DNA from: Acidimicrobiaceae bacterium
GTDB taxonomy: Bacteria > Actinomycetota > Acidimicrobiia > Acidimicrobiales > Aldehydirespiratoraceae
Direction of reading: 5' to 3'
Length of the DNA stretch: 57,732 nucleotides
Assembly: GCA_016845585.1 (NCBI GenBank)
Contig: JAERSO010000122.1
Coordinates: forward strand, 1-57,732
The position numbers were made by a program, and so were the translations under genes. Shown piece after piece: positions 1-57,732 of this stretch. Below the pieces are notes generated by a model that worked only from the letters and a program-made list of their open reading frames with translations, did not search any database and was not told the origin of the DNA. Each line of letters starts with the position of its first letter. Position 1 is the stretch's first letter.

Positions 1-870
1 GGTGTAGCCGGCGAAGAAGTCATCGCCGAGGCGCAGCCCGACCGCTACCGCGTGCTGGAACGGCGCCCCGTTGACGAAGGTGAGGAACTGTTTGGCCGTG
101 CGCACGGCGGTCACGAGCGGCTCGGGTCCACACGCCCATCCGATCTTCCACCCGGTGAACGAGAAGATCTTTCCCGCCGACGAGATCGTGAGCGTCCGCT
201 CGGCCATGCCCGGCAGCGTCGCGAGCGGGATGTGTTCACCGTCGAAGACGAGGTGCTCGTAGACCTCGTCGACCACGGCCACGACATCGTGCTCGATGCA
301 GAGATCAGCCAGGAACTGGAGTTCGTCTCGCGTGAAGACCTTGCCAGTCGGGTTGTGGGGAGTGTTGAGGAGGAGAACCTTCGTGGCCGGGGTGAACGCA
401 GCACGCAACTCATCGGGGTCGAACGAGAAGTCGGGTGCTCGCAGCGTCACCACCCGTCGGCGGGCCCCGCTCATCGCGATGCCGGCGGCGTAGGAGTCGT
501 AGTACGGCTCGAACGTGACGACCTCGTCTCCCGGCCCCGTGAGCGCGAGCATCGAGGCGGCCAGAGCCTCCGTGGCGCCGGCCGTGATCAGGACCTCACC
601 ATCCGGGCAGAACTCCTGACCGCGAAAACGGGCCCGATGCTCGCTGACGGCCTGCCGAAGGGACGGAATGCCGGGGACGGGCGGGTACTGGTTGTGGCCG
701 TCGCGGATCGCTTGGATCGCCGCTTCGCTGACCTCGGTCGGGCCGTCCGTGTCGGGGAAGCCCTGACCGAGGTTCACGGCCCCCGTCTTCACGGCCAGCG
801 CGGACATCTCGGCGAAGATCGTCGTGCCGAAACCCTGCAGGCGCTCGGTGAGGAAAGGCTGTTGCGTCAC
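1..870 (-). CDS. Class I/II PLP-dependent aminotransferase (partial, C-terminus outside window)
   Basis: The reading frame is open from a GTG at 870 to the left edge, giving 290 N-terminal residues of an enzyme family usually about 380-400 long. Visible family features are the N-terminal NLGQGFPDTDGP segment, the NTPHNPTGKVF segment, the VVDEVYEHLVF segment that carries the PLP-ring aspartate and tyrosine, and SSAGKIFSFTGWKIGW, where Lys234 should form the Schiff base with PLP. The family contains methionine, kynurenine and N-succinyl-diaminopimelate aminotransferases; substrate cannot be decided from this fragment. The GTG lies 7 nt after a TAGGAT hexamer, so the transcript is probably leaderless. 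It is divergent from the secreted-protein gene at 1032. Confidence 0.9.
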   Translation of the reverse strand, partial: MTQQPFLTERLQGFGTTIFAEMSALAVKTGAVNLGQGFPDTDGPTEVSEAAIQAIRDGHNQYPPVPGIPSLRQAVSEHRARFRGQEFCPDGEVLITAGATEALAASMLALTGPGDEVVTFEPYYDSYAAGIAMSGARRRVVTLRAPDFSFDPDELRAAFTPATKVLLLNTPHNPTGKVFTRDELQFLADLCIEHDVVAVVDEVYEHLVFDGEHIPLATLPGMAERTLTISSAGKIFSFTGWKIGWACGPEPLVTAVRTAKQFLTFVNGAPFQHAVAVGLRLGDDFFAGYT

Positions 871-877
871 GGCGGCG

Positions 878-883
878 ATCCTA
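878..883 (-). promoter_or_regulatory. Leaderless -10 element of the aminotransferase gene
   Basis: Minus-strand TAGGAT is followed by 7 nt and the GTG start at 870. It matches the TAnnnT -10 consensus and the spacing seen at many other genes in this window. No Shine-Dalgarno sequence lies between. Confidence 0.5.
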
Positions 884-1031
884 GGACGACCACCCGCCGG
901 TCGCCCTGCTCACACTTCCCTCACAACTTCCTCACCGAATAGTCGGGCTGGACTTCCGAAGCTCTTACTTGGGGTCGCGAGAGTGCATTCCCAGAGAGGC
1001 ACACCCCCAACCCTCCCAAGGAGACACTCAG

Positions 1032-1649
1032 ATGAAGAACAAGAAGCTCACCGCCAGCCTGATCGCCGCTTCCACCCTCGGTGGTGCAGCTGCGGGCGCC
1101 ACGCTCCTCGCCCCCGGCATCGCCGGAGCGCAGGACGATGTCGACCCGGTCGAGGAGACCGAGACGGTTCGCCCCGAGTTCGGTGAGCGCATCACCGAAG
1201 CACTCCAGCCCCTCGTCGACGACGGCACCTTGACCGACTCGCAGGTCGACGCCGTGGTCGGCGCCCTCGAAGAGGCCCGGCCCGAAGACGGTGGCCGCCG
1301 AGGTCACGGTCAGCGTGGCAACCGCGGCGCCGGTGCCGGCGTCGTGGCCGACATCCTCGGCCTCGAGGGCAGCGACATCCGGGATGCGCTGCAGGACGGC
1401 TCGACCATCGCCGACCTCGCCGCCGAGCAGGGCGTGTCCACCGACGACATCGTCGACGCACTCGTCGAAGCCGCCGAAGAGCGTGTCGCCGGGGCCCTCG
1501 AGTCCGGCCGTATCGATCAGGAGAAAGCCGACGAGATTCTCGCCAACGCCGAACAGCACGCCGAAGACGTCGTCAACGGCGACTTCGAGCCCGGTCAGGG
1601 CCGCGGCTTCCGCGGTGGCCCCCCGGCCGATGCCGACGCCGACGCCTGA
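1032..1649 (+). CDS. Secreted acidic protein of unknown function
   Basis: This 205-residue protein begins with a clear Sec signal peptide: MKNKK, then a hydrophobic Ala/Leu-rich stretch, with likely cleavage after AGAQ near residue 35. The mature part is strongly acidic and mostly helical in composition, with an Arg/Gly-rich patch (GGRRGHGQRGNRG) near residues 87-100 and a short ADADADA tail. ATG 1032 is chosen because AAGGAG lies 8 nt upstream and the signal peptide starts there. Repeated helical segments with Asp/Glu/Ala resemble small-protein linkers, but I do not recognise a family. A strong hairpin follows the gene. Confidence 0.75.
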   Translation: MKNKKLTASLIAASTLGGAAAGATLLAPGIAGAQDDVDPVEETETVRPEFGERITEALQPLVDDGTLTDSQVDAVVGALEEARPEDGGRRGHGQRGNRGAGAGVVADILGLEGSDIRDALQDGSTIADLAAEQGVSTDDIVDALVEAAEERVAGALESGRIDQEKADEILANAEQHAEDVVNGDFEPGQGRGFRGGPPADADADA

Positions 1650-1685
1650 TCCCCTCCCTACCAACAACACATACCCCCCACCCAG

Positions 1686-1714
1686 CGATGCCGGAGCCGA
1701 GTGCTCCGGCATCG
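1686..1714 (+). terminator. Hairpin after the secreted-protein gene
   Basis: A perfect 12-bp stem (CGATGCCGGAGC, 1686-1697) with a 5-nt loop and its complement at 1703-1714. There is no T-tract, so it is a terminator-like stem rather than a classical rho-independent terminator. Confidence 0.6.
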
Positions 1715-1756
1715 TCGCGTATGGGAGAATGGTCGGACCCGAGATGAAGGCGTGAC

Positions 1757-1957
1757 GTGGACAACCCGACCGCGGACCAGCTACGAACCCGACTCGTCGA
1801 GATCGCGGACGAGATCCGTGAGCTCCCCGAGGCCGTAGAAGCGGCCAGGGAATGGGCCGAGCGGGCAGGCCGCAAGGGCACCCACGACCCCCACCCCGAC
1901 GTACTCAAGGCCCGGGTTCGAGCGCACATCGCCGGCAGCGGCTCTGGCATTGGCTGA
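1757..1957 (+). CDS. Small hypothetical protein
   Basis: A 66-residue ORF starting at GTG 1757, with a GAAGG sequence 6 nt upstream as a possible ribosome site. The protein is charged and helix-forming (DQLRTRLVEIADEIREL), followed by EAVEAAREWAERAG and a polar tail. No domain is recognised. Codon usage has the GC-rich third positions expected of a real gene, but the ORF is short and support is moderate. It sits between a hairpin and the DUF222-HNH gene on the same strand. Confidence 0.5.
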   Translation: MDNPTADQLRTRLVEIADEIRELPEAVEAAREWAERAGRKGTHDPHPDVLKARVRAHIAGSGSGIG

Positions 1958-2038
1958 GGGTTCTGTTGGGCGGCGGAACTCTCGATGGGCTCCGTCAAGG
2001 CAAGGAGACTTGCGGTAGCCGACTGACATGACCTGCGA

Positions 2039-3466
2039 GTGAACGCCGAGGACGCTCTCATCGGGATCGAGGAGCGTTCCGTCGGGAACTTCAACTCGAG
2101 TGTCTTGACAGGTTTCGAGGTTGCCGTGGCAAATGACCGCTCCACGACAGGGCTGATTCGACTGTCACACCCCTTCCCCATGATCGAACATATGTTCCGT
2201 TCGAGAGTTGCGAAGGATGCGGTTGAGGCCATGCGCGCCGCCGCGCGCGATCTTGTCTCGGCGCGGATCGAGCCCACCGACGCGGATTCGGTCATCGACT
2301 CGATCCGGCAGCTGGCCGAAGTAGAGCGCTTGGTGGAAGCCGCACAGGTGGCGCTGCTGTCAACGATCGATCGCAACGGGCTGCACCAGCTCGACGGCCA
2401 TGTGTCGGCGAAGAAGATGATGCGCCACGTGGCGAAGCTGTTGCCGGGTGCGGCCGCCGGCCGCGAGAAGTCGATGAAAGCGATGCGTGACCTTCTCGAG
2501 GTGGCCGAACGATTCCGCTCGGGGCAGCTGGGTGTCGATCAGATGCGACGGATCGGGCGGGCGCACGCCAATCCCCGAGTTCGTGATGCAATGCCCGACT
2601 TCCAGGACCTGTTTCTCAAACACGCCCGGCGGCTCTCCTACGCAGACTTCGACCGGGCCATGCAGCGCTTCGAGCAGTCGGCCGACGAGGACGGGCCCCA
2701 GCCTTCGAATGAGGCTGCCCGATACGCCACCATCAAACCGGCGGGCCTCGATGGAGACTGGGAACTTCGCGCCCAGTTCGGACCGCTGTCCGGGCTGTCG
2801 CTGAAGGAGATCTTCGCCCAGTACGAAGGTGCCGAGCTCGATGCCGATTGGGAGAAGGCTCGCGCCGAACACGGCGACGATGCGTCCGGCGCCGATCTCC
2901 CTCGCACCCACCAGCAGCGGTCGGCTGATGCGCTCTGGCAGATCTTCCAGGACGCTGCCACCAACGAGAACTCGCGCGTTCCCGTCGGGTTCGTGCACAA
3001 CATCGTGTGGAAGGCCGAAACACTCGAGCACCTGACGCACATCATGTTCGGCGACGACGCTGCGCCGCTCGAGCTCGACGACTACCTCTGCCGGTCGATC
3101 GACGGGTACAACATCAACCCTCGTGATGCGGCAGCGCGTGTATTCATCGACCAACTCCGGCGGGTGGTGATCGATGCGGCCGGGGTCGTGGCCGACCAGG
3201 GACGGGCCCGAACCTTCACCGGCTCGGCTCGGCTGGCTGTTCAGCTCGGTGAGACCCACTGCGTGTGGCCCGGCTGCGATCGTCCCACCAGCGAGTGTGA
3301 GATCGACCACAACGTGGCCCACAGCAGAGGGGGCAGAACCACCCCCGGCAACGGGGCACCACTCTGCGGACGCCACAATCAGATCAAGGAATCCGGCTAT
3401 CGCCTCTGGCGAGACCCCGGCGGCACCTGGCACGTCGCCAGGCCTGACGGCACGCGGATCGAATGA
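2039..3466 (+). CDS. DUF222 / 13E12-type protein with C-terminal HNH nuclease domain
   Basis: Up to 475 residues. The N-terminal two thirds is the helical DUF222 region typical of actinobacterial 13E12-repeat proteins. The C-terminus carries an HNH endonuclease motif: HCVWPGCDRP, then CEIDHNVAHSRGG, then LCGRHNQIKESG, with paired cysteines for zinc and the catalytic DH. Such proteins are scattered, often multicopy genes in Actinobacteria with uncertain function. Start choice is open: GTG 2039 gives the longest form, GTG 2126 has GAGG 5 nt upstream, and ATG 2179 begins near where homologues usually start. The gene ends 5 bases before the convergent histidine kinase gene. Confidence 0.85.
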   Translation: MNAEDALIGIEERSVGNFNSSVLTGFEVAVANDRSTTGLIRLSHPFPMIEHMFRSRVAKDAVEAMRAAARDLVSARIEPTDADSVIDSIRQLAEVERLVEAAQVALLSTIDRNGLHQLDGHVSAKKMMRHVAKLLPGAAAGREKSMKAMRDLLEVAERFRSGQLGVDQMRRIGRAHANPRVRDAMPDFQDLFLKHARRLSYADFDRAMQRFEQSADEDGPQPSNEAARYATIKPAGLDGDWELRAQFGPLSGLSLKEIFAQYEGAELDADWEKARAEHGDDASGADLPRTHQQRSADALWQIFQDAATNENSRVPVGFVHNIVWKAETLEHLTHIMFGDDAAPLELDDYLCRSIDGYNINPRDAAARVFIDQLRRVVIDAAGVVADQGRARTFTGSARLAVQLGETHCVWPGCDRPTSECEIDHNVAHSRGGRTTPGNGAPLCGRHNQIKESGYRLWRDPGGTWHVARPDGTRIE

Positions 3467-3471
3467 TGGGA

Positions 3472-4809
3472 TCAGCCGTCGATCGTGGGAATCGAGAAAC
3501 CGACCGCCGCGCCACCCGTGGGCGAATCGGCGACCGTCACCGCGCCTCCGTGGGCGTCCACCACCTGGCGAACGATGGCCAGGCCGAGACCCGAGCCGGG
3601 AAGTGTGCGAGTCGCTTCCACTCGATGGAACCGCTCCCACACGAGATCACGCTCGTCCTCGGGGATTCCGGGGCCCGCGTCGTTCACGGTGAGCGAGCCA
3701 CCGTCGATCACGATCTCGATCGGCGAGTCGTCGGACGAGAACTTGGCGGCGTTGTCGATGAGGTTCCGGATCGCTCGGCTGACGGCGTCGGGGCGGGCTT
3801 CGAGCGGCACCGCGCCCGTCGACGTGAGCGTGATCTCGCGGCCGGTACGGCGGCGAGCTCGCTCGATCACCGGTGCGGCCAGCTCCGGGAGGGTGACGAG
3901 GCTGAGCTGCTCGTCGGTGCGCACGTCGGCGGCGAGGTCGACCAGTTCGGCCACCAGGTCGCTGAGTTCGCCGAGTTCAGCGTCGATGTCACCGAGGATG
4001 TCAGCCTGCACGTCAGGGGAGATGTCGGCCCCGCCCTGGAGCAGGTCGACATTCGTGCGGAGGCTGGTGAGCGGGGTACGCAGCTCATGGCTGGCGTCCA
4101 TCACGAGCTGATGTTGTTGTCGCTTCGAGAGCGAGAGCGCGCCGAGCATGGCGTTGAAGCTCGAGGCGAGTCGGCCCACCTCGTCCCCTCCGGCGCCATC
4201 GACGGGGTGGTCGAGATCGCCGGTCTCGGCCACCGCTTCCGCAGCAGCGGTCAGCCGCATGATCGGACTCGCGGTCCGGGCCGCCAGCAGCCATGCCGCG
4301 AGCCCCGCACCCACCACGGCCAGCGAGCCGATCAGAAGGATCCGACTGCGCAGGTCGGCCAGTGATTGATCGATCTCGGCGAGCGAGCGGGCGATCTGCA
4401 AATAGCCACCACCTTCCATGCGCACGGTCACCACCCGAGCCCGGTCACCGTCGATCGAGCCGGTGACGAGGTCCGGACCGTCGTCGGCCGCCATGAGGAC
4501 GTCGGCTGAAGTCGGTGCCTCGAACTCGCCGCCCAGGTTGAGCAAGACGATGCCGTCACCGTTGAGGAGACGGGCGAAGGTCTGCAGAGTGACGCCACGC
4601 TGGAACTCACCCCAATCATCGATCGCCGAGAGTACTCGGTTGCCGCGACCGCCGAGTCCCGGCACCGCGCGGGCGCGACCGAGCAACTCGATGTCGACCT
4701 CCTCCACCAACTCGGTCTCCGCCGACCGGTGCACGCTGATACCCACCGCGGCGACGACGACGGTCACCACCGCCGCCACGAGCAGCGCAATCCGAGTACG
4801 AAGCGTCAT
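3472..4809 (-). CDS. Membrane sensor histidine kinase (MprB-like)
   Basis: A 445-residue two-component sensor. A first membrane helix lies at residues 5-25 and a second near 160-180, flanking an extracytoplasmic sensor region. A HAMP linker follows (TASPIMRLTAAAEAVAETGD). The phosphoacceptor is His241 in DASHELRTPLTSL. The ATPase domain shows the N box (NLIDNAAKFS), the G1 box (DAGPGIPED) and the G2 box (GSGLGLAIVRQVVDAHGG). It lies 22 bp downstream of its response regulator on the same strand and is surely co-transcribed. The stimulus cannot be read from the sequence; the MprB resemblance is architectural. Confidence 0.92.
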   Translation of the reverse strand: MTLRTRIALLVAAVVTVVVAAVGISVHRSAETELVEEVDIELLGRARAVPGLGGRGNRVLSAIDDWGEFQRGVTLQTFARLLNGDGIVLLNLGGEFEAPTSADVLMAADDGPDLVTGSIDGDRARVVTVRMEGGGYLQIARSLAEIDQSLADLRSRILLIGSLAVVGAGLAAWLLAARTASPIMRLTAAAEAVAETGDLDHPVDGAGGDEVGRLASSFNAMLGALSLSKRQQHQLVMDASHELRTPLTSLRTNVDLLQGGADISPDVQADILGDIDAELGELSDLVAELVDLAADVRTDEQLSLVTLPELAAPVIERARRRTGREITLTSTGAVPLEARPDAVSRAIRNLIDNAAKFSSDDSPIEIVIDGGSLTVNDAGPGIPEDERDLVWERFHRVEATRTLPGSGLGLAIVRQVVDAHGGAVTVADSPTGGAAVGFSIPTIDG

Positions 4810-4831
4810 ACGTCAACTCGCGTCACGTGGC

Positions 4832-5515
4832 TCATCGCTCGCCCTCCCGGGCGACGTAACCCATCCCGCGGACGGTGTGGATCAGGCGGGGGTTGTCGTC
4901 GACCTCGAGTTTCTTGCGGAGATAGCCCACATAGACGTCGAGGGTCTTCGACTCGGGCTCGAGTTCGCCATCCCAGACCGCGTCGTAGAGGGCGATGCGA
5001 CTCAGCACCACGCCTCGGTTACGCACCAGGATCTCGAGAAGATCGAATTCAGTGCGGGAGAGGTCGACGAGGCGGCCGTCGAGTTCGGCGCGCCGGCCAT
5101 CGATGTCCATCCGGAGCGTGGCGAGCAACAGGGTCGAGCCATCGTCGTCAGCGGCCGTGCGGAGGCGGGCCCGCACCCGGGCGAGGAGTTCGGGGAGCGC
5201 GAAGGGCTTGACCAGGTAGTCGTCGGCGCCGGCGTCGAGACCAGCGACACGGTCGTCGATCTCGTGGCGCGCGGTGAGCATGAGCACCGGCGTGTCGTCG
5301 CCGCGATCACGGAGGCGGCGACACACGCTGAGGCCGTCGACGTTGGGCATCGAGACGTCGAGAAGCAGCAGGTCAGCGGGAGACTCGGCATGAAGGTCAA
5401 GAGCGGCGGCGCCGTCGTTGGCGGCGCGCACGTCGTAACCCTCGATGGTGAGGGCTCGCTCGAGCGATTCGCGAACGCGACGGTCGTCTTCGGCGATCAG
5501 GATCTGGCCTGTCAC
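4832..5515 (-). CDS. OmpR/PhoB-family response regulator (MprA-like)
   Basis: A 227-residue regulator. The receiver domain begins TGQILIAEDDRRVRESL, carries the phosphoacceptor Asp53 (LLLLDVSMPN) and the conserved lysine in DYLVKPFALPE. The C-terminal winged-helix DNA-binding domain contains LSRTEFDLLEILVRNRG and DVYVGYLRKKLE and ends RLIHTVRGMGYVAREGER. GTG 5515 is chosen because the receiver domain starts immediately there; a longer frame reaches 5581 but adds 22 residues unlike the family. First gene of the two-component operon with the kinase at 3472-4809. Confidence 0.92.
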   Translation of the reverse strand: MTGQILIAEDDRRVRESLERALTIEGYDVRAANDGAAALDLHAESPADLLLLDVSMPNVDGLSVCRRLRDRGDDTPVLMLTARHEIDDRVAGLDAGADDYLVKPFALPELLARVRARLRTAADDDGSTLLLATLRMDIDGRRAELDGRLVDLSRTEFDLLEILVRNRGVVLSRIALYDAVWDGELEPESKTLDVYVGYLRKKLEVDDNPRLIHTVRGMGYVAREGER

Positions 5516-5607
5516 AGCCACCAGCGTGGCATGGAAAGGTGAGAAATCAGTGAGAGGCGCCCGCTGGCCCGACTGAGCCACCGCTGTGGGGAGCGCTACG
5601 GTTTGGT

Positions 5608-6249
5608 ATCGACGGCCTTCCAGTCCCCCTGCTCCGTGGACGAATCCACCAGGTCTCCATCGCCCCTGTCCTGGCCGGCGGTGTGGCGCTGGCTCTGCTC
5701 GCCCGCGATGTGCGCGGCGGCGTGGCGCTCGCCGTCTTCACGTTCTCGATCGTGGCGATGCTCACCGCCAGCACGATCTACCACTGCCACACGAGCTCTG
5801 AACGAGCGAAACTTCTGGCCCGCCAAATCGACCACGGCACCATCTTCGTCGCCATCGCAGGCACCCAGACCGCCTACTGGATCCTCTCCGCACCGAGCAC
5901 GGTCGCGGCGCCGATCGTCACGATCGTCTGGCTGGTCACCCTGCTCGGGTTCCGACACAAGCTCCGCAACCTCACCGACGTCGGTTCCGCGGGGAACTGG
6001 TTGTACGGCGCGCTCGGCTGGTCGGGTGTACTCCTCATCCCGTGGCTACTCGGCGGGAGCCTGGTCGTGCTCACCCTCGTGGTCGCCGGGGGCGGGGCCT
6101 ATTCGGTGGGCGGGCTGATGCTCCATCGCAAGGCCGGCAACTTCTGGCCGCACGTGTTCGGCTACCACGAGACGTGGCATGCACTGGTCATGCTCGGGGT
6201 CGTGCTCCACGGCGCCGGGCTGGTCGCACTGGCCGGCGTCAGTCTCTGA
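5608..6249 (+). CDS. Hemolysin III / YqfA-family membrane protein, start unresolved
   Basis: A multi-pass membrane protein of the Hly-III (PAQR-like) family, recognised by the N-terminal LLRGRIHQ element, TASTIYHCHTS, IDHGTIFVAIAGTQTAYW and the C-terminal FGYHETWHALVMLG. The conserved Asp and His residues form the metal site typical of PAQR proteins. The first conventional start in frame is GTG 5683, which would remove the conserved RGxxH motif and most of the first helix. Family-like coding is visible upstream to about 5608 (ATC), with CTG at 5584 and 5629 as the only near-cognate starts. Either a non-AUG start is used or the 5' end has a one-base error. Confidence 0.75.
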   Translation: MDGLPVPLLRGRIHQVSIAPVLAGGVALALLARDVRGGVALAVFTFSIVAMLTASTIYHCHTSSERAKLLARQIDHGTIFVAIAGTQTAYWILSAPSTVAAPIVTIVWLVTLLGFRHKLRNLTDVGSAGNWLYGALGWSGVLLIPWLLGGSLVVLTLVVAGGGAYSVGGLMLHRKAGNFWPHVFGYHETWHALVMLGVVLHGAGLVALAGVSL

Positions 6250-6261
6250 TCGACCCACCGG

Positions 6262-6267
6262 TAGGGT
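6262..6267 (+). promoter_or_regulatory. Leaderless -10 element of surE
   Basis: TAGGGT followed by exactly 6 nt and GTG 6274. No Shine-Dalgarno sequence can fit in this spacing. Confidence 0.55.
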
Positions 6268-6273
6268 CAACGG

Positions 6274-7098
6274 GTGCGCATTCTCGTGACCAACGACGAC
6301 GGGATCGACTCGATCGGCCTGCACGTCCTCGCCCGCTCCATGAGGCCGTTCGGCGATGTGGTGATCGCGGCGCCTGACAGCGAGTACTCCGGATTCGGCG
6401 CTGCCCTCGGGCCGTTGCACCAGATGAAGCCCGACGTGAAACGCGAGCACGTGGAGGGTATCGATGAAGCCTGGTCGATCAGTGCGCCGCCGGGGCTGTG
6501 TGCCATGTTCGGCCGCCTCGGCGTGTTCGGCGACATCGACCTGGTCGTGTCGGGTATCAACCCGGGCGCCAACGTCGGTCGCAGCGTCTACCACTCAGGC
6601 ACCATCGGGGCCTGCCTCACCGCCCGCAACGGCGGAATCAGCGGCGTGGCCGTCAGCCAGTCGGTCGACTACTTCGGCGTCGAGGGCCAGGGCTGGGAGA
6701 ACGTGCTCGAGAACCAGCAGTGGCAGGGCGCGGCCGACGTCGCCGCCATGATGGTCGGCGCGATGGCCGCTGACATGCCCACCGAGCCCGTCGTTCTCAA
6801 CATCAATGTCCCCAACATGCAGGCCGAGGACATGAAGGGATGGCGGCGGACACGAGTCGGTTCCGAACCGCCGCGCGGCATGGCCAAGGCGGAGATGACA
6901 CCTGCACCGGGTCACACCGACACGTTCCATGTGGAGATGACGTGGGGCGATGCGATCCAGATCCCCATCGACGCCGACGGTGGCGCGGTGATGGCCGGCT
7001 ACGCATCGGTCACATGGCTCGGCAAGCTCGAAGGCAGCGAGCCCACCCACTCATGCGTGCCCGCAGCCGAAGCCGTGCTCGACGACTTCTACGCCTAG
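6274..7098 (+). CDS. surE: 5'/3'-nucleotidase SurE
   Basis: A 274-residue SurE-family survival protein, a metal-dependent phosphatase of nucleoside 5'- and 3'-monophosphates. The N-terminus MRILVTNDDGIDS contains the metal-binding DD pair, SEYSGFGAAL carries the conserved serine, and GINPGANVGRSVYHSGT carries the conserved Asn and the Gly-rich active-site loop. Length is close to the family norm. The start is GTG 6274, placed 6 nt after a -10 hexamer. The ABC-F gene follows 6 nt after its stop, so the two probably share a transcript. Confidence 0.93.
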   Translation: MRILVTNDDGIDSIGLHVLARSMRPFGDVVIAAPDSEYSGFGAALGPLHQMKPDVKREHVEGIDEAWSISAPPGLCAMFGRLGVFGDIDLVVSGINPGANVGRSVYHSGTIGACLTARNGGISGVAVSQSVDYFGVEGQGWENVLENQQWQGAADVAAMMVGAMAADMPTEPVVLNINVPNMQAEDMKGWRRTRVGSEPPRGMAKAEMTPAPGHTDTFHVEMTWGDAIQIPIDADGGAVMAGYASVTWLGKLEGSEPTHSCVPAAEAVLDDFYA

Positions 7099-7104
7099 AA
7101 GCGC

Positions 7105-9003
7105 ATGCTCACCGCCTCCGGCCTCGGTCGGTCCTATGGGCCGCGGACGTTGTTCTCCGACGTCACCCTGCAGTTGTCTGCCGGGCGCCGAATCGCGCTC
7201 GTGGGCGGCAACGGCACCGGCAAGACATCGCTGATCGAGATCCTGGTCGGCGACGCCGACCCTGACGAGGGCACGATCACCAGGCCGAAGGACATGACCC
7301 TCGGCTACCTGCCCCAGGATCTCGTCGACACCGCAACCGGGTCGGTGATCGAGGAGGTCATCGCCGGCGCTGGTCCGCTCGCCGACTTGGCCCATCGCCT
7401 CCACGAACTGGAGCACGCGCTGACTCAACCCTCCGACGACTACGACAACGTCCTGGCCGACTACGGCGAGGTGCAGGGCCGATTCGAATCGATGGGCGGC
7501 TACGCCCTGGAAGCCGACGCTCGCAAGGTGCTCTCCGGCCTGGGGTTCAAGGATTCCGATGCCGACCGGCCGGTCCGCGAGCTGTCCGGTGGATGGCGCA
7601 TGCGTGTGGCCTTGGCCCGGCTGCTGCTCGCCAGTCCCGATGTGCTCATCCTCGACGAGCCGACCAACCACCTCGACGTCGACTCCGTGGCCTGGCTCGA
7701 ACAGCAGCTCGCAGCATGGCCGGGTGCCCTCCTGTTCGTCAGCCACGACCGCGACTTCATCGACGCGGTGGCCGATCGAGTGGTCGAGCTGGCCGAAGGC
7801 ACCGCGCTCGAATACGTGGGCGGGTTCGCCGAGTTCGTGGTGGCCCGCGAGGAGCGCCTCCAGCGCATCGAAGCGGCAGCGGCACGGCAGGCGAAGGAAG
7901 TCGCTCGAGTCGAGCAGTTCGTCGATCGCTTCCGGTACAAGGCCACCAAGGCCCGCCAGGTGCAGAGCCGGATCAAGACGCTCGAGAAGCTCGAGATGAT
8001 CAAGGTGCCCGATCGCAAGGAGCTGGTGGCGAAGTTCCAATTCCCGGAACCACCCCGCTCGTCACGCGTCGTCGCCGAGTTCGATCACGCCACGATCGGC
8101 TACGGCGACATCCCCGTGGTGTCCGACGTGACGTTGGCCGTCGAGCGGGGGCAGACGGTCGCCCTCGTCGGCCCGAACGGCGCGGGCAAGACCACGTTGT
8201 TGCGACTGATCCTCGGCGAACTCACGGCATCGTCGGGCAACGCCCAACTCGGCAACAATGTGAAGGTGGCGATGTTCCACCAGCACCAGGCCGACGAGCT
8301 CGACCTCGACAAGACCGCCATCGCCGCGTTCTCCGGCGGCATCGACGCCGGCAAGCGCAACCTGCGCACCATCCTCGGCTCCTTCGGGTTTCCTGGCGAC
8401 GCCGCCGATCGCATGGTGCGAGACCTCTCCGGCGGAGAGCGCACCCGCCTCGCGCTCGCCCGCACCATGATCGAACCCGTCAACCTGCTGGTGCTCGACG
8501 AACCGACCAATCACCTCGACCTTCCCTCCTGCGACGTGCTGGAGGATGCGCTCTCGGCCTACCCCGGCACCGTATTGCTCGTCACCCACGACCGGCACCT
8601 GATCCGTAGCGTCAGTGACGCCGTGATCGACGTTCGCGACGGCCACGCCACCTGGTATGACGGTGTGCCCGAGGATGTACTGACCCCGCCCGACCCGTCC
8701 AAGGTGGCGAAGGCATCCAGTGGCCTGGCCAAGACCGCCGATCCTCGCACCGAGAAGCGCCGCGAGGGAGCCAAGGCACGACAGGGCTTCAACGATCTGC
8801 GCAAGAAGGTCCAGAAGCTGGAGCGCGAGCTCGAGAAGGCCGAGGGCGCAGTCGCCTCTCTCCAAGCGCAGCTGGCCGACCCCGACATCTACGACCGGCC
8901 CGAAGAAGTCCATCGTCTCGCCACCGAGCACGAGGCCGCGAAGGAGAAGGCGGCCAGACTCATGGACGAGTGGACGTCTGCCGCAGAACGAATCGAGGAC
9001 TAG
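7105..9003 (+). CDS. ABC-F family ATPase (Uup/Ettb-like)
   Basis: 632 residues with two fused ABC domains and no membrane segments, the hallmark of ABC-F proteins that act on the ribosome or on DNA branch structures. First domain: Walker [10 protein letters not shown] (Lys40), signature [12 protein letters not shown], Walker [12 protein letters not shown]. Second domain: [32 protein letters not shown]. The linker between them is the Arg/Lys-rich ABC-F arm region ([14 protein letters not shown]). The last about 90 residues form a charged coiled coil like the DNA-binding tail of Uup. The stop codon abuts the next gene's ATG at 9004. Confidence 0.92.
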
Positions 9004-9876
9004 ATGCCCAACATCACCGTTCAGGCCGACATCGACATCGAATACGACATCCGCGGCGATGGTGAGCCGATCCTGTTCGTGATGGGGCTCGGCGGCCAGC
9101 TGATCGACTGGGTCGACGAGTTCGTGGACCCGTTCGTCGATGCGGGCCATCAGGTCATCCGGTTCGACAACCGCGACAGCGGCCTGTCGACCATGACCGA
9201 CTGGCGACCGCCGGGGATGCTGAAGATGTTGTGGGCCGGACTTCGACGCAAGCCCGTGGCGTGGTCGGGTTACACGGTCGACGACATGGCGGACGATGCC
9301 GCCAATCTGCTCGATGAGCTCGGGCTCGAGTCCGCTCATGTTGTGGGAGCGTCGATGGGCGGGATGATCGCCCAGACGATGGCGATCCGGCATCCGTCCA
9401 GAGTCCGCTCGCTGTGCTCCATCATGTCGAACACCGGTGACCGCAAGAACGGCATGTTCTCGCCGTCGCTCATCCGTCGACTGGCCTTTCGTCGGCCGCC
9501 GAACCGGGCCCGTGCCGTCGAGTACGTGGTCGATGTGATGGAGGCCATTTCGGGCCCGCACTTCGATCGGGCCTCCTACGAAGTGCGGGCGAAAGCCGAC
9601 ATCGAGCGCAGCTTCGCCCCGAAGGCGGTGATGCGTCAGAGTGCCGCGATCGCAGCCAGCGTGGACCGCACCGAGGCTCTCGGTCGGGTTTGCGCGCCCA
9701 CGCTCGTGATCCACGGACTGGTCGACCCGCTGGTGAGACCGAGCGGAGGGACGGCCACCGCCAGGGCGATCCCCGGCTCACGGCTTCTCATGTTCCCCGA
9801 CATGGGCCACGACCTACCGGCGCCGCGCGCCGATGAGATCCGCGACGAGATCCTCGCCAACGTCCGCCGGGCCTGA
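9004..9876 (+). CDS. Alpha/beta hydrolase
   Basis: A 290-residue alpha/beta-fold hydrolase. The nucleophile elbow is GASMGGM with Ser117, the likely acid is the Asp in HGLVDPLV and the His is in DMGHDLPAP. The oxyanion region is VMGLGGQLIDW near the N-terminus, and RFDNRDSGLS is typical of the DhaA/BphD-like group. The start ATG directly follows the ABC-F stop codon, so translation is probably coupled. Substrate cannot be assigned. Its 3' end abuts the DUF2461 remnant on the other strand. Confidence 0.88.
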   Translation: MPNITVQADIDIEYDIRGDGEPILFVMGLGGQLIDWVDEFVDPFVDAGHQVIRFDNRDSGLSTMTDWRPPGMLKMLWAGLRRKPVAWSGYTVDDMADDAANLLDELGLESAHVVGASMGGMIAQTMAIRHPSRVRSLCSIMSNTGDRKNGMFSPSLIRRLAFRRPPNRARAVEYVVDVMEAISGPHFDRASYEVRAKADIERSFAPKAVMRQSAAIAASVDRTEALGRVCAPTLVIHGLVDPLVRPSGGTATARAIPGSRLLMFPDMGHDLPAPRADEIRDEILANVRRA

Positions 9877-9878
9877 CC

Positions 9879-10073
9879 CTCGATGAGCGGCGAGATGTCG
9901 GACTGGAGCCGCGCCGTCATCGCACCGACGAACGCCTTCGCCGGTGCGGCGATCTCCGCGTCGTATTGCTTCTTGTTCGCCTGGAAGAAGTCGCGGTTGC
10001 CCTCGCCGATCGCGGCGAGCAGATCAAGCCCCGTCTGCGGGAACCCTGTGAACGCTGTCTGGCCTGACCCCAC
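9879..10073 (-). pseudogene. Truncated DUF2461-family gene (N-terminal remnant)
   Basis: From GTG 10073 the minus strand encodes about 65 residues that match the start of DUF2461 (TIGR02453) proteins: FTGFPQTGLDLLAAIGEGN, then RDFFQANKKQYDAEIAAPAK, ending RLQSDISPLIE. Intact members continue for about 150 more residues, including a conserved NGSI / RFNPGxSPYK region. Here the similarity stops at 9879 and the frame runs into the antisense of the hydrolase gene, so the remainder has been lost. The remnant overlaps the 3' end of rarD by 50 nt on the same strand. Family recognition is from memory of the motif pattern. Confidence 0.65.
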
Positions 10074-10920
10074 GCCGCGACCCTAGGGCAAAGACGGCGA
10101 GGCCGGCCCAGACGATGACGTACCCGACGACCTGACCGCCGGACCAGGGCTCGTCGTAGACCACCGTGCCCATCACGAACTGCAGCGTGGGGTTCACGTA
10201 GAAGAGGACCCCGATGATCGACAGCGGGATGCGGCGGGCCGCCCAGCCGAAGCAGAGCAACGGGAACGCGGTGACGAGCGCGGTGGCGGCGAGCCAGAGA
10301 TCTCGTTCCGGTACCGACACTCCCAGGAGGCCATCGCCCATCGCGGCTCTCACGATGAGGTAGCTCACGGCCACAGGCACGAGCAGGACGACTTCGAGCG
10401 TCAGGCCATCCAGCGATTCGATCGGCGCCGTCTTGCGGACGTATCCGTAGACGGCGAACGTCATCGCGATCATGAGGGCCAGCCAGGGCACGGCACCCAC
10501 GTCGATCGACAGGACGAGAACGCCGAACGCGGCGATGCCGATCGCCACGGCCTGCGTGCGATGCAGCCGTTCGTGGAGAACCAGCACACCGATCAGGACC
10601 GCGAAGAGCGGGTTCATGAAGTATCCCAGGCTCGACTGGAGGACCTGGTCGGTGTTGACGGCGTAGACGAAACCCAGCCAGTTGGTGGCGAGCATCGTGG
10701 CCGACAGCGTCATCGCCCGTCGCGTCCGACGATCAGCCAGGAGACGGCGGACATTGCCGATCCCATGGCGTTGCGCCTGGATCGCACCCAGGAGGATGGC
10801 GGTGGTGGCGACACGGAAGGCAATGGCGTCCACCGACGGAACGGTGTGCATCTTCCAGAACCACGGCGACAGGCCCCACCAGGTGTACGCCGCGACCGCA
10901 ACCAGGACTCCACGACGCAT
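10024..10920 (-). CDS. rarD: RarD-type EamA/DMT-family transporter
   Basis: A 298-residue protein with about ten predicted membrane helices in two EamA repeats. The N-terminus MRRGVLVAVAAYTWWGLSP, then NWLGFVYAVNTDQVLQSSLG (which includes the YAVN/SSLGYF-type motif) and the C-terminal IIGVLFYVNPTLQFVMG are diagnostic of the RarD subgroup. RarD proteins are inner-membrane exporters of unproven substrate. The last about 17 residues (RRGVRPDSVHRVPADGA) overlap the DUF2461 remnant and may have been altered by that rearrangement. The ATG is 6 nt after a TAGCGT hexamer. Confidence 0.9.
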   Translation of the reverse strand: MRRGVLVAVAAYTWWGLSPWFWKMHTVPSVDAIAFRVATTAILLGAIQAQRHGIGNVRRLLADRRTRRAMTLSATMLATNWLGFVYAVNTDQVLQSSLGYFMNPLFAVLIGVLVLHERLHRTQAVAIGIAAFGVLVLSIDVGAVPWLALMIAMTFAVYGYVRKTAPIESLDGLTLEVVLLVPVAVSYLIVRAAMGDGLLGVSVPERDLWLAATALVTAFPLLCFGWAARRIPLSIIGVLFYVNPTLQFVMGTVVYDEPWSGGQVVGYVIVWAGLAVFALGSRRGVRPDSVHRVPADGA

Positions 10921-10926
10921 CCGCGC

Positions 10927-10932
10927 ACGCTA
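10927..10932 (-). promoter_or_regulatory. Leaderless -10 element of rarD
   Basis: Minus-strand TAGCGT, 6 nt before the ATG at 10920. Same geometry as surE, glsB and dinB. Confidence 0.55.
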
Positions 10933-10983
10933 TCTCCGTGCTCCCTCGACCAGCCGCGCTGGACAGCCAAGTCCGTTCGGGAA

Positions 10984-10989
10984 TAGAAC
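10984..10989 (+). promoter_or_regulatory. Possible leaderless -10 of the molybdopterin oxidoreductase gene
   Basis: TAGAAC 7 nt before ATG 10997. The last base departs from TAnnnT, so support is weaker than for the other sites. Confidence 0.35.
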
Positions 10990-10996
10990 TGACTCC

Positions 10997-13264
<2,268 letters not shown>

Positions 13265-13269
13265 TCGTC

Positions 13270-13728
13270 GTGACCGGGATCCGGTTCGAGAACGAGCACT
13301 GCCCCATCGCCCGGGTCACCGAGCTGCTGGCGGATCGGTGGACGCCGCTCATCTTGCGCGACGTGATGGCGGGGACCCGACGGTTCGACGACCTTCAGGC
13401 GGATCTCGGCGCGAGCCGAGCAGTACTGAGCCAACGACTCAAGCGCCTGATCGAGGCGGGACTGATCCGACGTGAGCAGTACGAGACCCGCCCGCCTCGC
13501 TACGAGTACCGGTTGACCGACAGCGGCGCGGCCGCGTGGGACGTGCTGGCAGCCATGTGGGCATTCGGCGAGGCTCTTCTGGGGGACGACGAGCAGCAAC
13601 CACCGACGGAACTCGCCTTCCGTGACTCCGGCGAGGCGTTCCGGCCGGTCGTGGTCGACGAGGCCACGGGTCGGAGAGTCGGGTATCGCGATATCCGGAT
13701 GCGCCGCCGCCGGGTGTCCACCCCGTGA
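13270..13728 (+). CDS. HxlR-family winged-helix transcriptional regulator
   Basis: 152 residues. The HxlR signature is clear: CPIARVTELLADRWTPLILR followed by GTRRFDDLQADLG, SRAVLSQRLKRLIEAGLI and the wing RPPRYEYRLTDSG. The Cys near residue 10 is the conserved redox or effector-sensing cysteine of this family. Start GTG 13270 places the domain at the N-terminus. The gene follows the molybdopterin oxidoreductase by 5 nt and overlaps the DNA ligase start in a GTGA quadruplet, so all three may be one operon; it could regulate the oxidoreductase. Confidence 0.9.
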   Translation: MTGIRFENEHCPIARVTELLADRWTPLILRDVMAGTRRFDDLQADLGASRAVLSQRLKRLIEAGLIRREQYETRPPRYEYRLTDSGAAAWDVLAAMWAFGEALLGDDEQQPPTELAFRDSGEAFRPVVVDEATGRRVGYRDIRMRRRRVSTP

Positions 13729-15206
13729 GGCTCGCCGACCTCGTGGCCGCCACTGATGAGGTCGCCGCCACGAGCGCACGCAAAGCGAAGACGGAGCGTC
13801 TCGCCGAGTTGCTGCGAATGGCCGACGCCGACGAGATGACCGTCGTCGTCGGTTTGCTCTCCGGCGATCCCCGCCAGGGCCGGATCGGAGTCGGATGGGC
13901 CACCGTCGGCGGCGTCGCGGCTGAACCGGCCGAGGCAGCGACCATCGCCGTCGCCGAACTCGACGAGCTGCTCAGCGAGATCGCGGTCACCCGCGGCGAA
14001 GGCTCGGCGGGAGCTCGAGCGGGGATGCTCCGCGAGTTCCTCGGTCGTTGCACCGCACCGGGAGCGGACTTCGTTCGCCGACTCCTGATCGGCGAGCTCC
14101 GACAGGGGGCGAACGCTGGCATCGTCACCGATGCGGTGGCGAAGGCCGCCGAGGTGCCCGCCGCGGCGTTGCGCCGAGCAGTGATGCTCTCGGGCGACCT
14201 CGGCGCCGCCGCCACGATCGCCAAGCGAGAGGGTCGTGCAGGCCTCGACGCCGTCACGCTCGAACTCCAGCGCCCGATCCAACCGATGCTGGCGTCGACG
14301 GCGAAGAGCGTCGCCGATGCCATCACCGAGACGGGCGAGGCATCGGTCGAGTGGAAACTCGACGGCATCCGCATCCAGGCCCACAAGCACGGGGACCAGG
14401 TACGGGTGTGGACGCGCAGCCTGCGAGAGATCACCAGCGGCGTCCCCGAGGTCGTGAAGATCGTGCAGGCACTCCCGGCGTCGAGCCTCGTGCTCGACGG
14501 CGAGGTGCTCGGCATCACCGATGAGGGCGAGCCGGTCGCCTCCCAGGACACGATCAGCAACCGGTCGGGAGTGGCGCCGTTCTTCTTCGATCTCCTGCAC
14601 CACGACGGTGACGATCTCCTCGATGCACCTCTCCGGGAGCGCCGGACCCGCTTGACCACCGTCGCGGGCGACCGAGCGATTCCCGGGCTCATCACCGATG
14701 ATCCGGTGGCCGGCCAGGCCGTACTCGGTCAAGCGTTGGCCGGTCACCATGAGGGCGTGATGGTGAAGGCGGCCGACTCGCCGTATCAGGCCGGTCGGCG
14801 GGGCAAGACGTGGCGCAAGGTCAAACCCGTCCACACCTTCGATCTCGTCGTCCTGGCGGTGGAACACGGTAGCGGCCGACGCGAGGGTTGGCTGTCGAAC
14901 ATCCACATGGGCGCTCGGGCCGCCGATGGCTCGTTCGTGATGGTCGGCAAGACCTTCAAGGGCATGACCGACGAGACGTTGCGCTGGCAGACGGAGCGAT
15001 TCCGCGAGCTCGAGATCGACGACAACGGGTGGCAGGTGACCGTGCGGCCCGAACAGGTCGTGGAGATCGCCATCGATGGCGTGCAGCGCTCGAGCCGATA
15101 CCCCGGCGGGGTCGCGCTGCGCTTCGCCCGGGTCGTGCGCTACCGCCACGACAAGCCATCCGCCGGAGCCGACACGATCGAGACCCTGCAAGCACTCCAG
15201 CGTTAG
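13725..15206 (+). CDS. lig: ATP-dependent DNA ligase
   Basis: A 493-residue ATP-dependent ligase. An N-terminal helical DNA-binding domain occupies about residues 1-190. The nucleotidyltransferase motif I is EWKLDGIRIQ with the AMP-accepting Lys211. Other motifs include LVLDGEVLG, a FFFDLLHHDG element, GVMVKAADSPY and KTWRKVKP (motif V). The OB domain follows with GKTFKGMTDETLRW and VVEIAIDGVQRSSRYPGG. This length and layout match the LigB-type ATP ligases of Actinobacteria, which act in repair beside the essential NAD-dependent LigA. Its GTG start overlaps the stop of the HxlR gene. Confidence 0.93.
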   Translation: MRLADLVAATDEVAATSARKAKTERLAELLRMADADEMTVVVGLLSGDPRQGRIGVGWATVGGVAAEPAEAATIAVAELDELLSEIAVTRGEGSAGARAGMLREFLGRCTAPGADFVRRLLIGELRQGANAGIVTDAVAKAAEVPAAALRRAVMLSGDLGAAATIAKREGRAGLDAVTLELQRPIQPMLASTAKSVADAITETGEASVEWKLDGIRIQAHKHGDQVRVWTRSLREITSGVPEVVKIVQALPASSLVLDGEVLGITDEGEPVASQDTISNRSGVAPFFFDLLHHDGDDLLDAPLRERRTRLTTVAGDRAIPGLITDDPVAGQAVLGQALAGHHEGVMVKAADSPYQAGRRGKTWRKVKPVHTFDLVVLAVEHGSGRREGWLSNIHMGARAADGSFVMVGKTFKGMTDETLRWQTERFRELEIDDNGWQVTVRPEQVVEIAIDGVQRSSRYPGGVALRFARVVRYRHDKPSAGADTIETLQALQR

Positions 15207-15207
15207 G

Positions 15208-15213
15208 CATACT
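15208..15213 (+). promoter_or_regulatory. Leaderless -10 element of the DUF3039 gene
   Basis: CATACT, 6 nt before ATG 15220. The first base departs from TAnnnT. It lies just after the ligase stop codon. Confidence 0.4.
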
Positions 15214-15219
15214 GGCTTC

Positions 15220-15480
15220 ATGGCTGACGCGCCGGCACCGCTCACGATCACTGCCCCGACCGAAGAGACCGTCACGAATCCGGTCACCGACGAGGGCGAT
15301 CACGACCGGTTCGCCCACTATGTGCGCAAGGCGGATGCCGCCCGGGCCGCCGTGGAGGGTGTGCCGGTGCGGGCACTGTGCGGGAAGGTCTGGGTCCCCA
15401 ACCGCGACCCGTCCAAGTACCCGGTGTGCCCGGAGTGCAACAAGATCCGCGACCGCCTGATGAACCGCAACAACAACTAG
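15220..15480 (+). CDS. DUF3039 small zinc-binding protein
   Basis: An 86-residue protein of an Actinobacteria-specific family of unknown function. The core is HYVRKADAARAAVEGVPVRA, followed by LCGKVWVPNRDPSKYPVCPECNKI, with one Cys and a C-x2-C pair that should form a zinc site. Length is typical. The ATG lies 6 nt after CATACT, consistent with an own leaderless promoter even though the ligase gene ends only 13 nt upstream. Confidence 0.88.
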   Translation: MADAPAPLTITAPTEETVTNPVTDEGDHDRFAHYVRKADAARAAVEGVPVRALCGKVWVPNRDPSKYPVCPECNKIRDRLMNRNNN

Positions 15481-15529
15481 GCGTTCAGGCGCAGGGTTCA
15501 GATCCGAACGGTCCTGCCGATGGGTCTCC

Positions 15530-17176
15530 GTGGTGAAACGAGCCGCGGCCGTACTGATACTCGTCCTTGCGACGTTTGGTGGTGTCGTCGCGCCCGCGTT
15601 CGGCCAGCAACCCGAGCCTTCGCCGGGAGATGTCGCACCCCGCTCCGTCACTGCTGAGGAGATGCGCGAGGCGCGCGCGATTCCCGGCGGATTGGCCGAC
15701 GACACGCTGCGCTACCTCCTCTTGGAGGTCGCACTGATCGAGGAGCTCGGTGCGTTCGCGCCGACGAACTTCCGGCAGGCGATGTTCGACCCGACCACGG
15801 ATTTCGAGCTCATCCACAGCCGCTATGGCCGCTGGCCCGACACGGATCACGAGAAGCTGCTGGCCGTGCTCGATGCGGTCGACACCGAACTCGCCACCCG
15901 CCTGTCGGCCTTCCGACTCCTCGGCGACGCCTCGAACCCACTCCTCGATTTCGCCGTCGGTCGCCTGCCGGCCGACTGGCGGGTGAAGCTCTCGCTCGGC
16001 GACACCGAGTTCATCACCGGCTTCGAATACGCCGGTGCCATCAGATCACTCATCGCGTCCGACATCGATCCGGATGTCGTTCGTTCCGGTGAGCCATTCG
16101 CCGCCGGTGACGCGTTGATCCTCGCCCTTTCGGCGGCGGTGGACAGCCTCGCGGACGCCGAGGAGCTGAACCGGCTGCTCAGCGCCGAAGTCGCCGATCT
16201 CCAGGCCGAAGTCGCCGCACTCGCCGACGCGCCACGCGCCGGTGACTCCACACAGCCCGCCACGTCGTGGACGACCTGGATCGTCGCCGGCGGCGGCGGA
16301 CTTGTGGTCTTCCTGCTCCTCGCCATCGGGGTCACGACACGCCGTGCCGCACGCCGGCGCGCCGGCGACCATGTGAAGACCGACGCGATGGAGGCCCATC
16401 GTCTCCTCTCGGCCACCCGAACGGAGGCCGATGTGGCCGCGGTGGCTGCCGAGATCGGCGTGGGCCTCACCGGGGCACACGGCGCCGCGGTCCTGCGGCG
16501 CACCCCCGACGGCCTTCGCCCGGCCGGCCAAGCCGACGTATTGATCAGTTCGGGCCTGAGCCGCATCGTCGAAGCCGGGCAAGCGCTCGACGCCACACTG
16601 TCGAACGATCCCTTCCTCCCCGGCATCGATGCCGCAGTCGTCGGCGTGCCCGTCGTCAACAACGGCTCGGTCATCGGCGTCTTGATGGCGATGATCGACG
16701 AGTTGACCTCGCTCGGCAACCGCCGGCGCCTCGACGGCGACCTGGAGAGCACGCTGGCCGAGGCCGTCGCGTCCGACCTGCCGGTCGGTTTCGCCATGAT
16801 CGACGTCGACCACTTCAAGGCCTACAACGACACGCACGGGCACACCGCCGGCGATGTCGCGCTGCAGAACGTGGCCGCGACCATCGCGGCCTGTGTTCGC
16901 GACAGTGATGTCGTGTACCGCTACGGCGGCGAAGAATTCTCCATGCTGCTGCCAGGAGCCACTCCACAGGAAGTGGTGGCCGTCGCGGAGCGGGTCCGCG
17001 CCGCGGTCGAAGCACTCGACGTCGTCGGCGAACACCTGCAACCGTCGGGAAAGCTGACGGTATCCGTCGGCGTGGCGACGCTCGAGAGTGGCGGGGCCGG
17101 CGACATCAAGGAACGAGCCGATGCCGCGCTGTATCGAGCGAAGTCCGGCGGACGCAACACCGTGGTCGTTGACTGA
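15530..17176 (+). CDS. Membrane-anchored diguanylate cyclase (GGDEF protein)
   Basis: 548 residues. An N-terminal signal peptide (to about residue 26), then an extracytoplasmic region to about residue 235 ending in a short coiled coil (EELNRLLSAEVADLQAEVAAL). A single membrane helix follows near 245-268, then a GAF-like segment and a C-terminal GGDEF domain with GGEEF at residues 466-470. The inhibitory site RxxD (RDSD) lies exactly five residues before GGEEF, so product inhibition by cyclic di-GMP is expected. The protein should make cyclic di-GMP in response to an external signal. GTG 15530 is preferred; GTG 15533 would be equivalent. Confidence 0.9.
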   Translation: MVKRAAAVLILVLATFGGVVAPAFGQQPEPSPGDVAPRSVTAEEMREARAIPGGLADDTLRYLLLEVALIEELGAFAPTNFRQAMFDPTTDFELIHSRYGRWPDTDHEKLLAVLDAVDTELATRLSAFRLLGDASNPLLDFAVGRLPADWRVKLSLGDTEFITGFEYAGAIRSLIASDIDPDVVRSGEPFAAGDALILALSAAVDSLADAEELNRLLSAEVADLQAEVAALADAPRAGDSTQPATSWTTWIVAGGGGLVVFLLLAIGVTTRRAARRRAGDHVKTDAMEAHRLLSATRTEADVAAVAAEIGVGLTGAHGAAVLRRTPDGLRPAGQADVLISSGLSRIVEAGQALDATLSNDPFLPGIDAAVVGVPVVNNGSVIGVLMAMIDELTSLGNRRRLDGDLESTLAEAVASDLPVGFAMIDVDHFKAYNDTHGHTAGDVALQNVAATIAACVRDSDVVYRYGGEEFSMLLPGATPQEVVAVAERVRAAVEALDVVGEHLQPSGKLTVSVGVATLESGGAGDIKERADAALYRAKSGGRNTVVVD

Positions 17177-17219
17177 ATATGCTGCGAGGGTCTGTCCCAC
17201 CTGACCCGAAGGATCCAGC

Positions 17220-17657
17220 GTGAAGGTCGCCGTTGTCTACGAGAGCCGAACCGGAAGCACCGCTCGAGCCGCCGAGCTGATCGGCGCCGCCGCCCAGGAA
17301 CTCGGCCATGAGGTCGGCGTCTGGCCGACGGGCAAGGTGAACCTCGGATTCCTCACGGATGCCGATATGGTCTTTCTCGGCACCTGGACCGATGGGATCG
17401 TCGTGGCCGGCCACCGACCCGGCGACGCCGGGCGCCTGCTCGACATGCCGGGCATCTGGGGCAAGCCCACGGCCGGGTTCGTGACCTACAAGTTCCACGC
17501 CGGCAAGGTCATCGAGAAGGTGGGTGACGTGGTCACCCTGCTCGGCGGCGATTGGCTCGGGGGCCGCACCTTCCGCAAGGACAAGCTGTCCGAGGGTGTC
17601 GCCGGATTCGTCGTCGCCGCCCTCGACGAAGCCGAGTCCCGCATTTCAACTGTGTGA
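17220..17657 (+). CDS. Flavodoxin-like protein
   Basis: 145 residues of flavodoxin fold. The FMN phosphate-binding loop is ESRTGSTARAAELI near the N-terminus, followed by the VFLGTWTDG segment that should contact the isoalloxazine ring and PTAGFVTYKFH. It lacks other domains and probably carries electrons or protects against oxidative stress; partner unknown. GTG 17220 has GAAGGA about 7 nt upstream, so unlike many neighbours it has a conventional ribosome site. Confidence 0.85.
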   Translation: MKVAVVYESRTGSTARAAELIGAAAQELGHEVGVWPTGKVNLGFLTDADMVFLGTWTDGIVVAGHRPGDAGRLLDMPGIWGKPTAGFVTYKFHAGKVIEKVGDVVTLLGGDWLGGRTFRKDKLSEGVAGFVVAALDEAESRISTV

Positions 17658-17722
17658 CGATCGGGAACCTCGCGGTGAATTCGAACGTCTTTTGGGGGAC
17701 CATTCAGCCAGAGGAATCCCCC

Positions 17723-18151
17723 ATGCGCAGCCACATACAGGGCTTGTTCCTGCTCCTCATCGTCGGTATCGCTCTGCTCGGCATGGCCCGCTACGCCGCG
17801 CCCGTGGTTTCCGAGGCACTCGGTGAGGACGGCGCGCTGCAGGCGGAGAGCGCCCCCGAGGACGTGATCGACCTCGCCGCAGTGGAGGCCGAACTCGATC
17901 CACCGCTCACCGGCGATGAGGTCGGCGTGATCCAGGATCACCTCACACGGCTCGGGTTCGATCCGGGCCCGGTGGACGGCCTGATGGGCCCGAGCACGAG
18001 CACGGCCATCGAGGAAGCGATCGTTGAATACCAGTTGAACATCGGCTCGAGCGATCGAGATCTGCTCAACTACACCCAGTCCCTCATCGACGCGCTGGAC
18101 GCCGCCGCCGCCGCCACCGAAGAGGAACTCGGCACGGCCGAAGACGGCTGA
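17723..18151 (+). CDS. Membrane-anchored protein with a peptidoglycan-binding-like domain
   Basis: 142 residues. An N-terminal membrane anchor or uncleaved signal (GLFLLLIVGIALLGM, residues 7-21) is followed by an acidic linker. Residues 60-110 resemble the PG_binding_1 repeat: DEVGVIQDHLTRLGFDPGPV, then DGLMGPSTSTAIEEAI. ATG 17723 follows a GAGGAA sequence 6-11 nt upstream. The frame is open further upstream but that part overlaps the flavodoxin gene. Likely an envelope protein; role otherwise unknown. Confidence 0.8.
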   Translation: MRSHIQGLFLLLIVGIALLGMARYAAPVVSEALGEDGALQAESAPEDVIDLAAVEAELDPPLTGDEVGVIQDHLTRLGFDPGPVDGLMGPSTSTAIEEAIVEYQLNIGSSDRDLLNYTQSLIDALDAAAAATEEELGTAEDG

Positions 18152-18210
18152 GAACTGCCTGGAAGCAACAACGCCGCGGGTGCTACGGTTGCACCACTGC
18201 GGAGGGCGCG

Positions 18211-19008
18211 ATGACGCAGGTAGCGACCGATCTCAACCAACCCCCAACCTCCCCCGATCACCACCGTTCCCGCTACGGCTGGTTGCTCGGACGCGAGCTG
18301 ACGATACTCCTCACTGGATTCATGCTGTACCGGTTCGTCAGGCTCATCGTGAAAGACGAGATCGACCGGGCACTCGTCAACAGCAACACGGTCGTCGATT
18401 GGGAACGAGCGCTCGGGATCTTCAACGAGGTCGATCTGCAGTCCACCATCCTCGACAGCGACCTGATCGTGTGGAGCCTCAACCGCTACTACTTCTTCGC
18501 CCACTTCATCGGTAGTGCCGCTTTCCTCATCTGGCTGTACGTGCGGCATTTCGACCACTACGGCCGGGTCCGCCGCGTGATGTTCGGGGTGACGTTCATC
18601 GCGCTGGCGGTACATGTCGTGTTCCCGCTCGCCCCGCCCCGCTGGTTCCCGCACATGGGCTTCGTCGACACACTTCAGACGTACGGCCCGAAGATCTACG
18701 ACAGCGAGACGATCACCAACACCGCGAATCAGATCGCCGCGATGCCATCACTGCACGTCGCCTGGGCCCTCATCGGGGCATGGGCCGTGATCCGGGCGAG
18801 TCGAAGCGTCTGGCGATGGTTGGCGATCGCCCACCCGGTGGTGATGACGGCGGCCGTCGTGTTGACCGCCAACCATTGGTGGCTCGATGCGTTCGTCGCC
18901 GCCGCACTGGTCATGCTCGTCGTGACGGTCGACCTTCCGATCCAGCGCCGCCTGGAGCTCCGAAAGCAGCGCCGGGGCGCCGTCCCTGCCTCTCTGGCTG
19001 CTGAGTGA
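18211..19008 (+). CDS. PAP2-superfamily membrane protein (inositol phosphotransferase-like)
   Basis: 265 residues with about six membrane helices. PAP2-type phosphatase motifs are present in degenerate form: PLAPPRWFP and FVDTLQTYG, AAMPSLHVAWALI (the SxxH core) and TANHWWLDAFVAA with the catalytic His and Asp. The layout resembles the Aur1/Ipt1-like inositolphosphotransferase group. ATG 18211 has GGAGGG 4-5 nt upstream. A TACGGT hexamer at 18184-18189 may give a short leader. The next gene overlaps by 4 nt. Confidence 0.85.
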   Translation: MTQVATDLNQPPTSPDHHRSRYGWLLGRELTILLTGFMLYRFVRLIVKDEIDRALVNSNTVVDWERALGIFNEVDLQSTILDSDLIVWSLNRYYFFAHFIGSAAFLIWLYVRHFDHYGRVRRVMFGVTFIALAVHVVFPLAPPRWFPHMGFVDTLQTYGPKIYDSETITNTANQIAAMPSLHVAWALIGAWAVIRASRSVWRWLAIAHPVVMTAAVVLTANHWWLDAFVAAALVMLVVTVDLPIQRRLELRKQRRGAVPASLAAE

Positions 19009-19931
19009 CACCCCCATACCCGGCACCAAAGGATCCTCCTGTCGGTTCGCTCAACTATCGCCCGACCCACGCGCTGGACCTGCGATTCACGCTCATGGGA
19101 ACGAAGTCCATCGTGACTCGCAGCGGCGTCCACTGGTGGTCGACAGTCACGCCGGAGGGCACCGCTCTGGTCGCCTTCACCCAGCGGGGCGCCGAAATCC
19201 GCGCCGATGCCTGGGGCCGCGGCACCGACTGGGCGCTCACACAGCTCCCGTCGCTGCTCGGCGCCGATGATCACACGGCCGACTCGTTTCAGACGGATCA
19301 CCCGGCGCTACGAGCGCTCACCGAACGGTTCGGCTCGCTTCGAATCGGCGCCACGAACCGGTGGTACGAGGCCCTTGCCATGTCAGCAATCGGGCAGCGG
19401 GTCGTCACCGCCGACGCCAAGTCCTCGCGCCGAGCGCTCGCTCGGCGGTTCGGCGATTCATCGCTGGGCGGACCCCTCGCGGCGTTCCCCGACCCCGATC
19501 AGCTGCTCCGCATCACCGACCACGAGTTTCATCGGGTCGGGATCGAACGAAGTCGGGCGCGGGTCCTGCGGGTGGCAGCCAAGCACGCCGACCGCCTCGA
19601 ACGGCTCGGCTCTGACCACGCCCGGGCCAACGGGGTCGACGCGAACGAGTGGGTTCAGCGCCTGCCCGGCGTTGGGCCCTGGACCGCAGCACTGGCCACG
19701 GCGATCGCCGGTGGTGACACCGACGCCGTACCGGTCGGCGACCTCCACATACCTCGGATGGTGACGTTCGCACTCACGGGCCACGACGACGGGAACGACG
19801 ACACGATGGTCGAGGCGCTCGAGCCGTTCGCCGGCCACCGGCAGCGGGTGGTGCGCATGATCAAGATGAGTGACGTCGGACCACCCGACCACCGGCCGGC
19901 ACCGTTCCGATACGACATTCGAGCGATCTAG
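19005..19931 (+). CDS. AlkA-like DNA-3-methyladenine glycosylase (HhH-GPD)
   Basis: 308 residues. The helix-hairpin-helix is LPGVGPWTAALATAIAGG and the catalytic aspartate is Asp246 in AVPVGDLHIPR. The N-terminal part carries the beta domain of AlkA-type glycosylases. It should excise alkylated purines in base-excision repair. The GTG start overlaps the PAP2 stop codon. Its stop codon interlocks with that of the convergent AlkD-like gene within one CTAG tetranucleotide at 19928-19931. Confidence 0.85.
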   Translation: MTPPYPAPKDPPVGSLNYRPTHALDLRFTLMGTKSIVTRSGVHWWSTVTPEGTALVAFTQRGAEIRADAWGRGTDWALTQLPSLLGADDHTADSFQTDHPALRALTERFGSLRIGATNRWYEALAMSAIGQRVVTADAKSSRRALARRFGDSSLGGPLAAFPDPDQLLRITDHEFHRVGIERSRARVLRVAAKHADRLERLGSDHARANGVDANEWVQRLPGVGPWTAALATAIAGGDTDAVPVGDLHIPRMVTFALTGHDDGNDDTMVEALEPFAGHRQRVVRMIKMSDVGPPDHRPAPFRYDIRAI

Positions 19932-20614
19932 CCGGCGAGCTTCTTCTCGCGGTGGGCCACGGTCTTCTCGATGTAGGGCACGGCATCCGGGGTCTTGCAC
20001 CCGGTCTCTCCGTGATCGACCACGACCGGGCCGATGCGACCGGCCACGGCCACCGCCCGCTTCTGCAGGTTCTTCGACCGCAAGGCGATGGTGATGATGG
20101 CCTGATTCATCTCATGACGAACCCGGTTGGGGCGATCGTGGACCTCGGCCTCGATCTGGGTGAGCAGCGAGTTCAGCTCAGCGACGGTGAAGACATCGGG
20201 GTTCTCCGCAGAGAACGCCACGATCAGCCAACCCGTGCTGGCCACCCATTCGTCACGCTTGTCGCGCCATTCGTCACTCAACCGTCGGGCATGGGGCGAT
20301 GCCGCAACCACCCCCGCCACTGCGCCGACAGCCACGTAGTCGTCGGCGGACCTCAACCATGACCGAGCGGCACCGAGCGTCAACGCGTCGGGATCGACGA
20401 TCTTGGCGGCGAGCTGACGGGCGTCGTGGTTGCCGGTCGCCCAGAGCTCGAGCGCCAACACATGATCGACCTTGATCTTCTTCGCCAGCTTGTTGATCAC
20501 GGCGAAGCTCACCCCGAACACCGGGCCGGTGGCACCGTGGCGACGATAGATCTTGCGGGCCTGCTCGGTGCCTTCCGACTCGAGCGTGGCCATCACCTCG
20601 TCGAGACCGGTCAC
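19928..20614 (-). CDS. DNA alkylation repair protein, AlkD-like HEAT-repeat family
   Basis: 228 residues made of amphipathic helical repeats. Markers are GVSFAVINKLAKKIKVDH near the N-terminus, LWATGNHDARQLAAKIV, WLRSADDYVAVGAVAGVV and NQAIITIALRSKNLQKRAVAVA toward the C-terminus. AlkD-type proteins remove bulky or cationic alkyl lesions without base flipping. GTG 20614 is chosen because it overlaps the glsB stop in a GTGA quadruplet and matches the family start. A longer frame upstream is antisense-like Arg-rich sequence and was rejected. Confidence 0.82.
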   Translation of the reverse strand: MTGLDEVMATLESEGTEQARKIYRRHGATGPVFGVSFAVINKLAKKIKVDHVLALELWATGNHDARQLAAKIVDPDALTLGAARSWLRSADDYVAVGAVAGVVAASPHARRLSDEWRDKRDEWVASTGWLIVAFSAENPDVFTVAELNSLLTQIEAEVHDRPNRVRHEMNQAIITIALRSKNLQKRAVAVAGRIGPVVVDHGETGCKTPDAVPYIEKTVAHREKKLAG

Positions 20615-20856
20615 GACTTCCTCCCCCGGATGACGACGAGCACCGCGATGGCACCGAGCACACTCCCGATGAAGCCAGCGGGCCGCACCTCGAACCCGTC
20701 GCCGGCCAGCACCGAGGCGAGCGTGCCGCCGACGATCGAGCCGACGATGCCGAGCAGGATCGTGCCGAGACAGCCGTACGTTCGACCGGTGGGAACGACG
20801 AGCCGGGCCAACATCCCGACCAGGAATCCGATTGCGAGCCATCCGAGGAGTGCCAT
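20611..20856 (-). CDS. GlsB/YeaQ/YmgE-family stress-response membrane protein
   Basis: 81 residues with three membrane segments rich in Gly: LLGWLAIGFLVGMLARLVVP, LGTILLGIVGSIVGGTLASV and GFIGSVLGAIAVLVVIRG. This is the standard length and pattern of the transglycosylase-associated (Gls) family. It is the first gene of an operon with the AlkD-like gene, overlapping it by 4 nt. The ATG lies 6 nt after a TAGGGT hexamer. Confidence 0.9.
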   Translation of the reverse strand: MALLGWLAIGFLVGMLARLVVPTGRTYGCLGTILLGIVGSIVGGTLASVLAGDGFEVRPAGFIGSVLGAIAVLVVIRGRKS

Positions 20857-20862
20857 GTCTGG

Positions 20863-20868
20863 ACCCTA
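20863..20868 (-). promoter_or_regulatory. Leaderless -10 element of the glsB-like gene
   Basis: Minus-strand TAGGGT followed by 6 nt and ATG 20856. It is only 18 nt from the oppositely facing -10 hexamer at 20887, so the two divergent promoters overlap. Confidence 0.55.
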
Positions 20869-20886
20869 CTTGTCACACCCGTCGCC

Positions 20887-20892
20887 TAGGTT
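20887..20892 (+). promoter_or_regulatory. -10 element upstream of the helicase leader ORF
   Basis: TAGGTT followed by exactly 6 nt and GTG 20899, the first codon of a short leader ORF that ends on the helicase start codon. Confidence 0.5.
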
Positions 20893-20898
20893 GCGGCG

Positions 20899-20925
20899 GT
20901 GACTCGTTGCCGGAACATCAGATGA
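20899..20925 (+). CDS. Putative 8-residue leader peptide coupled to the UvrD2-like helicase
   Basis: GTG 20899 opens a short frame encoding MTRCRNIR and stopping at TGA 20923-20925, which overlaps the helicase ATG at 20922 as ATGA. It is positioned 6 nt after a TAGGTT hexamer, the same leaderless geometry as annotated genes nearby. If used, ribosomes ending on the leader would start the helicase by coupling. It holds one Cys codon and three Arg codons. It is too short for composition statistics, so this is inference. Confidence 0.4.
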   Translation: MTRCRNIR

Positions 20926-23687
20926 TCGCCTGCGGACACTGTGGAGGCCGGCACGCCACCGTGGACGAGGTGCGAGGCTGCACCGGCGACCTGCCCGCCG
21001 ACAACTCACTGTTCGCGCCGGAACCGGATCTGGGCGCTGCGCCGACGGCACCGGTCGCCGTGTCGACCCAGCGGGTCGTGCTGGCATCCGACTGGGCCCG
21101 CCTGGCCGGGCCCGCGGCACTGGGTCGATCCATCGTGATCAGCCCCGGCGAGCCGGTTCCCGGGCCGTGGAGCGATGCCGAACGGATCGCGGTCGACGGC
21201 GCCGACACCAGGATCCCGGAGGCACTGATCGAGGCCTGGCAGCAACGAACGGCCGTGGTCATCGAACTCGACGGCGAACTCCCACTCGAAGACCCGACGC
21301 TGAACGTCGACTTCTGGACTCTCGGCCCCGACACCGATCTCGAAGGGGAGCTTCTCCGGCACCTGGTGCTCGGCCACTCGGTCGATGCGCGAGACCCGGA
21401 TGCACCTTCGGTCCAATCGATCGACCGTGCCGTCGCAGCGGGCGCAACCGTCGCCACCGATGGGGTGGGAGATGTCCGGACGCCCGCGGGTCTGATGTGG
21501 TGCGACGGTGGCCGACTCCACTGGCTCGACCCCGAGACGCTCGGTGCGCCCGTGATCCCCGCCGCGAACCTTGCCGTCGGGAGCCTCGCTTCGCTCGGCA
21601 CCCCGACATCATCGGCGGATCTCGCCCCCGACCAGGAGGCTGCGGTGGCCCACTCTGGCGGTGCGGCGCGGATCATCGCACCGGCCGGATCGGGCAAGAC
21701 GAGAGTCCTCACCGAACGCGCTCGCCATCTGATTCGGGACCGGGGGATCGCCGCCGAGGGAATCTGCCTGTTGGCATTCAACGTGCGCGCTCGAGAAGAG
21801 ATGCAGGAGCGCACGAGTGATCTCACCGGCCTCCAGATCCGCACGCTCAACAGCCTTGCCCTGGCGATCCTCTCGGGTACCGCGCCCTTCGCGAAACCGG
21901 TCGGTCGTGGAAGGCCCAGGGTCATCGACGAACGAGGCGTGCGGTCGGTGCTCGACCAGCTGGTCAGCCGGCGCCGGCAGGCGATGTCGGACCCCATGGC
22001 GGTCTGGATCGAAGCACTCGGTGCCTGCCGGCTCGGCCTTCGATCGCCGGCGGCGGTGGAGCAGGAGTTCGGCGGGGACGTCCGCGACTTCGCGAACGTC
22101 CTGCCGCAGTACCGCGAGATTCTCGCGGGGCAGGGCGCCGTCGACTTCGATGAGCAGATCCTGGGTGCCATCGAGGTGCTGCTCACCGATGTCAGGGCTC
22201 GTCAGGCCGCACGACGGGCCTGCCAGGTGCTGTTGGTCGACGAGTTCCAGGACCTCACCCCTGCCCACGTCCTGTTGATCCGACTCTTGGCGGGGCCGAC
22301 GGCCCATGTGTTCGCGGTCGGCGATGACGACCAGACGATCTACGGCTACTCCGGGGCATCGCCGGCCTGGCTCATCGACTTCGAGGACCTCTTCTGGTCG
22401 GCCACTGCTCATGATCTCGAAGTCAACTACCGCTGCCCGGCCCCGGTTGTGGCGGCGGCCACGAGCCTGCTGAGCCACAATCGCACCCGGATCATGAAGG
22501 CGATTCGGGCTGTCGCTCCCGAACCGAACGACCGTGATTCCGCGATCTCGGTTCGCCGCGACCCCGACTCGACGACGGCCACGTTCGAGCGTGTCACCAC
22601 CCTGCTCGACGGGGGCGTCGAGCCGAGAGACATCGCCGTTCTCACCCGCGTCAACTCCACCCTCCTCGGTCCGATGCTGGCCTTGGAGGAGGCCGGGGTC
22701 GGCACCAACGCCATCATCGACGAGACCTTCACGCAGCGCACCGGTGTGGCCGGAGCGTTGGCGTGGCTTCGTCTCGCCACCGCCCCCGAGCGGGCACTCC
22801 CCGGACACGAGATGCTCAGCGCTGCTCGACGGCCGCCCCGGGCCCTGAGCGCGCGGGTCATCGAGTGGATGAGCGAACGCTCGAGCCCGAAAGACCTGCT
22901 GCGGTTGGCCGAGCGGCTGCGCGAGGAACGCGACCAGATCAAGGTCACCGACTTCGTGGCCGATCTGATGCGGCTCCGTCAGATCGTCGACGATGACGCC
23001 ACCACGGAACAGGCACTGCTCTTCATTCGCGACGAACTGGGCCTCGGTGCCGCCCTCGACCAACGGCTGGATGCCAGCCGCCGCAGTGTCGATCGTTCGG
23101 CCCACGGCGACGATCTCGCGGCTTTGCTGGCGGTGGCCCGCCATCAGTCGGACCCCGAGGAGTTCCCGAGCTGGCTGTCGCAGCGACTCCGTGAGCGACA
23201 AGCCGACCCTGGCGGGGTGCGACTCTCGACCGTGCACAAGGTGAAGGGCCGCGAGTGGCCCCACGTCGTCATCCACGAAGCGAGCGCCGATCTGTTCCCC
23301 CACCGGTTGGCCGGCGATCGGGAGGAGGAACGTCGGGTGTTCCACGTCGCCGCCACCCGTTGCAGCGAGTCCCTCACCATCGTCTCGGGCATTCCCCCGT
23401 CACCGTTCATCGCCGAACTGAGTTCGCCGTTCGATCCGACCGCCGCACCTCCGGTGCCGCTCAGCGCCGACGATGCCGCACTTCGCGAGGCACTGCGGAC
23501 CTACCGATCGGCGGAGGCCAGCGCCGGTGCCGTCCCCGCCTATGTGATCTTCAACGATGCCACCCTCGACGATCTGATCGCCCGGCGACCGACCACCAAC
23601 GCCGAACTCCTCCGCGTGAAGGGAATCGGGCCCGTGAAGATCGAGAAACACGGCGCGGCCATTCTCGAGATCATCAACGGCGGCTGA
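20922..23687 (+). CDS. uvrD2: UvrD2-like superfamily 1A DNA helicase with HRDC domain and N-terminal extension
   Basis: 921 residues. Helicase motifs: Walker A APAGSGKTRV with Lys259, motif II VDEFQDLTP, motif III VGDDDQTIYGYSGA, motif V STVHKVKGREWPHVV and motif VI RRVFHVAATR. The C-terminal about 70 residues form an HRDC domain (FNDATLDDLIARRPTTNAELLRVKGIGP is split here: FNDATLDDLIARRP, then ELLRVKGIGPVKIEKHG). This matches mycobacterial UvrD2. Unusual is a segment of about 235 residues before the motor, opening with a possible zinc knuckle (ACGHCGGRHATVDEVRGC). ATG 20922 is chosen because it overlaps the leader stop; TTG 20907 is an alternative. Probable role: DNA unwinding in repair. Confidence 0.88.
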   Translation: MIACGHCGGRHATVDEVRGCTGDLPADNSLFAPEPDLGAAPTAPVAVSTQRVVLASDWARLAGPAALGRSIVISPGEPVPGPWSDAERIAVDGADTRIPEALIEAWQQRTAVVIELDGELPLEDPTLNVDFWTLGPDTDLEGELLRHLVLGHSVDARDPDAPSVQSIDRAVAAGATVATDGVGDVRTPAGLMWCDGGRLHWLDPETLGAPVIPAANLAVGSLASLGTPTSSADLAPDQEAAVAHSGGAARIIAPAGSGKTRVLTERARHLIRDRGIAAEGICLLAFNVRAREEMQERTSDLTGLQIRTLNSLALAILSGTAPFAKPVGRGRPRVIDERGVRSVLDQLVSRRRQAMSDPMAVWIEALGACRLGLRSPAAVEQEFGGDVRDFANVLPQYREILAGQGAVDFDEQILGAIEVLLTDVRARQAARRACQVLLVDEFQDLTPAHVLLIRLLAGPTAHVFAVGDDDQTIYGYSGASPAWLIDFEDLFWSATAHDLEVNYRCPAPVVAAATSLLSHNRTRIMKAIRAVAPEPNDRDSAISVRRDPDSTTATFERVTTLLDGGVEPRDIAVLTRVNSTLLGPMLALEEAGVGTNAIIDETFTQRTGVAGALAWLRLATAPERALPGHEMLSAARRPPRALSARVIEWMSERSSPKDLLRLAERLREERDQIKVTDFVADLMRLRQIVDDDATTEQALLFIRDELGLGAALDQRLDASRRSVDRSAHGDDLAALLAVARHQSDPEEFPSWLSQRLRERQADPGGVRLSTVHKVKGREWPHVVIHEASADLFPHRLAGDREEERRVFHVAATRCSESLTIVSGIPPSPFIAELSSPFDPTAAPPVPLSADDAALREALRTYRSAEASAGAVPAYVIFNDATLDDLIARRPTTNAELLRVKGIGPVKIEKHGAAILEIINGG

Positions 23688-23690
23688 GGC

Positions 23691-23696
23691 TACGGT
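23691..23696 (+). promoter_or_regulatory. Leaderless -10 element of the DUF2277 gene
   Basis: TACGGT followed by 6 nt and ATG 23703, just after the helicase stop codon. Confidence 0.5.
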
Positions 23697-23702
23697 CACA
23701 CC

Positions 23703-23885
23703 ATGTGCCGCAACATCACCCCCATGCGCGGGCTCGAGCCCATCGACACCGCCGAGGAGATCGAGGCCGCGGTTGCGATCATCACCGAAGCCACCACCGA
23801 CCTCATCGCGGCGCTCCCGCCGCGCAAGGTGCCGCCGAAAACGGAACCGCCGCTGCGGCGGCTAGCCCGACACGAAGTCGGGTGA
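23703..23885 (+). CDS. DUF2277-family protein, internally shortened
   Basis: A 60-residue protein with the signature start of DUF2277 (MCRNITPMRGLEP, TAEEIEAA) and the family's end region (ITEATTDLIAALPPRK, PPKTEPPLRR). Members I know are about 80-90 residues and have between these parts a conserved stretch including QYVRKxSG and KPS. That stretch, about 25 residues, is missing here and the frame is kept, so this looks like an in-frame deletion at the EAAV junction. The function of the family is unknown. The last 24 nt overlap the convergent selenoprotein gene; a CCCGAC/GTCGGG hairpin lies in the overlap. Confidence 0.7.
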   Translation: MCRNITPMRGLEPIDTAEEIEAAVAIITEATTDLIAALPPRKVPPKTEPPLRRLARHEVG

Positions 23886-24896
23886 GTTCCGCGCGGTGGA
23901 GAACTGATCGAGGCCGAGGTCGCCGGCGAAGCGGCGGGTCGGTCCGGCGAAGTCCTCGTCGAGCGGGATCCCGGAGGCGTCCGCGCCCAGGTTGAGCGAA
24001 CGGAAGATCGCGACCGTGAGCGAGGCCTCCATCACGCCATCGTCGCCAACGCCGGCCCGTAGGGCTTCGCGCGCGCCGGCCAGCGAGTCGTCGCGGCGCC
24101 AGGATGCCTCGGCGAACGCCGCTAGTTCGGCGCCATGACCGACGCCGGCATCGCCACCGTCGACGGCCTCGGCGAGTTGAACCTCGTCGTCGGTTGCGGC
24201 GCTGCTCGCACCGAGCAGCGTGACGTGAGCCGACGTTCAATAGAAGCACTCGTTGAGCGAACTGGTACGCGCCGCCAGGAGCTCGACCTGCGGACGAGTC
24301 AATGCCCGGTCGGACCACACCATTTCCCCGAACGCGTCGCGGCTGTACATCGACATGACGAGGCCTCGCCAGCGGAGGTGGTCCTCACCGGCCAGGCTGA
24401 GGGAGCGGGCGACGTTGGGGCCCCGGAAGGGTGTCGTCATCTGGATGTGTCCACCGGCGTCGCCCATACCGTCGGGACGCTTCTGAGAGGGTTCGCCGGG
24501 TTCGGCGGCCGGGAACGGCACGAGTTCGAGTCCCTGGGACACACAGAACTGATCGATCGTGATCACCTGGGCGACGAGGGCCGCCGTCTCGGCGTAGGTG
24601 GCATCACCGATCTCGTCTGCGATGTCGGTCACCAACGCTGCGTCGATGAGCGAGGCCTCGGTGGCGAAGATCGAGGCGAGTGCCACGAGCACGGAACCGC
24701 AGTCACCGCGCGCCGCCGCGAGCGTCTCGAGGCCACCGTTGCGATCCCAGACGGGCCGTGGCGTGGCGGATCGGGCGGCTTCGACGATCGACAGCCGCTC
24801 GAGACCCGTGAGCTGCCGGCTCGGCCGACCGATCCCGGCCCAGGCCGCGGTGGCGGCCTCGGCGACACCGCCTGGCAGGGTCAGTTCGCCGAACAC
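23862..24896 (-). CDS. AhpD-like (carboxymuconolactone decarboxylase family) selenoprotein with CxxU active site
   Basis: One frame runs from GTG 24896 to TAG 23862 with a single in-frame TGA at 24237-24239, codon 220. Before it: LTRPQVELLAARTSS then LNECFY. After it: TSAHVTLLGAS. This is the AhpD motif C-x-x-C-x-x-x-H with the second Cys replaced by TGA, so Cys217 and Sec220 would form the redox pair with the His four residues on. The following 124 codons contain the rest of the AhpD fold (AELAAFAEASWRRD, LRAGVGDDGVMEA, LTVAIFRSLNLGADA), so the TGA is not a natural C-terminus. A SECIS-like hairpin starts 16 nt after the TGA. Total 344 residues, with a second CMD-like N-terminal half. The start overlaps the Fur-type regulator gene by 16 nt, pointing to peroxide or hydroperoxide reduction. 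Confidence 0.88.
23866..23882. terminator. Hairpin in the convergent gene overlap
   Basis: CCCGAC, a 5-nt loop, then GTCGGG, inside the 24-nt overlap of the DUF2277 and selenoprotein genes. No T-tract on either side; at most a weak bidirectional terminator. Confidence 0.35.
24200..24220 (-). promoter_or_regulatory. Bacterial SECIS-like stem-loop for Sec insertion
   Basis: On the transcript the TGA is followed by 16 nt, then CGCTGCTC, loop GGTGC, then GAGCAGCG: a perfect 8-bp stem with a 5-nt loop. Loop distance from the UGA is 24 nt. A stem just downstream of UGA, a small loop and G in the first loop positions are the known features of bacterial SECIS elements; the E. coli fdhF loop also begins GGU. 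It sits within the coding frame, as in bacteria. Confidence 0.8.
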
Positions 24897-25294
24897 GTCT
24901 CGCAGGTGGCGTGGTAGACGACCTCGGCACGACGCACGGTCATGCCGTGGGCCTCGCCGACCGGGAGCTCCGGCGGGGTGTGGCCGAGTTGAACGTCGTG
25001 GATCACACCGCAGGAGTCGCAGACAAGATGATTGTGTGGCGAGGTCGTGGGGTCGTAGCGTTTCGAACGGCCCTCGATGCCGAGCTCGAGGATCTCCCCC
25101 ATCGAGGTGAGCTCGTGAAGGGTGCTGTAGACCGTGGCGCGGCTGACCTCGGGAAGAATGTCGACCGCTCGGGCGTGGACTTCATCGGCGGTCAGATGCA
25201 CGTTCATGCCGTCGAGCGCCTCGGCCACGGCGCGACGCTGCGCGGTGAGGCGATAGCCGCGCGAGCGGAGTCGGTCGAGTAGGGACGTGTGCAC
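24881..25294 (-). CDS. Fur-family regulator (PerR/FurA-type)
   Basis: 137 residues. The winged-helix half contains YRLTAQRRAVAEALDGM, HLTADEVHARAVDILP and VSRATVYSTLHELTSMGEI. The C-terminal half has the metal region (PHNHLVCDSCGVIHDV) with one C-x2-C pair and a second pair near the end (YHATCETCSAN), the structural zinc site of Fur/PerR/Zur proteins. It precedes and overlaps the AhpD-like selenoprotein gene, which favours a peroxide-sensing role like PerR or FurA rather than iron or zinc uptake control. The start is GTG 25294, 8 nt after a TACAGT hexamer embedded in an inverted repeat, suggesting autoregulation. Confidence 0.9.
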   Translation of the reverse strand: MHTSLLDRLRSRGYRLTAQRRAVAEALDGMNVHLTADEVHARAVDILPEVSRATVYSTLHELTSMGEILELGIEGRSKRYDPTTSPHNHLVCDSCGVIHDVQLGHTPPELPVGEAHGMTVRRAEVVYHATCETCSAN

Positions 25295-25299
25295 CGGGA

Positions 25300-25316
25300 G
25301 TGACTGTACCAGTCAC
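25300..25316. promoter_or_regulatory. Inverted repeat over the fur-selenoprotein promoter
   Basis: GTGACTG-TAC-CAGTCAC, perfect 7-bp arms. On the minus strand it contains TACAGT (25303-25308), a -10 hexamer 8 nt before GTG 25294. A dimeric repressor bound here would block the operon promoter. Binding protein not proven. Confidence 0.55.
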
Positions 25317-25355
25317 CCGCCCTGGAGGGAATCCGTTCCTGAATTCGGCCCGACT

Positions 25356-25384
25356 TTGGACTAAGTCCAGAAAGGCGATAAAGT
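25356..25384 (+). promoter_or_regulatory. Promoter of the nitrobindin-like gene
   Basis: TTGGAC (25356-25361), 17-nt spacer, TAAAGT (25379-25384), then 8 nt to ATG 25393. The best two-part promoter in the window together with that of dmpK; the transcript would be leaderless or nearly so. Confidence 0.6.
25357..25369. promoter_or_regulatory. Fur/PerR-type box at the nitrobindin promoter
   Basis: TGGACT-A-AGTCCA, perfect 6-1-6 inverted repeat, followed by GAAAGG. The stretch resembles the FurA operator of the mycobacterial furA-katG promoter (TTGACTnATTCCAGAAAAGG as I recall it). It overlaps the -35 hexamer TTGGAC (25356-25361). Confidence 0.6.
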
Positions 25385-25392
25385 CCGTACTT

Positions 25393-25977
25393 ATGAGCAC
25401 GCAAACAGACCACTTCGGCCCTCTCGCCGCCCTGGCGGGCGTCTGGCACGGCACCGGCGGCAACGACTTCTCGTTCCACCACGCCGACAACGAGTCCGGC
25501 GACACGACCTACCGCGAGGAGATCACCTTCAAGCCCTTCGGCCCGGTCGACAACGGCAGCCAGAGCCTGTACGGCCTCGACTACAAGATGGCCGCCTGGC
25601 GCGAGGGCGAGGAGGATCCATTCCACACCGAGGTCGGCTACTGGCTGTGGTGCAGCAACCTCAAGCACGTCATGCGTGGCTTCGTGATCCCTCGCGGATC
25701 GGCCATTCTCGCCGGCGGCGAGGCTGAGCCCGACGCCACGTCGTTCACCCTGCGCGCCGAGGCCGACAGCGACGAATACGGCATCACCCAGAACACGTAC
25801 CTGTTGAACAACGCCCGGTGCACCGCCTACGAGCTCAACCTCTCGGTCGACGGCGACACCCTCACCTACGACGAGACCTCGACCCTGGCCATGAAGGAGT
25901 TCGACGAACCCTTCCAGCACACCGACCGCAACGTGCTCCAGCGGGTCGAGACCTTCGAGATCCCACCGCCGGCCTGA
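25393..25977 (+). CDS. Nitrobindin-like heme-binding beta-barrel (FABP-like) protein
   Basis: 194 residues. The family start LAALAGVWHGTGGNDF corresponds to the LaGxWxGxG motif of nitrobindins, and the C-terminal FQHTDRNVLQRV carries the conserved His in HTDxNxLxR that should ligate heme. The strand-rich middle has WLWCSNLKHVMRGFVIPRG. Nitrobindins bind ferric heme and isomerise or scavenge peroxynitrite. It is divergent from the Fur-type regulator and shares its intergenic region, which holds two inverted repeats. ATG 25393 is used; a longer frame upstream crosses the promoter. Confidence 0.8.
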   Translation: MSTQTDHFGPLAALAGVWHGTGGNDFSFHHADNESGDTTYREEITFKPFGPVDNGSQSLYGLDYKMAAWREGEEDPFHTEVGYWLWCSNLKHVMRGFVIPRGSAILAGGEAEPDATSFTLRAEADSDEYGITQNTYLLNNARCTAYELNLSVDGDTLTYDETSTLAMKEFDEPFQHTDRNVLQRVETFEIPPPA

Positions 25978-25978
25978 G

Positions 25979-26530
25979 TCACTGCATGCCGCGGCCGCTG
26001 ACCCGGCGCTGACTCACCTCGATCAGTTCACCGCGGCGGACCTCGAACGACACCACCCGGTCGACGGAGTGTTGGCCGGCGCGCGCCTTGCCGGTGACGA
26101 CGTCGAGTGACATCCCCTCGGTGAGCGGAAGCAGGGCCACGGCCTTGAACCCCTCGTCGCGACCGGGATGTGAGAGCTTCTCCTCCTGGATCAGATCGGC
26201 GGATTCCCAGATCCAGACATCATCGACGCTCACGAATCGACACCGGTGGTTGGTACGGCTCTTGGCCACGATGGAGCCGGGACACACGATCACCGAACCA
26301 TCGACCCACGGCATGGTGCCCAGCCCGTCGCGGCCGAAGCCCGACTCGAAGGCCTGCTCGATCAGGGCGTCGAGGTTGCCCCCACCGATGGCACGCTTGC
26401 GTACCTCGTCGCGCAGGGCCGCGGCCAGGTGTGCGAGGACGTCGTCGGAGAGCTTCTCCGCCAACTCCACCGCCGTCTCCGGGTCATCGGACAGGTGTTT
26501 GACAATCGTTCCGTAGCGCCGCGTCGCCAT
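25979..26530 (-). CDS. Conserved hypothetical protein divergent from dinB
   Basis: 183 residues from ATG 26530; ATG 26560 would add ten residues (MSTFSGHDGP) and has AAGGGGG just before it. The first half is helical and charged (HLSDDPETAVELAEKLSDD, ALRDEVRKRA), the second half beta-rich with VDGSVIVCPGSIVAKS and DDVWIWESADLIQEEKLSHPG. I recognise no family. The SOS box at 26571-26586 lies between this gene and dinB, so it might be damage-inducible too. It ends one base from the nitrobindin stop. Confidence 0.65.
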   Translation of the reverse strand: MATRRYGTIVKHLSDDPETAVELAEKLSDDVLAHLAAALRDEVRKRAIGGGNLDALIEQAFESGFGRDGLGTMPWVDGSVIVCPGSIVAKSRTNHRCRFVSVDDVWIWESADLIQEEKLSHPGRDEGFKAVALLPLTEGMSLDVVTGKARAGQHSVDRVVSFEVRRGELIEVSQRRVSGRGMQ

Positions 26531-26570
26531 CGGGCCATCATGCCCGGAGAAGGTCGACATCCCCCTTGTG

Positions 26571-26586
26571 ACGAACAGTTGTTCGT
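26571..26586. promoter_or_regulatory. LexA (SOS) box upstream of dinB
   Basis: ACGAAC-AGTT-GTTCGT: perfect 6-bp arms with a 4-nt centre, matching the Gram-positive/actinobacterial LexA operator GAAC-N4-GTTC. It ends 3 nt before the TAGAAT -10 hexamer of dinB, where a repressor would block RNA polymerase. Confidence 0.75.
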
Positions 26587-26589
26587 ACA

Positions 26590-26595
26590 TAGAAT
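26590..26595 (+). promoter_or_regulatory. Leaderless -10 element of dinB
   Basis: TAGAAT followed by 6 nt and ATG 26602, directly downstream of the LexA box. Confidence 0.6.
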
Positions 26596-26601
26596 CCGAG
26601 C

Positions 26602-27831
26602 ATGGCCGGCGTCGCGAACATCCTCCACGCGGATCTCGACTCCTTCTACGCATCGGTCGAGCAGCGCGACAACCCCCGGCTCCGGAACCGGCCGGTGATC
26701 GTCGGTGGTGGGGTGGTGCTCGCGGCCAGCTATGAGGCCAAGGCCCATGGCGTGCGTTCGGCGATGAACGGTCGCCAGGCTCGCCTGCTCTGCCCGCATG
26801 CGATCGTCGTCGAACCACGTATGGAGGCATACAGCGAGGCATCGACCGCCGTGTTCGAACGCTTCCACGACTTCACGCCCCTGGTGGAGCCCCTCTCACC
26901 GGATGAGGCGTTCCTCGATGTGTCGGGTGCGCTCAACATCTTCGGGCCCGCCGCGTCGATCGCGGCCCAGTTGCGCACACGGGTGCTGGTCGATGTGGGC
27001 CTGCCGATCTCAGTCGGCGTCGCCCGCACCAAGTTCCTCGCCAAGGTCGCGAGCGCTCAGGCGAAACCCGACGGGCTGCTCGTCGTCGATCCCGACCGGG
27101 AGCGAGAATTCCTCCACCCACTCCCGGTCGACGTTCTGTGGGGCGTCGGTCCGGTGACATCGGAGAAGCTGGGCAACCACGGCGTCGAGACGGTGGGCGA
27201 CCTCGCCTCGAGCGGACGCGCCGAGATGCAGGCCCTCTTGGGAGCGGGCACCGGGCGCCATCTGCGCGACCTCGCCCACAACCTCGATCCCCGCAAGGTC
27301 GACACCGGTCGCCGCGACCGATCGATGGGGGCCCAGCGGGCGCTCGGTGTCCGTGTGCGCACCCGCGGCGAGTTGCGCACCGACCTGATCGGGCTCGTCG
27401 AGAAAGTGGCCGCCCGGCTCCGCAAGGCCGAGCGCCTGACCCGCACCGTCACGGTTCGCTTCCGCACCGCCGAACTGCGCGCCGAGAGCCGGTCGCGCAC
27501 GCTCCTGGAACCGACGGCATCGACGGAGGTGCTCACCGCCACCGCCGACGAGCTGCTGGCGAATCTCGTTGATGGGCCTCAGGGGCCCGGCGCTCGACTC
27601 GGCCGGGTCGGGTGTTCGCTGATCGGCATCACGTTCAGTGGCCTCGCTCCGCCCGATGCGGTCCAGCTCGCCTTCCGTTTCCCGGAACAGGGAAAAGCGA
27701 CCGAGGCCCTCGACGACATGATGGACGACATCCGGACGCGGTGGGGAGGCAAGGCCGTCGCCCGGGCCTCGTTGATGGGCGCGGGCTCCGGCTTCCCGGT
27801 CCTCGCGCGGCCCACTGCCGTCGATGCCTAG
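26602..27831 (+). CDS. dinB: DNA polymerase IV (Y-family translesion polymerase)
   Basis: 409 residues. Catalytic carboxylates are Asp11 in ILHADLDSFYASVE and Asp101/Glu102 in LSPDEAFLDVSGA. Other family marks are YEAKAHGVRSAM, the HhH region DVLWGVGPVTSEKLGNHG and the little-finger domain. The C-terminus lacks an obvious beta-clamp QLxLF motif: VQLAFRFPEQ is the nearest candidate. It should bypass DNA lesions with low fidelity. A LexA box and leaderless -10 precede it. Its TAG stop interlocks with that of the convergent gene in CTAG 27828-27831. Confidence 0.95.
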   Translation: MAGVANILHADLDSFYASVEQRDNPRLRNRPVIVGGGVVLAASYEAKAHGVRSAMNGRQARLLCPHAIVVEPRMEAYSEASTAVFERFHDFTPLVEPLSPDEAFLDVSGALNIFGPAASIAAQLRTRVLVDVGLPISVGVARTKFLAKVASAQAKPDGLLVVDPDREREFLHPLPVDVLWGVGPVTSEKLGNHGVETVGDLASSGRAEMQALLGAGTGRHLRDLAHNLDPRKVDTGRRDRSMGAQRALGVRVRTRGELRTDLIGLVEKVAARLRKAERLTRTVTVRFRTAELRAESRSRTLLEPTASTEVLTATADELLANLVDGPQGPGARLGRVGCSLIGITFSGLAPPDAVQLAFRFPEQGKATEALDDMMDDIRTRWGGKAVARASLMGAGSGFPVLARPTAVDA

Positions 27832-28574
27832 ACGGAGTCTCCGTCGCCACTGCCCTCCGCGGAATCGCTGCCGGTGACCGGGTACCCACCGCTGATCGAT
27901 GGTTCCGCCGGAGTGACCGGATACTCGCTCGGCTGTGTCGCCGGGTAGCTGCCCGCGGGATCTGTGGTCGGGTAGGTGCTGTCCGGAACCGTGACCGGGG
28001 GTGCGGTCGTCGGTGGTGCCGTGGTCGATGGCCCGGCGGTCGGAGGCAGGGTGGTCGGAGGCAGGGTGGTCGTCGCCGACGCCACGCCGTCATGGACCGG
28101 GGGCGGGAGATCCTCGGGAAGCAGGGCCACGAAGTCGTCGGGATCGATGCTATTGTCGGCGAGGGCCTCGCTCACGGGCACACCGGGCGGCACCTCGACG
28201 CCGAGTTCGTCGAGCGTTTCGACCGCGGCAGCCCGATAGGCGTCGCGCCGAACCCTGGTCTGGGCCGCGATCTCGCCGATCGACTCCGGGAGTGTGCCGG
28301 CGCTCACCTCCGCAGCGAGTGTGTCGAGCTGAACGTCGGTGACGAGGCCGTCGTCGAGCATCCGGCCGAGCTCGTTCGACACGTCAGAGCCGACGGCGGC
28401 GATGACCTCCTCGACGACCGCCGGGTCGAGCCCGAGCGCCAGCAGCGTGTCGGCGATCAGGTCTTCACGAACAGGCGGCTCATCGGGGCTCGTCGCACTG
28501 GCGACACCGGCGAGCGATGTCAGGAGTGAGGCGGCCAGGGCCAGTGTTCCGAGGGCGATCCGTGAGCTGGTCAT
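27828..28574 (-). CDS. Secreted Thr/Pro-rich protein
   Basis: 248 residues. A signal peptide covers about residues 1-27 (IALGTLALAASLLTSLAGVASA). The next about 120 residues are helical and acidic, with some resemblance to the secreted protein at 1032. The last about 90 residues are low complexity: TTLPPTTLPP repeats, then Thr/Pro/Val, then YPxTxPxxYP repeats and a Gly/Asp tail. This could be a wall-spanning linker or glycosylated stalk. ATG 28574 is chosen at the signal peptide; a longer frame is Arg-rich and not credible. No function assigned. Confidence 0.75.
   Translation of the reverse strand: MTSSRIALGTLALAASLLTSLAGVASATSPDEPPVREDLIADTLLALGLDPAVVEEVIAAVGSDVSNELGRMLDDGLVTDVQLDTLAAEVSAGTLPESIGEIAAQTRVRRDAYRAAAVETLDELGVEVPPGVPVSEALADNSIDPDDFVALLPEDLPPPVHDGVASATTTLPPTTLPPTAGPSTTAPPTTAPPVTVPDSTYPTTDPAGSYPATQPSEYPVTPAEPSISGGYPVTGSDSAEGSGDGDSV
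28039..28068 (-). repeat. Two tandem 15-bp repeats in the Thr/Pro stalk
   Basis: GTCGGAGGCAGGGTG occurs twice in tandem (28039-28053, 28054-28068), encoding TTLPP-type repeats on the minus strand. Likely a site of length variation. Confidence 0.7.
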
Positions 28575-28627
28575 GCCCCAACTTCGGGCGATTGGGGCGC
28601 CGAGTTGATGCGATTGAGCCGATCGAC

Positions 28628-28972
28628 TCAGTCCAATAGGGCTGCGAGGGAACCGTCTTCGACCCCGGCCAACGCGGCCTCTGCCTCTTCCTCGGTGATC
28701 CATCCACCGGCGATCGCCGCCTCGAGATCGCCACCGGACGCAATGAGCACCGCGGCGATCACGACGGCCTCGGGGTCGAGGTCGCTGTGGTCCACGATGG
28801 CAGGGAGCGACGTACTCGCGGGGGCTGCGGCGACGGTCGTCGTGGCGGCCACGGTGGTCGTCGTCGACCCGACCGTTCGTTCGGCCGCGGGCACCGGTTC
28901 GGCGTCGGCCGTTCCGCACGATGCCACCAGTGCGGCGACAGCGACCAATCCCGGAAGTCGTCTCCACCTCAT
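28628..28972 (-). CDS. Small lipoprotein
   Basis: 114 residues. The lipobox is LVASC after a short hydrophobic signal (RLPGLVAVAALVASC), so the mature N-terminus is a lipid-modified Cys near residue 19. A Thr/Ala/Val linker follows (TVGSTTTTVAATTTVAAA), then a helical domain, ITEEEAEAALAGVEDGSLAALLD, in which an acidic helix ends the protein. It lies upstream of the Thr/Pro-rich secreted gene on the same strand with a 53-nt gap. Function unknown. Confidence 0.72.
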   Translation of the reverse strand: MRWRRLPGLVAVAALVASCGTADAEPVPAAERTVGSTTTTVAATTTVAAAPASTSLPAIVDHSDLDPEAVVIAAVLIASGGDLEAAIAGGWITEEEAEAALAGVEDGSLAALLD

Positions 28973-29095
28973 GTTGGTGTTATCGGCGTGACGCGTGGCT
29001 GATCTGAGCGCCAATCCGACCAATGGGCCAAAGGACTCAGAAGTGCGAGACTGTCGGAATGGAGCCAAACAGCGCCACCGGCCAGATCACCTGAC

Positions 29096-29545
29096 GTGGC
29101 GGAGCCCGGATTCTTCGAACACGTGCTCGACGCCTTCGAGGGCTTCGTGGACGATGCCCACGGCGCAGTGCGGGCAAATGCACATCGACGGGGACTGAAG
29201 GTCTGGTTCGGCACCGCCGATGGCAGCGCGGCTCGCGAGCACTACGAGGCCCAACTCATGCGCCAGGGGAGCGACTTCGCGCTCGAGATCGGATTCCATG
29301 CCGAGCATCGCGACCCTTCCGAGAACGAGGCATGCCTCGAGCATCTGATGACGACGGAGAAGCAGTGGCGCAAGGAGTTGGGCGAGGATGCCGAGGCCGG
29401 TCCGTTCCTCGGCAACGAGTCGTGGCGCCGGATCTCCGAGGTCTGGGAACCACCCGACCCCGACGATCCGGACGCCCCGATGGAGATCGCGGCCCGGCTG
29501 GCCGACTATGTCGACGCGATCGAACCCCACCGGGTGCGAGACTGA
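29096..29545 (+). CDS. Conserved hypothetical protein
   Basis: 149 residues, acidic and soluble, starting at GTG 29096. Segments include FFEHVLDAFEGFVDDAH, KVWFGTADGSAAREHYEAQL, EIGFHAEHRDPSENEACLEH and a Pro/Asp-rich part before the C-terminal helix. No family is recognised. It ends 5 nt before the HAD-IG nucleotidase gene and is probably co-transcribed with it. Confidence 0.7.
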   Translation: MAEPGFFEHVLDAFEGFVDDAHGAVRANAHRRGLKVWFGTADGSAAREHYEAQLMRQGSDFALEIGFHAEHRDPSENEACLEHLMTTEKQWRKELGEDAEAGPFLGNESWRRISEVWEPPDPDDPDAPMEIAARLADYVDAIEPHRVRD

Positions 29546-29550
29546 CCGCG

Positions 29551-30966
29551 ATGTCCGACTCCCCGTCCACCAGCCCCGGCCGCGGCCTGTACTGCAACCG
29601 CACCCTCAACCTGCGAGGTGTTCGTGCCATCGGCTACGACATGGACTACACGCTCATCCACTATCACGTCGACGAGTGGGAGCGGGCGGCCTTCGAGCAC
29701 GCCCGGCAGCAGCTCTCCGCGCAGGGATGGCCGGTCGAGTCACTGACCTTCGACCCCAGCGCGTTCACGTTGGGGCTCGTGTTCGACCTCGAGCTCGGCA
29801 ACCTCGTCAAGGCCACCCGGTTCGGCTACGTGATGAAGGTGCAACACGGAACCAGGACCCTGACCTTCGATGAGCAGCGCACAGTCTACGACGGCGTCGT
29901 GATCGACCTCGGTGAAGAGCGTTTCGAGTTCATGAACACCTTGTTCGAGCTGAGCCGAGCGTCGCTGTGGACCCAGCTGGTGGAGATCCACGACATCAAG
30001 CCCCTCCCCGGCGTGGCGTCCTTCCTGCATCTCTACCGAGAGATCGACCGGGCCCTCGGCGCCGCCCATCTCGAGGGCGCGCTGAAGCAGCAGATCGTCG
30101 ATGACCCGGAGCGCTTCGTCGACTTCGACCCCGGCATCGTCGGCACCCTCAACGACCAACGCCTGGCCGGCAAGCAACTCCTGCTCATCACCAACTCCGA
30201 GTGGTGGTACACGGAGCGGATCATGAGCTGGTGCGTCAATGGTTCGATGCCCGACGGTCAGACGTGGCGAGATCTCTTCGATGTCGTGATCGTGGCGGCA
30301 GCCAAGCCACGCTTCTTCTCCGAGCAGGGGCCGATCTACCGCCTGGTGGACGACGAACTCGGCCATCTCGAGCCCCATTACGGCGCCCTGGAAAGGGGCG
30401 AGGTGTACCACGGCGGCAACGCCCGCATGGTGGAGGCCTCACTGGGCCATGACCCGTCACAGTTCCTGTACGTCGGCGACCATCTCTTCGGCGACGTACA
30501 CGTCACCAAGGACGTGCTGCGGTGGCGAACCTGCCTCATCGCACGCGAGTTGGAGGACGAGGTTGCCGCCGCCGCGGGGTTCGCTGGTTCCGAGCAGGAG
30601 TTGCGCACGCTCATGGTCGAGAAGGGTCGACTCGAACAGGTCCATTCCCGGCTGCGTCTGGATCGGCGCCGCCTGGTCGTGGCTGATGAGCCTCGAGATG
30701 AAACCGATGCGGCAATCGACGCCGCGGCACGACAGATCGCCACGATCGATGCAGACATCGCTCCTCTTGCCCAGGCCGCGGCCATGCAGGGAAACGACGT
30801 CTGGGGTCCGTTGATGCGGGCCGGCATCGACAAGAGCCTGTTCGCCCGCCAGGTGGAGAAGTACGCCGACGTCTACACCAGCCGGGTCAGCAACTTCGCG
30901 GCGGCGACACCCTACGGCTACCTCCGGGCCGCACGAGGTTCGCTCCCCCACGACGCACCTGGCTAG
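29551..30966 (+). CDS. HAD-IG family 5'-nucleotidase
   Basis: 471 residues of the cytosolic purine 5'-nucleotidase-like HAD-IG family. HAD motif I is IGYDMDYTLIHY (nucleophile and acid/base Asp), motif II is LLLITNSEWWYTERIM, and motif III/IV is in QFLYVGDHLFGDVHVTKD. The C-terminal part has a long helical region (ETDAAIDAAARQIATIDADI). It should hydrolyse nucleoside monophosphates. ATG 29551 is used because the family begins there. Its TAG stop is also the start of the next gene's -10 hexamer. Confidence 0.88.
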   Translation: MSDSPSTSPGRGLYCNRTLNLRGVRAIGYDMDYTLIHYHVDEWERAAFEHARQQLSAQGWPVESLTFDPSAFTLGLVFDLELGNLVKATRFGYVMKVQHGTRTLTFDEQRTVYDGVVIDLGEERFEFMNTLFELSRASLWTQLVEIHDIKPLPGVASFLHLYREIDRALGAAHLEGALKQQIVDDPERFVDFDPGIVGTLNDQRLAGKQLLLITNSEWWYTERIMSWCVNGSMPDGQTWRDLFDVVIVAAAKPRFFSEQGPIYRLVDDELGHLEPHYGALERGEVYHGGNARMVEASLGHDPSQFLYVGDHLFGDVHVTKDVLRWRTCLIARELEDEVAAAAGFAGSEQELRTLMVEKGRLEQVHSRLRLDRRRLVVADEPRDETDAAIDAAARQIATIDADIAPLAQAAAMQGNDVWGPLMRAGIDKSLFARQVEKYADVYTSRVSNFAAATPYGYLRAARGSLPHDAPG

Positions 30967-30969
30967 GTT
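30964..30969 (+). promoter_or_regulatory. Leaderless -10 element of the nitroreductase-like gene
   Basis: TAGGTT with 8 nt to ATG 30978. Its TAG is the stop codon of the upstream nucleotidase gene. Confidence 0.45.
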
Positions 30970-30977
30970 GCGCAACC

Positions 30978-31721
30978 ATGGCTGAAACCTCCGGCAACCC
31001 CGACATCGAGTTCTTCTGGGACCCCGTCTGCCCGTTCGCATGGATCACGTCTCGATGGGTCGAGAAGGTGGCCGCCCAGCGTGACTACGGCGTGGACTAT
31101 CGGTTCATCTCCCTGCGGCTGATCAACAAGGACAAGGACTACGCCACCGAGTTCCCGCCCGAGTACGAGTTCGGTCACACCGCCGGCCTGCGATTCCTGC
31201 GGGTCGCGGCCGCCATCCGTGAAGACCTGGGACGCGAACACATGGCTGCTCTGGTGACCGCATACGGCGAGTCCTACTGGGACAAGCCAAAGGGTTCAGG
31301 CATGCGCACCCATCTGAGCACACCTGACCATGCCGCCGAGGTCCTGGAGGCCGCCGGCCTCCCGGCCTCGTACGTGGCGTCACTGGACGACGACTCATGG
31401 GACTCGGCGATCGACGACGAGGGCGAGTTGGCGCTCTCACGTACGGGACGCGACGTGGGCACGCCCATCATCACCTTCCACCCGCCTGACGGATTGTCGT
31501 TCTTCGGTCCGGTGATCTCGCGGGTGCCATCAACCGAGGACGCGGTTCGCTTGTGGGATGCGGTGATCGAGTTGGCGGGCTTCCCCGGGTTCGCCGAGAT
31601 GAAGCGCAGTGTGCGCGAGGTGCCACAGCTCAACATCCTCGGCGGCGTGAGTGACCGGCCCCAGAGCGAGGACTGGACCGACGGGCACCGCGCCGGGCAT
31701 CTCCCCGGCGACCCGAGTTAG
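30978..31721 (+). CDS. DsbA-fold oxidoreductase of the mycothiol-dependent nitroreductase (Rv2466c) family
   Basis: 247 residues. The thioredoxin-fold start FFWDPVCPFAWITSRWVEKV matches the family, with a single active-site Cys18 in C-P-F-A. In Rv2466c of M. tuberculosis the motif is C-P-W-C; here the second Cys is Ala, so a monothiol mechanism with mycothiol is likely. The C-terminal half includes VGTPIITFHPPDGLSFFGPV with the cis-Pro loop typical of the fold. Presence of this family suggests a mycothiol-making actinobacterium. Confidence 0.82.
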   Translation: MAETSGNPDIEFFWDPVCPFAWITSRWVEKVAAQRDYGVDYRFISLRLINKDKDYATEFPPEYEFGHTAGLRFLRVAAAIREDLGREHMAALVTAYGESYWDKPKGSGMRTHLSTPDHAAEVLEAAGLPASYVASLDDDSWDSAIDDEGELALSRTGRDVGTPIITFHPPDGLSFFGPVISRVPSTEDAVRLWDAVIELAGFPGFAEMKRSVREVPQLNILGGVSDRPQSEDWTDGHRAGHLPGDPS

Positions 31722-31730
31722 CGGGCCGGG

Positions 31731-34700
31731 TCAGAAGCTCTCGTCGGCGTAGATCACCGGCGAGTCCGGGGTGCCGCTCGGGCGGAGCACCATGATGAGG
31801 TCGCCGGGCTCGACCGAAGCGGCGGCGCCAATCGCCACCCGGATGACCGACCCGTCGAATGGCGCGGTGATGTGCGACTCCATCTTCATGGCCTCGATCA
31901 CGCCGACCGAATCACCGGCCGCGAGTTCATCGCCGGCTTCGACCGACACATTGACCACGCCGCGGAACGGCGCAGCCACGTGCTCGGGACGAGCCGGGTC
32001 TGCCTTCTCCGCTTCGACGATATCGGTGGCGACGGACCGGTCGACGACATCGATGGGGCGCAGCTGGCCGTTGAGCCGAAACACGACCGAGCGGACGCCT
32101 TCCTCGTTGGGTTCGCCGATGGCTTCCAACCCGATGAGCACGCGCACGCCGCGCTCGAGGCTCACCGACACGTCCTCTTCGGACTCGGTGAGGCCGTACC
32201 AGAAGAGCGGGGTCGGGAGGACGGCGAGGTCGCCGAAGCGTTCCCGCATCTCCTGTTGCGACTTGGCCGGCGCCGGAAACAGCAGTCGACTCAGCGTGTT
32301 GCGGACATCATCGCCATCGAGCGCGGTTCGGTCGTCGTCGCTGAGCGTGGCAACCGGTTTGGGTTCGGGCCGTTCGGCCAGCGCGTCGGTGCGGAAGGGT
32401 TCGGGGAAACCGGCTTCGGGCGTGCCGAGTTCGCCCCGCAGGAAGGCGACGACACTGTCGGGGAGATCGACGCTTCGAGGATCGGACTCGAGGTGCTCCG
32501 GGGTGACGCCGGAAGCCACGAGATGCAGCGCCAGGTCGCCGACGACCTTGGAGCTGGGCGTGACCTTGATGGGGCGGCCCAGGATGCGGTCGCAGGCCGC
32601 GTAGAGCCGCTCGACCTCCTCGAAACGGTGGCCGATCCCGAGTGCGATGGCTTGTTGGCGGAGGTTGCTGAGCTGACCGCCGGGGATCTCGTGGCGGTAC
32701 ACGGTGCCGGTCGGGGCCCGGAGCCCGGCTTCGAACGGCGAGTAGAGGTTGCGGACGGCCTCCCAGAACGGCTCGAGGTCACCCACGGCCTCGAGATCGA
32801 GACCGGTGCCACGGTCGCCGTATTCGGTGGTGGCGATGAGTGCCGCCACCGACGGCTGACTGGTCATCCCCGACAACGGCGGCGCAGCCGCGTCGACCGC
32901 ATCGACTCCTGCTTCGACCGCTGCGAGGTAGGTGGCGAGTTGACCGCCTGACGTGTCGTGGGTGTGGAGATGGACCGGCGTGTCGAACCGCTCTCGCAGG
33001 GCGGAGATGAGGGTGCGAGCGGCGGGAGCGCGAAGCAGACCCGCCATGTCCTTCACACAGAGGATGTGAACCCCGGCGTCGACGAGCTCCTCGGCCAGCC
33101 GGAGATAGTAGTCGAGGTCATAGAGCGTTTCGGCCGGATTGGACAGATCGCCGGAGTAGCAGAGGCTGCCCTCGGCGAGCGCGCCGGTCTCGAGGGTGGC
33201 CTCGATCGCAGGCCGCATCTGCTCGATGTCGTTCAGCGCGTCGAAGACGCGGAACAGATCGATTCCGGTGGCGTGGGCTTCCTGCACGAACCGGCGACAC
33301 ACCACATCGGGATACGGCGAGTAGCCGACCGTGTTTCGACCGCGCAGCAGCATCTGGAGCAGGAGGTTGGGAGCGGCTTCCCGGATGCGGGCGAGCCGAT
33401 CCCATGGGTCCTCGTGCAAGAACCGCAGGGCCACGTCGTAGGTGGCGCCACCCCAGCACTCGAGGCTGAGCAGTTGTGGTTGCGAGTGAGCGAGATGGCG
33501 CGCCCCCGCGACGAGGTCGAAGGATCGGACCCGGGTGGCAAGGATCGACTGATGCGCGTCGCGCAGAGTGGTGTCGGTGACCGCCACCTCGCTGCTCGAC
33601 CGCAACCATGACGCGAAGTCGGTCGGACCGAGTTCGTCGAGCCGCTGTTTGGAGCCGCTCGGTGGATCCTCCGACGGCCGACCGGGCAGCTTCGTCATCG
33701 GATCGACGAGCGATGGCGGCTCGCCGTTCGGCCGGTTCACCGTGACATCGGCCAGGTACTTGAGCAGGCGCGTTGCCCGGTCGGCGCCCACCGACGCAGC
33801 CGTCAGGTGGGGGCGCTGGTCGATGAAGTTGGTGGTGGCCGTGCCGTCGCGGAAGTCCTCGTCGGCGAGCACTGCTTGCAGGAACGCGATGTTCGTCTCG
33901 ACACCGCGTACACGGAACTCAGCGAGTGCTCGTTCGGAGCGCCGGAGTGCGGTGGCGAAGTCCGACCCCCGGCATGTGAGCTTCACGATGAGTGAGTCGA
34001 AGTACGGCGAGACCTCGGCCCCGATGTAGCCGGTGCCACCGTCGAGGCGGATACCCGCTCCACCGGGTTGGCGGAACGCGACGATGCGGCCGGTGTCGGG
34101 GCGGAAGTCGTTGGCCGGGTTCTCGGCCGTGATCCGGCACTGGAGGGCGAATCCCCGCGGGACGATGTCGTCCTGGCGGATTCCGAGGTCGTCGAAGCTT
34201 GCGCCGCCGGCGATGCTCAGCTGCGATTCGACGAGGTCGATGTCGGTGATCTCCTCGGTGACCGTGTGCTCGACCTGGATCCGGGGATTCATCTCGATGA
34301 AGACGTGTCGCCCGGTGCCATCCACGAGGAACTCGACCGTGCCGGCGTTGCGGTAGCCGATGGAGCGAGCGTACGCGACTGCATCGGCGCAGAGTGCATC
34401 GCGCAGCACCGGGTCGAGGTTGGGGGCCGGAGCGATCTCGACGACCTTCTGGAACCGCCGCTGCATCGAACAATCGCGTTCGTACAGGTGCACGACCTCG
34501 CCATCGGCATCGGCCAGGACCTGGACCTCGATGTGGCGGACATCGGTGACCGCCTCCTCCAGGAAGACGGTGCTGTCACCAAAGGCGCTCTCGGCCTCGC
34601 GCACTGCGGAGGCCAGGGCATCCGGTAGATCCGTCGGACGATCGACCCGTCGCAGACCGCGCCCGCCACCGCCGGCGGCCGCCTTCACGAAAATCGGGTA

Positions 34701-35168
34701 GCCGATTCCCTCGGCGAGCGTGAGCGCCTCGTCGGCGTCGGTGAGCGAGGGCGACTGCCGAAGCACGGGCAGCCCGGCGGCCTCCGCCGAGGCGCGCGCC
34801 CGCATCTTGTTGCCGGTGAGGGTGAGGACATCGGCCGACGGTCCGACGAAGATCAGACCGGCTGCGGCACACGCGTCGGCCAGATCCGGGCTCTCGGAGA
34901 GGAAGCCGTACCCGGGGTAGACGGCGTCGGCGCCCGAGCGCTGCGCGGCCGCGATGATCACCTCGATGTCGAGGTAGGCGCGGACCGGGTGGCCCCGCTC
35001 GCCGATCTCGTAGGCCTCGTCCGCCTTCAAGCGGTGCAGGCTGTTGCGGTCCTCATAGGTGTGGATGGCGACCGTGCGGATGCCGAGCTGCGTGGCGGCC
35101 CGAAACGCCCGGATGGCGATCTCGCCCCGGTTCGCGACGAGGAGCTTGTTGATCTGGGGAGCAGACAC
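31731..35168 (-). CDS. pyc: Pyruvate carboxylase
   Basis: 1145 residues in the single-chain layout. Residues 1-460 form the biotin carboxylase domain (KLLVANRGEIAIRAFRAA, the ATP-grasp loop KAAAGGGGRGLRR, EMNPRIQVEHTVTEE). Residues about 530-830 form the carboxyltransferase domain (TDTTLRDAHQSILATRVR, VKDMAGLLRA, HTHDTSGGQLATYLAAVEAG). A C-terminal biotinyl domain has VIEAMKMESHITAP with biotin-accepting Lys1095. It makes oxaloacetate from pyruvate, a natural outlet for the pyruvate formed by the neighbouring phenol pathway. GTG 35168 lies 6 nt after TAGATA. Confidence 0.95.
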   Translation of the reverse strand: MSAPQINKLLVANRGEIAIRAFRAATQLGIRTVAIHTYEDRNSLHRLKADEAYEIGERGHPVRAYLDIEVIIAAAQRSGADAVYPGYGFLSESPDLADACAAAGLIFVGPSADVLTLTGNKMRARASAEAAGLPVLRQSPSLTDADEALTLAEGIGYPIFVKAAAGGGGRGLRRVDRPTDLPDALASAVREAESAFGDSTVFLEEAVTDVRHIEVQVLADADGEVVHLYERDCSMQRRFQKVVEIAPAPNLDPVLRDALCADAVAYARSIGYRNAGTVEFLVDGTGRHVFIEMNPRIQVEHTVTEEITDIDLVESQLSIAGGASFDDLGIRQDDIVPRGFALQCRITAENPANDFRPDTGRIVAFRQPGGAGIRLDGGTGYIGAEVSPYFDSLIVKLTCRGSDFATALRRSERALAEFRVRGVETNIAFLQAVLADEDFRDGTATTNFIDQRPHLTAASVGADRATRLLKYLADVTVNRPNGEPPSLVDPMTKLPGRPSEDPPSGSKQRLDELGPTDFASWLRSSSEVAVTDTTLRDAHQSILATRVRSFDLVAGARHLAHSQPQLLSLECWGGATYDVALRFLHEDPWDRLARIREAAPNLLLQMLLRGRNTVGYSPYPDVVCRRFVQEAHATGIDLFRVFDALNDIEQMRPAIEATLETGALAEGSLCYSGDLSNPAETLYDLDYYLRLAEELVDAGVHILCVKDMAGLLRAPAARTLISALRERFDTPVHLHTHDTSGGQLATYLAAVEAGVDAVDAAAPPLSGMTSQPSVAALIATTEYGDRGTGLDLEAVGDLEPFWEAVRNLYSPFEAGLRAPTGTVYRHEIPGGQLSNLRQQAIALGIGHRFEEVERLYAACDRILGRPIKVTPSSKVVGDLALHLVASGVTPEHLESDPRSVDLPDSVVAFLRGELGTPEAGFPEPFRTDALAERPEPKPVATLSDDDRTALDGDDVRNTLSRLLFPAPAKSQQEMRERFGDLAVLPTPLFWYGLTESEEDVSVSLERGVRVLIGLEAIGEPNEEGVRSVVFRLNGQLRPIDVVDRSVATDIVEAEKADPARPEHVAAPFRGVVNVSVEAGDELAAGDSVGVIEAMKMESHITAPFDGSVIRVAIGAAASVEPGDLIMVLRPSGTPDSPVIYADESF

Positions 35169-35174
35169 GTTCGT

Positions 35175-35180
35175 TATCTA
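35175..35180 (-). promoter_or_regulatory. Leaderless -10 element of pyc
   Basis: Minus-strand TAGATA followed by 6 nt and GTG 35168. The last base is A rather than T. Confidence 0.4.
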
Positions 35181-35250
35181 CCAGTTGGCTTGAGGCCGAT
35201 AAAGCGGGACCCGGGGACGAACTGACATTGTCGCGATACGCCATTTTGGC

Positions 35251-35841
35251 CTATCCGACATGTTTGCCGATCTCCCAGCCCTTGTCGCCGAGCAGCGCAC
35301 CCGCGGTGGCGATCGGCTCGGCTTCGAGCGGCGTCGCCATCGAGTCGTTCCAGCGGTTGAAAACGCCGAACATGCACACGACGCCGAGGATCTCGACGAT
35401 CTCCTCCTCTGACCAGTGCTCGGCGAGCTGGTCGTAGAGGTCATCGCTGACCCCATTCGGCACCGAACCCGCGGCCAAGGCGTAGTCGAGGGCAACGCTC
35501 TCGGCGTCGGAGAAGAGCGGGCTGGTGCGGTACTCGTAGATTGCTTCCATCTTCTGCTCGTCGATGCCGTGCCGAGTGGCGCTCACCGAGGTGTGGGCCT
35601 TGCAGTACTGACAGCCGGCGGCGAACGAAGCCATGTGTGCGACGAGGCGCTTGAGTCCCGGGTCGACGAGACCATCGGGGGCGAACACGGCCCGATTCAT
35701 CTGCACCACGGCCTTGGCGAAGGCGGGTACCCGCTGCATGGTGAGCAGACTGTTGGGCACGAATCCGAGCGTGTTGACGAAATGCTCGAGGGTCGCCCGG
35801 AGCTCGGGGTCCGGGCAGTCTTCGATGGCGAGTGGGGTCAT
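35251..35841 (-). CDS. AhpD-like carboxymuconolactone decarboxylase family protein (Cys type)
   Basis: About 196 residues. The redox motif is FAAGCQYCKAHTS with Cys77, Cys80 and His83, a peroxidase-type CMD domain. It is a useful in-window comparison for the selenoprotein at 23862-24896: same fold class, but both active-site residues are Cys. ATG 35841 overlaps the stop of the DUF336 gene in an ATGA quadruplet; ATG 35850 is three codons upstream and equally possible. Last gene of the minus-strand meta-cleavage operon; its exact role there is unknown. Confidence 0.85.
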   Translation of the reverse strand: MTPLAIEDCPDPELRATLEHFVNTLGFVPNSLLTMQRVPAFAKAVVQMNRAVFAPDGLVDPGLKRLVAHMASFAAGCQYCKAHTSVSATRHGIDEQKMEAIYEYRTSPLFSDAESVALDYALAAGSVPNGVSDDLYDQLAEHWSEEEIVEILGVVCMFGVFNRWNDSMATPLEAEPIATAGALLGDKGWEIGKHVG

Positions 35842-36260
35842 GCGAGACATTGGGCACCTGCGTCGGCGATCTGTTGGTCTTGTTCTTCGGTGGCGCCCGA
35901 AACGGCCACGGCACCTGCCGTGGCTCCGTCAACGATGATCGGGGTCGCCCCGCCGACGGCCATGAGGTCGTCGACCTTGGGAGCGAGTGCGTGCAGCAGC
36001 GTCGGGTCGGCGTTGAACACGTCACGCAGATCGCAGGTGCGGGCGCCGGAAGCCGCCGCGGTCCAGCCCTTCTTCTCCGCCACCTCGATGGAGAAGAGCG
36101 GGGCGCCATCCATGCGTGCCATGGTCACGGTGTTGCCGGCGGCGTCGGTGATGACGATGACCACCGGCGTGCCGAGCGAATCGGCCTCGGCGATGGCACC
36201 GTCGAGGGCCCGGCGAGCGCCGGCGTGGGTGATGACGGGGCGATCGACGAAGTCGGTCAT
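35838..36260 (-). CDS. GlcG/HbpS-family (DUF336) protein
   Basis: 140 residues. The GlcG/HbpS fold is shown by ARRALDGAIAEADSLGTPVV, VITDAAGNTVTMARMDGA, FSIEVAEKKGWTAAAS and the C-terminal VGGATPIIVDGATAGAVAVS. HbpS-type proteins bind heme, while GlcG-like members accompany catabolic operons with unknown roles. It lies between the hydratase gene (3 nt upstream) and the CMD gene (overlapping), within the phenol/meta-cleavage arm. Confidence 0.88.
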   Translation of the reverse strand: MTDFVDRPVITHAGARRALDGAIAEADSLGTPVVIVITDAAGNTVTMARMDGAPLFSIEVAEKKGWTAAASGARTCDLRDVFNADPTLLHALAPKVDDLMAVGGATPIIVDGATAGAVAVSGATEEQDQQIADAGAQCLA

Positions 36261-36263
36261 GGT

Positions 36264-37058
36264 TCAGCTCGCCATGATCTCGGTGGTGACAGTGCCCAGT
36301 TCGCCGAAGCTCGCCGTCAGCGTGTCACCGGGGGCCATTGGTTTCATCGGCCCGAGGGCACCGGTCATCAACACGTCGCCCGCTCGCAGCGGGATGCCGC
36401 GGGCACACATCGTGTCGGCCAGCCAACGAGCGGCATGGAGCGGGTGGCCGAGACAGGCCGCGCCGACTCCGGTCGACACTTCCTCACCATTGATCGACAT
36501 CGACATGGGGATGGTGCGGAGATCCACCCGATCGAGTGGCATCGGTCGACCACCCAGGACGTAGAGCCCACAGCTGGCGTTGTCGGCCACGGTGTCGACA
36601 ATGGTTATGTTCCAGTCGGCGACCCGACTGTCGACGACCTCGATCGACGGCAACACGTAGGCGGTGGCCGAGATGATGTCGGCGAACGAGTGCTCGCCCT
36701 TGTCGAGGTCGTGCTCGAGCACGAGTGCGACTTCGGCCTCGGCTCGGGGCTGCAGAAGACGTTCCGCCGGAATGGGCACGCCGTCGCCGAACTCCATGTC
36801 GACGAAGAGGGTGCCGAAATCGGGCTGGTCAACGCCGATCTGATCCATCACGGCCTGTGAGGTGATGCCGATCTTGCGGCCGGACACCCGGCGACCGGAA
36901 TCGATCGCCAGGGCGGTGTTCACCTCTTGAATGGCGTAGCCAACGTCGATGTCGGTGGCGGTGCCAACGACGTCACGAATCGGACTGCACGGTTTGCCGG
37001 CTTCGGCAGCCTTGCGCAGCTGGGCCGCCGCTTCAGCGATCAGTTCTTCACTGGCCAT
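36264..37058 (-). CDS. dmpE: 2-oxopent-4-enoate hydratase (2-keto-4-pentenoate hydratase)
   Basis: 264 residues of the fumarylacetoacetase-like MhpD/DmpE family. Diagnostic stretches are GKPCSPIRDVVG, AYAIQEVN-type (GYAIQEVNTALAIDSGRRV), GRKIGITSQAVMDQIGVDQP, FGTLFVDM, PRAEAEVALVLEHDL (metal-binding Glu residues) and VDTVADNASCGLYVLGG. It adds water to 2-oxopent-4-enoate to make 4-hydroxy-2-oxovalerate. It forms a tight operon with the tautomerase and decarboxylase, with which DmpE/DmpH-type proteins often complex. Confidence 0.9.
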   Translation of the reverse strand: MASEELIAEAAAQLRKAAEAGKPCSPIRDVVGTATDIDVGYAIQEVNTALAIDSGRRVSGRKIGITSQAVMDQIGVDQPDFGTLFVDMEFGDGVPIPAERLLQPRAEAEVALVLEHDLDKGEHSFADIISATAYVLPSIEVVDSRVADWNITIVDTVADNASCGLYVLGGRPMPLDRVDLRTIPMSMSINGEEVSTGVGAACLGHPLHAARWLADTMCARGIPLRAGDVLMTGALGPMKPMAPGDTLTASFGELGTVTTEIMAS

Positions 37059-37060
37059 GG

Positions 37061-37282
37061 TCAGTCCTCGGCCTGCTCGCGAGCGAGTCGGGCCTTCTTG
37101 TCGGCGAGCATCTCGCCGGCGGCCATGTACTCCGACGCCGGGTCAACCTCGTTGATCCAGGCCCGGATCGAGTCGCGCGGGGCGCCGATCGACTCGACGG
37201 CGGCCTCGGTCAGCGCAGCCAGTAGCGCCTTCTTTTCGTCGGACGATCGACCCGCCCCGAGGGTGACGTTGATGAGCGGCAC
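37061..37282 (-). CDS. dmpI: 4-oxalocrotonate tautomerase
   Basis: 73 residues starting at GTG 37282. After Met removal the catalytic base is Pro1 (PLINVTLGAGRSSDEKKALL), followed by EAAVESIGAPRDSIRAWINE. It isomerises 2-hydroxymuconate to 2-oxohex-3-enedioate. A GAGGAGTC ribosome site lies at 37289-37296 inside the upstream gene's end. Three-base gap to the hydratase gene. Slightly longer C-terminus than the 62-residue classic enzyme. Confidence 0.9.
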   Translation of the reverse strand: MPLINVTLGAGRSSDEKKALLAALTEAAVESIGAPRDSIRAWINEVDPASEYMAAGEMLADKKARLAREQAED

Positions 37283-37285
37283 GGG

Positions 37286-38065
37286 TCAGACTCCTCGGAC
37301 GGTGACGGTTCCGAGGTGAGAGTAGCGAGCGTGGGCAACCGTGCCCGGACCGAGGGGGCGGGCATCGGTCGGCGCGCCGGCGGGGATGATCCACCCCTTC
37401 TCCAGCTTCTGGCCGTGCCTGCCGAGATGGTTGGCGAGCATTGCCACGCATCCGGCCGGGTCATCCAGCAGTGCGGCTCCCGTGGCGGTCCCGGTGATCT
37501 GACCGTCGATCTCGAGAAGGCAGCCGAGTGTCAACAGATCTACTTCCCGGGGGCCGACACCATCGGTGCCGACGGCCACCCGGGCTGCCGAGGTGTTGTC
37601 GGCGACCACGTCGGGAAGGGTGAACGAGAATGCCTCGTACCGGGAATCGATGACCTCGATACCGCCGACGACGGTGGCCGTGGCGTCGAGGACGTCGTCC
37701 GCCGTGACGTTCGGGCCGGCGAGATCCTCGCCGAGGATGAACACGAGCTCCGGCTCGACTCGCGGGTGGATCAGCTCGTCGAGCTTCACCTCTTCGCCGT
37801 CGAGGATGCTGGATTCGAGAACCCAGCCGTAGCAGGGGTCACTGACGTTCATCTGCTCCTGCTTGGCCACCGAGGTGAGCCCGAGCTTGGCCCCGACGAC
37901 CTTGTCACCGCGGGCGAGCTTCATCTCGAGGAGCGCGGCCTGGATGGCGTAGGCGTCGTCGAGCGGCAGGGATTCGATCTGCTTCTCGATGCCTTGGACC
38001 TCCTGGCGGTCGTCGACTCCGGCTTGGAGGTAGGCGGCCCACCTGACGTGATCGATCTGGGTCAT
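37286..38065 (-). CDS. dmpH: 4-oxalocrotonate decarboxylase
   Basis: 259 residues of the same fold as the hydratase. The DmpH-type signature GAKLGLTSVAKQEQMNVSDP (compare GLTSxAKxxQMgV of DmpH) and GWVLESSILDGE favour decarboxylase over hydratase. Metal-ligand region: HPRVEPELVFILGEDL; also IEVIDSRYEAFSF and LPDVVADNTSAARVAVG. It decarboxylates 2-oxohex-3-enedioate to 2-oxopent-4-enoate. First enzyme gene after the hairpin that follows the substrate-binding protein gene. Confidence 0.88.
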   Translation of the reverse strand: MTQIDHVRWAAYLQAGVDDRQEVQGIEKQIESLPLDDAYAIQAALLEMKLARGDKVVGAKLGLTSVAKQEQMNVSDPCYGWVLESSILDGEEVKLDELIHPRVEPELVFILGEDLAGPNVTADDVLDATATVVGGIEVIDSRYEAFSFTLPDVVADNTSAARVAVGTDGVGPREVDLLTLGCLLEIDGQITGTATGAALLDDPAGCVAMLANHLGRHGQKLEKGWIIPAGAPTDARPLGPGTVAHARYSHLGTVTVRGV

Positions 38066-38096
38066 CGGGGTTTCTTCTTTCCGTTTCGGGATTGAC

Positions 38097-38139
38097 CGAC
38101 CCGGCTCACGCGGCCTCGGATGCCGCGTGAGCCGGGTCG
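38097..38139 (-). terminator. Strong intercistronic hairpin downstream of the substrate-binding protein gene
   Basis: CGACCCGGCTCACGCGGC (38097-38114), a 7-nt loop, and its perfect complement to 38139: an 18-bp stem. It lies between the substrate-binding protein stop and dmpH start, without a T-tract. Such stems usually cause partial termination or protect the upstream mRNA, giving excess binding protein over downstream enzymes. Confidence 0.7.
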
Positions 38140-38149
38140 TCTGGAGGGG

Positions 38150-39520
38150 TCAGCCTTCGGCGGCCAGGATGTCGGCCAGTTCCGGGTCGAGGACTTCGTG
38201 GCAGTCCTTGATCGTCTCGAAACCGATGCCGTCGGGAACGATCTGGACGATGCGACCGGCGTGGTTGGCCTGATGACGGTCACCGTCACCGAAGTACCAG
38301 TCGCCACACATCAGGTCGGTCTCGAAGCCTTCGATGGCGCGGACGACGTCGGTGACGCTGTTGCGGTCGATGGCGGCGGGGTCGAGCCCGAGCAGTGCAT
38401 CGACGAAGACCAGAGCAGCCAGCAAACCGGCCTGCGAGAACGAGTCGCGGGGGTCCGAGTCGTTGCCGTACTTGTCCATCACCTCACCCCACAGGGTGTT
38501 GTGGGGGCCGGCGCTGTCGAGCTCGACGAGCTCGATCTGCATGGCGAAGTTGTCGTCGATCCAGCGCTGGTCGACCGCAGCCGGGACCGACAGGTCGTAC
38601 GACGAGGTCGGCCCGTACCACGGGGTCTCGTCGCCCTGGGCGGCGGCGATGTTGATGTAGCCGACCACGCCGGGCCCGGGTTCGACGACCACGACTGCGT
38701 CGGTGTCGGCCTCCATGGCCTGCAGGACGATCGTCTCGGCATCGCTGAGGTCCGGTGCGCCGTTGAAGGACGAGACCGGCACGCCGACGCTGTCGCCGTA
38801 GGCGGTGATGCCTTCACAGACCCACGCACCGAAGTTCGGGATGACGTTGCTCACGCAGGCGAGCGACTCGGCACCCTGCTCGACGGCCCACTGGGCGGCG
38901 CCGATGCCGCTGAGACGCGGACCCTGGTTCGTCGGCGAGATGTTGCGGCTGTGGAAGCACTCGCGGGGCACACCGACGCCGGCGATGACGAGCACGTTCT
39001 GCTCTTCGTAGTAGTCGGCGTTGGCCGCGCACTCGACGAAGCTGGTGCTGCCGATCATGGCGACGACGCCTTCATCTTCGACGAGGCCGCGGGCCACCGT
39101 GGCGGCAACCGCCGGGTCCCACTGGTCGTCTTCGACCTGGTAGTCGATCGGACGGCCGTTGATGCCGCCGTTGGCGTTCACGCATGCGAAGTACGCAGCC
39201 GTGGCCTTGGAGGCGGAGCTGAAGTCGGCCGGGCCGGTCGCACCGACCACGGCGCCGACCTTGATCGGGTCGCCGGTGGCTTCCTGGCCGTTGCCGAGGC
39301 CACAGCCGGCGTCGCCGTCGGCCGCCATGTCGCCGGAGTCATCGGAACCGGCGTCATCGCTGTCATCGCTCGAACTGTCGTCGTTCGAACTGTCGTCGCT
39401 GGAGCTGTCGGCGGCGGCGTCGCCACCACCACCCGAGCTGTCATCGCTGTCGTCGCCACATGCTGTGGTCAACAGCGCGAACACGGCCAACAGGGCCAGA
39501 AGTCGCAGATGGAGTTTCAC
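38150..39520 (-). CDS. Branched-chain amino acid type ABC transporter substrate-binding lipoprotein
   Basis: 456 residues. A lipoprotein signal with lipobox LLTTAC is followed by a Ser/Asp-rich linker of about 45 residues, then the LivJ/HAAT fold (IKVGAVVGATGPADFSSASK, YFACVNANGGINGRPIDYQV, VAMIGSTSFVECAAN). GTG 39520 has GGGAGGGG about 8 nt upstream. It pairs with the permease and ATPase genes at 48095-51424 in the opposite arm. Because it is embedded in a phenol pathway, the ligand may be an aromatic compound or acid rather than an amino acid; that is inference. Confidence 0.9.
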   Translation of the reverse strand: MKLHLRLLALLAVFALLTTACGDDSDDSSGGGGDAAADSSSDDSSNDDSSSDDSDDAGSDDSGDMAADGDAGCGLGNGQEATGDPIKVGAVVGATGPADFSSASKATAAYFACVNANGGINGRPIDYQVEDDQWDPAVAATVARGLVEDEGVVAMIGSTSFVECAANADYYEEQNVLVIAGVGVPRECFHSRNISPTNQGPRLSGIGAAQWAVEQGAESLACVSNVIPNFGAWVCEGITAYGDSVGVPVSSFNGAPDLSDAETIVLQAMEADTDAVVVVEPGPGVVGYINIAAAQGDETPWYGPTSSYDLSVPAAVDQRWIDDNFAMQIELVELDSAGPHNTLWGEVMDKYGNDSDPRDSFSQAGLLAALVFVDALLGLDPAAIDRNSVTDVVRAIEGFETDLMCGDWYFGDGDRHQANHAGRIVQIVPDGIGFETIKDCHEVLDPELADILAAEG

Positions 39521-39542
39521 GTGAATTCCCCTCCCAGGGATC

Positions 39543-39561
39543 GTGATCGAGGGTCGATCAC
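39543..39561. promoter_or_regulatory. Inverted repeat upstream of the substrate-binding protein gene
   Basis: GTGATCGA-GGG-TCGATCAC, perfect 8-bp arms, 23 nt before the GTG start of the substrate-binding protein. A possible operator, for example for the adjacent GntR regulator. The surrounding 39531-39720 (190 nt) is noncoding and of lower GC. Confidence 0.45.
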
Positions 39562-39720
39562 CATTGGTTGTTGCCAACCGAGATCCGGGAGAGTTCTCGG
39601 AGACTTCTTTCATGATCCTGGGAGTCAAGCAGAATCTCGATAATTCGTCAAGAAGTCGTTTCTACTCGATTTCGGGCGCGCCGAAGCAAGGATTCCGCAT
39701 GCTTCTCCATCGAGCGCGGC

Positions 39721-40410
39721 TCACTCGGCGGCGGCGAGCTCTTCGTCGGTGATGGCCCCGATGACCGCGCTGGTGCGCTGAATGTGATCAGTGACGACCT
39801 GGCAGGCCACATCGACATCGCGGGCCAGGGCCGTCTCCATCAGCAGGGTGTGCTCCGCGTGCACGTCGCGGGGAACCGAGGTGTCGGTCAGCGCCCGCCG
39901 GCGGTAGCGCTCCGAGTGATGGTGCAACATGTCGAGCATGTAGCGGATCCACTGCGACTCGCTGTTCGCGTTGAGCGCATCGTGGAATTCCCGATTGCGG
40001 TTCTCCCACTCCACGGCCGCGCCTTCCTCGCTCGCGTCCAGGCGCTCCTGCGCCTTGGACAGGCGATGGAACGCCGCGACGATGCCGGCTTCCCAGTCGT
40101 CGTCGCCGTTCTCGATGGATTCGGCGAGCGCCTTGGTCTCCAACAGCACGCGGAGGTTGCTGATGTCGCGCAGGTCAGCTGACGACATCGGCTTGACGGT
40201 GAAACCTCGCTGCCCTTCAGCAGTCACGAGCGCATCGGCGATCAGCAGGGAGAGCGCCTCTCGGATGGTGGACGAGCCGACGCCATAACGCTTGCGAAGG
40301 TGTTCGACCGCCAGACGGGAGCCCGGCTCGAGTTCGCCGTTGACGATGTCGTCACGCAGCGCGTTGAAGGTCATCTCCACTCGAGTTCGGGGACTTCCGT
40401 TGTCGCTCAT
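39721..40410 (-). CDS. GntR-family regulator, FCD/FadR subfamily
   Basis: 229 residues. The winged helix contains LRDDIVNGELEPGSRLAVEH, LRKRYGVGSSTIREALSLL and ALVTAEGQRGFTVKPMS. The FCD effector domain has RVLLETKALAESIENG, NREFHDALNANSES and HAEHTLLMETALARD, with Asp/His residues that bind a metal and a carboxylate ligand. It sits between the two catabolic arms and is the best candidate for their regulator, with a pathway acid as effector. ATG 40410 follows a GAGAGTGAG ribosome site. Confidence 0.9.
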   Translation of the reverse strand: MSDNGSPRTRVEMTFNALRDDIVNGELEPGSRLAVEHLRKRYGVGSSTIREALSLLIADALVTAEGQRGFTVKPMSSADLRDISNLRVLLETKALAESIENGDDDWEAGIVAAFHRLSKAQERLDASEEGAAVEWENRNREFHDALNANSESQWIRYMLDMLHHHSERYRRRALTDTSVPRDVHAEHTLLMETALARDVDVACQVVTDHIQRTSAVIGAITDEELAAAE

Positions 40411-40583
40411 GCGTCTCACTCTCGATCCGGGCGGCACTGTTCAAGATAGTCGCGCCCCAATCGAGTAACACGAAACCCAAACAAGTTCAAGCAATACTAG
40501 GCAATTTTAATTGATTCCCGAAACTTTTCAGAATCTCGACATTTGTTCTTGACATCAGCGATTGCCGGTAGTTGTCTGGCGCC
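40411..40583. promoter_or_regulatory. Divergent regulatory region between the GntR gene and the phenol operon
   Basis: 173 nt, clearly richer in A+T than the rest (40440-40560), with no gene. TTGACA at 40549-40554, a 17-nt spacer and TTGTCT at 40572-40577 form a promoter 6 nt before the dmpK ATG at 40584. No clear activator site of the sigma-54 type was seen. Confidence 0.55.
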
Positions 40584-40880
40584 ATGGAGGTATCGGGTGT
40601 GTCCAGCGACACATGGGAATGGGGAGCGGCCTTCGTCCGCGTTACCGGCGTCCGACGTGATCGATTCGTGGAGTTCGACTTCTCGATCGGCGAGATCCGC
40701 GATGCGGACACGGACCTGGCAGTCGAGATGATCCTGCCCTACCCCGCCTTCCGAGAGTTCTGCGCCGAACGACACGTCGAACTCCTCCCCACCAGCGAGG
40801 AGGCGGCGCTCGCCTACCTCGCACTGCAAGAAAAGTACGAAGACGCCCACACCAAAGAAAGAGGGGGATGTCTCCCATGA
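40584..40880 (+). CDS. dmpK: Phenol hydroxylase assembly subunit (DmpK/P0-like)
   Basis: 98 residues. The conserved core FVRVTGVRRDRFVEFDFSIG and EMILPYPAFREFCAERHV matches the small DmpK/PoxA-type subunit, which helps assemble the iron-containing hydroxylase. It is the first gene of the operon, as in classical phenol hydroxylase clusters. ATG 40584 is 6 nt after a -10 like element; TTG 40572 in the same frame lies within it. The stop overlaps the next gene in ATGA. Confidence 0.85.
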   Translation: MEVSGVSSDTWEWGAAFVRVTGVRRDRFVEFDFSIGEIRDADTDLAVEMILPYPAFREFCAERHVELLPTSEEAALAYLALQEKYEDAHTKERGGCLP

Positions 40881-41869
40881 ACATCGACATCAAGTCCGAG
40901 GACATCACGCCTCGGCGTCAGACATTCAGCCACATCGCTGCCCGCTACGGGGAGGATCGCCCGGCATCTCGCTATGACGAGGCAACCCTCGACGTACAGG
41001 CAACGGCGAACTTCCACTACCGGCCCATCTGGGCGCCTGAGTACGAGATCTTCGACACGAGCCGTACCGCCATCGTCATGAACGACTGGTACGACTTCAA
41101 GGATCCCCGGCAGTTCTACTACGCCACGTACAACATCAACCGGGCGGGGATGAACCAGGCCGCCGACCGTGCCTTCGAGTTCGTCGAGGACCGCGAACTC
41201 GTCGGGCGCATCGACGCCGACTGGCTCGCCAAGGCGAAGAGCTACCTGATCCCGCTTCGCCACTACGAGTGGGCCGCCAACCTCAACAGCCTCCTGATCA
41301 CGGACTTCGGGTACGGCACCCGGTTCACCTCGGCCGCCGTCTTCGCTTCCGGCGATCGCCTCGGCATGGCCCAGATCATCACTCGGGCCGGGCTCGTGCT
41401 CGCCGACTACGACGAGAGCGTTCTCGTCGACGGTCGCCAGGCGTGGCTCGAAGCCGAAGCCTGGCAGCCCACCCGCCAGATGGCTGAGGACTCGCTCGTC
41501 GTTCAGGACTGGTTCGAGACCTTCATCGCCCAGTACCTCGCCATGGACGGCATCCTCTTGCCGCTCGTCTACGGCGCCTTCGACGACACCGGCCTCGACC
41601 GGGGCGCCACCGCCGTCTCGATGATGTCGGAATTCCAGGTTGACTGGATGAAGGACGCGGCCCGCTGGGTCGACTCGTTCGTCAAGACCGCAGCCGCCGA
41701 GTCCGAGGCCAACGCTGCCCAGCTCAGCGCCTGGTACGGCACCTGGCGAGCCAAGGCCGTCGCCGCCGGTGCCGCGCTCGCCACCGCGACGCTCGGCGAC
41801 GCCGGCGCAGTCGACGCAATCGCCGCCGATCTCGACGCACGGGCCGCCCGGCTCGGACTCACGGTCTGA
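40877..41869 (+). CDS. dmpL: Phenol hydroxylase P1 oxygenase beta subunit
   Basis: 330 residues, the beta subunit of the bacterial multicomponent monooxygenase hydroxylase, which lacks the diiron ligands. Marks are RYDEATLDVQATANFHYRP, DPRQFYYATYNINRA, LRHYEWAANLNSLL and FASGDRLGMAQIITRAG. ATG 40877 overlaps the dmpK stop and has GAGGGGG 9 nt upstream; ATG 40868 is nearer to that site and less likely. Confidence 0.92.
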   Translation: MNIDIKSEDITPRRQTFSHIAARYGEDRPASRYDEATLDVQATANFHYRPIWAPEYEIFDTSRTAIVMNDWYDFKDPRQFYYATYNINRAGMNQAADRAFEFVEDRELVGRIDADWLAKAKSYLIPLRHYEWAANLNSLLITDFGYGTRFTSAAVFASGDRLGMAQIITRAGLVLADYDESVLVDGRQAWLEAEAWQPTRQMAEDSLVVQDWFETFIAQYLAMDGILLPLVYGAFDDTGLDRGATAVSMMSEFQVDWMKDAARWVDSFVKTAAAESEANAAQLSAWYGTWRAKAVAAGAALATATLGDAGAVDAIAADLDARAARLGLTV

Positions 41870-41878
41870 GGAGGATCC

Positions 41879-42151
41879 ATGAGCACCAATTCCGTCTCCA
41901 TCACCCTGCAGAACACCGACGAGGCGCGATCGATCATCGAGGCCATCGCCGCCGACAACCCCGAGGTCAGCATCACCCGCTACCCGGCGATGACCAAACT
42001 CGACTGCCCCGGCCAGCTCAGCATCAACGCCGGCACGGTCAGCGAGATCATCGGACGCGAGTGGGACCCCCAGGAACTCCACCTGAGCATGATCACGCTG
42101 TCCGGAAACATCAACGAAGACGACGAGCTCTTCGAGCTCTCCTGGAACTGA
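41879..42151 (+). CDS. dmpM: Phenol hydroxylase P2 coupling/effector protein
   Basis: 90 residues of the MmoB/DmpM family: SVSITLQNTDEARSIIEAIA, then SITRYPAMTKLDCPGQLSIN and the conserved WDPQELHLSMITLSGN. This cofactor-free protein binds the hydroxylase and couples electron flow to hydroxylation. GAGGA lies 5-9 nt before its ATG. Operon gap of 9 nt. Confidence 0.93.
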   Translation: MSTNSVSITLQNTDEARSIIEAIAADNPEVSITRYPAMTKLDCPGQLSINAGTVSEIIGREWDPQELHLSMITLSGNINEDDELFELSWN

Positions 42152-42162
42152 GGAACTGAACC

Positions 42163-43677
42163 ATGGCAAAGAAGATCGGACTCAAGCGCAAGTACGAGCT
42201 CATGACTCGTGACCTGGCGTGGGACACCACCTACCAGGACATGGACGACGTCTACCCCTACGACTCGTTCGAGGGCATCAAGGTCCACAACTGGGACGAC
42301 TGGGAAGACCCCTTCCGCCTCACGATGGACGCCTACTGGAAGTTCCAGGCCGAAAAGGAGCGCAAGCTCTACGCCGTCATCGACTCGTTCGCCCAGAACA
42401 ACGGCCAGCTCGGCATCAGTGATGCCCGCTACCTGAGCGCCATCAAGCTCTTCCTGACCGGGGTGAGCCCCCTCGAGTACCAGGCCCACCGTCACTTCGC
42501 CCACCTCGGTCGCAACATCCGCGGCACGGGTGCCCAGGTGGCGGCCCAGATGCAGTCGCTCGACGAGCTGCGTCACGCCCAGACCCAGATCCACACGATC
42601 AGCCACCACAACAAGTACTTCGACGGACTGCACGACTTCACCCACATGCACGACCGGGTCTGGTACCTGTCCGTGCCGAAGTCGTTCTTCGACGACGCGG
42701 TCAGCGCCGGCCCGTTCGAGTTCTTCACGGCGATCTCGTTCTCCTTCGAGTACGTGCTCACCAACCTGTTGTTCGTGCCGTTCATGTCGGGCGCCGCGTT
42801 CAACGGCGACCTCGCCACCGTCACCTTCGGCTTCAGCGCCCAGAGCGACGAGTCCCGTCACATGACCCTCGGCCTCGAAGTCATCAAGTTCCTGCTCGAG
42901 CAGGACGAGGCCAACGTGCCGATCGTGCAGCACTGGATCGACAAGTGGTTCTGGCGTGGCCATCGCCTACTCGGCCTGGTCGGCATGATGATGGACTACA
43001 TGCTCCCCAAGAAGACCATGTCCTGGGGTGAAGCCTGGGAGATGTACTTCGAGGAGCAGGGCGGCGCCCTGTTCGACGATCTCGCCCGCTACGGCATCCG
43101 TCCGCCGATGCACGCCGACATCGCCACCAACGAGAAGGACCGCATCAGCCACGAGGTCTGGTCGACCTTCTACCAGTACACCCACGCCGCCGGCTTCCAC
43201 ACCTGGGACATCGACGACGAACACAAGGACTGGCTGTCGGAGAAGTACCCCGACACCTTCGACAAGTTCTACCGGCCCCGGTACGACATGTGGAAGGACG
43301 CTGCAGCCGAGGGCAAGCGCTTCTACAACATGGCGCTCCCCCAGCTGTGCCAGACGTGCCAGATCCCGATGCTCTTCACCGAGCCCGATGATCCGACGAC
43401 CACGTGCTTCCGCAACAGCGAGTACAACGGCGACACGTTCCACTTCTGCAGCGACGGCTGCAAGTACATCTTCGACCACGAGCCGGAGAAGTACATCCAG
43501 TCGTGGTTGCCGGTGCACCAGATCTTCCAGGGCAACTGTGGTGGCGCGGAGATCCCCGACGTGCTCGCCTGGTACCACCTCAACATGGGTGTGGACAACA
43601 TGGCCTACGAGGGCTCACCGGAAGAAGCGTTGTGGAACGAGTGGATGGCCGCCCGAAGAGTCGGCGCCCAGGTCTGA
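42163..43677 (+). CDS. dmpN: Phenol hydroxylase P3 oxygenase alpha subunit (diiron)
   Basis: 504 residues. The diiron ligands are all present with the family spacing: Glu105 (LEYQAHRHFAH), Glu135 and His138 (DELRHAQTQ), Glu196 (SFSFEYVLTN), Glu230 and His233 (DESRHMTLG). A Cys-rich C-terminal region (LCQTCQIPM, CSDGCKYIFD) is the YHS-like zinc part seen in phenol hydroxylases. It activates O2 and hydroxylates phenol to catechol in an (alpha-beta-gamma)2 complex. Confidence 0.95.
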   Translation: MAKKIGLKRKYELMTRDLAWDTTYQDMDDVYPYDSFEGIKVHNWDDWEDPFRLTMDAYWKFQAEKERKLYAVIDSFAQNNGQLGISDARYLSAIKLFLTGVSPLEYQAHRHFAHLGRNIRGTGAQVAAQMQSLDELRHAQTQIHTISHHNKYFDGLHDFTHMHDRVWYLSVPKSFFDDAVSAGPFEFFTAISFSFEYVLTNLLFVPFMSGAAFNGDLATVTFGFSAQSDESRHMTLGLEVIKFLLEQDEANVPIVQHWIDKWFWRGHRLLGLVGMMMDYMLPKKTMSWGEAWEMYFEEQGGALFDDLARYGIRPPMHADIATNEKDRISHEVWSTFYQYTHAAGFHTWDIDDEHKDWLSEKYPDTFDKFYRPRYDMWKDAAAEGKRFYNMALPQLCQTCQIPMLFTEPDDPTTTCFRNSEYNGDTFHFCSDGCKYIFDHEPEKYIQSWLPVHQIFQGNCGGAEIPDVLAWYHLNMGVDNMAYEGSPEEALWNEWMAARRVGAQV

Positions 43678-43688
43678 GGAGGATTGAC

Positions 43689-44048
43689 ATGCCAGTAGTC
43701 GCACTCAACGAGGGTTACACCGGGACCAACATGGACGCCCTGGAGAACTTCCACGGCAACCAGCTGGTCTACCTGCACTGGGAGAAGCACCTGAGCTTCT
43801 GTGCCGCCTTGGCCTTCCCGTTGCCGCCCCAGATGCCGTTCGGCGCCATTCTCGGAGAGATCATCCCCGAGTTCTACGGCCCGCATCCCGACTTCGAGAA
43901 GATCGATTGGGCCGCGGTGACGTGGGAGCTCGACGGCAAGCCGTTCACCCCTGACCCCGAGAAGTCGCTCGAGGACCAGGGCATCGGCCACAAGTCCCTC
44001 ATCCGCTTCTGGACGCCGGGCCTCGACGGCCGCAACGGCGGCGGCTGA
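43689..44048 (+). CDS. dmpO: Phenol hydroxylase P4 oxygenase gamma subunit
   Basis: 119 residues: MPVVALNEGYTGTNMDALEN, FHGNQLVYLHWEKHLSFC, FPLPPQMPFGAILGEIIPE and the C-terminal GHKSLIRFWTPGLDG. This matches the DmpO gamma subunit, which completes the hydroxylase oligomer. GAGGA lies 7 nt before the ATG. A much longer in-frame stretch upstream overlaps dmpN and is a shadow. Confidence 0.93.
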   Translation: MPVVALNEGYTGTNMDALENFHGNQLVYLHWEKHLSFCAALAFPLPPQMPFGAILGEIIPEFYGPHPDFEKIDWAAVTWELDGKPFTPDPEKSLEDQGIGHKSLIRFWTPGLDGRNGGG

Positions 44049-44079
44049 ACCCACCGCATCGCGACGAGGTCTCCCGGCC

Positions 44080-45147
44080 ATGTTCGAACTCACCGTTGAG
44101 CCCAGTGAGGATCTGGTCACCGTCGCCGACGGCCAGACCATCCTCGACGCCTGCCTCCGCGCCGGCGTCTGGCTTCCTCATGCCTGCGGGCACGGCCTGT
44201 GCGGCACGTGCAAGGTGGAGGTGCTCGACGGCGAGATCCAACACGGCAACTGCTCGTCGTTCGCCTTGATGGATTTCGAACGCGACGAGGGGTTCACCCT
44301 CGCCTGTTCGGCGACGGTCACCACCGACGTCACCATCGAGGCCGACATCGATGAGGGACCAGATGCCGAGAGTCGTCCGGTGCAGGATTTCGTCGGCACC
44401 GTGAGCCGGCTCGAGAACCTGACCGGCGACATCCTCGGCATCTGGCTGTCGGTCCCCGATAGCGGCGCCGAGTTCCAGGCCGGTCAGTACCTCAACTTGT
44501 CGGTCGACGGAGTCGATCAGCCGCGGGCGTTCTCGTTCGCCAACAGTCCCTCTCAGCCCGGCGAGGTCGAACTCCACGTTCGTCTCATACCGGGCGGTGA
44601 GGCCACCACGGTGCTCCATGAGCAGCTGAGCGTCGGCGACGAGCTCAGGTTCGCGGCTCCCTACGGGCGCTTCCACGTCCGCAAGTCAGCCGACAAGCCG
44701 TTGCTGTTCATGGCCGGCGGTTCCGGGCTCACGAGCCCGAAGTCGATGATCCTCGATCTACTCGAGAACAGCTGCACACACCCGATCACGTTGATCCATG
44801 GTGTGCGAACCGCCGCCGATCTCTACTTCGACGATCTCTTCCGGGATCTCGAAGGCACCCACGACAACTTCCGGTACGTCCCGGCGCTCAGCGAAGCTGA
44901 CGATGACACCGACTGGGACGGCGAGACCGGATTCGTCAACACGGTCGCCGAGCGGCTCTTCGACGGGTCGTTCAAAGGCATGTCGGCCTACCTGTGTGGC
45001 CCGCCGCCGATGATCGACGCCTGCGTCACCACGCTCATGAAGGGCCGACTCTTCGAGCGCGACATCTTCATGGAACGATTCGTGACGGCTGCCGATGCCG
45101 AAACCGAAGCCGGCCGTGGCCGCAGTCCCCTTTTCAAGGCGATCTGA
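44080..45147 (+). CDS. dmpP: Phenol hydroxylase P5 reductase component
   Basis: 355 residues. N-terminal plant-type [2Fe-2S] ferredoxin domain: LPHACGHGLCGTCKVEVLDG with C-x4-C-x2-C and a later Cys (LACSATV). Then an FAD domain (PRAFSFANSP, with RxFS-type flavin motif) and an NADH domain (LLFMAGGSGLTSPKSMI, YLCGPPPMIDACV). It moves electrons from NADH through FAD and the cluster to the hydroxylase. ATG 44080 begins the ferredoxin domain. Confidence 0.94.
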   Translation: MFELTVEPSEDLVTVADGQTILDACLRAGVWLPHACGHGLCGTCKVEVLDGEIQHGNCSSFALMDFERDEGFTLACSATVTTDVTIEADIDEGPDAESRPVQDFVGTVSRLENLTGDILGIWLSVPDSGAEFQAGQYLNLSVDGVDQPRAFSFANSPSQPGEVELHVRLIPGGEATTVLHEQLSVGDELRFAAPYGRFHVRKSADKPLLFMAGGSGLTSPKSMILDLLENSCTHPITLIHGVRTAADLYFDDLFRDLEGTHDNFRYVPALSEADDDTDWDGETGFVNTVAERLFDGSFKGMSAYLCGPPPMIDACVTTLMKGRLFERDIFMERFVTAADAETEAGRGRSPLFKAI

Positions 45148-45148
45148 C

Positions 45149-45463
45149 ATGTCCGAGATCCACCAGTGCACGGTGAAGGCCCACGGCGACCCCGATCTCA
45201 CCTTCGATGTGCGCTCTGGCGAGCGCGTGCTGCACGAGATGATCCGAGGGGGCCGTCACCTCATCGATGTCGGGTGTCGTGGTGGTGGCTGTGGCGTGTG
45301 CCGCGTGCGTGTCATCTCCGGCGAGTACACGACCCGGCGCATGAGCGCCAAGCACGTCACCGAGGCCGAGCAGGCCGAGGGCTTGGCACTCGCCTGTCGC
45401 CTCATCCCGTCATCGGACGTGGTGGTCGAGCTCGCTCAACAGACATCCATCCCGCTCACCTGA
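45149..45463 (+). CDS. dmpQ: [2Fe-2S] ferredoxin (XylT/DmpQ-like)
   Basis: 104 residues with the cluster motif DVGCRGGGCGVCRVRVISG and a fourth Cys in LALACRLIP. In related pathways this small ferredoxin re-reduces the active-site iron of catechol 2,3-dioxygenase after it is oxidised, and here it directly precedes that gene. The ATG follows the dmpP stop by one base, so translation is coupled. Confidence 0.92.
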   Translation: MSEIHQCTVKAHGDPDLTFDVRSGERVLHEMIRGGRHLIDVGCRGGGCGVCRVRVISGEYTTRRMSAKHVTEAEQAEGLALACRLIPSSDVVVELAQQTSIPLT

Positions 45464-45516
45464 ACACGCTCTACCCGATCCACAAGAACCAACTCGAAAG
45501 AACAAGGAGAACCACA

Positions 45517-46437
45517 ATGGCCGTCAACGGAGTCCTTCGTCCCGGCATCATCCAGATCCGAGTGCTCGACATGGCCGAGGCCGTCGTTCACTACCGAGAC
45601 CGACTCGGCCTGCACGAGGTCATGACCGGCGACGATGGTCGCGTCTACCTCAAGGGGTGGGACGAGTTCGACCATCACAGCGTGGTGTTGCGTGAAGCCG
45701 ACGCTGCCGGCATGGACCTCATGGCCTTCAAGGTCATGGACGATGCCACCCTCACCCAGCTCACCGCCGACCTGACCGCCTACGGCGTCGACGTCGAGGA
45801 CGTCGCCGCCGGTGAGCAGCCGGCCACCGGCCGCCGTGTCTCGTTCATGATCCCCAGCGGTCACCGCATCGAGCTGTTCGCCGAGATGGAACAGGCCGAG
45901 TTCCACCCCGCCATCGAAAACCCCGATGTCTGGCCCGAAGAGCCCAAGGGAATGGGTGTCGCCCGCTTCGACCACGCCCTGCTCTACGGCCCCGACATCG
46001 ACAAGGTCACCGATCTGTTCTGTGATGTGCTCGGCTTCAAGGTCGCCGAACAGGCCGAGCTCGGCCCCGGCGCAGTGGCCGTGTGGCTCACCTGCTCCAA
46101 CAAGGCCCACGACATCGCCTTCGTGCCCAACCCCGAACCGGGGGCATTCCACCACGCGGCGTTCTTCCTCGAGGAGCAGAACCACGTGACCCACGCCGGC
46201 GACATCATGGCGTACTACGACATCCCCATCGATGTCGGCCCCACCCGCCATGGCATCACCCGCGGTCGCACGATCTACTTCTTCGACCCGTGCGGCAACC
46301 GCAACGAGGTGTTCGCCGGCGGCTACACCTACTACCCGGACAACCCCACCCGGTACTGGACCCCCGAAGAGCTCGGCAAGGGGATCTTCTACTACGAGCG
46401 TGAGCTGAACGACGCCTTCCTGGGCGTCTACACCTGA
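45517..46437 (+). CDS. dmpB: Catechol 2,3-dioxygenase (extradiol)
   Basis: 306 residues of two-domain type I extradiol dioxygenase. Iron ligands are His153 (RFDHALLYG), His212 or His213 (GAFHHAAFFLEEQ) and Glu264 (GNRNEVFAGGY), close to the numbering of XylE (153, 214, 265). It opens the ring of catechol next to the two hydroxyls to give 2-hydroxymuconic semialdehyde. AAGGAGA lies 6-8 nt before ATG 45517. Confidence 0.96.
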   Translation: MAVNGVLRPGIIQIRVLDMAEAVVHYRDRLGLHEVMTGDDGRVYLKGWDEFDHHSVVLREADAAGMDLMAFKVMDDATLTQLTADLTAYGVDVEDVAAGEQPATGRRVSFMIPSGHRIELFAEMEQAEFHPAIENPDVWPEEPKGMGVARFDHALLYGPDIDKVTDLFCDVLGFKVAEQAELGPGAVAVWLTCSNKAHDIAFVPNPEPGAFHHAAFFLEEQNHVTHAGDIMAYYDIPIDVGPTRHGITRGRTIYFFDPCGNRNEVFAGGYTYYPDNPTRYWTPEELGKGIFYYERELNDAFLGVYT

Positions 46438-46450
46438 GCTCATGACGCTC

Positions 46451-46480
46451 TGACGGCCACAGAATCGCTGCTGGCCGTCA
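46451..46480 (+). terminator. First hairpin after the dioxygenase gene
   Basis: TGACGGCCA, 12-nt loop, TGGCCGTCA: a 9-bp perfect stem just after the dmpB stop codon at 46437. Confidence 0.5.
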
Positions 46481-46485
46481 TCGAT

Positions 46486-46527
46486 CTCCTTCAGCGCGCC
46501 CATCCGGGAGAGGGCGCGCTGAAGGAG
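46486..46527 (+). terminator. Second, strong hairpin between dmpB and dmpC
   Basis: CTCCTTCAGCGCGCCC, 10-nt loop, GGGCGCGCTGAAGGAG: a 16-bp perfect stem, 79 nt before dmpC. Two tandem stems split the operon into an upper (phenol to semialdehyde) and a lower part. No T-tract, so read-through or mRNA protection is possible. The 169-nt gap holds nothing else that I see. Confidence 0.65.
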
Positions 46528-46606
46528 TACCCCGAATTCCCCCGACACTTTCTCCTCCAAACACTCTCCCCCCGGTCTCCCGCCCGCACTCTCAAAGCGA
46601 GTACCC

Positions 46607-48073
46607 ATGTCTGAGACAGATTTCAAACTCTTCATCAACGGAGCGCACCGCCCTGGTTCCGACGGTGCCACGTTCGCCAACATCTCACCCGTCGACGGCT
46701 CCGTCATCGGCCAGATCCACCAGGCCACCCAAGCCGATGTCGACGACGCCGTCCGCGCCGCCCAGGCCGCGCTCACCGGTCCGTGGGGCACCATGGCCCG
46801 CAACGACCGCCTCGAGATGCTTCACGAGGTGGCCGCCGAGATCGATCGTCGCTTCCACGACTTCCTCGCCGCCGAGGTGGCCGACACGGGCAAGCCGGTG
46901 AGCCTCGCCAGCCATGTCGACATTCCCCGCGGTGCCGCCAACTTCAAGATCTTCGCCGATGTCGTCAAGAACGTGCCGAGCGAGTTCTTCGGCATGGACG
47001 TCCCCGGCACGGACGGTGCCATCAACTACGGCCTCCGCAAGCCCAAGGGCGTGATCGCGGTCATCTGTCCGTGGAACCTGCCGCTGTTGCTCATGACCTG
47101 GAAGGTCGGGCCGGCGCTGGCCTGCGGCAATACCGTCATCGTCAAGCCGTCGGAAGAGACCCCCGCCACCGCCACCCTGCTCGGCGAGGTCATGAACACC
47201 GTCGGGGTGCCGGCCGGTGTCTACAACGTGGTGCACGGCTTCGGCCCCGGTGCCACCGGCGAGTTCCTCACCACCCATCCCGACGTCGACGCCATCACGT
47301 TCACCGGCGAGAACCTCACTGGCGAGAAGATCATGCAGGCGTCGGCTGTGGGTGCTCGCGACATCTCCCTCGAACTCGGGGGCAAGAACCCGGCGATCGT
47401 GTTCGCCGACGCCGACATGGTCGCCGCCATCGAAGGCACGATGCGCTCCGCGTTCGCCAACTGTGGCCAGGTGTGCCTCGGCACCGAGCGGATCTATGTC
47501 GAACGGCCGATCTTCGACGAGTTCGTCGCCCGCCTGAAGGACAGCGCCGAAGCGCTGAAGGTCGGTCGTCCCAGCGACGACGACACCGACTTCGGACCGC
47601 TGATCAGCGAGGAACATCGAGACAAGGTTCTCGGCTTCTACGAGAAGGCCGTGACCGACGGTGCCAAGGTCGTGACCGGTGGCGGCGTCCCCCAACTCGA
47701 GGACGACATCGCCGGCGGGTGGTGGGTGGAGCCCACCATCTGGACCGGGTTGGAGGAGGACTCGACGGTGGTCACCGACGAGATCTTCGGCCCTTGCTGC
47801 CACATCCGACCCTTCGACACCGAGGAAGAGGCGATCGAGCTCGCCAACGACACCCCGTTCGGGCTCGCCGCCGCGGTGTGGACCACCAACGCCAGTCGCG
47901 CCCACCGTGTGGGTGCCGCTCTCGACGTCGGCCTCTGCTGGGTCAACTCATGGTTCCTGCGAGATCTCCGCACCCCGTTCGGCGGATCGAAGGCCTCCGG
48001 AATCGGCCGCGAAGGCGGCGTCCACAGCCTCGAGTTCTACACCGAGACCACCAACGTCTGCCTGCAGCTCTGA
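46607..48073 (+). CDS. dmpC: 2-hydroxymuconic semialdehyde dehydrogenase
   Basis: 488 residues of the aldehyde dehydrogenase superfamily. Catalytic Glu256 is in SLELGGKNPAIVFAD and the nucleophile Cys290 in ANCGQVCLGTERIYVERPIF (split: ANCGQVCLGTERI). The NAD region has CPWNLPLLLMTWKVGPAL and KPSEETPATA. It oxidises 2-hydroxymuconic semialdehyde to 2-hydroxymuconate, feeding the tautomerase and decarboxylase made by the divergent arm. No semialdehyde hydrolase (DmpD) gene is present, so only this oxidative branch is encoded. Confidence 0.94.
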   Translation: MSETDFKLFINGAHRPGSDGATFANISPVDGSVIGQIHQATQADVDDAVRAAQAALTGPWGTMARNDRLEMLHEVAAEIDRRFHDFLAAEVADTGKPVSLASHVDIPRGAANFKIFADVVKNVPSEFFGMDVPGTDGAINYGLRKPKGVIAVICPWNLPLLLMTWKVGPALACGNTVIVKPSEETPATATLLGEVMNTVGVPAGVYNVVHGFGPGATGEFLTTHPDVDAITFTGENLTGEKIMQASAVGARDISLELGGKNPAIVFADADMVAAIEGTMRSAFANCGQVCLGTERIYVERPIFDEFVARLKDSAEALKVGRPSDDDTDFGPLISEEHRDKVLGFYEKAVTDGAKVVTGGGVPQLEDDIAGGWWVEPTIWTGLEEDSTVVTDEIFGPCCHIRPFDTEEEAIELANDTPFGLAAAVWTTNASRAHRVGAALDVGLCWVNSWFLRDLRTPFGGSKASGIGREGGVHSLEFYTETTNVCLQL

Positions 48074-48094
48074 CGCCGCCGACGGAGACGCACC

Positions 48095-48970
48095 ATGCCC
48101 GACATCAAACCATTCATCGTCACCGGCCTCGCCCTCGGTTCGATCTATGCCCTCTCCGGCATGGGCCTCGTCGTGCTGTACCGCGCCACTGCGGTGCTCA
48201 ACTTCGCCTACGGCGCCATCGGGGCGATCGGGGCGCTGGTCGCCTGGGATCTGATCGACGGCGGCACCCCCGAGCCGGTCGCATGGCTTGCCTGCATCAT
48301 CGTCACCACCCTGCTGTCGCTCGCCTACGGCATCCTGATCGCGCCGAAGCTGGCCGATCGCGACCTCGCCACCAAGGCGATCGCCACGGTGGGCTTCGCC
48401 GTACTCATCCTCGGCTTCTCGCTGTGGTGGCTCCCTGACATCAGCCGCTCGCTCTCCCTTCCGACGAGCGACGACGGCATCCGGATCTTCGGCGTCCAGG
48501 TCGTCTACACCCGCATGATCGCGCTGGCGCTGGCCCTCTTCATCGGCTTTGCCGTGACCGAGTTCCTGAATCGCACCCGCACGGGTCTGTTCATGCGGGC
48601 CATGGCCGACAACCCCGATCAGGCCGCCATGCTCGGCATCTCGACCGATCGAATCGGTGCGATCGCCTGGGGCCTCTCCGGTGTCCTGTCCGGTATCACC
48701 GGTCTGCTGATCGCCGATCTGATCCGTCTCGAAGCCGGCGCACTCACCTTCCTGGTCGTGCCGGCCATCGCGGCGGCGGTCATCGGCCGCCTGCGCTCAC
48801 TGCCGGCCACGCTCATCGGCGGACTCGCGATCGGTGTGGCCGAGTCGGTGGCCGCCCCCTTCGAGAGCATCAGCAACTACCGCGGGGTGGCGCCGTTCCT
48901 CGCTGCCATGCTGTTCCTGGTCTGGCAACAGCGCGAGTCAGGCATCCAGATCTTCTCGAGCGCGTCATGA
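48095..48970 (+). CDS. livH: Branched-chain amino acid type ABC transporter permease LivH
   Basis: 291 residues with about eight membrane helices. Family marks: GLALGSIYALSGMGLVVLYR at the N-terminus, NFAYGAIGAIGALVAW, and the cytoplasmic coupling segment TRTGLFMRAMADNPDQAAML followed by GIS. It forms a heterodimeric channel with LivM, whose start overlaps its stop by 4 nt. Confidence 0.93.
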   Translation: MPDIKPFIVTGLALGSIYALSGMGLVVLYRATAVLNFAYGAIGAIGALVAWDLIDGGTPEPVAWLACIIVTTLLSLAYGILIAPKLADRDLATKAIATVGFAVLILGFSLWWLPDISRSLSLPTSDDGIRIFGVQVVYTRMIALALALFIGFAVTEFLNRTRTGLFMRAMADNPDQAAMLGISTDRIGAIAWGLSGVLSGITGLLIADLIRLEAGALTFLVVPAIAAAVIGRLRSLPATLIGGLAIGVAESVAAPFESISNYRGVAPFLAAMLFLVWQQRESGIQIFSSAS

Positions 48971-49986
48971 TCGGCCGCCTCGCCCCGCATGCACCCCGCC
49001 TCGTCGGTGTGATCGCCGCCGTGATCGTTCTGGCGTGCTGGGTCCCCAACCAGTTCGGCGCCCGCTGGGTGTCCACCTGGACCACCACCCTCGTGTTCGC
49101 CATCACCGCCGCCGGGATCGGCTTTCTCTACAGCAGGCTCGGCCTCGCCAGTCTCACCCAGGTGGCCCTCGTGGGGGTCGGCGGCTGGATCGCGCTTCGC
49201 CTGGAGTTCACCGCCGACATCCCCTTCTTCATCATCGTGATCCTGAGCGCCACGATCACGGCCGCGATCGGTGCCGTCCTGAGCCTTCCGGCGCTACGGC
49301 TCCGCGGCCTCTACCTCGCCCTGGTCACCCTGATGATGGCAGCCGGGTTCGACGAGATCGTCAACGCCACCGGCTTCCCCAACGGTGGACCGGGATTCCT
49401 CGGCTACCAGGCGTCCGGCGAACTCCAGCGCATGAACCGGCCGAGCATCGCCGAGAACGATGCCGCGTACTTCCGGCTCACCCTGATCGCCATGGTGCTC
49501 GCCTTCGCTCTGGTGTACCTGCACGAGAAGACCAAGCCCGGTCGGGCGTGGCACCTCATCGCCCAGAGCGAAGGTGCCGCGCACAGCGCCGGCATCAATG
49601 TCGTGCTCTACAAGACCTGGGCGTTCGTCCTGGCCGCGTTCCTGAGCGGTCTGGGCGGGGCACTGTTCGCAGGGCAGCTCAATCAACTCGGCCCGTCCTC
49701 GTTCGAGTCGATGGATTCGCTGGTGCTCTTCGCGCTCGTCCTCGTCGGTGGGGCGTACCACTGGTCCGGCTGGATCATCGGAGCCCTGCTCTTTCGGGCC
49801 TTCCCGGCCTTCCTCGACGACCGTGGACTGTCCGCGGACATCTCGATCATGATCGCCGGCCTGGCCCTCATGTTGAACCTCACCGTCGCGCCTCGAGGAA
49901 TTGCGGCCGATCTCGCCAAAGTCGGCGGACTCATCCGCTCGAAACTGGCGGGACCGGCCGACGCAGAAGTGGAGGTGGCGCGATGA
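48967..49986 (+). CDS. livM: Branched-chain amino acid type ABC transporter permease LivM
   Basis: 339 residues, about ten membrane helices. Marks: FLYSRLGLASLTQVALVGVG, LPALRLRGLYLALVTLMMAA (typical LivM core), the coupling segment GRAWHLIAQSEGAAHSAGIN and YKTWAFVLAAFLSGLGGALF. Overlaps livH upstream (ATGA) and livG downstream (4 nt). Confidence 0.93.
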   Translation: MIGRLAPHAPRLVGVIAAVIVLACWVPNQFGARWVSTWTTTLVFAITAAGIGFLYSRLGLASLTQVALVGVGGWIALRLEFTADIPFFIIVILSATITAAIGAVLSLPALRLRGLYLALVTLMMAAGFDEIVNATGFPNGGPGFLGYQASGELQRMNRPSIAENDAAYFRLTLIAMVLAFALVYLHEKTKPGRAWHLIAQSEGAAHSAGINVVLYKTWAFVLAAFLSGLGGALFAGQLNQLGPSSFESMDSLVLFALVLVGGAYHWSGWIIGALLFRAFPAFLDDRGLSADISIMIAGLALMLNLTVAPRGIAADLAKVGGLIRSKLAGPADAEVEVAR

Positions 49987-50702
49987 TCGAACTCCGCGAC
50001 CTCAGCGTCTCGTTCGGTGCGGTCCGCCCGATCGACCGACTGTCGCTCACCATCGACGCACCGACACACGGCATCATCGGGCCCAACGGTGCGGGCAAGA
50101 CCACGCTGCTCAACGCGTTGAGCGGCTTCGTCGGCAACGTCAGCGGCACGATCACCGCCTTCGGCGACGACATCTCGGCCATGAACGCCCGATCCCGCGC
50201 TCGATGGGGCCTGCGGCGCACGTTCCAGACCGTCCAGGTCGCCGACGACATGTCGGCCCTCGACAACATCGTGATCACGGTCGATCACTGCCCCCACGAG
50301 TTCGGCCACAAACATGAGGCCGCCCACGCCGCGTGCGAACTGGTCGGGCTCGCCGAGCCCGATCGCCTCGCCGGTTCGCTCTCGACCTATGAGCGGCGGC
50401 TGTGCGAGATCGCCCGCGCCGTCGTCGGACATCCGAGGATCGTCCTGATGGACGAACCGGCCGCGGGCGTGAGCAGCACCGAACGCGAGCAGCTCACCGC
50501 CCTTCTCCGCGGCCTGGAGGAGAGCACCGGCGCATGGTTGGTGCTGATCGACCACGACGTCGAGCTGATCCAATCGATCTGCACCACCACGACGGCACTC
50601 GACTTCGGATCCCACGTCGCCACGGGAACGACGGCCGAGGTCCTGTCCGATCCCGAGGTCGTCAAGGCGTACCTGGGCAGTACTCCGGTGGCCGCATCAT
50701 GA
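49983..50702 (+). CDS. livG: Branched-chain amino acid type ABC transporter ATPase LivG
   Basis: 239 residues. Walker A is [19 protein letters not shown] and Walker B VLMDEPAAGVS, with the switch His in VLIDHDVELI. Position is typical (RRTFQTVQVADDMSALDNI). Odd is the signature: SLSTYERRLCEIARAV has no Gly pair where most ATPases have LSGGQ or LPYGQ. LivF in the same transporter has an intact signature, so an asymmetric ATPase pair is possible. Confidence 0.9.
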   Translation: MIELRDLSVSFGAVRPIDRLSLTIDAPTHGIIGPNGAGKTTLLNALSGFVGNVSGTITAFGDDISAMNARSRARWGLRRTFQTVQVADDMSALDNIVITVDHCPHEFGHKHEAAHAACELVGLAEPDRLAGSLSTYERRLCEIARAVVGHPRIVLMDEPAAGVSSTEREQLTALLRGLEESTGAWLVLIDHDVELIQSICTTTTALDFGSHVATGTTAEVLSDPEVVKAYLGSTPVAAS

Positions 50703-51424
50703 CCGACTCGCTCCTCCAGGTCGACGGCCTGGTCGTGCCCCGTGGTGGTCGCCCCGTCGTCCATGGCGTCTCACTCGACATCCCGGCCGGCGAGGTCACC
50801 GCCCTGCTCGGCGCCAATGGCGCCGGAAAGAGCTCCCTCGTGCTGGGGCTGGCCGGCCGGGTGAAGCCGATGAGCGGTGCCATCCGGGTGAACGGCACCG
50901 ACGTGGCCGGCTGGCGTCCCCAGAAGATCCGCCGAGCCGGCCTGGCGGCGGTACCCGAAGGGCATCAGGTTCTTCGCTCGCTCAGCGTGCGGGACAACCT
51001 CCGTGCCGCTGTCCTCGCTCCAGAACGCGAGGACGAGCTCATGGCCAACACCTATGAGCTCCTGCCCGAACTGGCGAAGATCGAGGACCGGCTCTCCGGC
51101 TCCCTGTCAGGTGGCCAGCAGCAGATGGTGGCGATCGCCCAGGGGCTGATGTCAGAGCCCGACTATCTGCTCATCGACGAGCTCTCGCTCGGACTCGCGC
51201 CGATCATCGTCGACCGCCTGATGCCCGTCGTGGCAGCTGTCGCCGATCAGGGCATCGGCGTGTTGCTCATCGAGCAGTACGCCAGCGTGGCCCTTGCGGT
51301 CGCGCAACACGCCGCCGTCCTGGACCGTGGCCAGGTCGAGTGGGTCGGTTCGGCCGATGAGTTGCGAGAACACCCCGAGATCCTTCACGGCGCCTACCTC
51401 GGCGCCACCCCCAGCCATACCTAG
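50699..51424 (+). CDS. livF: Branched-chain amino acid type ABC transporter ATPase LivF
   Basis: 241 residues. Walker [20 protein letters not shown]-loop region [17 protein letters not shown], intact signature [17 protein letters not shown], Walker [14 protein letters not shown] and the switch segment [15 protein letters not shown] typical of LivF. ATG 50699 overlaps the livG stop by 4 nt. With livHMG and the lipoprotein at 38150 it makes a complete importer inside the phenol cluster. Confidence 0.93.
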
Positions 51425-51432
51425 GAGACCCC

Positions 51433-52314
51433 ATGGCCACCGCCGCCATCGTCGGTTCCGGAAACATCGGAACCGACCTGATGTACAAGTTGATGCGTTC
51501 GCCGCACATCGAACCGCGCTACATGATCGGCGTCGACCCCGACTCCGAGGGCCTCAAGCGCGCCTCGGCCGAGGGTCTCGAGGCATCCCATGAGGGCGTC
51601 GACTGGTTGTTGGCACGGCCGGAACTGCCCGACATCGTCTTCGAGGCGACGTCGGCGTACGTGCACGTGCGCAACGCGCCCCGCTACAAGGAGGCAGGCA
51701 TCCGGGCGGTGGATCTCACCCCTGCCGCTCGGGGTCCGTTCGTCGTCCCGCCGGCAAACCTCCTCGCCCACATCGACGAGATGAACGTCAACATGGTCAC
51801 CTGCGGCGGTCAGGCCACGATCCCCATGGTTCACGCCGTGTCCCGGGTCGTCGATGTCGACTACGCAGAGATCGTCGCCACGGTGTCCTCGACGTCCGCC
51901 GGCCCCGGCACGCGCCAGAACATCGACGAATTCACCCGCACCACATCCAGGGCCGTCGAAGTCGTCGGCGGCGCCGAGCGGGGCAAGGCAATCATCATCC
52001 TGAACCCGGCCGAGCCGCCGCTGATCATGCGCGACACCATCTACTGCTCATTGCCCGCCGGCGCCGACGCCGACAAGATCGCGGCCTCGATCCTCGAGAT
52101 CGCGGCCGACGTCCAGACCTACGTGCCCGGCTACCGGCTGTTGGCCGAGCCCCAGTTCGATCTGGAGTTCCACGACGACGGCCGCGGCCGCGTCGCCATC
52201 TTCGTCGAGGTCGAAGGGGCCGGCGACTTCCTGCCGCCGTACGCCGGCAACCTCGACATCATGACCGCCGCCGCCACCAAGGTCGGCGATGAGATCAGCA
52301 AGGAGCACTTCTGA
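51433..52314 (+). CDS. dmpF: Acetaldehyde dehydrogenase (acylating)
   Basis: 293 residues, DmpF/MhpF type: [20 protein letters not shown] (Rossmann start), catalytic Cys124 in [19 protein letters not shown], then [19 protein letters not shown] and [10 protein letters not shown]. It turns acetaldehyde, CoA and NAD into acetyl-CoA and forms a channelling complex with the aldolase encoded next. Its TGA overlaps the aldolase ATG by one base. Confidence 0.95.
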
Positions 52315-53339
52315 TGCCGTTCTCTGACACCCTCGACCTTCGGGTCACCGACACGTCGCTGCGCGACGGGTCACACGCCAAGCGCCACCAGTTCACCGAG
52401 CAGAACGTCCGAGACATCGTCCGGGCCCTCGACGACGCCGGCATGCCCGTCATCGAGGTCACCCACGGTGACGGGCTCGGTGGCTCGTCGTACAACTACG
52501 GCCACTCCCTCGTCGACGAACGCGTCCTCATGAAGGCCGCGGTTGACGAGGCACAGAACGCCAAGATCGCGGCGCTGATGCTGCCTGGTCTGGGCACCAA
52601 GGACGACATCAAAGCCATCGCCGATCTCGGAGTCACGGTCGTGCGCATCGCCACGCACTGCACCGAAGCCGACATCTCCGAACAGCACTTCGGCCTGGCC
52701 CGCGAGGTCGGCCTCGAGACCGGCGGCTTCTTGATGATGGCCAGCACCGTCAGCCCCGAGGTGTTGGCGAAGCAGGCACGGATCATGGCCGATGCCGGCT
52801 GCCAATGCGTCTATGTCGTCGACTCCGCCGGCGCCATGGTGCTCGAAGATGCATCCGAGCGTGTCGCTGCCGTCGTCGCCGAACTCGGCGACGACGCTCA
52901 GGTCGGGTTCCACGGCCATGAGAACCTCTCGCTGTCGCTCGCCAACACGATCGTGGCCATTCGCGCCGGCGCCGTGCAGGTCGACGGGTCCACCCGCCGC
53001 TTCGGCGCAGGATCCGGCAACACCGCCTGCGAAGCCATCGCCGCTGTCACCGAGAAGCTGGGCATCAGCACCGGCCTCGACACGCTCAAGATGATCGACG
53101 CGGCCGAAGATGTCGTGCGGCCGGTGATGGACGACGAATGCGTCCTCGACCGTCTCTCGATGATCATGGGCTACGCCGGCGTCTACTCCAGCTTCCTCAA
53201 GCACGCGTACCGAGCGGCCGAACGCTACGACGTCGCCGGCGCCGACATCCTCCTCGAATGCGGCAACCGGAAGCTCGTGGGTGGACAGGAAGATCAGATC
53301 ATCCAGATCGCCGCGGAGCTCGCCGCCCAGAGGGACTGA
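52314..53339 (+). CDS. dmpG: 4-hydroxy-2-oxovalerate aldolase
   Basis: 341 residues of the DmpG/MhpE family. TIM-barrel marks: [20 protein letters not shown] (metal Asp and catalytic Arg), [45 protein letters not shown] (metal His pair) and [16 protein letters not shown]. It splits 4-hydroxy-2-oxovalerate into pyruvate and acetaldehyde, passing the latter to DmpF. Length is normal. Confidence 0.96.
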
Positions 53340-53341
53340 AG

Positions 53342-54079
53342 GTGCCGGACTTCGCCGCGCTGGCCCTCGAACTCGAGGAAGCCGAGCGCGGAGGTCCGGC
53401 AACCGCGCTCTTCACCAGCCGGTTCGAGGCATTCGACTGGGATGACGCCCGAGCGGTGGCGCGTGCCCGCGACGAACGACGCCGCGTCCAGGGTGATCGC
53501 CGGGTCGGCTACAAGCTCGGGTGGACCTCGGCACCGATGCGAGAAGCGCTCGGCATCGACGCGCCCAACTGGGGGACGCTGTGGGCGAGTCAGGCGACGG
53601 AGCCCACCGTCGACGTGTCGCGCTTTCGCCATCCCAAGATCGAGCCCGAGCTGGTGTTTCGTGCAACCGACGCCACCGGCATCCGTGGCGAATGGGCGCT
53701 CGGGATCGAGATCGTCGATCCGCGATTCCCGAGCTTCGACTTCCACTGGCTCGACAACACCGCGGACAATTCCTCGTGCGCCGGGATCGTCGTGGGCGAG
53801 TTCACCGCACTGGATGCACCCGCAACTGTCCGGGTCAGTTTCACCGACGGAACGGTCATCCACACCGGCACCGGAAGTGCGGCCATGGGCTCCCCCGCCG
53901 ACGCCGTCGCGTGGTTGGTCACACAACTCGCTCGGGAGGGCGAGGCGTTGCAGCCCGGCGACATCGTCTTCACCGGCGGACTCACCGCGCCCTTCGATCT
54001 CATCACCGACATGACAGTGGCCCTCACCAGCGATGCGCTCCCTGCGGTGGAGCTGCGAAGTCCACGACGCGAGACTTGA
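53342..54079 (+). CDS. Third hydratase/decarboxylase-family protein (FAH superfamily)
   Basis: 245 residues from GTG 53342, shorter than the other two paralogues in the cluster. It keeps KLGWTSAPMREALGIDAPNW, the metal region HPKIEPELVFRATD, EIVDPRFPSFDFHWLDNTAD and PGDIVFTGGLTAPF. It could be a second 2-oxopent-4-enoate hydratase, or act on a substituted intermediate from methylphenols. Two bases after dmpG, last enzyme of the plus-strand arm. Confidence 0.85.
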   Translation: MPDFAALALELEEAERGGPATALFTSRFEAFDWDDARAVARARDERRRVQGDRRVGYKLGWTSAPMREALGIDAPNWGTLWASQATEPTVDVSRFRHPKIEPELVFRATDATGIRGEWALGIEIVDPRFPSFDFHWLDNTADNSSCAGIVVGEFTALDAPATVRVSFTDGTVIHTGTGSAAMGSPADAVAWLVTQLAREGEALQPGDIVFTGGLTAPFDLITDMTVALTSDALPAVELRSPRRET

Positions 54080-54120
54080 CCAACCGGGAACTTCTCGGTC
54101 AGTCGAGGAGTTTCCCCTCC

Positions 54121-55521
54121 GTGTTCACTCGATGGCGTCGCCGCGCCGGTCTCCTCATCACCCTGCTTCTCTTCGCCTCTGCCTGCGGGAGCGACGCCGA
54201 GCCTGCCGATGAGCCCGAACCCGAAGCCGCGGTCAGCGCCTACCCCGATGCGCCCATCACCCCGGATGGTCCGCTGTCCGACACTGTGGTCGCCGACATC
54301 GATCTGCTGCTCGACTCACTGCCCACGGGGAACGCGGACCGCGACGCGCTGAGTCGCATCGCCGGAGCCGATGATCCGAGGTTGGCGTGGCTGCTGTCCG
54401 ACCTCATGCGGTTCGTGCCGGGCGATTCGGACCTCGGCATGGCCGTGGCGGCCGCATGGATAGCGAACACCGGCGTCGTCGTCGACATCGACCGCTCGAT
54501 CTGGGGCGCCACCACCAACCACCTGATCGCCTGGGACACGCCGGCACCGCCGGGCTACCAGGAGTGGAAGGGCCGGATCTTCACCCTGATCGAGCCCGGA
54601 TGGGAGCCGTTCTTCGCCGACGGGGACGCCGACATCGACTGGCGCCACCTCTCATGGGGAGGCGTGTTGATCGACGACCGGCCCATCCGCCACGCCGCGC
54701 TGCCGTGTCCGGAGGGTTGCATCCCAGCACTCGACGATCCCGCGCTCGTGGCCGCGGGGACCGACGACGACTGGCTCGACGACGACCGGGCGGTATTCGG
54801 TGTGGTCGTCGACGGGGAGGCCGTGGCCTTCCCGAAGAACATCATGGAAGTCCACGAGATGGTCAACATGACCATCGGGGCCCGACGGGTCGGCATCCCC
54901 TACTGCACGCTGTGTGGCTCGGCGCAGGCGTACCTGACCGACGTCGTGCCCGCCGGCATCGATCTCGGCGAGTTCGACACCTTCGAACTCCGGACCACCG
55001 GTCTGCTCACCCGTTCCAACAAGGTGATGTACGAGCTCCACACCGATTCGGTCTTCGACACCTTCACCGGGGCCGCGCTCACCGGCCCCCTCCAGGATGC
55101 GGGCGTGATACTCGACCAGGTGAGCGTCGCCGTCACCACCTGGGGCGAGTGGAAGGCCGACCATCCCGAGTCGTTCCTCATTGCTCGCGACGGGGGGATC
55201 GGCCGCACCTACCTCGACGATCCGCTGCGCGGCCGTGACGACGATGGGCCGATCTTCCCGATCGGCGATGTCGACCCTCGTCTCGATGTCCAGGAGCCGG
55301 TCCTCGGTGTCATCGACGGCGACACCGTCGTGGCGTTCCCGGTCGCCACCGCCCTCGCCACTCTGGCCGCGGGTGAGGACGTCGGTCACGACGACCTTCG
55401 TGTCGAGGAGATCGGCGGCGGTTTGGTCGCGACCATCGACGGGGTCGAGATCGCCACGCACCAGGCGTTCTGGTTCGCCTGGAGCCAGTTCCACCCCGAG
55501 ACCGAGGTGTGGAGTCCCTGA
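54121..55521 (+). CDS. DUF3179-family lipoprotein
   Basis: 466 residues. Lipoprotein signal with lipobox FASAC (LLITLLLFASAC), then an acidic linker (SDAEPADEPEPEAAVS). The DUF3179 core has FGVVVDGEAVAFPKNIMEVH, MVNMTIGARRVGIPYCTLC and GSAQAYL, the conserved PYCTLCGSA motif. The function of DUF3179 proteins is unknown. GTG 54121 begins the signal peptide. It follows the catabolic operon by 41 nt and may be unrelated to it. Confidence 0.85.
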   Translation: MFTRWRRRAGLLITLLLFASACGSDAEPADEPEPEAAVSAYPDAPITPDGPLSDTVVADIDLLLDSLPTGNADRDALSRIAGADDPRLAWLLSDLMRFVPGDSDLGMAVAAAWIANTGVVVDIDRSIWGATTNHLIAWDTPAPPGYQEWKGRIFTLIEPGWEPFFADGDADIDWRHLSWGGVLIDDRPIRHAALPCPEGCIPALDDPALVAAGTDDDWLDDDRAVFGVVVDGEAVAFPKNIMEVHEMVNMTIGARRVGIPYCTLCGSAQAYLTDVVPAGIDLGEFDTFELRTTGLLTRSNKVMYELHTDSVFDTFTGAALTGPLQDAGVILDQVSVAVTTWGEWKADHPESFLIARDGGIGRTYLDDPLRGRDDDGPIFPIGDVDPRLDVQEPVLGVIDGDTVVAFPVATALATLAAGEDVGHDDLRVEEIGGGLVATIDGVEIATHQAFWFAWSQFHPETEVWSP

Positions 55522-55522
55522 T

Positions 55523-55894
55523 CTAGCTTCGCCGGCCCCGCAGCTTGTCGATCTGGCGCCGATCCCGTTTCGTGGGTCGGCCGGCACCGCGGTCACGTTG
55601 GGCGAAAACCGGGGCCACGAGATGATCGGAGGGTTCCGGTGGCGGCGACTTGTCGTCGAAACACTCGGCGGCCCGCGGGGCGGAGACCCGCTTCTCGATC
55701 GTCTCCTTCACGACATAGACGTAGGTGCGCTCCCGCCGCTTGGCCCGAACCTCATCGCCGAGCCCGACCTTCGTCGACGGTTTGGCGGCGACATCGTTGA
55801 CGAACACTCGCCCCTCGGTGCACGCCGTATTGGCCTGCGTGCGGGTCTTGAAGACCCGCACCGACCACAGCCATTTGTCGACACGCACGCTCAC
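55523..55894 (-). CDS. S4-domain RNA-binding protein (Hsp15-like)
   Basis: 123 residues. The S4 fold is at the N-terminus: VRVDKWLWSVRVFKTRTQAN, ACTEGRVFVNDVAAKPSTKV and GLGDEVRAKRRERTYVYVV. The C-terminus is basic and polar (GRPTKRDRRQIDKLRGRRS). Hsp15 relatives bind stalled 50S subunits with attached peptidyl-tRNA. GTG 55894 lies 6 nt after CACAAT. It ends one base from the DUF3179 stop. Confidence 0.9.
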   Translation of the reverse strand: MSVRVDKWLWSVRVFKTRTQANTACTEGRVFVNDVAAKPSTKVGLGDEVRAKRRERTYVYVVKETIEKRVSAPRAAECFDDKSPPPEPSDHLVAPVFAQRDRGAGRPTKRDRRQIDKLRGRRS

Positions 55895-55900
55895 GGCTCT

Positions 55901-55906
55901 ATTGTG
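55901..55906 (-). promoter_or_regulatory. Leaderless -10 element of the S4 gene
   Basis: Minus-strand CACAAT with 6 nt to GTG 55894; the first base departs from TAnnnT. Confidence 0.35.
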
Positions 55907-55966
55907 CCAGGGGTTGTACGACCTCTCGGATTTGGGAGAGGATCAGGGCCGAATCAGGGGAGACAC

Positions 55967-57502
55967 ATGCAGATTCCAATGACCGTTGCCGACCACATCA
56001 AGCGGGCGGACCTCGTCTACGGCGACCGCATCGGCATCGTCGATGAACCGGACCAACCCGCCCCGGCGCTCGAGGGGCTCACCTACTCTCGATTCGCCCA
56101 GCTCGCCAAGGGGCTCGCCGCCGGCCTCGACGACCTGGGTCTCGACATCGGTGCCCGTGTCGGCATCGTCTCCCAGAACTCGGCCCGCCTCCTCACGGTG
56201 CTGTTCGGCGCCAGCGCGTACGGCCGGGTCGCCGTGCCGATCAACTTCCGTCTGAGCCGGGCGGAGGTCGACTACATCGTCAAACACTCCGGATGCGAAG
56301 TCCTCATCATCGACCCTGAACTGAAGCCCACGCTCGGCGACATCGAGGTGCCCCATCTCTTCATCGCCGGCGAGGACTCCGACCAGCTCTACAAGATGGG
56401 AGTGGAGCCCAAGCCATGGACCCCTGACGAGGACGCCACCGCCACCATCAACTACACGAGTGGCACCACCGCCCGCCCCAAGGGGGTGGAGATGACCCAC
56501 CGCAACCTGTGGACCAACTCGACCGTGTTCGGCTGGCACTGCGGGGTCACCGACCGCGACGTCTACCTGCACACCCTTCCCATGTTCCACTGCAACGGTT
56601 GGGGCATGCCCTACGCCATGACCGCGATGGGTGTCCCGCAGATCGTGCTCCGTCAGGTCGATGGAGCCGAGATCCTGCGCCGGGTCGAAGAGCACGGTGT
56701 CACGATCATGTGCGGCGCGCCCGCGGTCGTCGCCGCCATCCTCGATGCGGCCGCCGAGTGGGATGGTGAGATCCCGGGCAAGGACCGCGTGCGCATCGTC
56801 GTGGCGGGCGCCCCACCCCCGACCCGCACCATCGAACGTGTCGAGACCGAGCTCGGATGGGAGTTCATCCAGCTCTACGGCCTGACCGAGACCGCGCCGC
56901 TGCTCACCTTCAACCGCTGCCGATCGGAGTGGGACGACCTGACCCCCCACGAGCGAGCGGTCAAGTTGTCACGCGCCGGGGCCCCGGCCTTCGGCATCAC
57001 CATGGACGTCTCCCCCGGCGGCGAACTTCTCGCCCGCGGCAACCATGTGCTCAAGAGCTACTGGGACAACCCGGAGGCCTCCGCCGAAGCCCTGGAGGAC
57101 AACTGGTTCCACACCGGCGACGGCGGCATCATCGACGACGAGAACTACATCACGATCTCTGACCGCAAGAAGGACGTCATCATCTCCGGCGGAGAAAACG
57201 TCTCGTCCATCGAGGTCGAGGACGCGCTCTTCTCGCACGAGGCCGTTCTCGAGACCGCGGTCATCGGCGTGCCCCATGAGAAGTGGGGTGAGACGGTCAA
57301 GGCGCTCGTCGTACTTGCCCCCGGCGCCGAGGCGACCGAACGGGAGATCATCGATCACTGCCGTGAGTTGATCGCCCACTACAAGTGCCCGACCTCGGTC
57401 GAGTTCCGCGATGAACTCGCCCGCACGGCCACGGGCAAGCTCCAGAAGTACAAGCTCCGCTCGCCCTACTGGGAGGGTATGGAAAAGCAGATCAACGGCT
57501 GA
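55967..57502 (+). CDS. Acyl-CoA synthetase / AMP-dependent ligase
   Basis: 511 residues of the adenylate-forming superfamily. The phosphate loop is INYTSGTTARPKGVEMTHRN, the adenine region GWEFIQLYGLTETAPLL, and the hinge and C-terminal domain WFHTGDGGIIDDENYI, SDRKKDVIISGGENVSSIEV with the catalytic Lys near the end (ELARTATGKLQKYKL). It activates a carboxylic acid to its CoA thioester; the acid is unknown (fatty or aromatic). ATG 55967 has CAGGGGAG 5-12 nt upstream; a longer frame upstream is antisense to the S4 gene. Confidence 0.92.
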   Translation: MQIPMTVADHIKRADLVYGDRIGIVDEPDQPAPALEGLTYSRFAQLAKGLAAGLDDLGLDIGARVGIVSQNSARLLTVLFGASAYGRVAVPINFRLSRAEVDYIVKHSGCEVLIIDPELKPTLGDIEVPHLFIAGEDSDQLYKMGVEPKPWTPDEDATATINYTSGTTARPKGVEMTHRNLWTNSTVFGWHCGVTDRDVYLHTLPMFHCNGWGMPYAMTAMGVPQIVLRQVDGAEILRRVEEHGVTIMCGAPAVVAAILDAAAEWDGEIPGKDRVRIVVAGAPPPTRTIERVETELGWEFIQLYGLTETAPLLTFNRCRSEWDDLTPHERAVKLSRAGAPAFGITMDVSPGGELLARGNHVLKSYWDNPEASAEALEDNWFHTGDGGIIDDENYITISDRKKDVIISGGENVSSIEVEDALFSHEAVLETAVIGVPHEKWGETVKALVVLAPGAEATEREIIDHCRELIAHYKCPTSVEFRDELARTATGKLQKYKLRSPYWEGMEKQING

Positions 57503-57512
57503 TGACGGTTGC

Positions 57513-57732
57513 CTAGGACGCGCCTTCGGGCGGCGGCCCGGGCACCACATGACCGACTCCCTCGACCCAACGAGCGTTGGGCGGGATCGGCCGCGTGTCG
57601 GCAGGGTCGAGCACCCAGCCGTGGCCGTCGACCCATCGCGGTGGCTGCCAGGTGATGTTCGCCTCCTCAGACGGGAGGCTGTCGCCCGTCCATGACGGCA
57701 GCTCCACCTCGCCCGGGCTCGAGCGTGTCGGG
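57513..57732 (-). CDS. Unidentified protein, C-terminal part (runs off the right edge)
   Basis: The minus frame is open from the right edge to the stop at 57513. The visible end reads VELPSWTGDSLPSEEANITW, QPPRWVDGHGWVLDPADTRP and IPPNARWVEGVGHVVPGPPP, rich in Trp and Pro with two WVxGxGxV-like units. GTG 57707 could be an internal start, giving 64 residues, but coding-like sequence continues upstream, so this is probably the end of a larger gene. Convergent with the acyl-CoA synthetase gene, 10 bases away. No family recognised. Confidence 0.5.
   Translation of the reverse strand, partial: PTRSSPGEVELPSWTGDSLPSEEANITWQPPRWVDGHGWVLDPADTRPIPPNARWVEGVGHVVPGPPPEGAS

Follow-up and report, generated by a model that had tools for sequence, protein, structure and literature searches.

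The analysed window comprises 57,732 nucleotides of contig JAERSO010000122.1 from an Acidimicrobiaceae bacterium. On its minus strand, a frame of 345 codons was identified at 24896-23862, counting the TAG at 23862-23864, which contains a single TGA at 24237-24239. This TGA is codon 220, the predicted selenocysteine (Sec) codon, and is followed by 124 codons in the same frame; when read through, the frame encodes a predicted selenoprotein of 344 residues. The residues around the TGA read E205-x11-C217-F-Y-(TGA220)-T-S-A-H224, and the putative active-site motif E205-x11-C217-F-Y219-U220-x3-H224 (24225-24284, minus strand) has the same spacing as in YP_296737.1 (2prr). A sequence-only reading of the locus had placed the TGA at the second Cys of an AhpD motif; indeed, AhpD-type enzymes have their second Cys at this position of the alignment, and the frame with a single TGA, the motif, the stretch of 124 codons up to the TAG and a hairpin were all found where that reading had put them. 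Its expectation that standard annotation would cut the gene short was also borne out, as the standard gene call (P0002; 24237-24896, minus strand) comprises 219 residues.

The frame starts with a GTG at 24896, and its first 16 nt overlap the 3' end of a fur-family gene located immediately upstream (24881-25294, minus strand). The best NCBIfam match of this upstream gene is PerR-like, but with 77.5 of 200 bits it missed the PerR cut-off. An identical 16-nt overlap with fur was found in two related loci (L063 and L064), which makes the GTG start plausible, although it is not proven. Divergent from the fur-like gene, a protein with a THAP4-like haem-binding domain is encoded at 25300-25977 (plus strand); it is peroxynitrite-isomerase-like, with a match below cut-off.

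Profile searches showed that only the read-through protein reached the Pfam CMD domain (PF02627; 29 bits, cut-off 23), which matched residues 188-262 across the TGA (24111-24335, minus strand), while each half alone matched no Pfam family. Over residues 11-333 the protein matched NF041238 (AhpD_rel_CFYUT) with 220.9 bits (curated cut-off 175), and the CFYU-T motif with its TGA-encoded Sec is present; 23 of the 23 members of the relatives alignment also matched NF041238 at E up to 1e-3. With this family, named 'alkylhydroperoxidase-related (seleno)protein', the window protein shares the whole-length profile match, CFYU-T and Sec as the second motif residue, with no essential difference. This kind of protein has thus already been named, and the window gene is a new member. 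NF041238 is listed as a CxxU family in a 2026 review, a table row of which equates it with hypothetical protein 1 of the Sargasso Sea selenoproteome (PMC13188914), described in 2005 from four sequences with CxxU (PMC1088965). AhpD and peroxidase-related CMD proteins (6k40, 2prr, 2oyo, 3c1l) are single-domain proteins with Cys, whereas here Sec and a fused N-terminal lobe are found, and the cut-off of TIGR01926 was missed (32.1 of 81.8 bits). The selenoproteins GOS AhpD-like 1 (COG2128) and AhpD-like 2 (PF02627), described in PMC2398784, likewise carry CxxU in an AhpD-type protein, but are assigned to other families. In the open PMC literature nothing was found on CFYUT or on Ilumatobacter selenoproteins, nothing on topic, judged by title and start of abstract, on Acidimicrobi selenoproteins, no paper joining Sestrin, bacterial selenoprotein and alkylhydroperoxidase, and no report of an enzymatic activity for the NF041238 family.

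To judge from the titles of the best 80 of 157 loci confirmed in a scan of GTDB contigs, family members occur mostly in Acidimicrobiales and other Acidimicrobiia, and also in Myxococcota, Acidobacteria, Alpha- and Gammaproteobacteria and Chloroflexi. One member lies on a metagenome-assembled contig titled Bordetella parapertussis (L134), a title that may be misassigned. The window's own genome (G000) contains two paralogues above the NF041238 cut-off with one in-frame TGA each, C116:35302-36270 (L037, 319.6 bits) and C132:100284-101144 (L052, 230.6 bits), the latter reading CFYU-L instead of CFYU-T. The frame L144 (G000:C99:50724-51272), which encodes one AhpD-like domain and has a TGA within the motif (HCHYUL-THH), is, by its sequence, a further likely selenoprotein. 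In a sample of 198 genomes of the class, 32 genomes of genus g63 (family f35), none larger than ~1.1 Mb, each gave a short match of CMD type containing a single TGA; they make up all 32 of the listed genomes with a match. Going by these sequences, such small-genome bacteria seem to keep a Sec-type AhpD-like gene.

The part of the frame behind the TGA evolves as coding sequence. Between the window and two relatives of 79% identity, changes over codons 221-341 fell on codon positions 1, 2 and 3 in the ratio 10/14/62 and 8/11/49, and the changed codons after the TGA were 53 silent and 19 replacing in the first pair and 39 silent and 17 replacing in the second. When the best 80 of the 157 GTDB loci were aligned with the window, TGA occupied the Sec column in 81 of 81 sequences, and no second in-frame stop was found in the matched range of any of them. 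Of the two scan patterns, one specifies Cys at the Sec position and the other leaves this position out, so that Cys forms could have turned up. None was found among these 81 sequences, nor among the 24 genes in 19 genomes (of 198 drawn from the class) that exceed the NF041238 cut-off, each with exactly one TGA; two of the 24 pass only when neighbouring pieces are counted, and three belong to the window's own genome. The E205/C217/U220/H224 pattern positions were invariant or nearly so in 50 family sequences. The sequence-only reading had held that close relatives ending at codon 219 would speak against it; instead, the relatives run past this codon under coding constraint and carry the TGA. 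The read-through pattern at TGA220 is thus more than chance.

A search of 61 genomes (the own genome and 60 others) yielded 42 homologue match rows, 37 of which place TGA at the U of CxxU: 35 read CF[YF]U, the others CPFU (L033, G045:C9:36683-37129) and CSTU (L058, G003:C36:3877-4122). The latter two are AhpD-type sequences with other hairpins and lie below the NF041238 cut-off. Four short relatives (L034-L036 and L057) have Cys at the Sec position, and in a divergent long homologue (L032, G032:C10:74889-75752), possibly a redox-dead paralogue, Gly replaces Sec (CAHG). For matches in G010 and G017 a double selenoprotein with two TGAs was considered and rejected, as the second TGA sits at the ends of the other homologues and is read as an ordinary stop. 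In the databases, at least 130 distinct proteins, the window's own included, end at C-x-Y or C-x-F right before the TGA (a set of 33 together with the best 120 out of 223, both found in a 5.8-billion-protein collection), and most of the named ones among them are called "hypothetical protein". Since they end directly before the selenocysteine, each of these 130 entries is without half of the active site.

A predicted bacterial SECIS hairpin with an 8-bp stem and a 5-nt loop, CGCUGCUC-GGUGC-GAGCAGCG (24220-24200, minus strand), is located 16 nt after the TGA, just past the codon and with a G in its small apical loop, as claimed for this site from the sequence. Stem and loop occupy a constant position across 83 sequences (the 81 aligned sequences and the two own-genome paralogues). 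In the stem 90.2% of the cells pair, compared with 20.9-58.3% for versions slid along the alignment; 22 double-change cells were counted against 5.7 in shuffles, and the covariation score was 0.244 against at most 0.161 for slid versions, both values being reached by 0 of 500 shuffles. A stem slid by -1 gave 21 double-change cells, but only 20.9% of its cells pair. For the number of pairs changed on both sides (175 of 500 shuffles reach the value) and for further pair types (95 of 500), no excess over shuffles was observed. Each base of the loop-closing pair is the third position of a codon; 74 sequences have C-G there, nine have U-A, and none has a mismatch. By title, the nine U-A cases fall into three groups: five Acidimicrobiaceae/Acidimicrobiales (L077, L078, L079, L081 and L084), one further Acidimicrobiales (L097) and three Gammaproteobacteria (L112, L123 and L130). 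Silent sites are constrained as well: at U+11, all 81 sequences encode Ser by AGC or AGT, which make up 621 of 1677 Ser codons in the remainder of these genes; at U+8, all 80 sequences with Leu use CTC or CTT (1009 of 2300 elsewhere), the one other sequence having Arg. All 81 also have G as the second base of the loop. The folding energy does not stand out given the high GC content (z -0.77, equalled or bettered by 42 of 200 shuffles), and an Rfam scan of the window gave no family above threshold. Support for the predicted hairpin is therefore comparative, not energetic.

The genome search for selA, selB, selC and selD that the sequence-only reading had proposed found all four in the own genome (4.67 Mb, 176 contigs), each above its family cut-off. 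The tRNA-Sec gene scored 64 bits (cut-off 47) and is read by ARAGORN as tRNA-SeC with anticodon tca, selA (387 bits) adjoins selB (272.5 bits) at C48:53709-55911, and selD (355 bits, C147) contains one in-frame TGA and reads GAGUGCK. CF[YF]U genes were found in 23 of the 61 genomes. SelB was above cut-off in all 23 and selA in 22, the remaining genome (G036, 81% complete) having a selA fragment that begins at the second base of a contig. The CF[YF]U gene was absent from all 12 of the 61 genomes without a selA match, although related genomes are not independent cases. In G003, an assembly of ~380 contigs, a tRNA-Sec match above cut-off was not found.

That TGA220 is a true stop, giving a 219-residue product followed by a decayed or separate piece, would agree with the way in which all 130 listed database entries were called. 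This is very improbable in view of the coding constraint behind the TGA, its presence in 81 of 81 sequences and the full Sec machinery; moreover, the CMD domain is found only with the part after the TGA, and a stop would split the active-site motif. Even less credible is that the TGA arose through a sequencing mistake, or that TGA has been generally reassigned to a standard amino acid; no supporting point was found for either. The identical TGA in many genomes argues strongly against an error, and TGA terminates the fur-like gene and many homologues and is therefore a working stop in this lineage.

The claim that the gene encodes an AhpD-like selenoprotein was supported, but the AhpD domain does not make up the whole protein, which has ~145 extra N-terminal residues forming a predicted second lobe. 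Structure prediction gave a C-terminal AhpD-like lobe with the redox motif (residues ~146-323; 23928-24461, minus strand) and an N-terminal AhpD-like lobe without a CxxU motif (residues ~1-150; 24447-24896, minus strand), a predicted fold of two fused AhpD-like lobes as in Sestrin. In human Sestrin2 (5t0n, 5dj4) the redox motif lies in the N-terminal Sesn-A, whereas here it lies in the C-terminal lobe (residues 205-224), and Sestrin2 is without the second redox residue, where the window protein has Sec220. Sestrin membership by sequence was rejected, as the PF04636 profile was not matched: its only match in the own genome (E up to 10) lies elsewhere (C140), and it is not among the families of 50 family members (E up to 1). 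Among the best 50 of 132 Foldseek matches no Sestrin was present; it appeared only in a VIA-align comparison, and the N-terminal lobe alone gave no good Foldseek match. A pairing of an N-lobe helix (E103/D115) with C-lobe E205/C217 was dropped, since profile comparison sets this helix against residues 256-314.

A Fur/PerR-like gene adjoins the selenoprotein gene in the window, L063 and L064, which is 3 of 83 neighbourhoods, some of them ended by contig ends; a general Fur/PerR partnership was therefore rejected. In these three loci the gene overlaps and follows the Fur/PerR-like gene, so that a co-expression responding to peroxide or metal is plausible. Across the family, neighbours vary with the lineage. 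The neighbours considered came from 71 upstream and 74 downstream frames, the longest for each side and locus, of which opposite-strand frames and farther same-strand ones (seven upstream, one downstream) were set aside. Among the resulting 40 upstream and 32 downstream same-strand neighbours, some of which may not be real genes, a Pfam scan identified acyl-CoA dehydrogenase (8), enoyl-CoA hydratase (4), cytochrome P450 (8) and AhpC (1). Acyl-CoA dehydrogenase 32-74 nt upstream occurs together with P450 5-39 nt downstream in eight loci titled Acidimicrobiaceae/Acidimicrobiales. Enoyl-CoA hydratase lies 27 nt (L066, by Pfam) and 24 nt (L067) upstream; L068 has a shorter fragment of it, and the own-genome paralogue L037 is also preceded by a copy. 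Such neighbours from lipid or CoA metabolism would fit a hydrophobic peroxide as substrate. In five Acidobacteria-type contigs (L085, L088, L089, L091 and L094) a protein of ~330-350 residues is encoded 3-50 nt upstream; that of L085 was scanned and gave no Pfam match.

Taken together, the frame at 24896-23862 continues under constraint through the TGA, and it probably encodes a 344-residue NF041238 selenoprotein in which Sec220 and Cys217 are likely to reduce organic hydroperoxides. E205, C217, Y219, U220 and H224 are spaced as Glu74, Cys86, Tyr88, Cys89 and His93 of 2prr, and in Sestrin2 Cys125, Tyr127 and His132 are required for reduction of cumene hydroperoxide, while reduction of H2O2 was undetectable (PMC4674687). 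By analogy with this spacing and these requirements, an organic-hydroperoxide reductase with a Sec-Cys pair is favoured. In the proposed mechanism, SelB with Sec-tRNA would bind the hairpin 16 nt past the UGA and insert Sec in vivo, and the chain would fold into two AhpD-like lobes, with the redox motif kept only in the C-terminal one. Glu205, Tyr219 and His224 may act as a proton relay, the Sec220 selenolate would attack a hydrophobic hydroperoxide, of lipid or alkyl type, at its O-O bond, and Cys217 would resolve the selenenic acid to a selenenylsulfide, which a cellular dithiol could then reduce.

The high-activity peroxidase that the sequence-only reading had proposed is thus a putative role; the selenoprotein might instead work as a disulfide reductase in the strict AhpD sense, recycling peroxiredoxins, Ohr or OsmC and not attacking peroxide. 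AhpD has been described as restoring oxidised peroxidases, with minimal peroxidase activity reported for the AhpD-like CgAhp itself (PMC10460364), and one of the 40 upstream neighbours scanned is an AhpC/TSA gene. This role is considered less likely, though it is a serious alternative: that one gene is the only AhpC-like upstream neighbour, none occurs among the 25 listed of 29 downstream families, the relay Tyr and His required for Sestrin2 peroxidase activity are retained, and measurable alkylhydroperoxidase turnover is reported for M. tuberculosis AhpD (PMC4674687). A peroxidase in which Cys217 attacks the peroxide and Sec220 resolves is likewise less probable. It would follow the Sestrin2 dyad, where the first residue, Cys125, is catalytic and the second is Leu (PMC4674687), but the Sec codon is retained in 81 of 81 sequences. 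A selenolate is also the stronger nucleophile, which again speaks for Sec220 as the attacking residue.

For the family, it can tentatively be suggested, as a possibility short of an even chance, that NF041238 proteins are bacterial mirror-image Sestrins: a fused AhpD duplication with selenium chemistry in the C-terminal lobe, whose N-terminal lobe would have lost its motif and become a binding or sensing face like Sesn-C, with Sec near-obligatory, and which would serve hydrophobic hydroperoxides from lipid or CoA metabolism. Cys homologues are said to exist for nearly every selenoprotein (PMC9312934), and the Sargasso Sea method retained only frames with at least two Cys homologues; in its table row for hypothetical protein 1 (4, 7, 0, 5) the 7 and 5 are presumably Cys homologues (PMC1088965). 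That study thus seems to count Cys homologues for the family, which weakens the suggestion that Sec is near-obligatory. If the two-lobed fold holds, the family would offer a selenium-using bacterial counterpart for testing how the two Sestrin lobes share their tasks.
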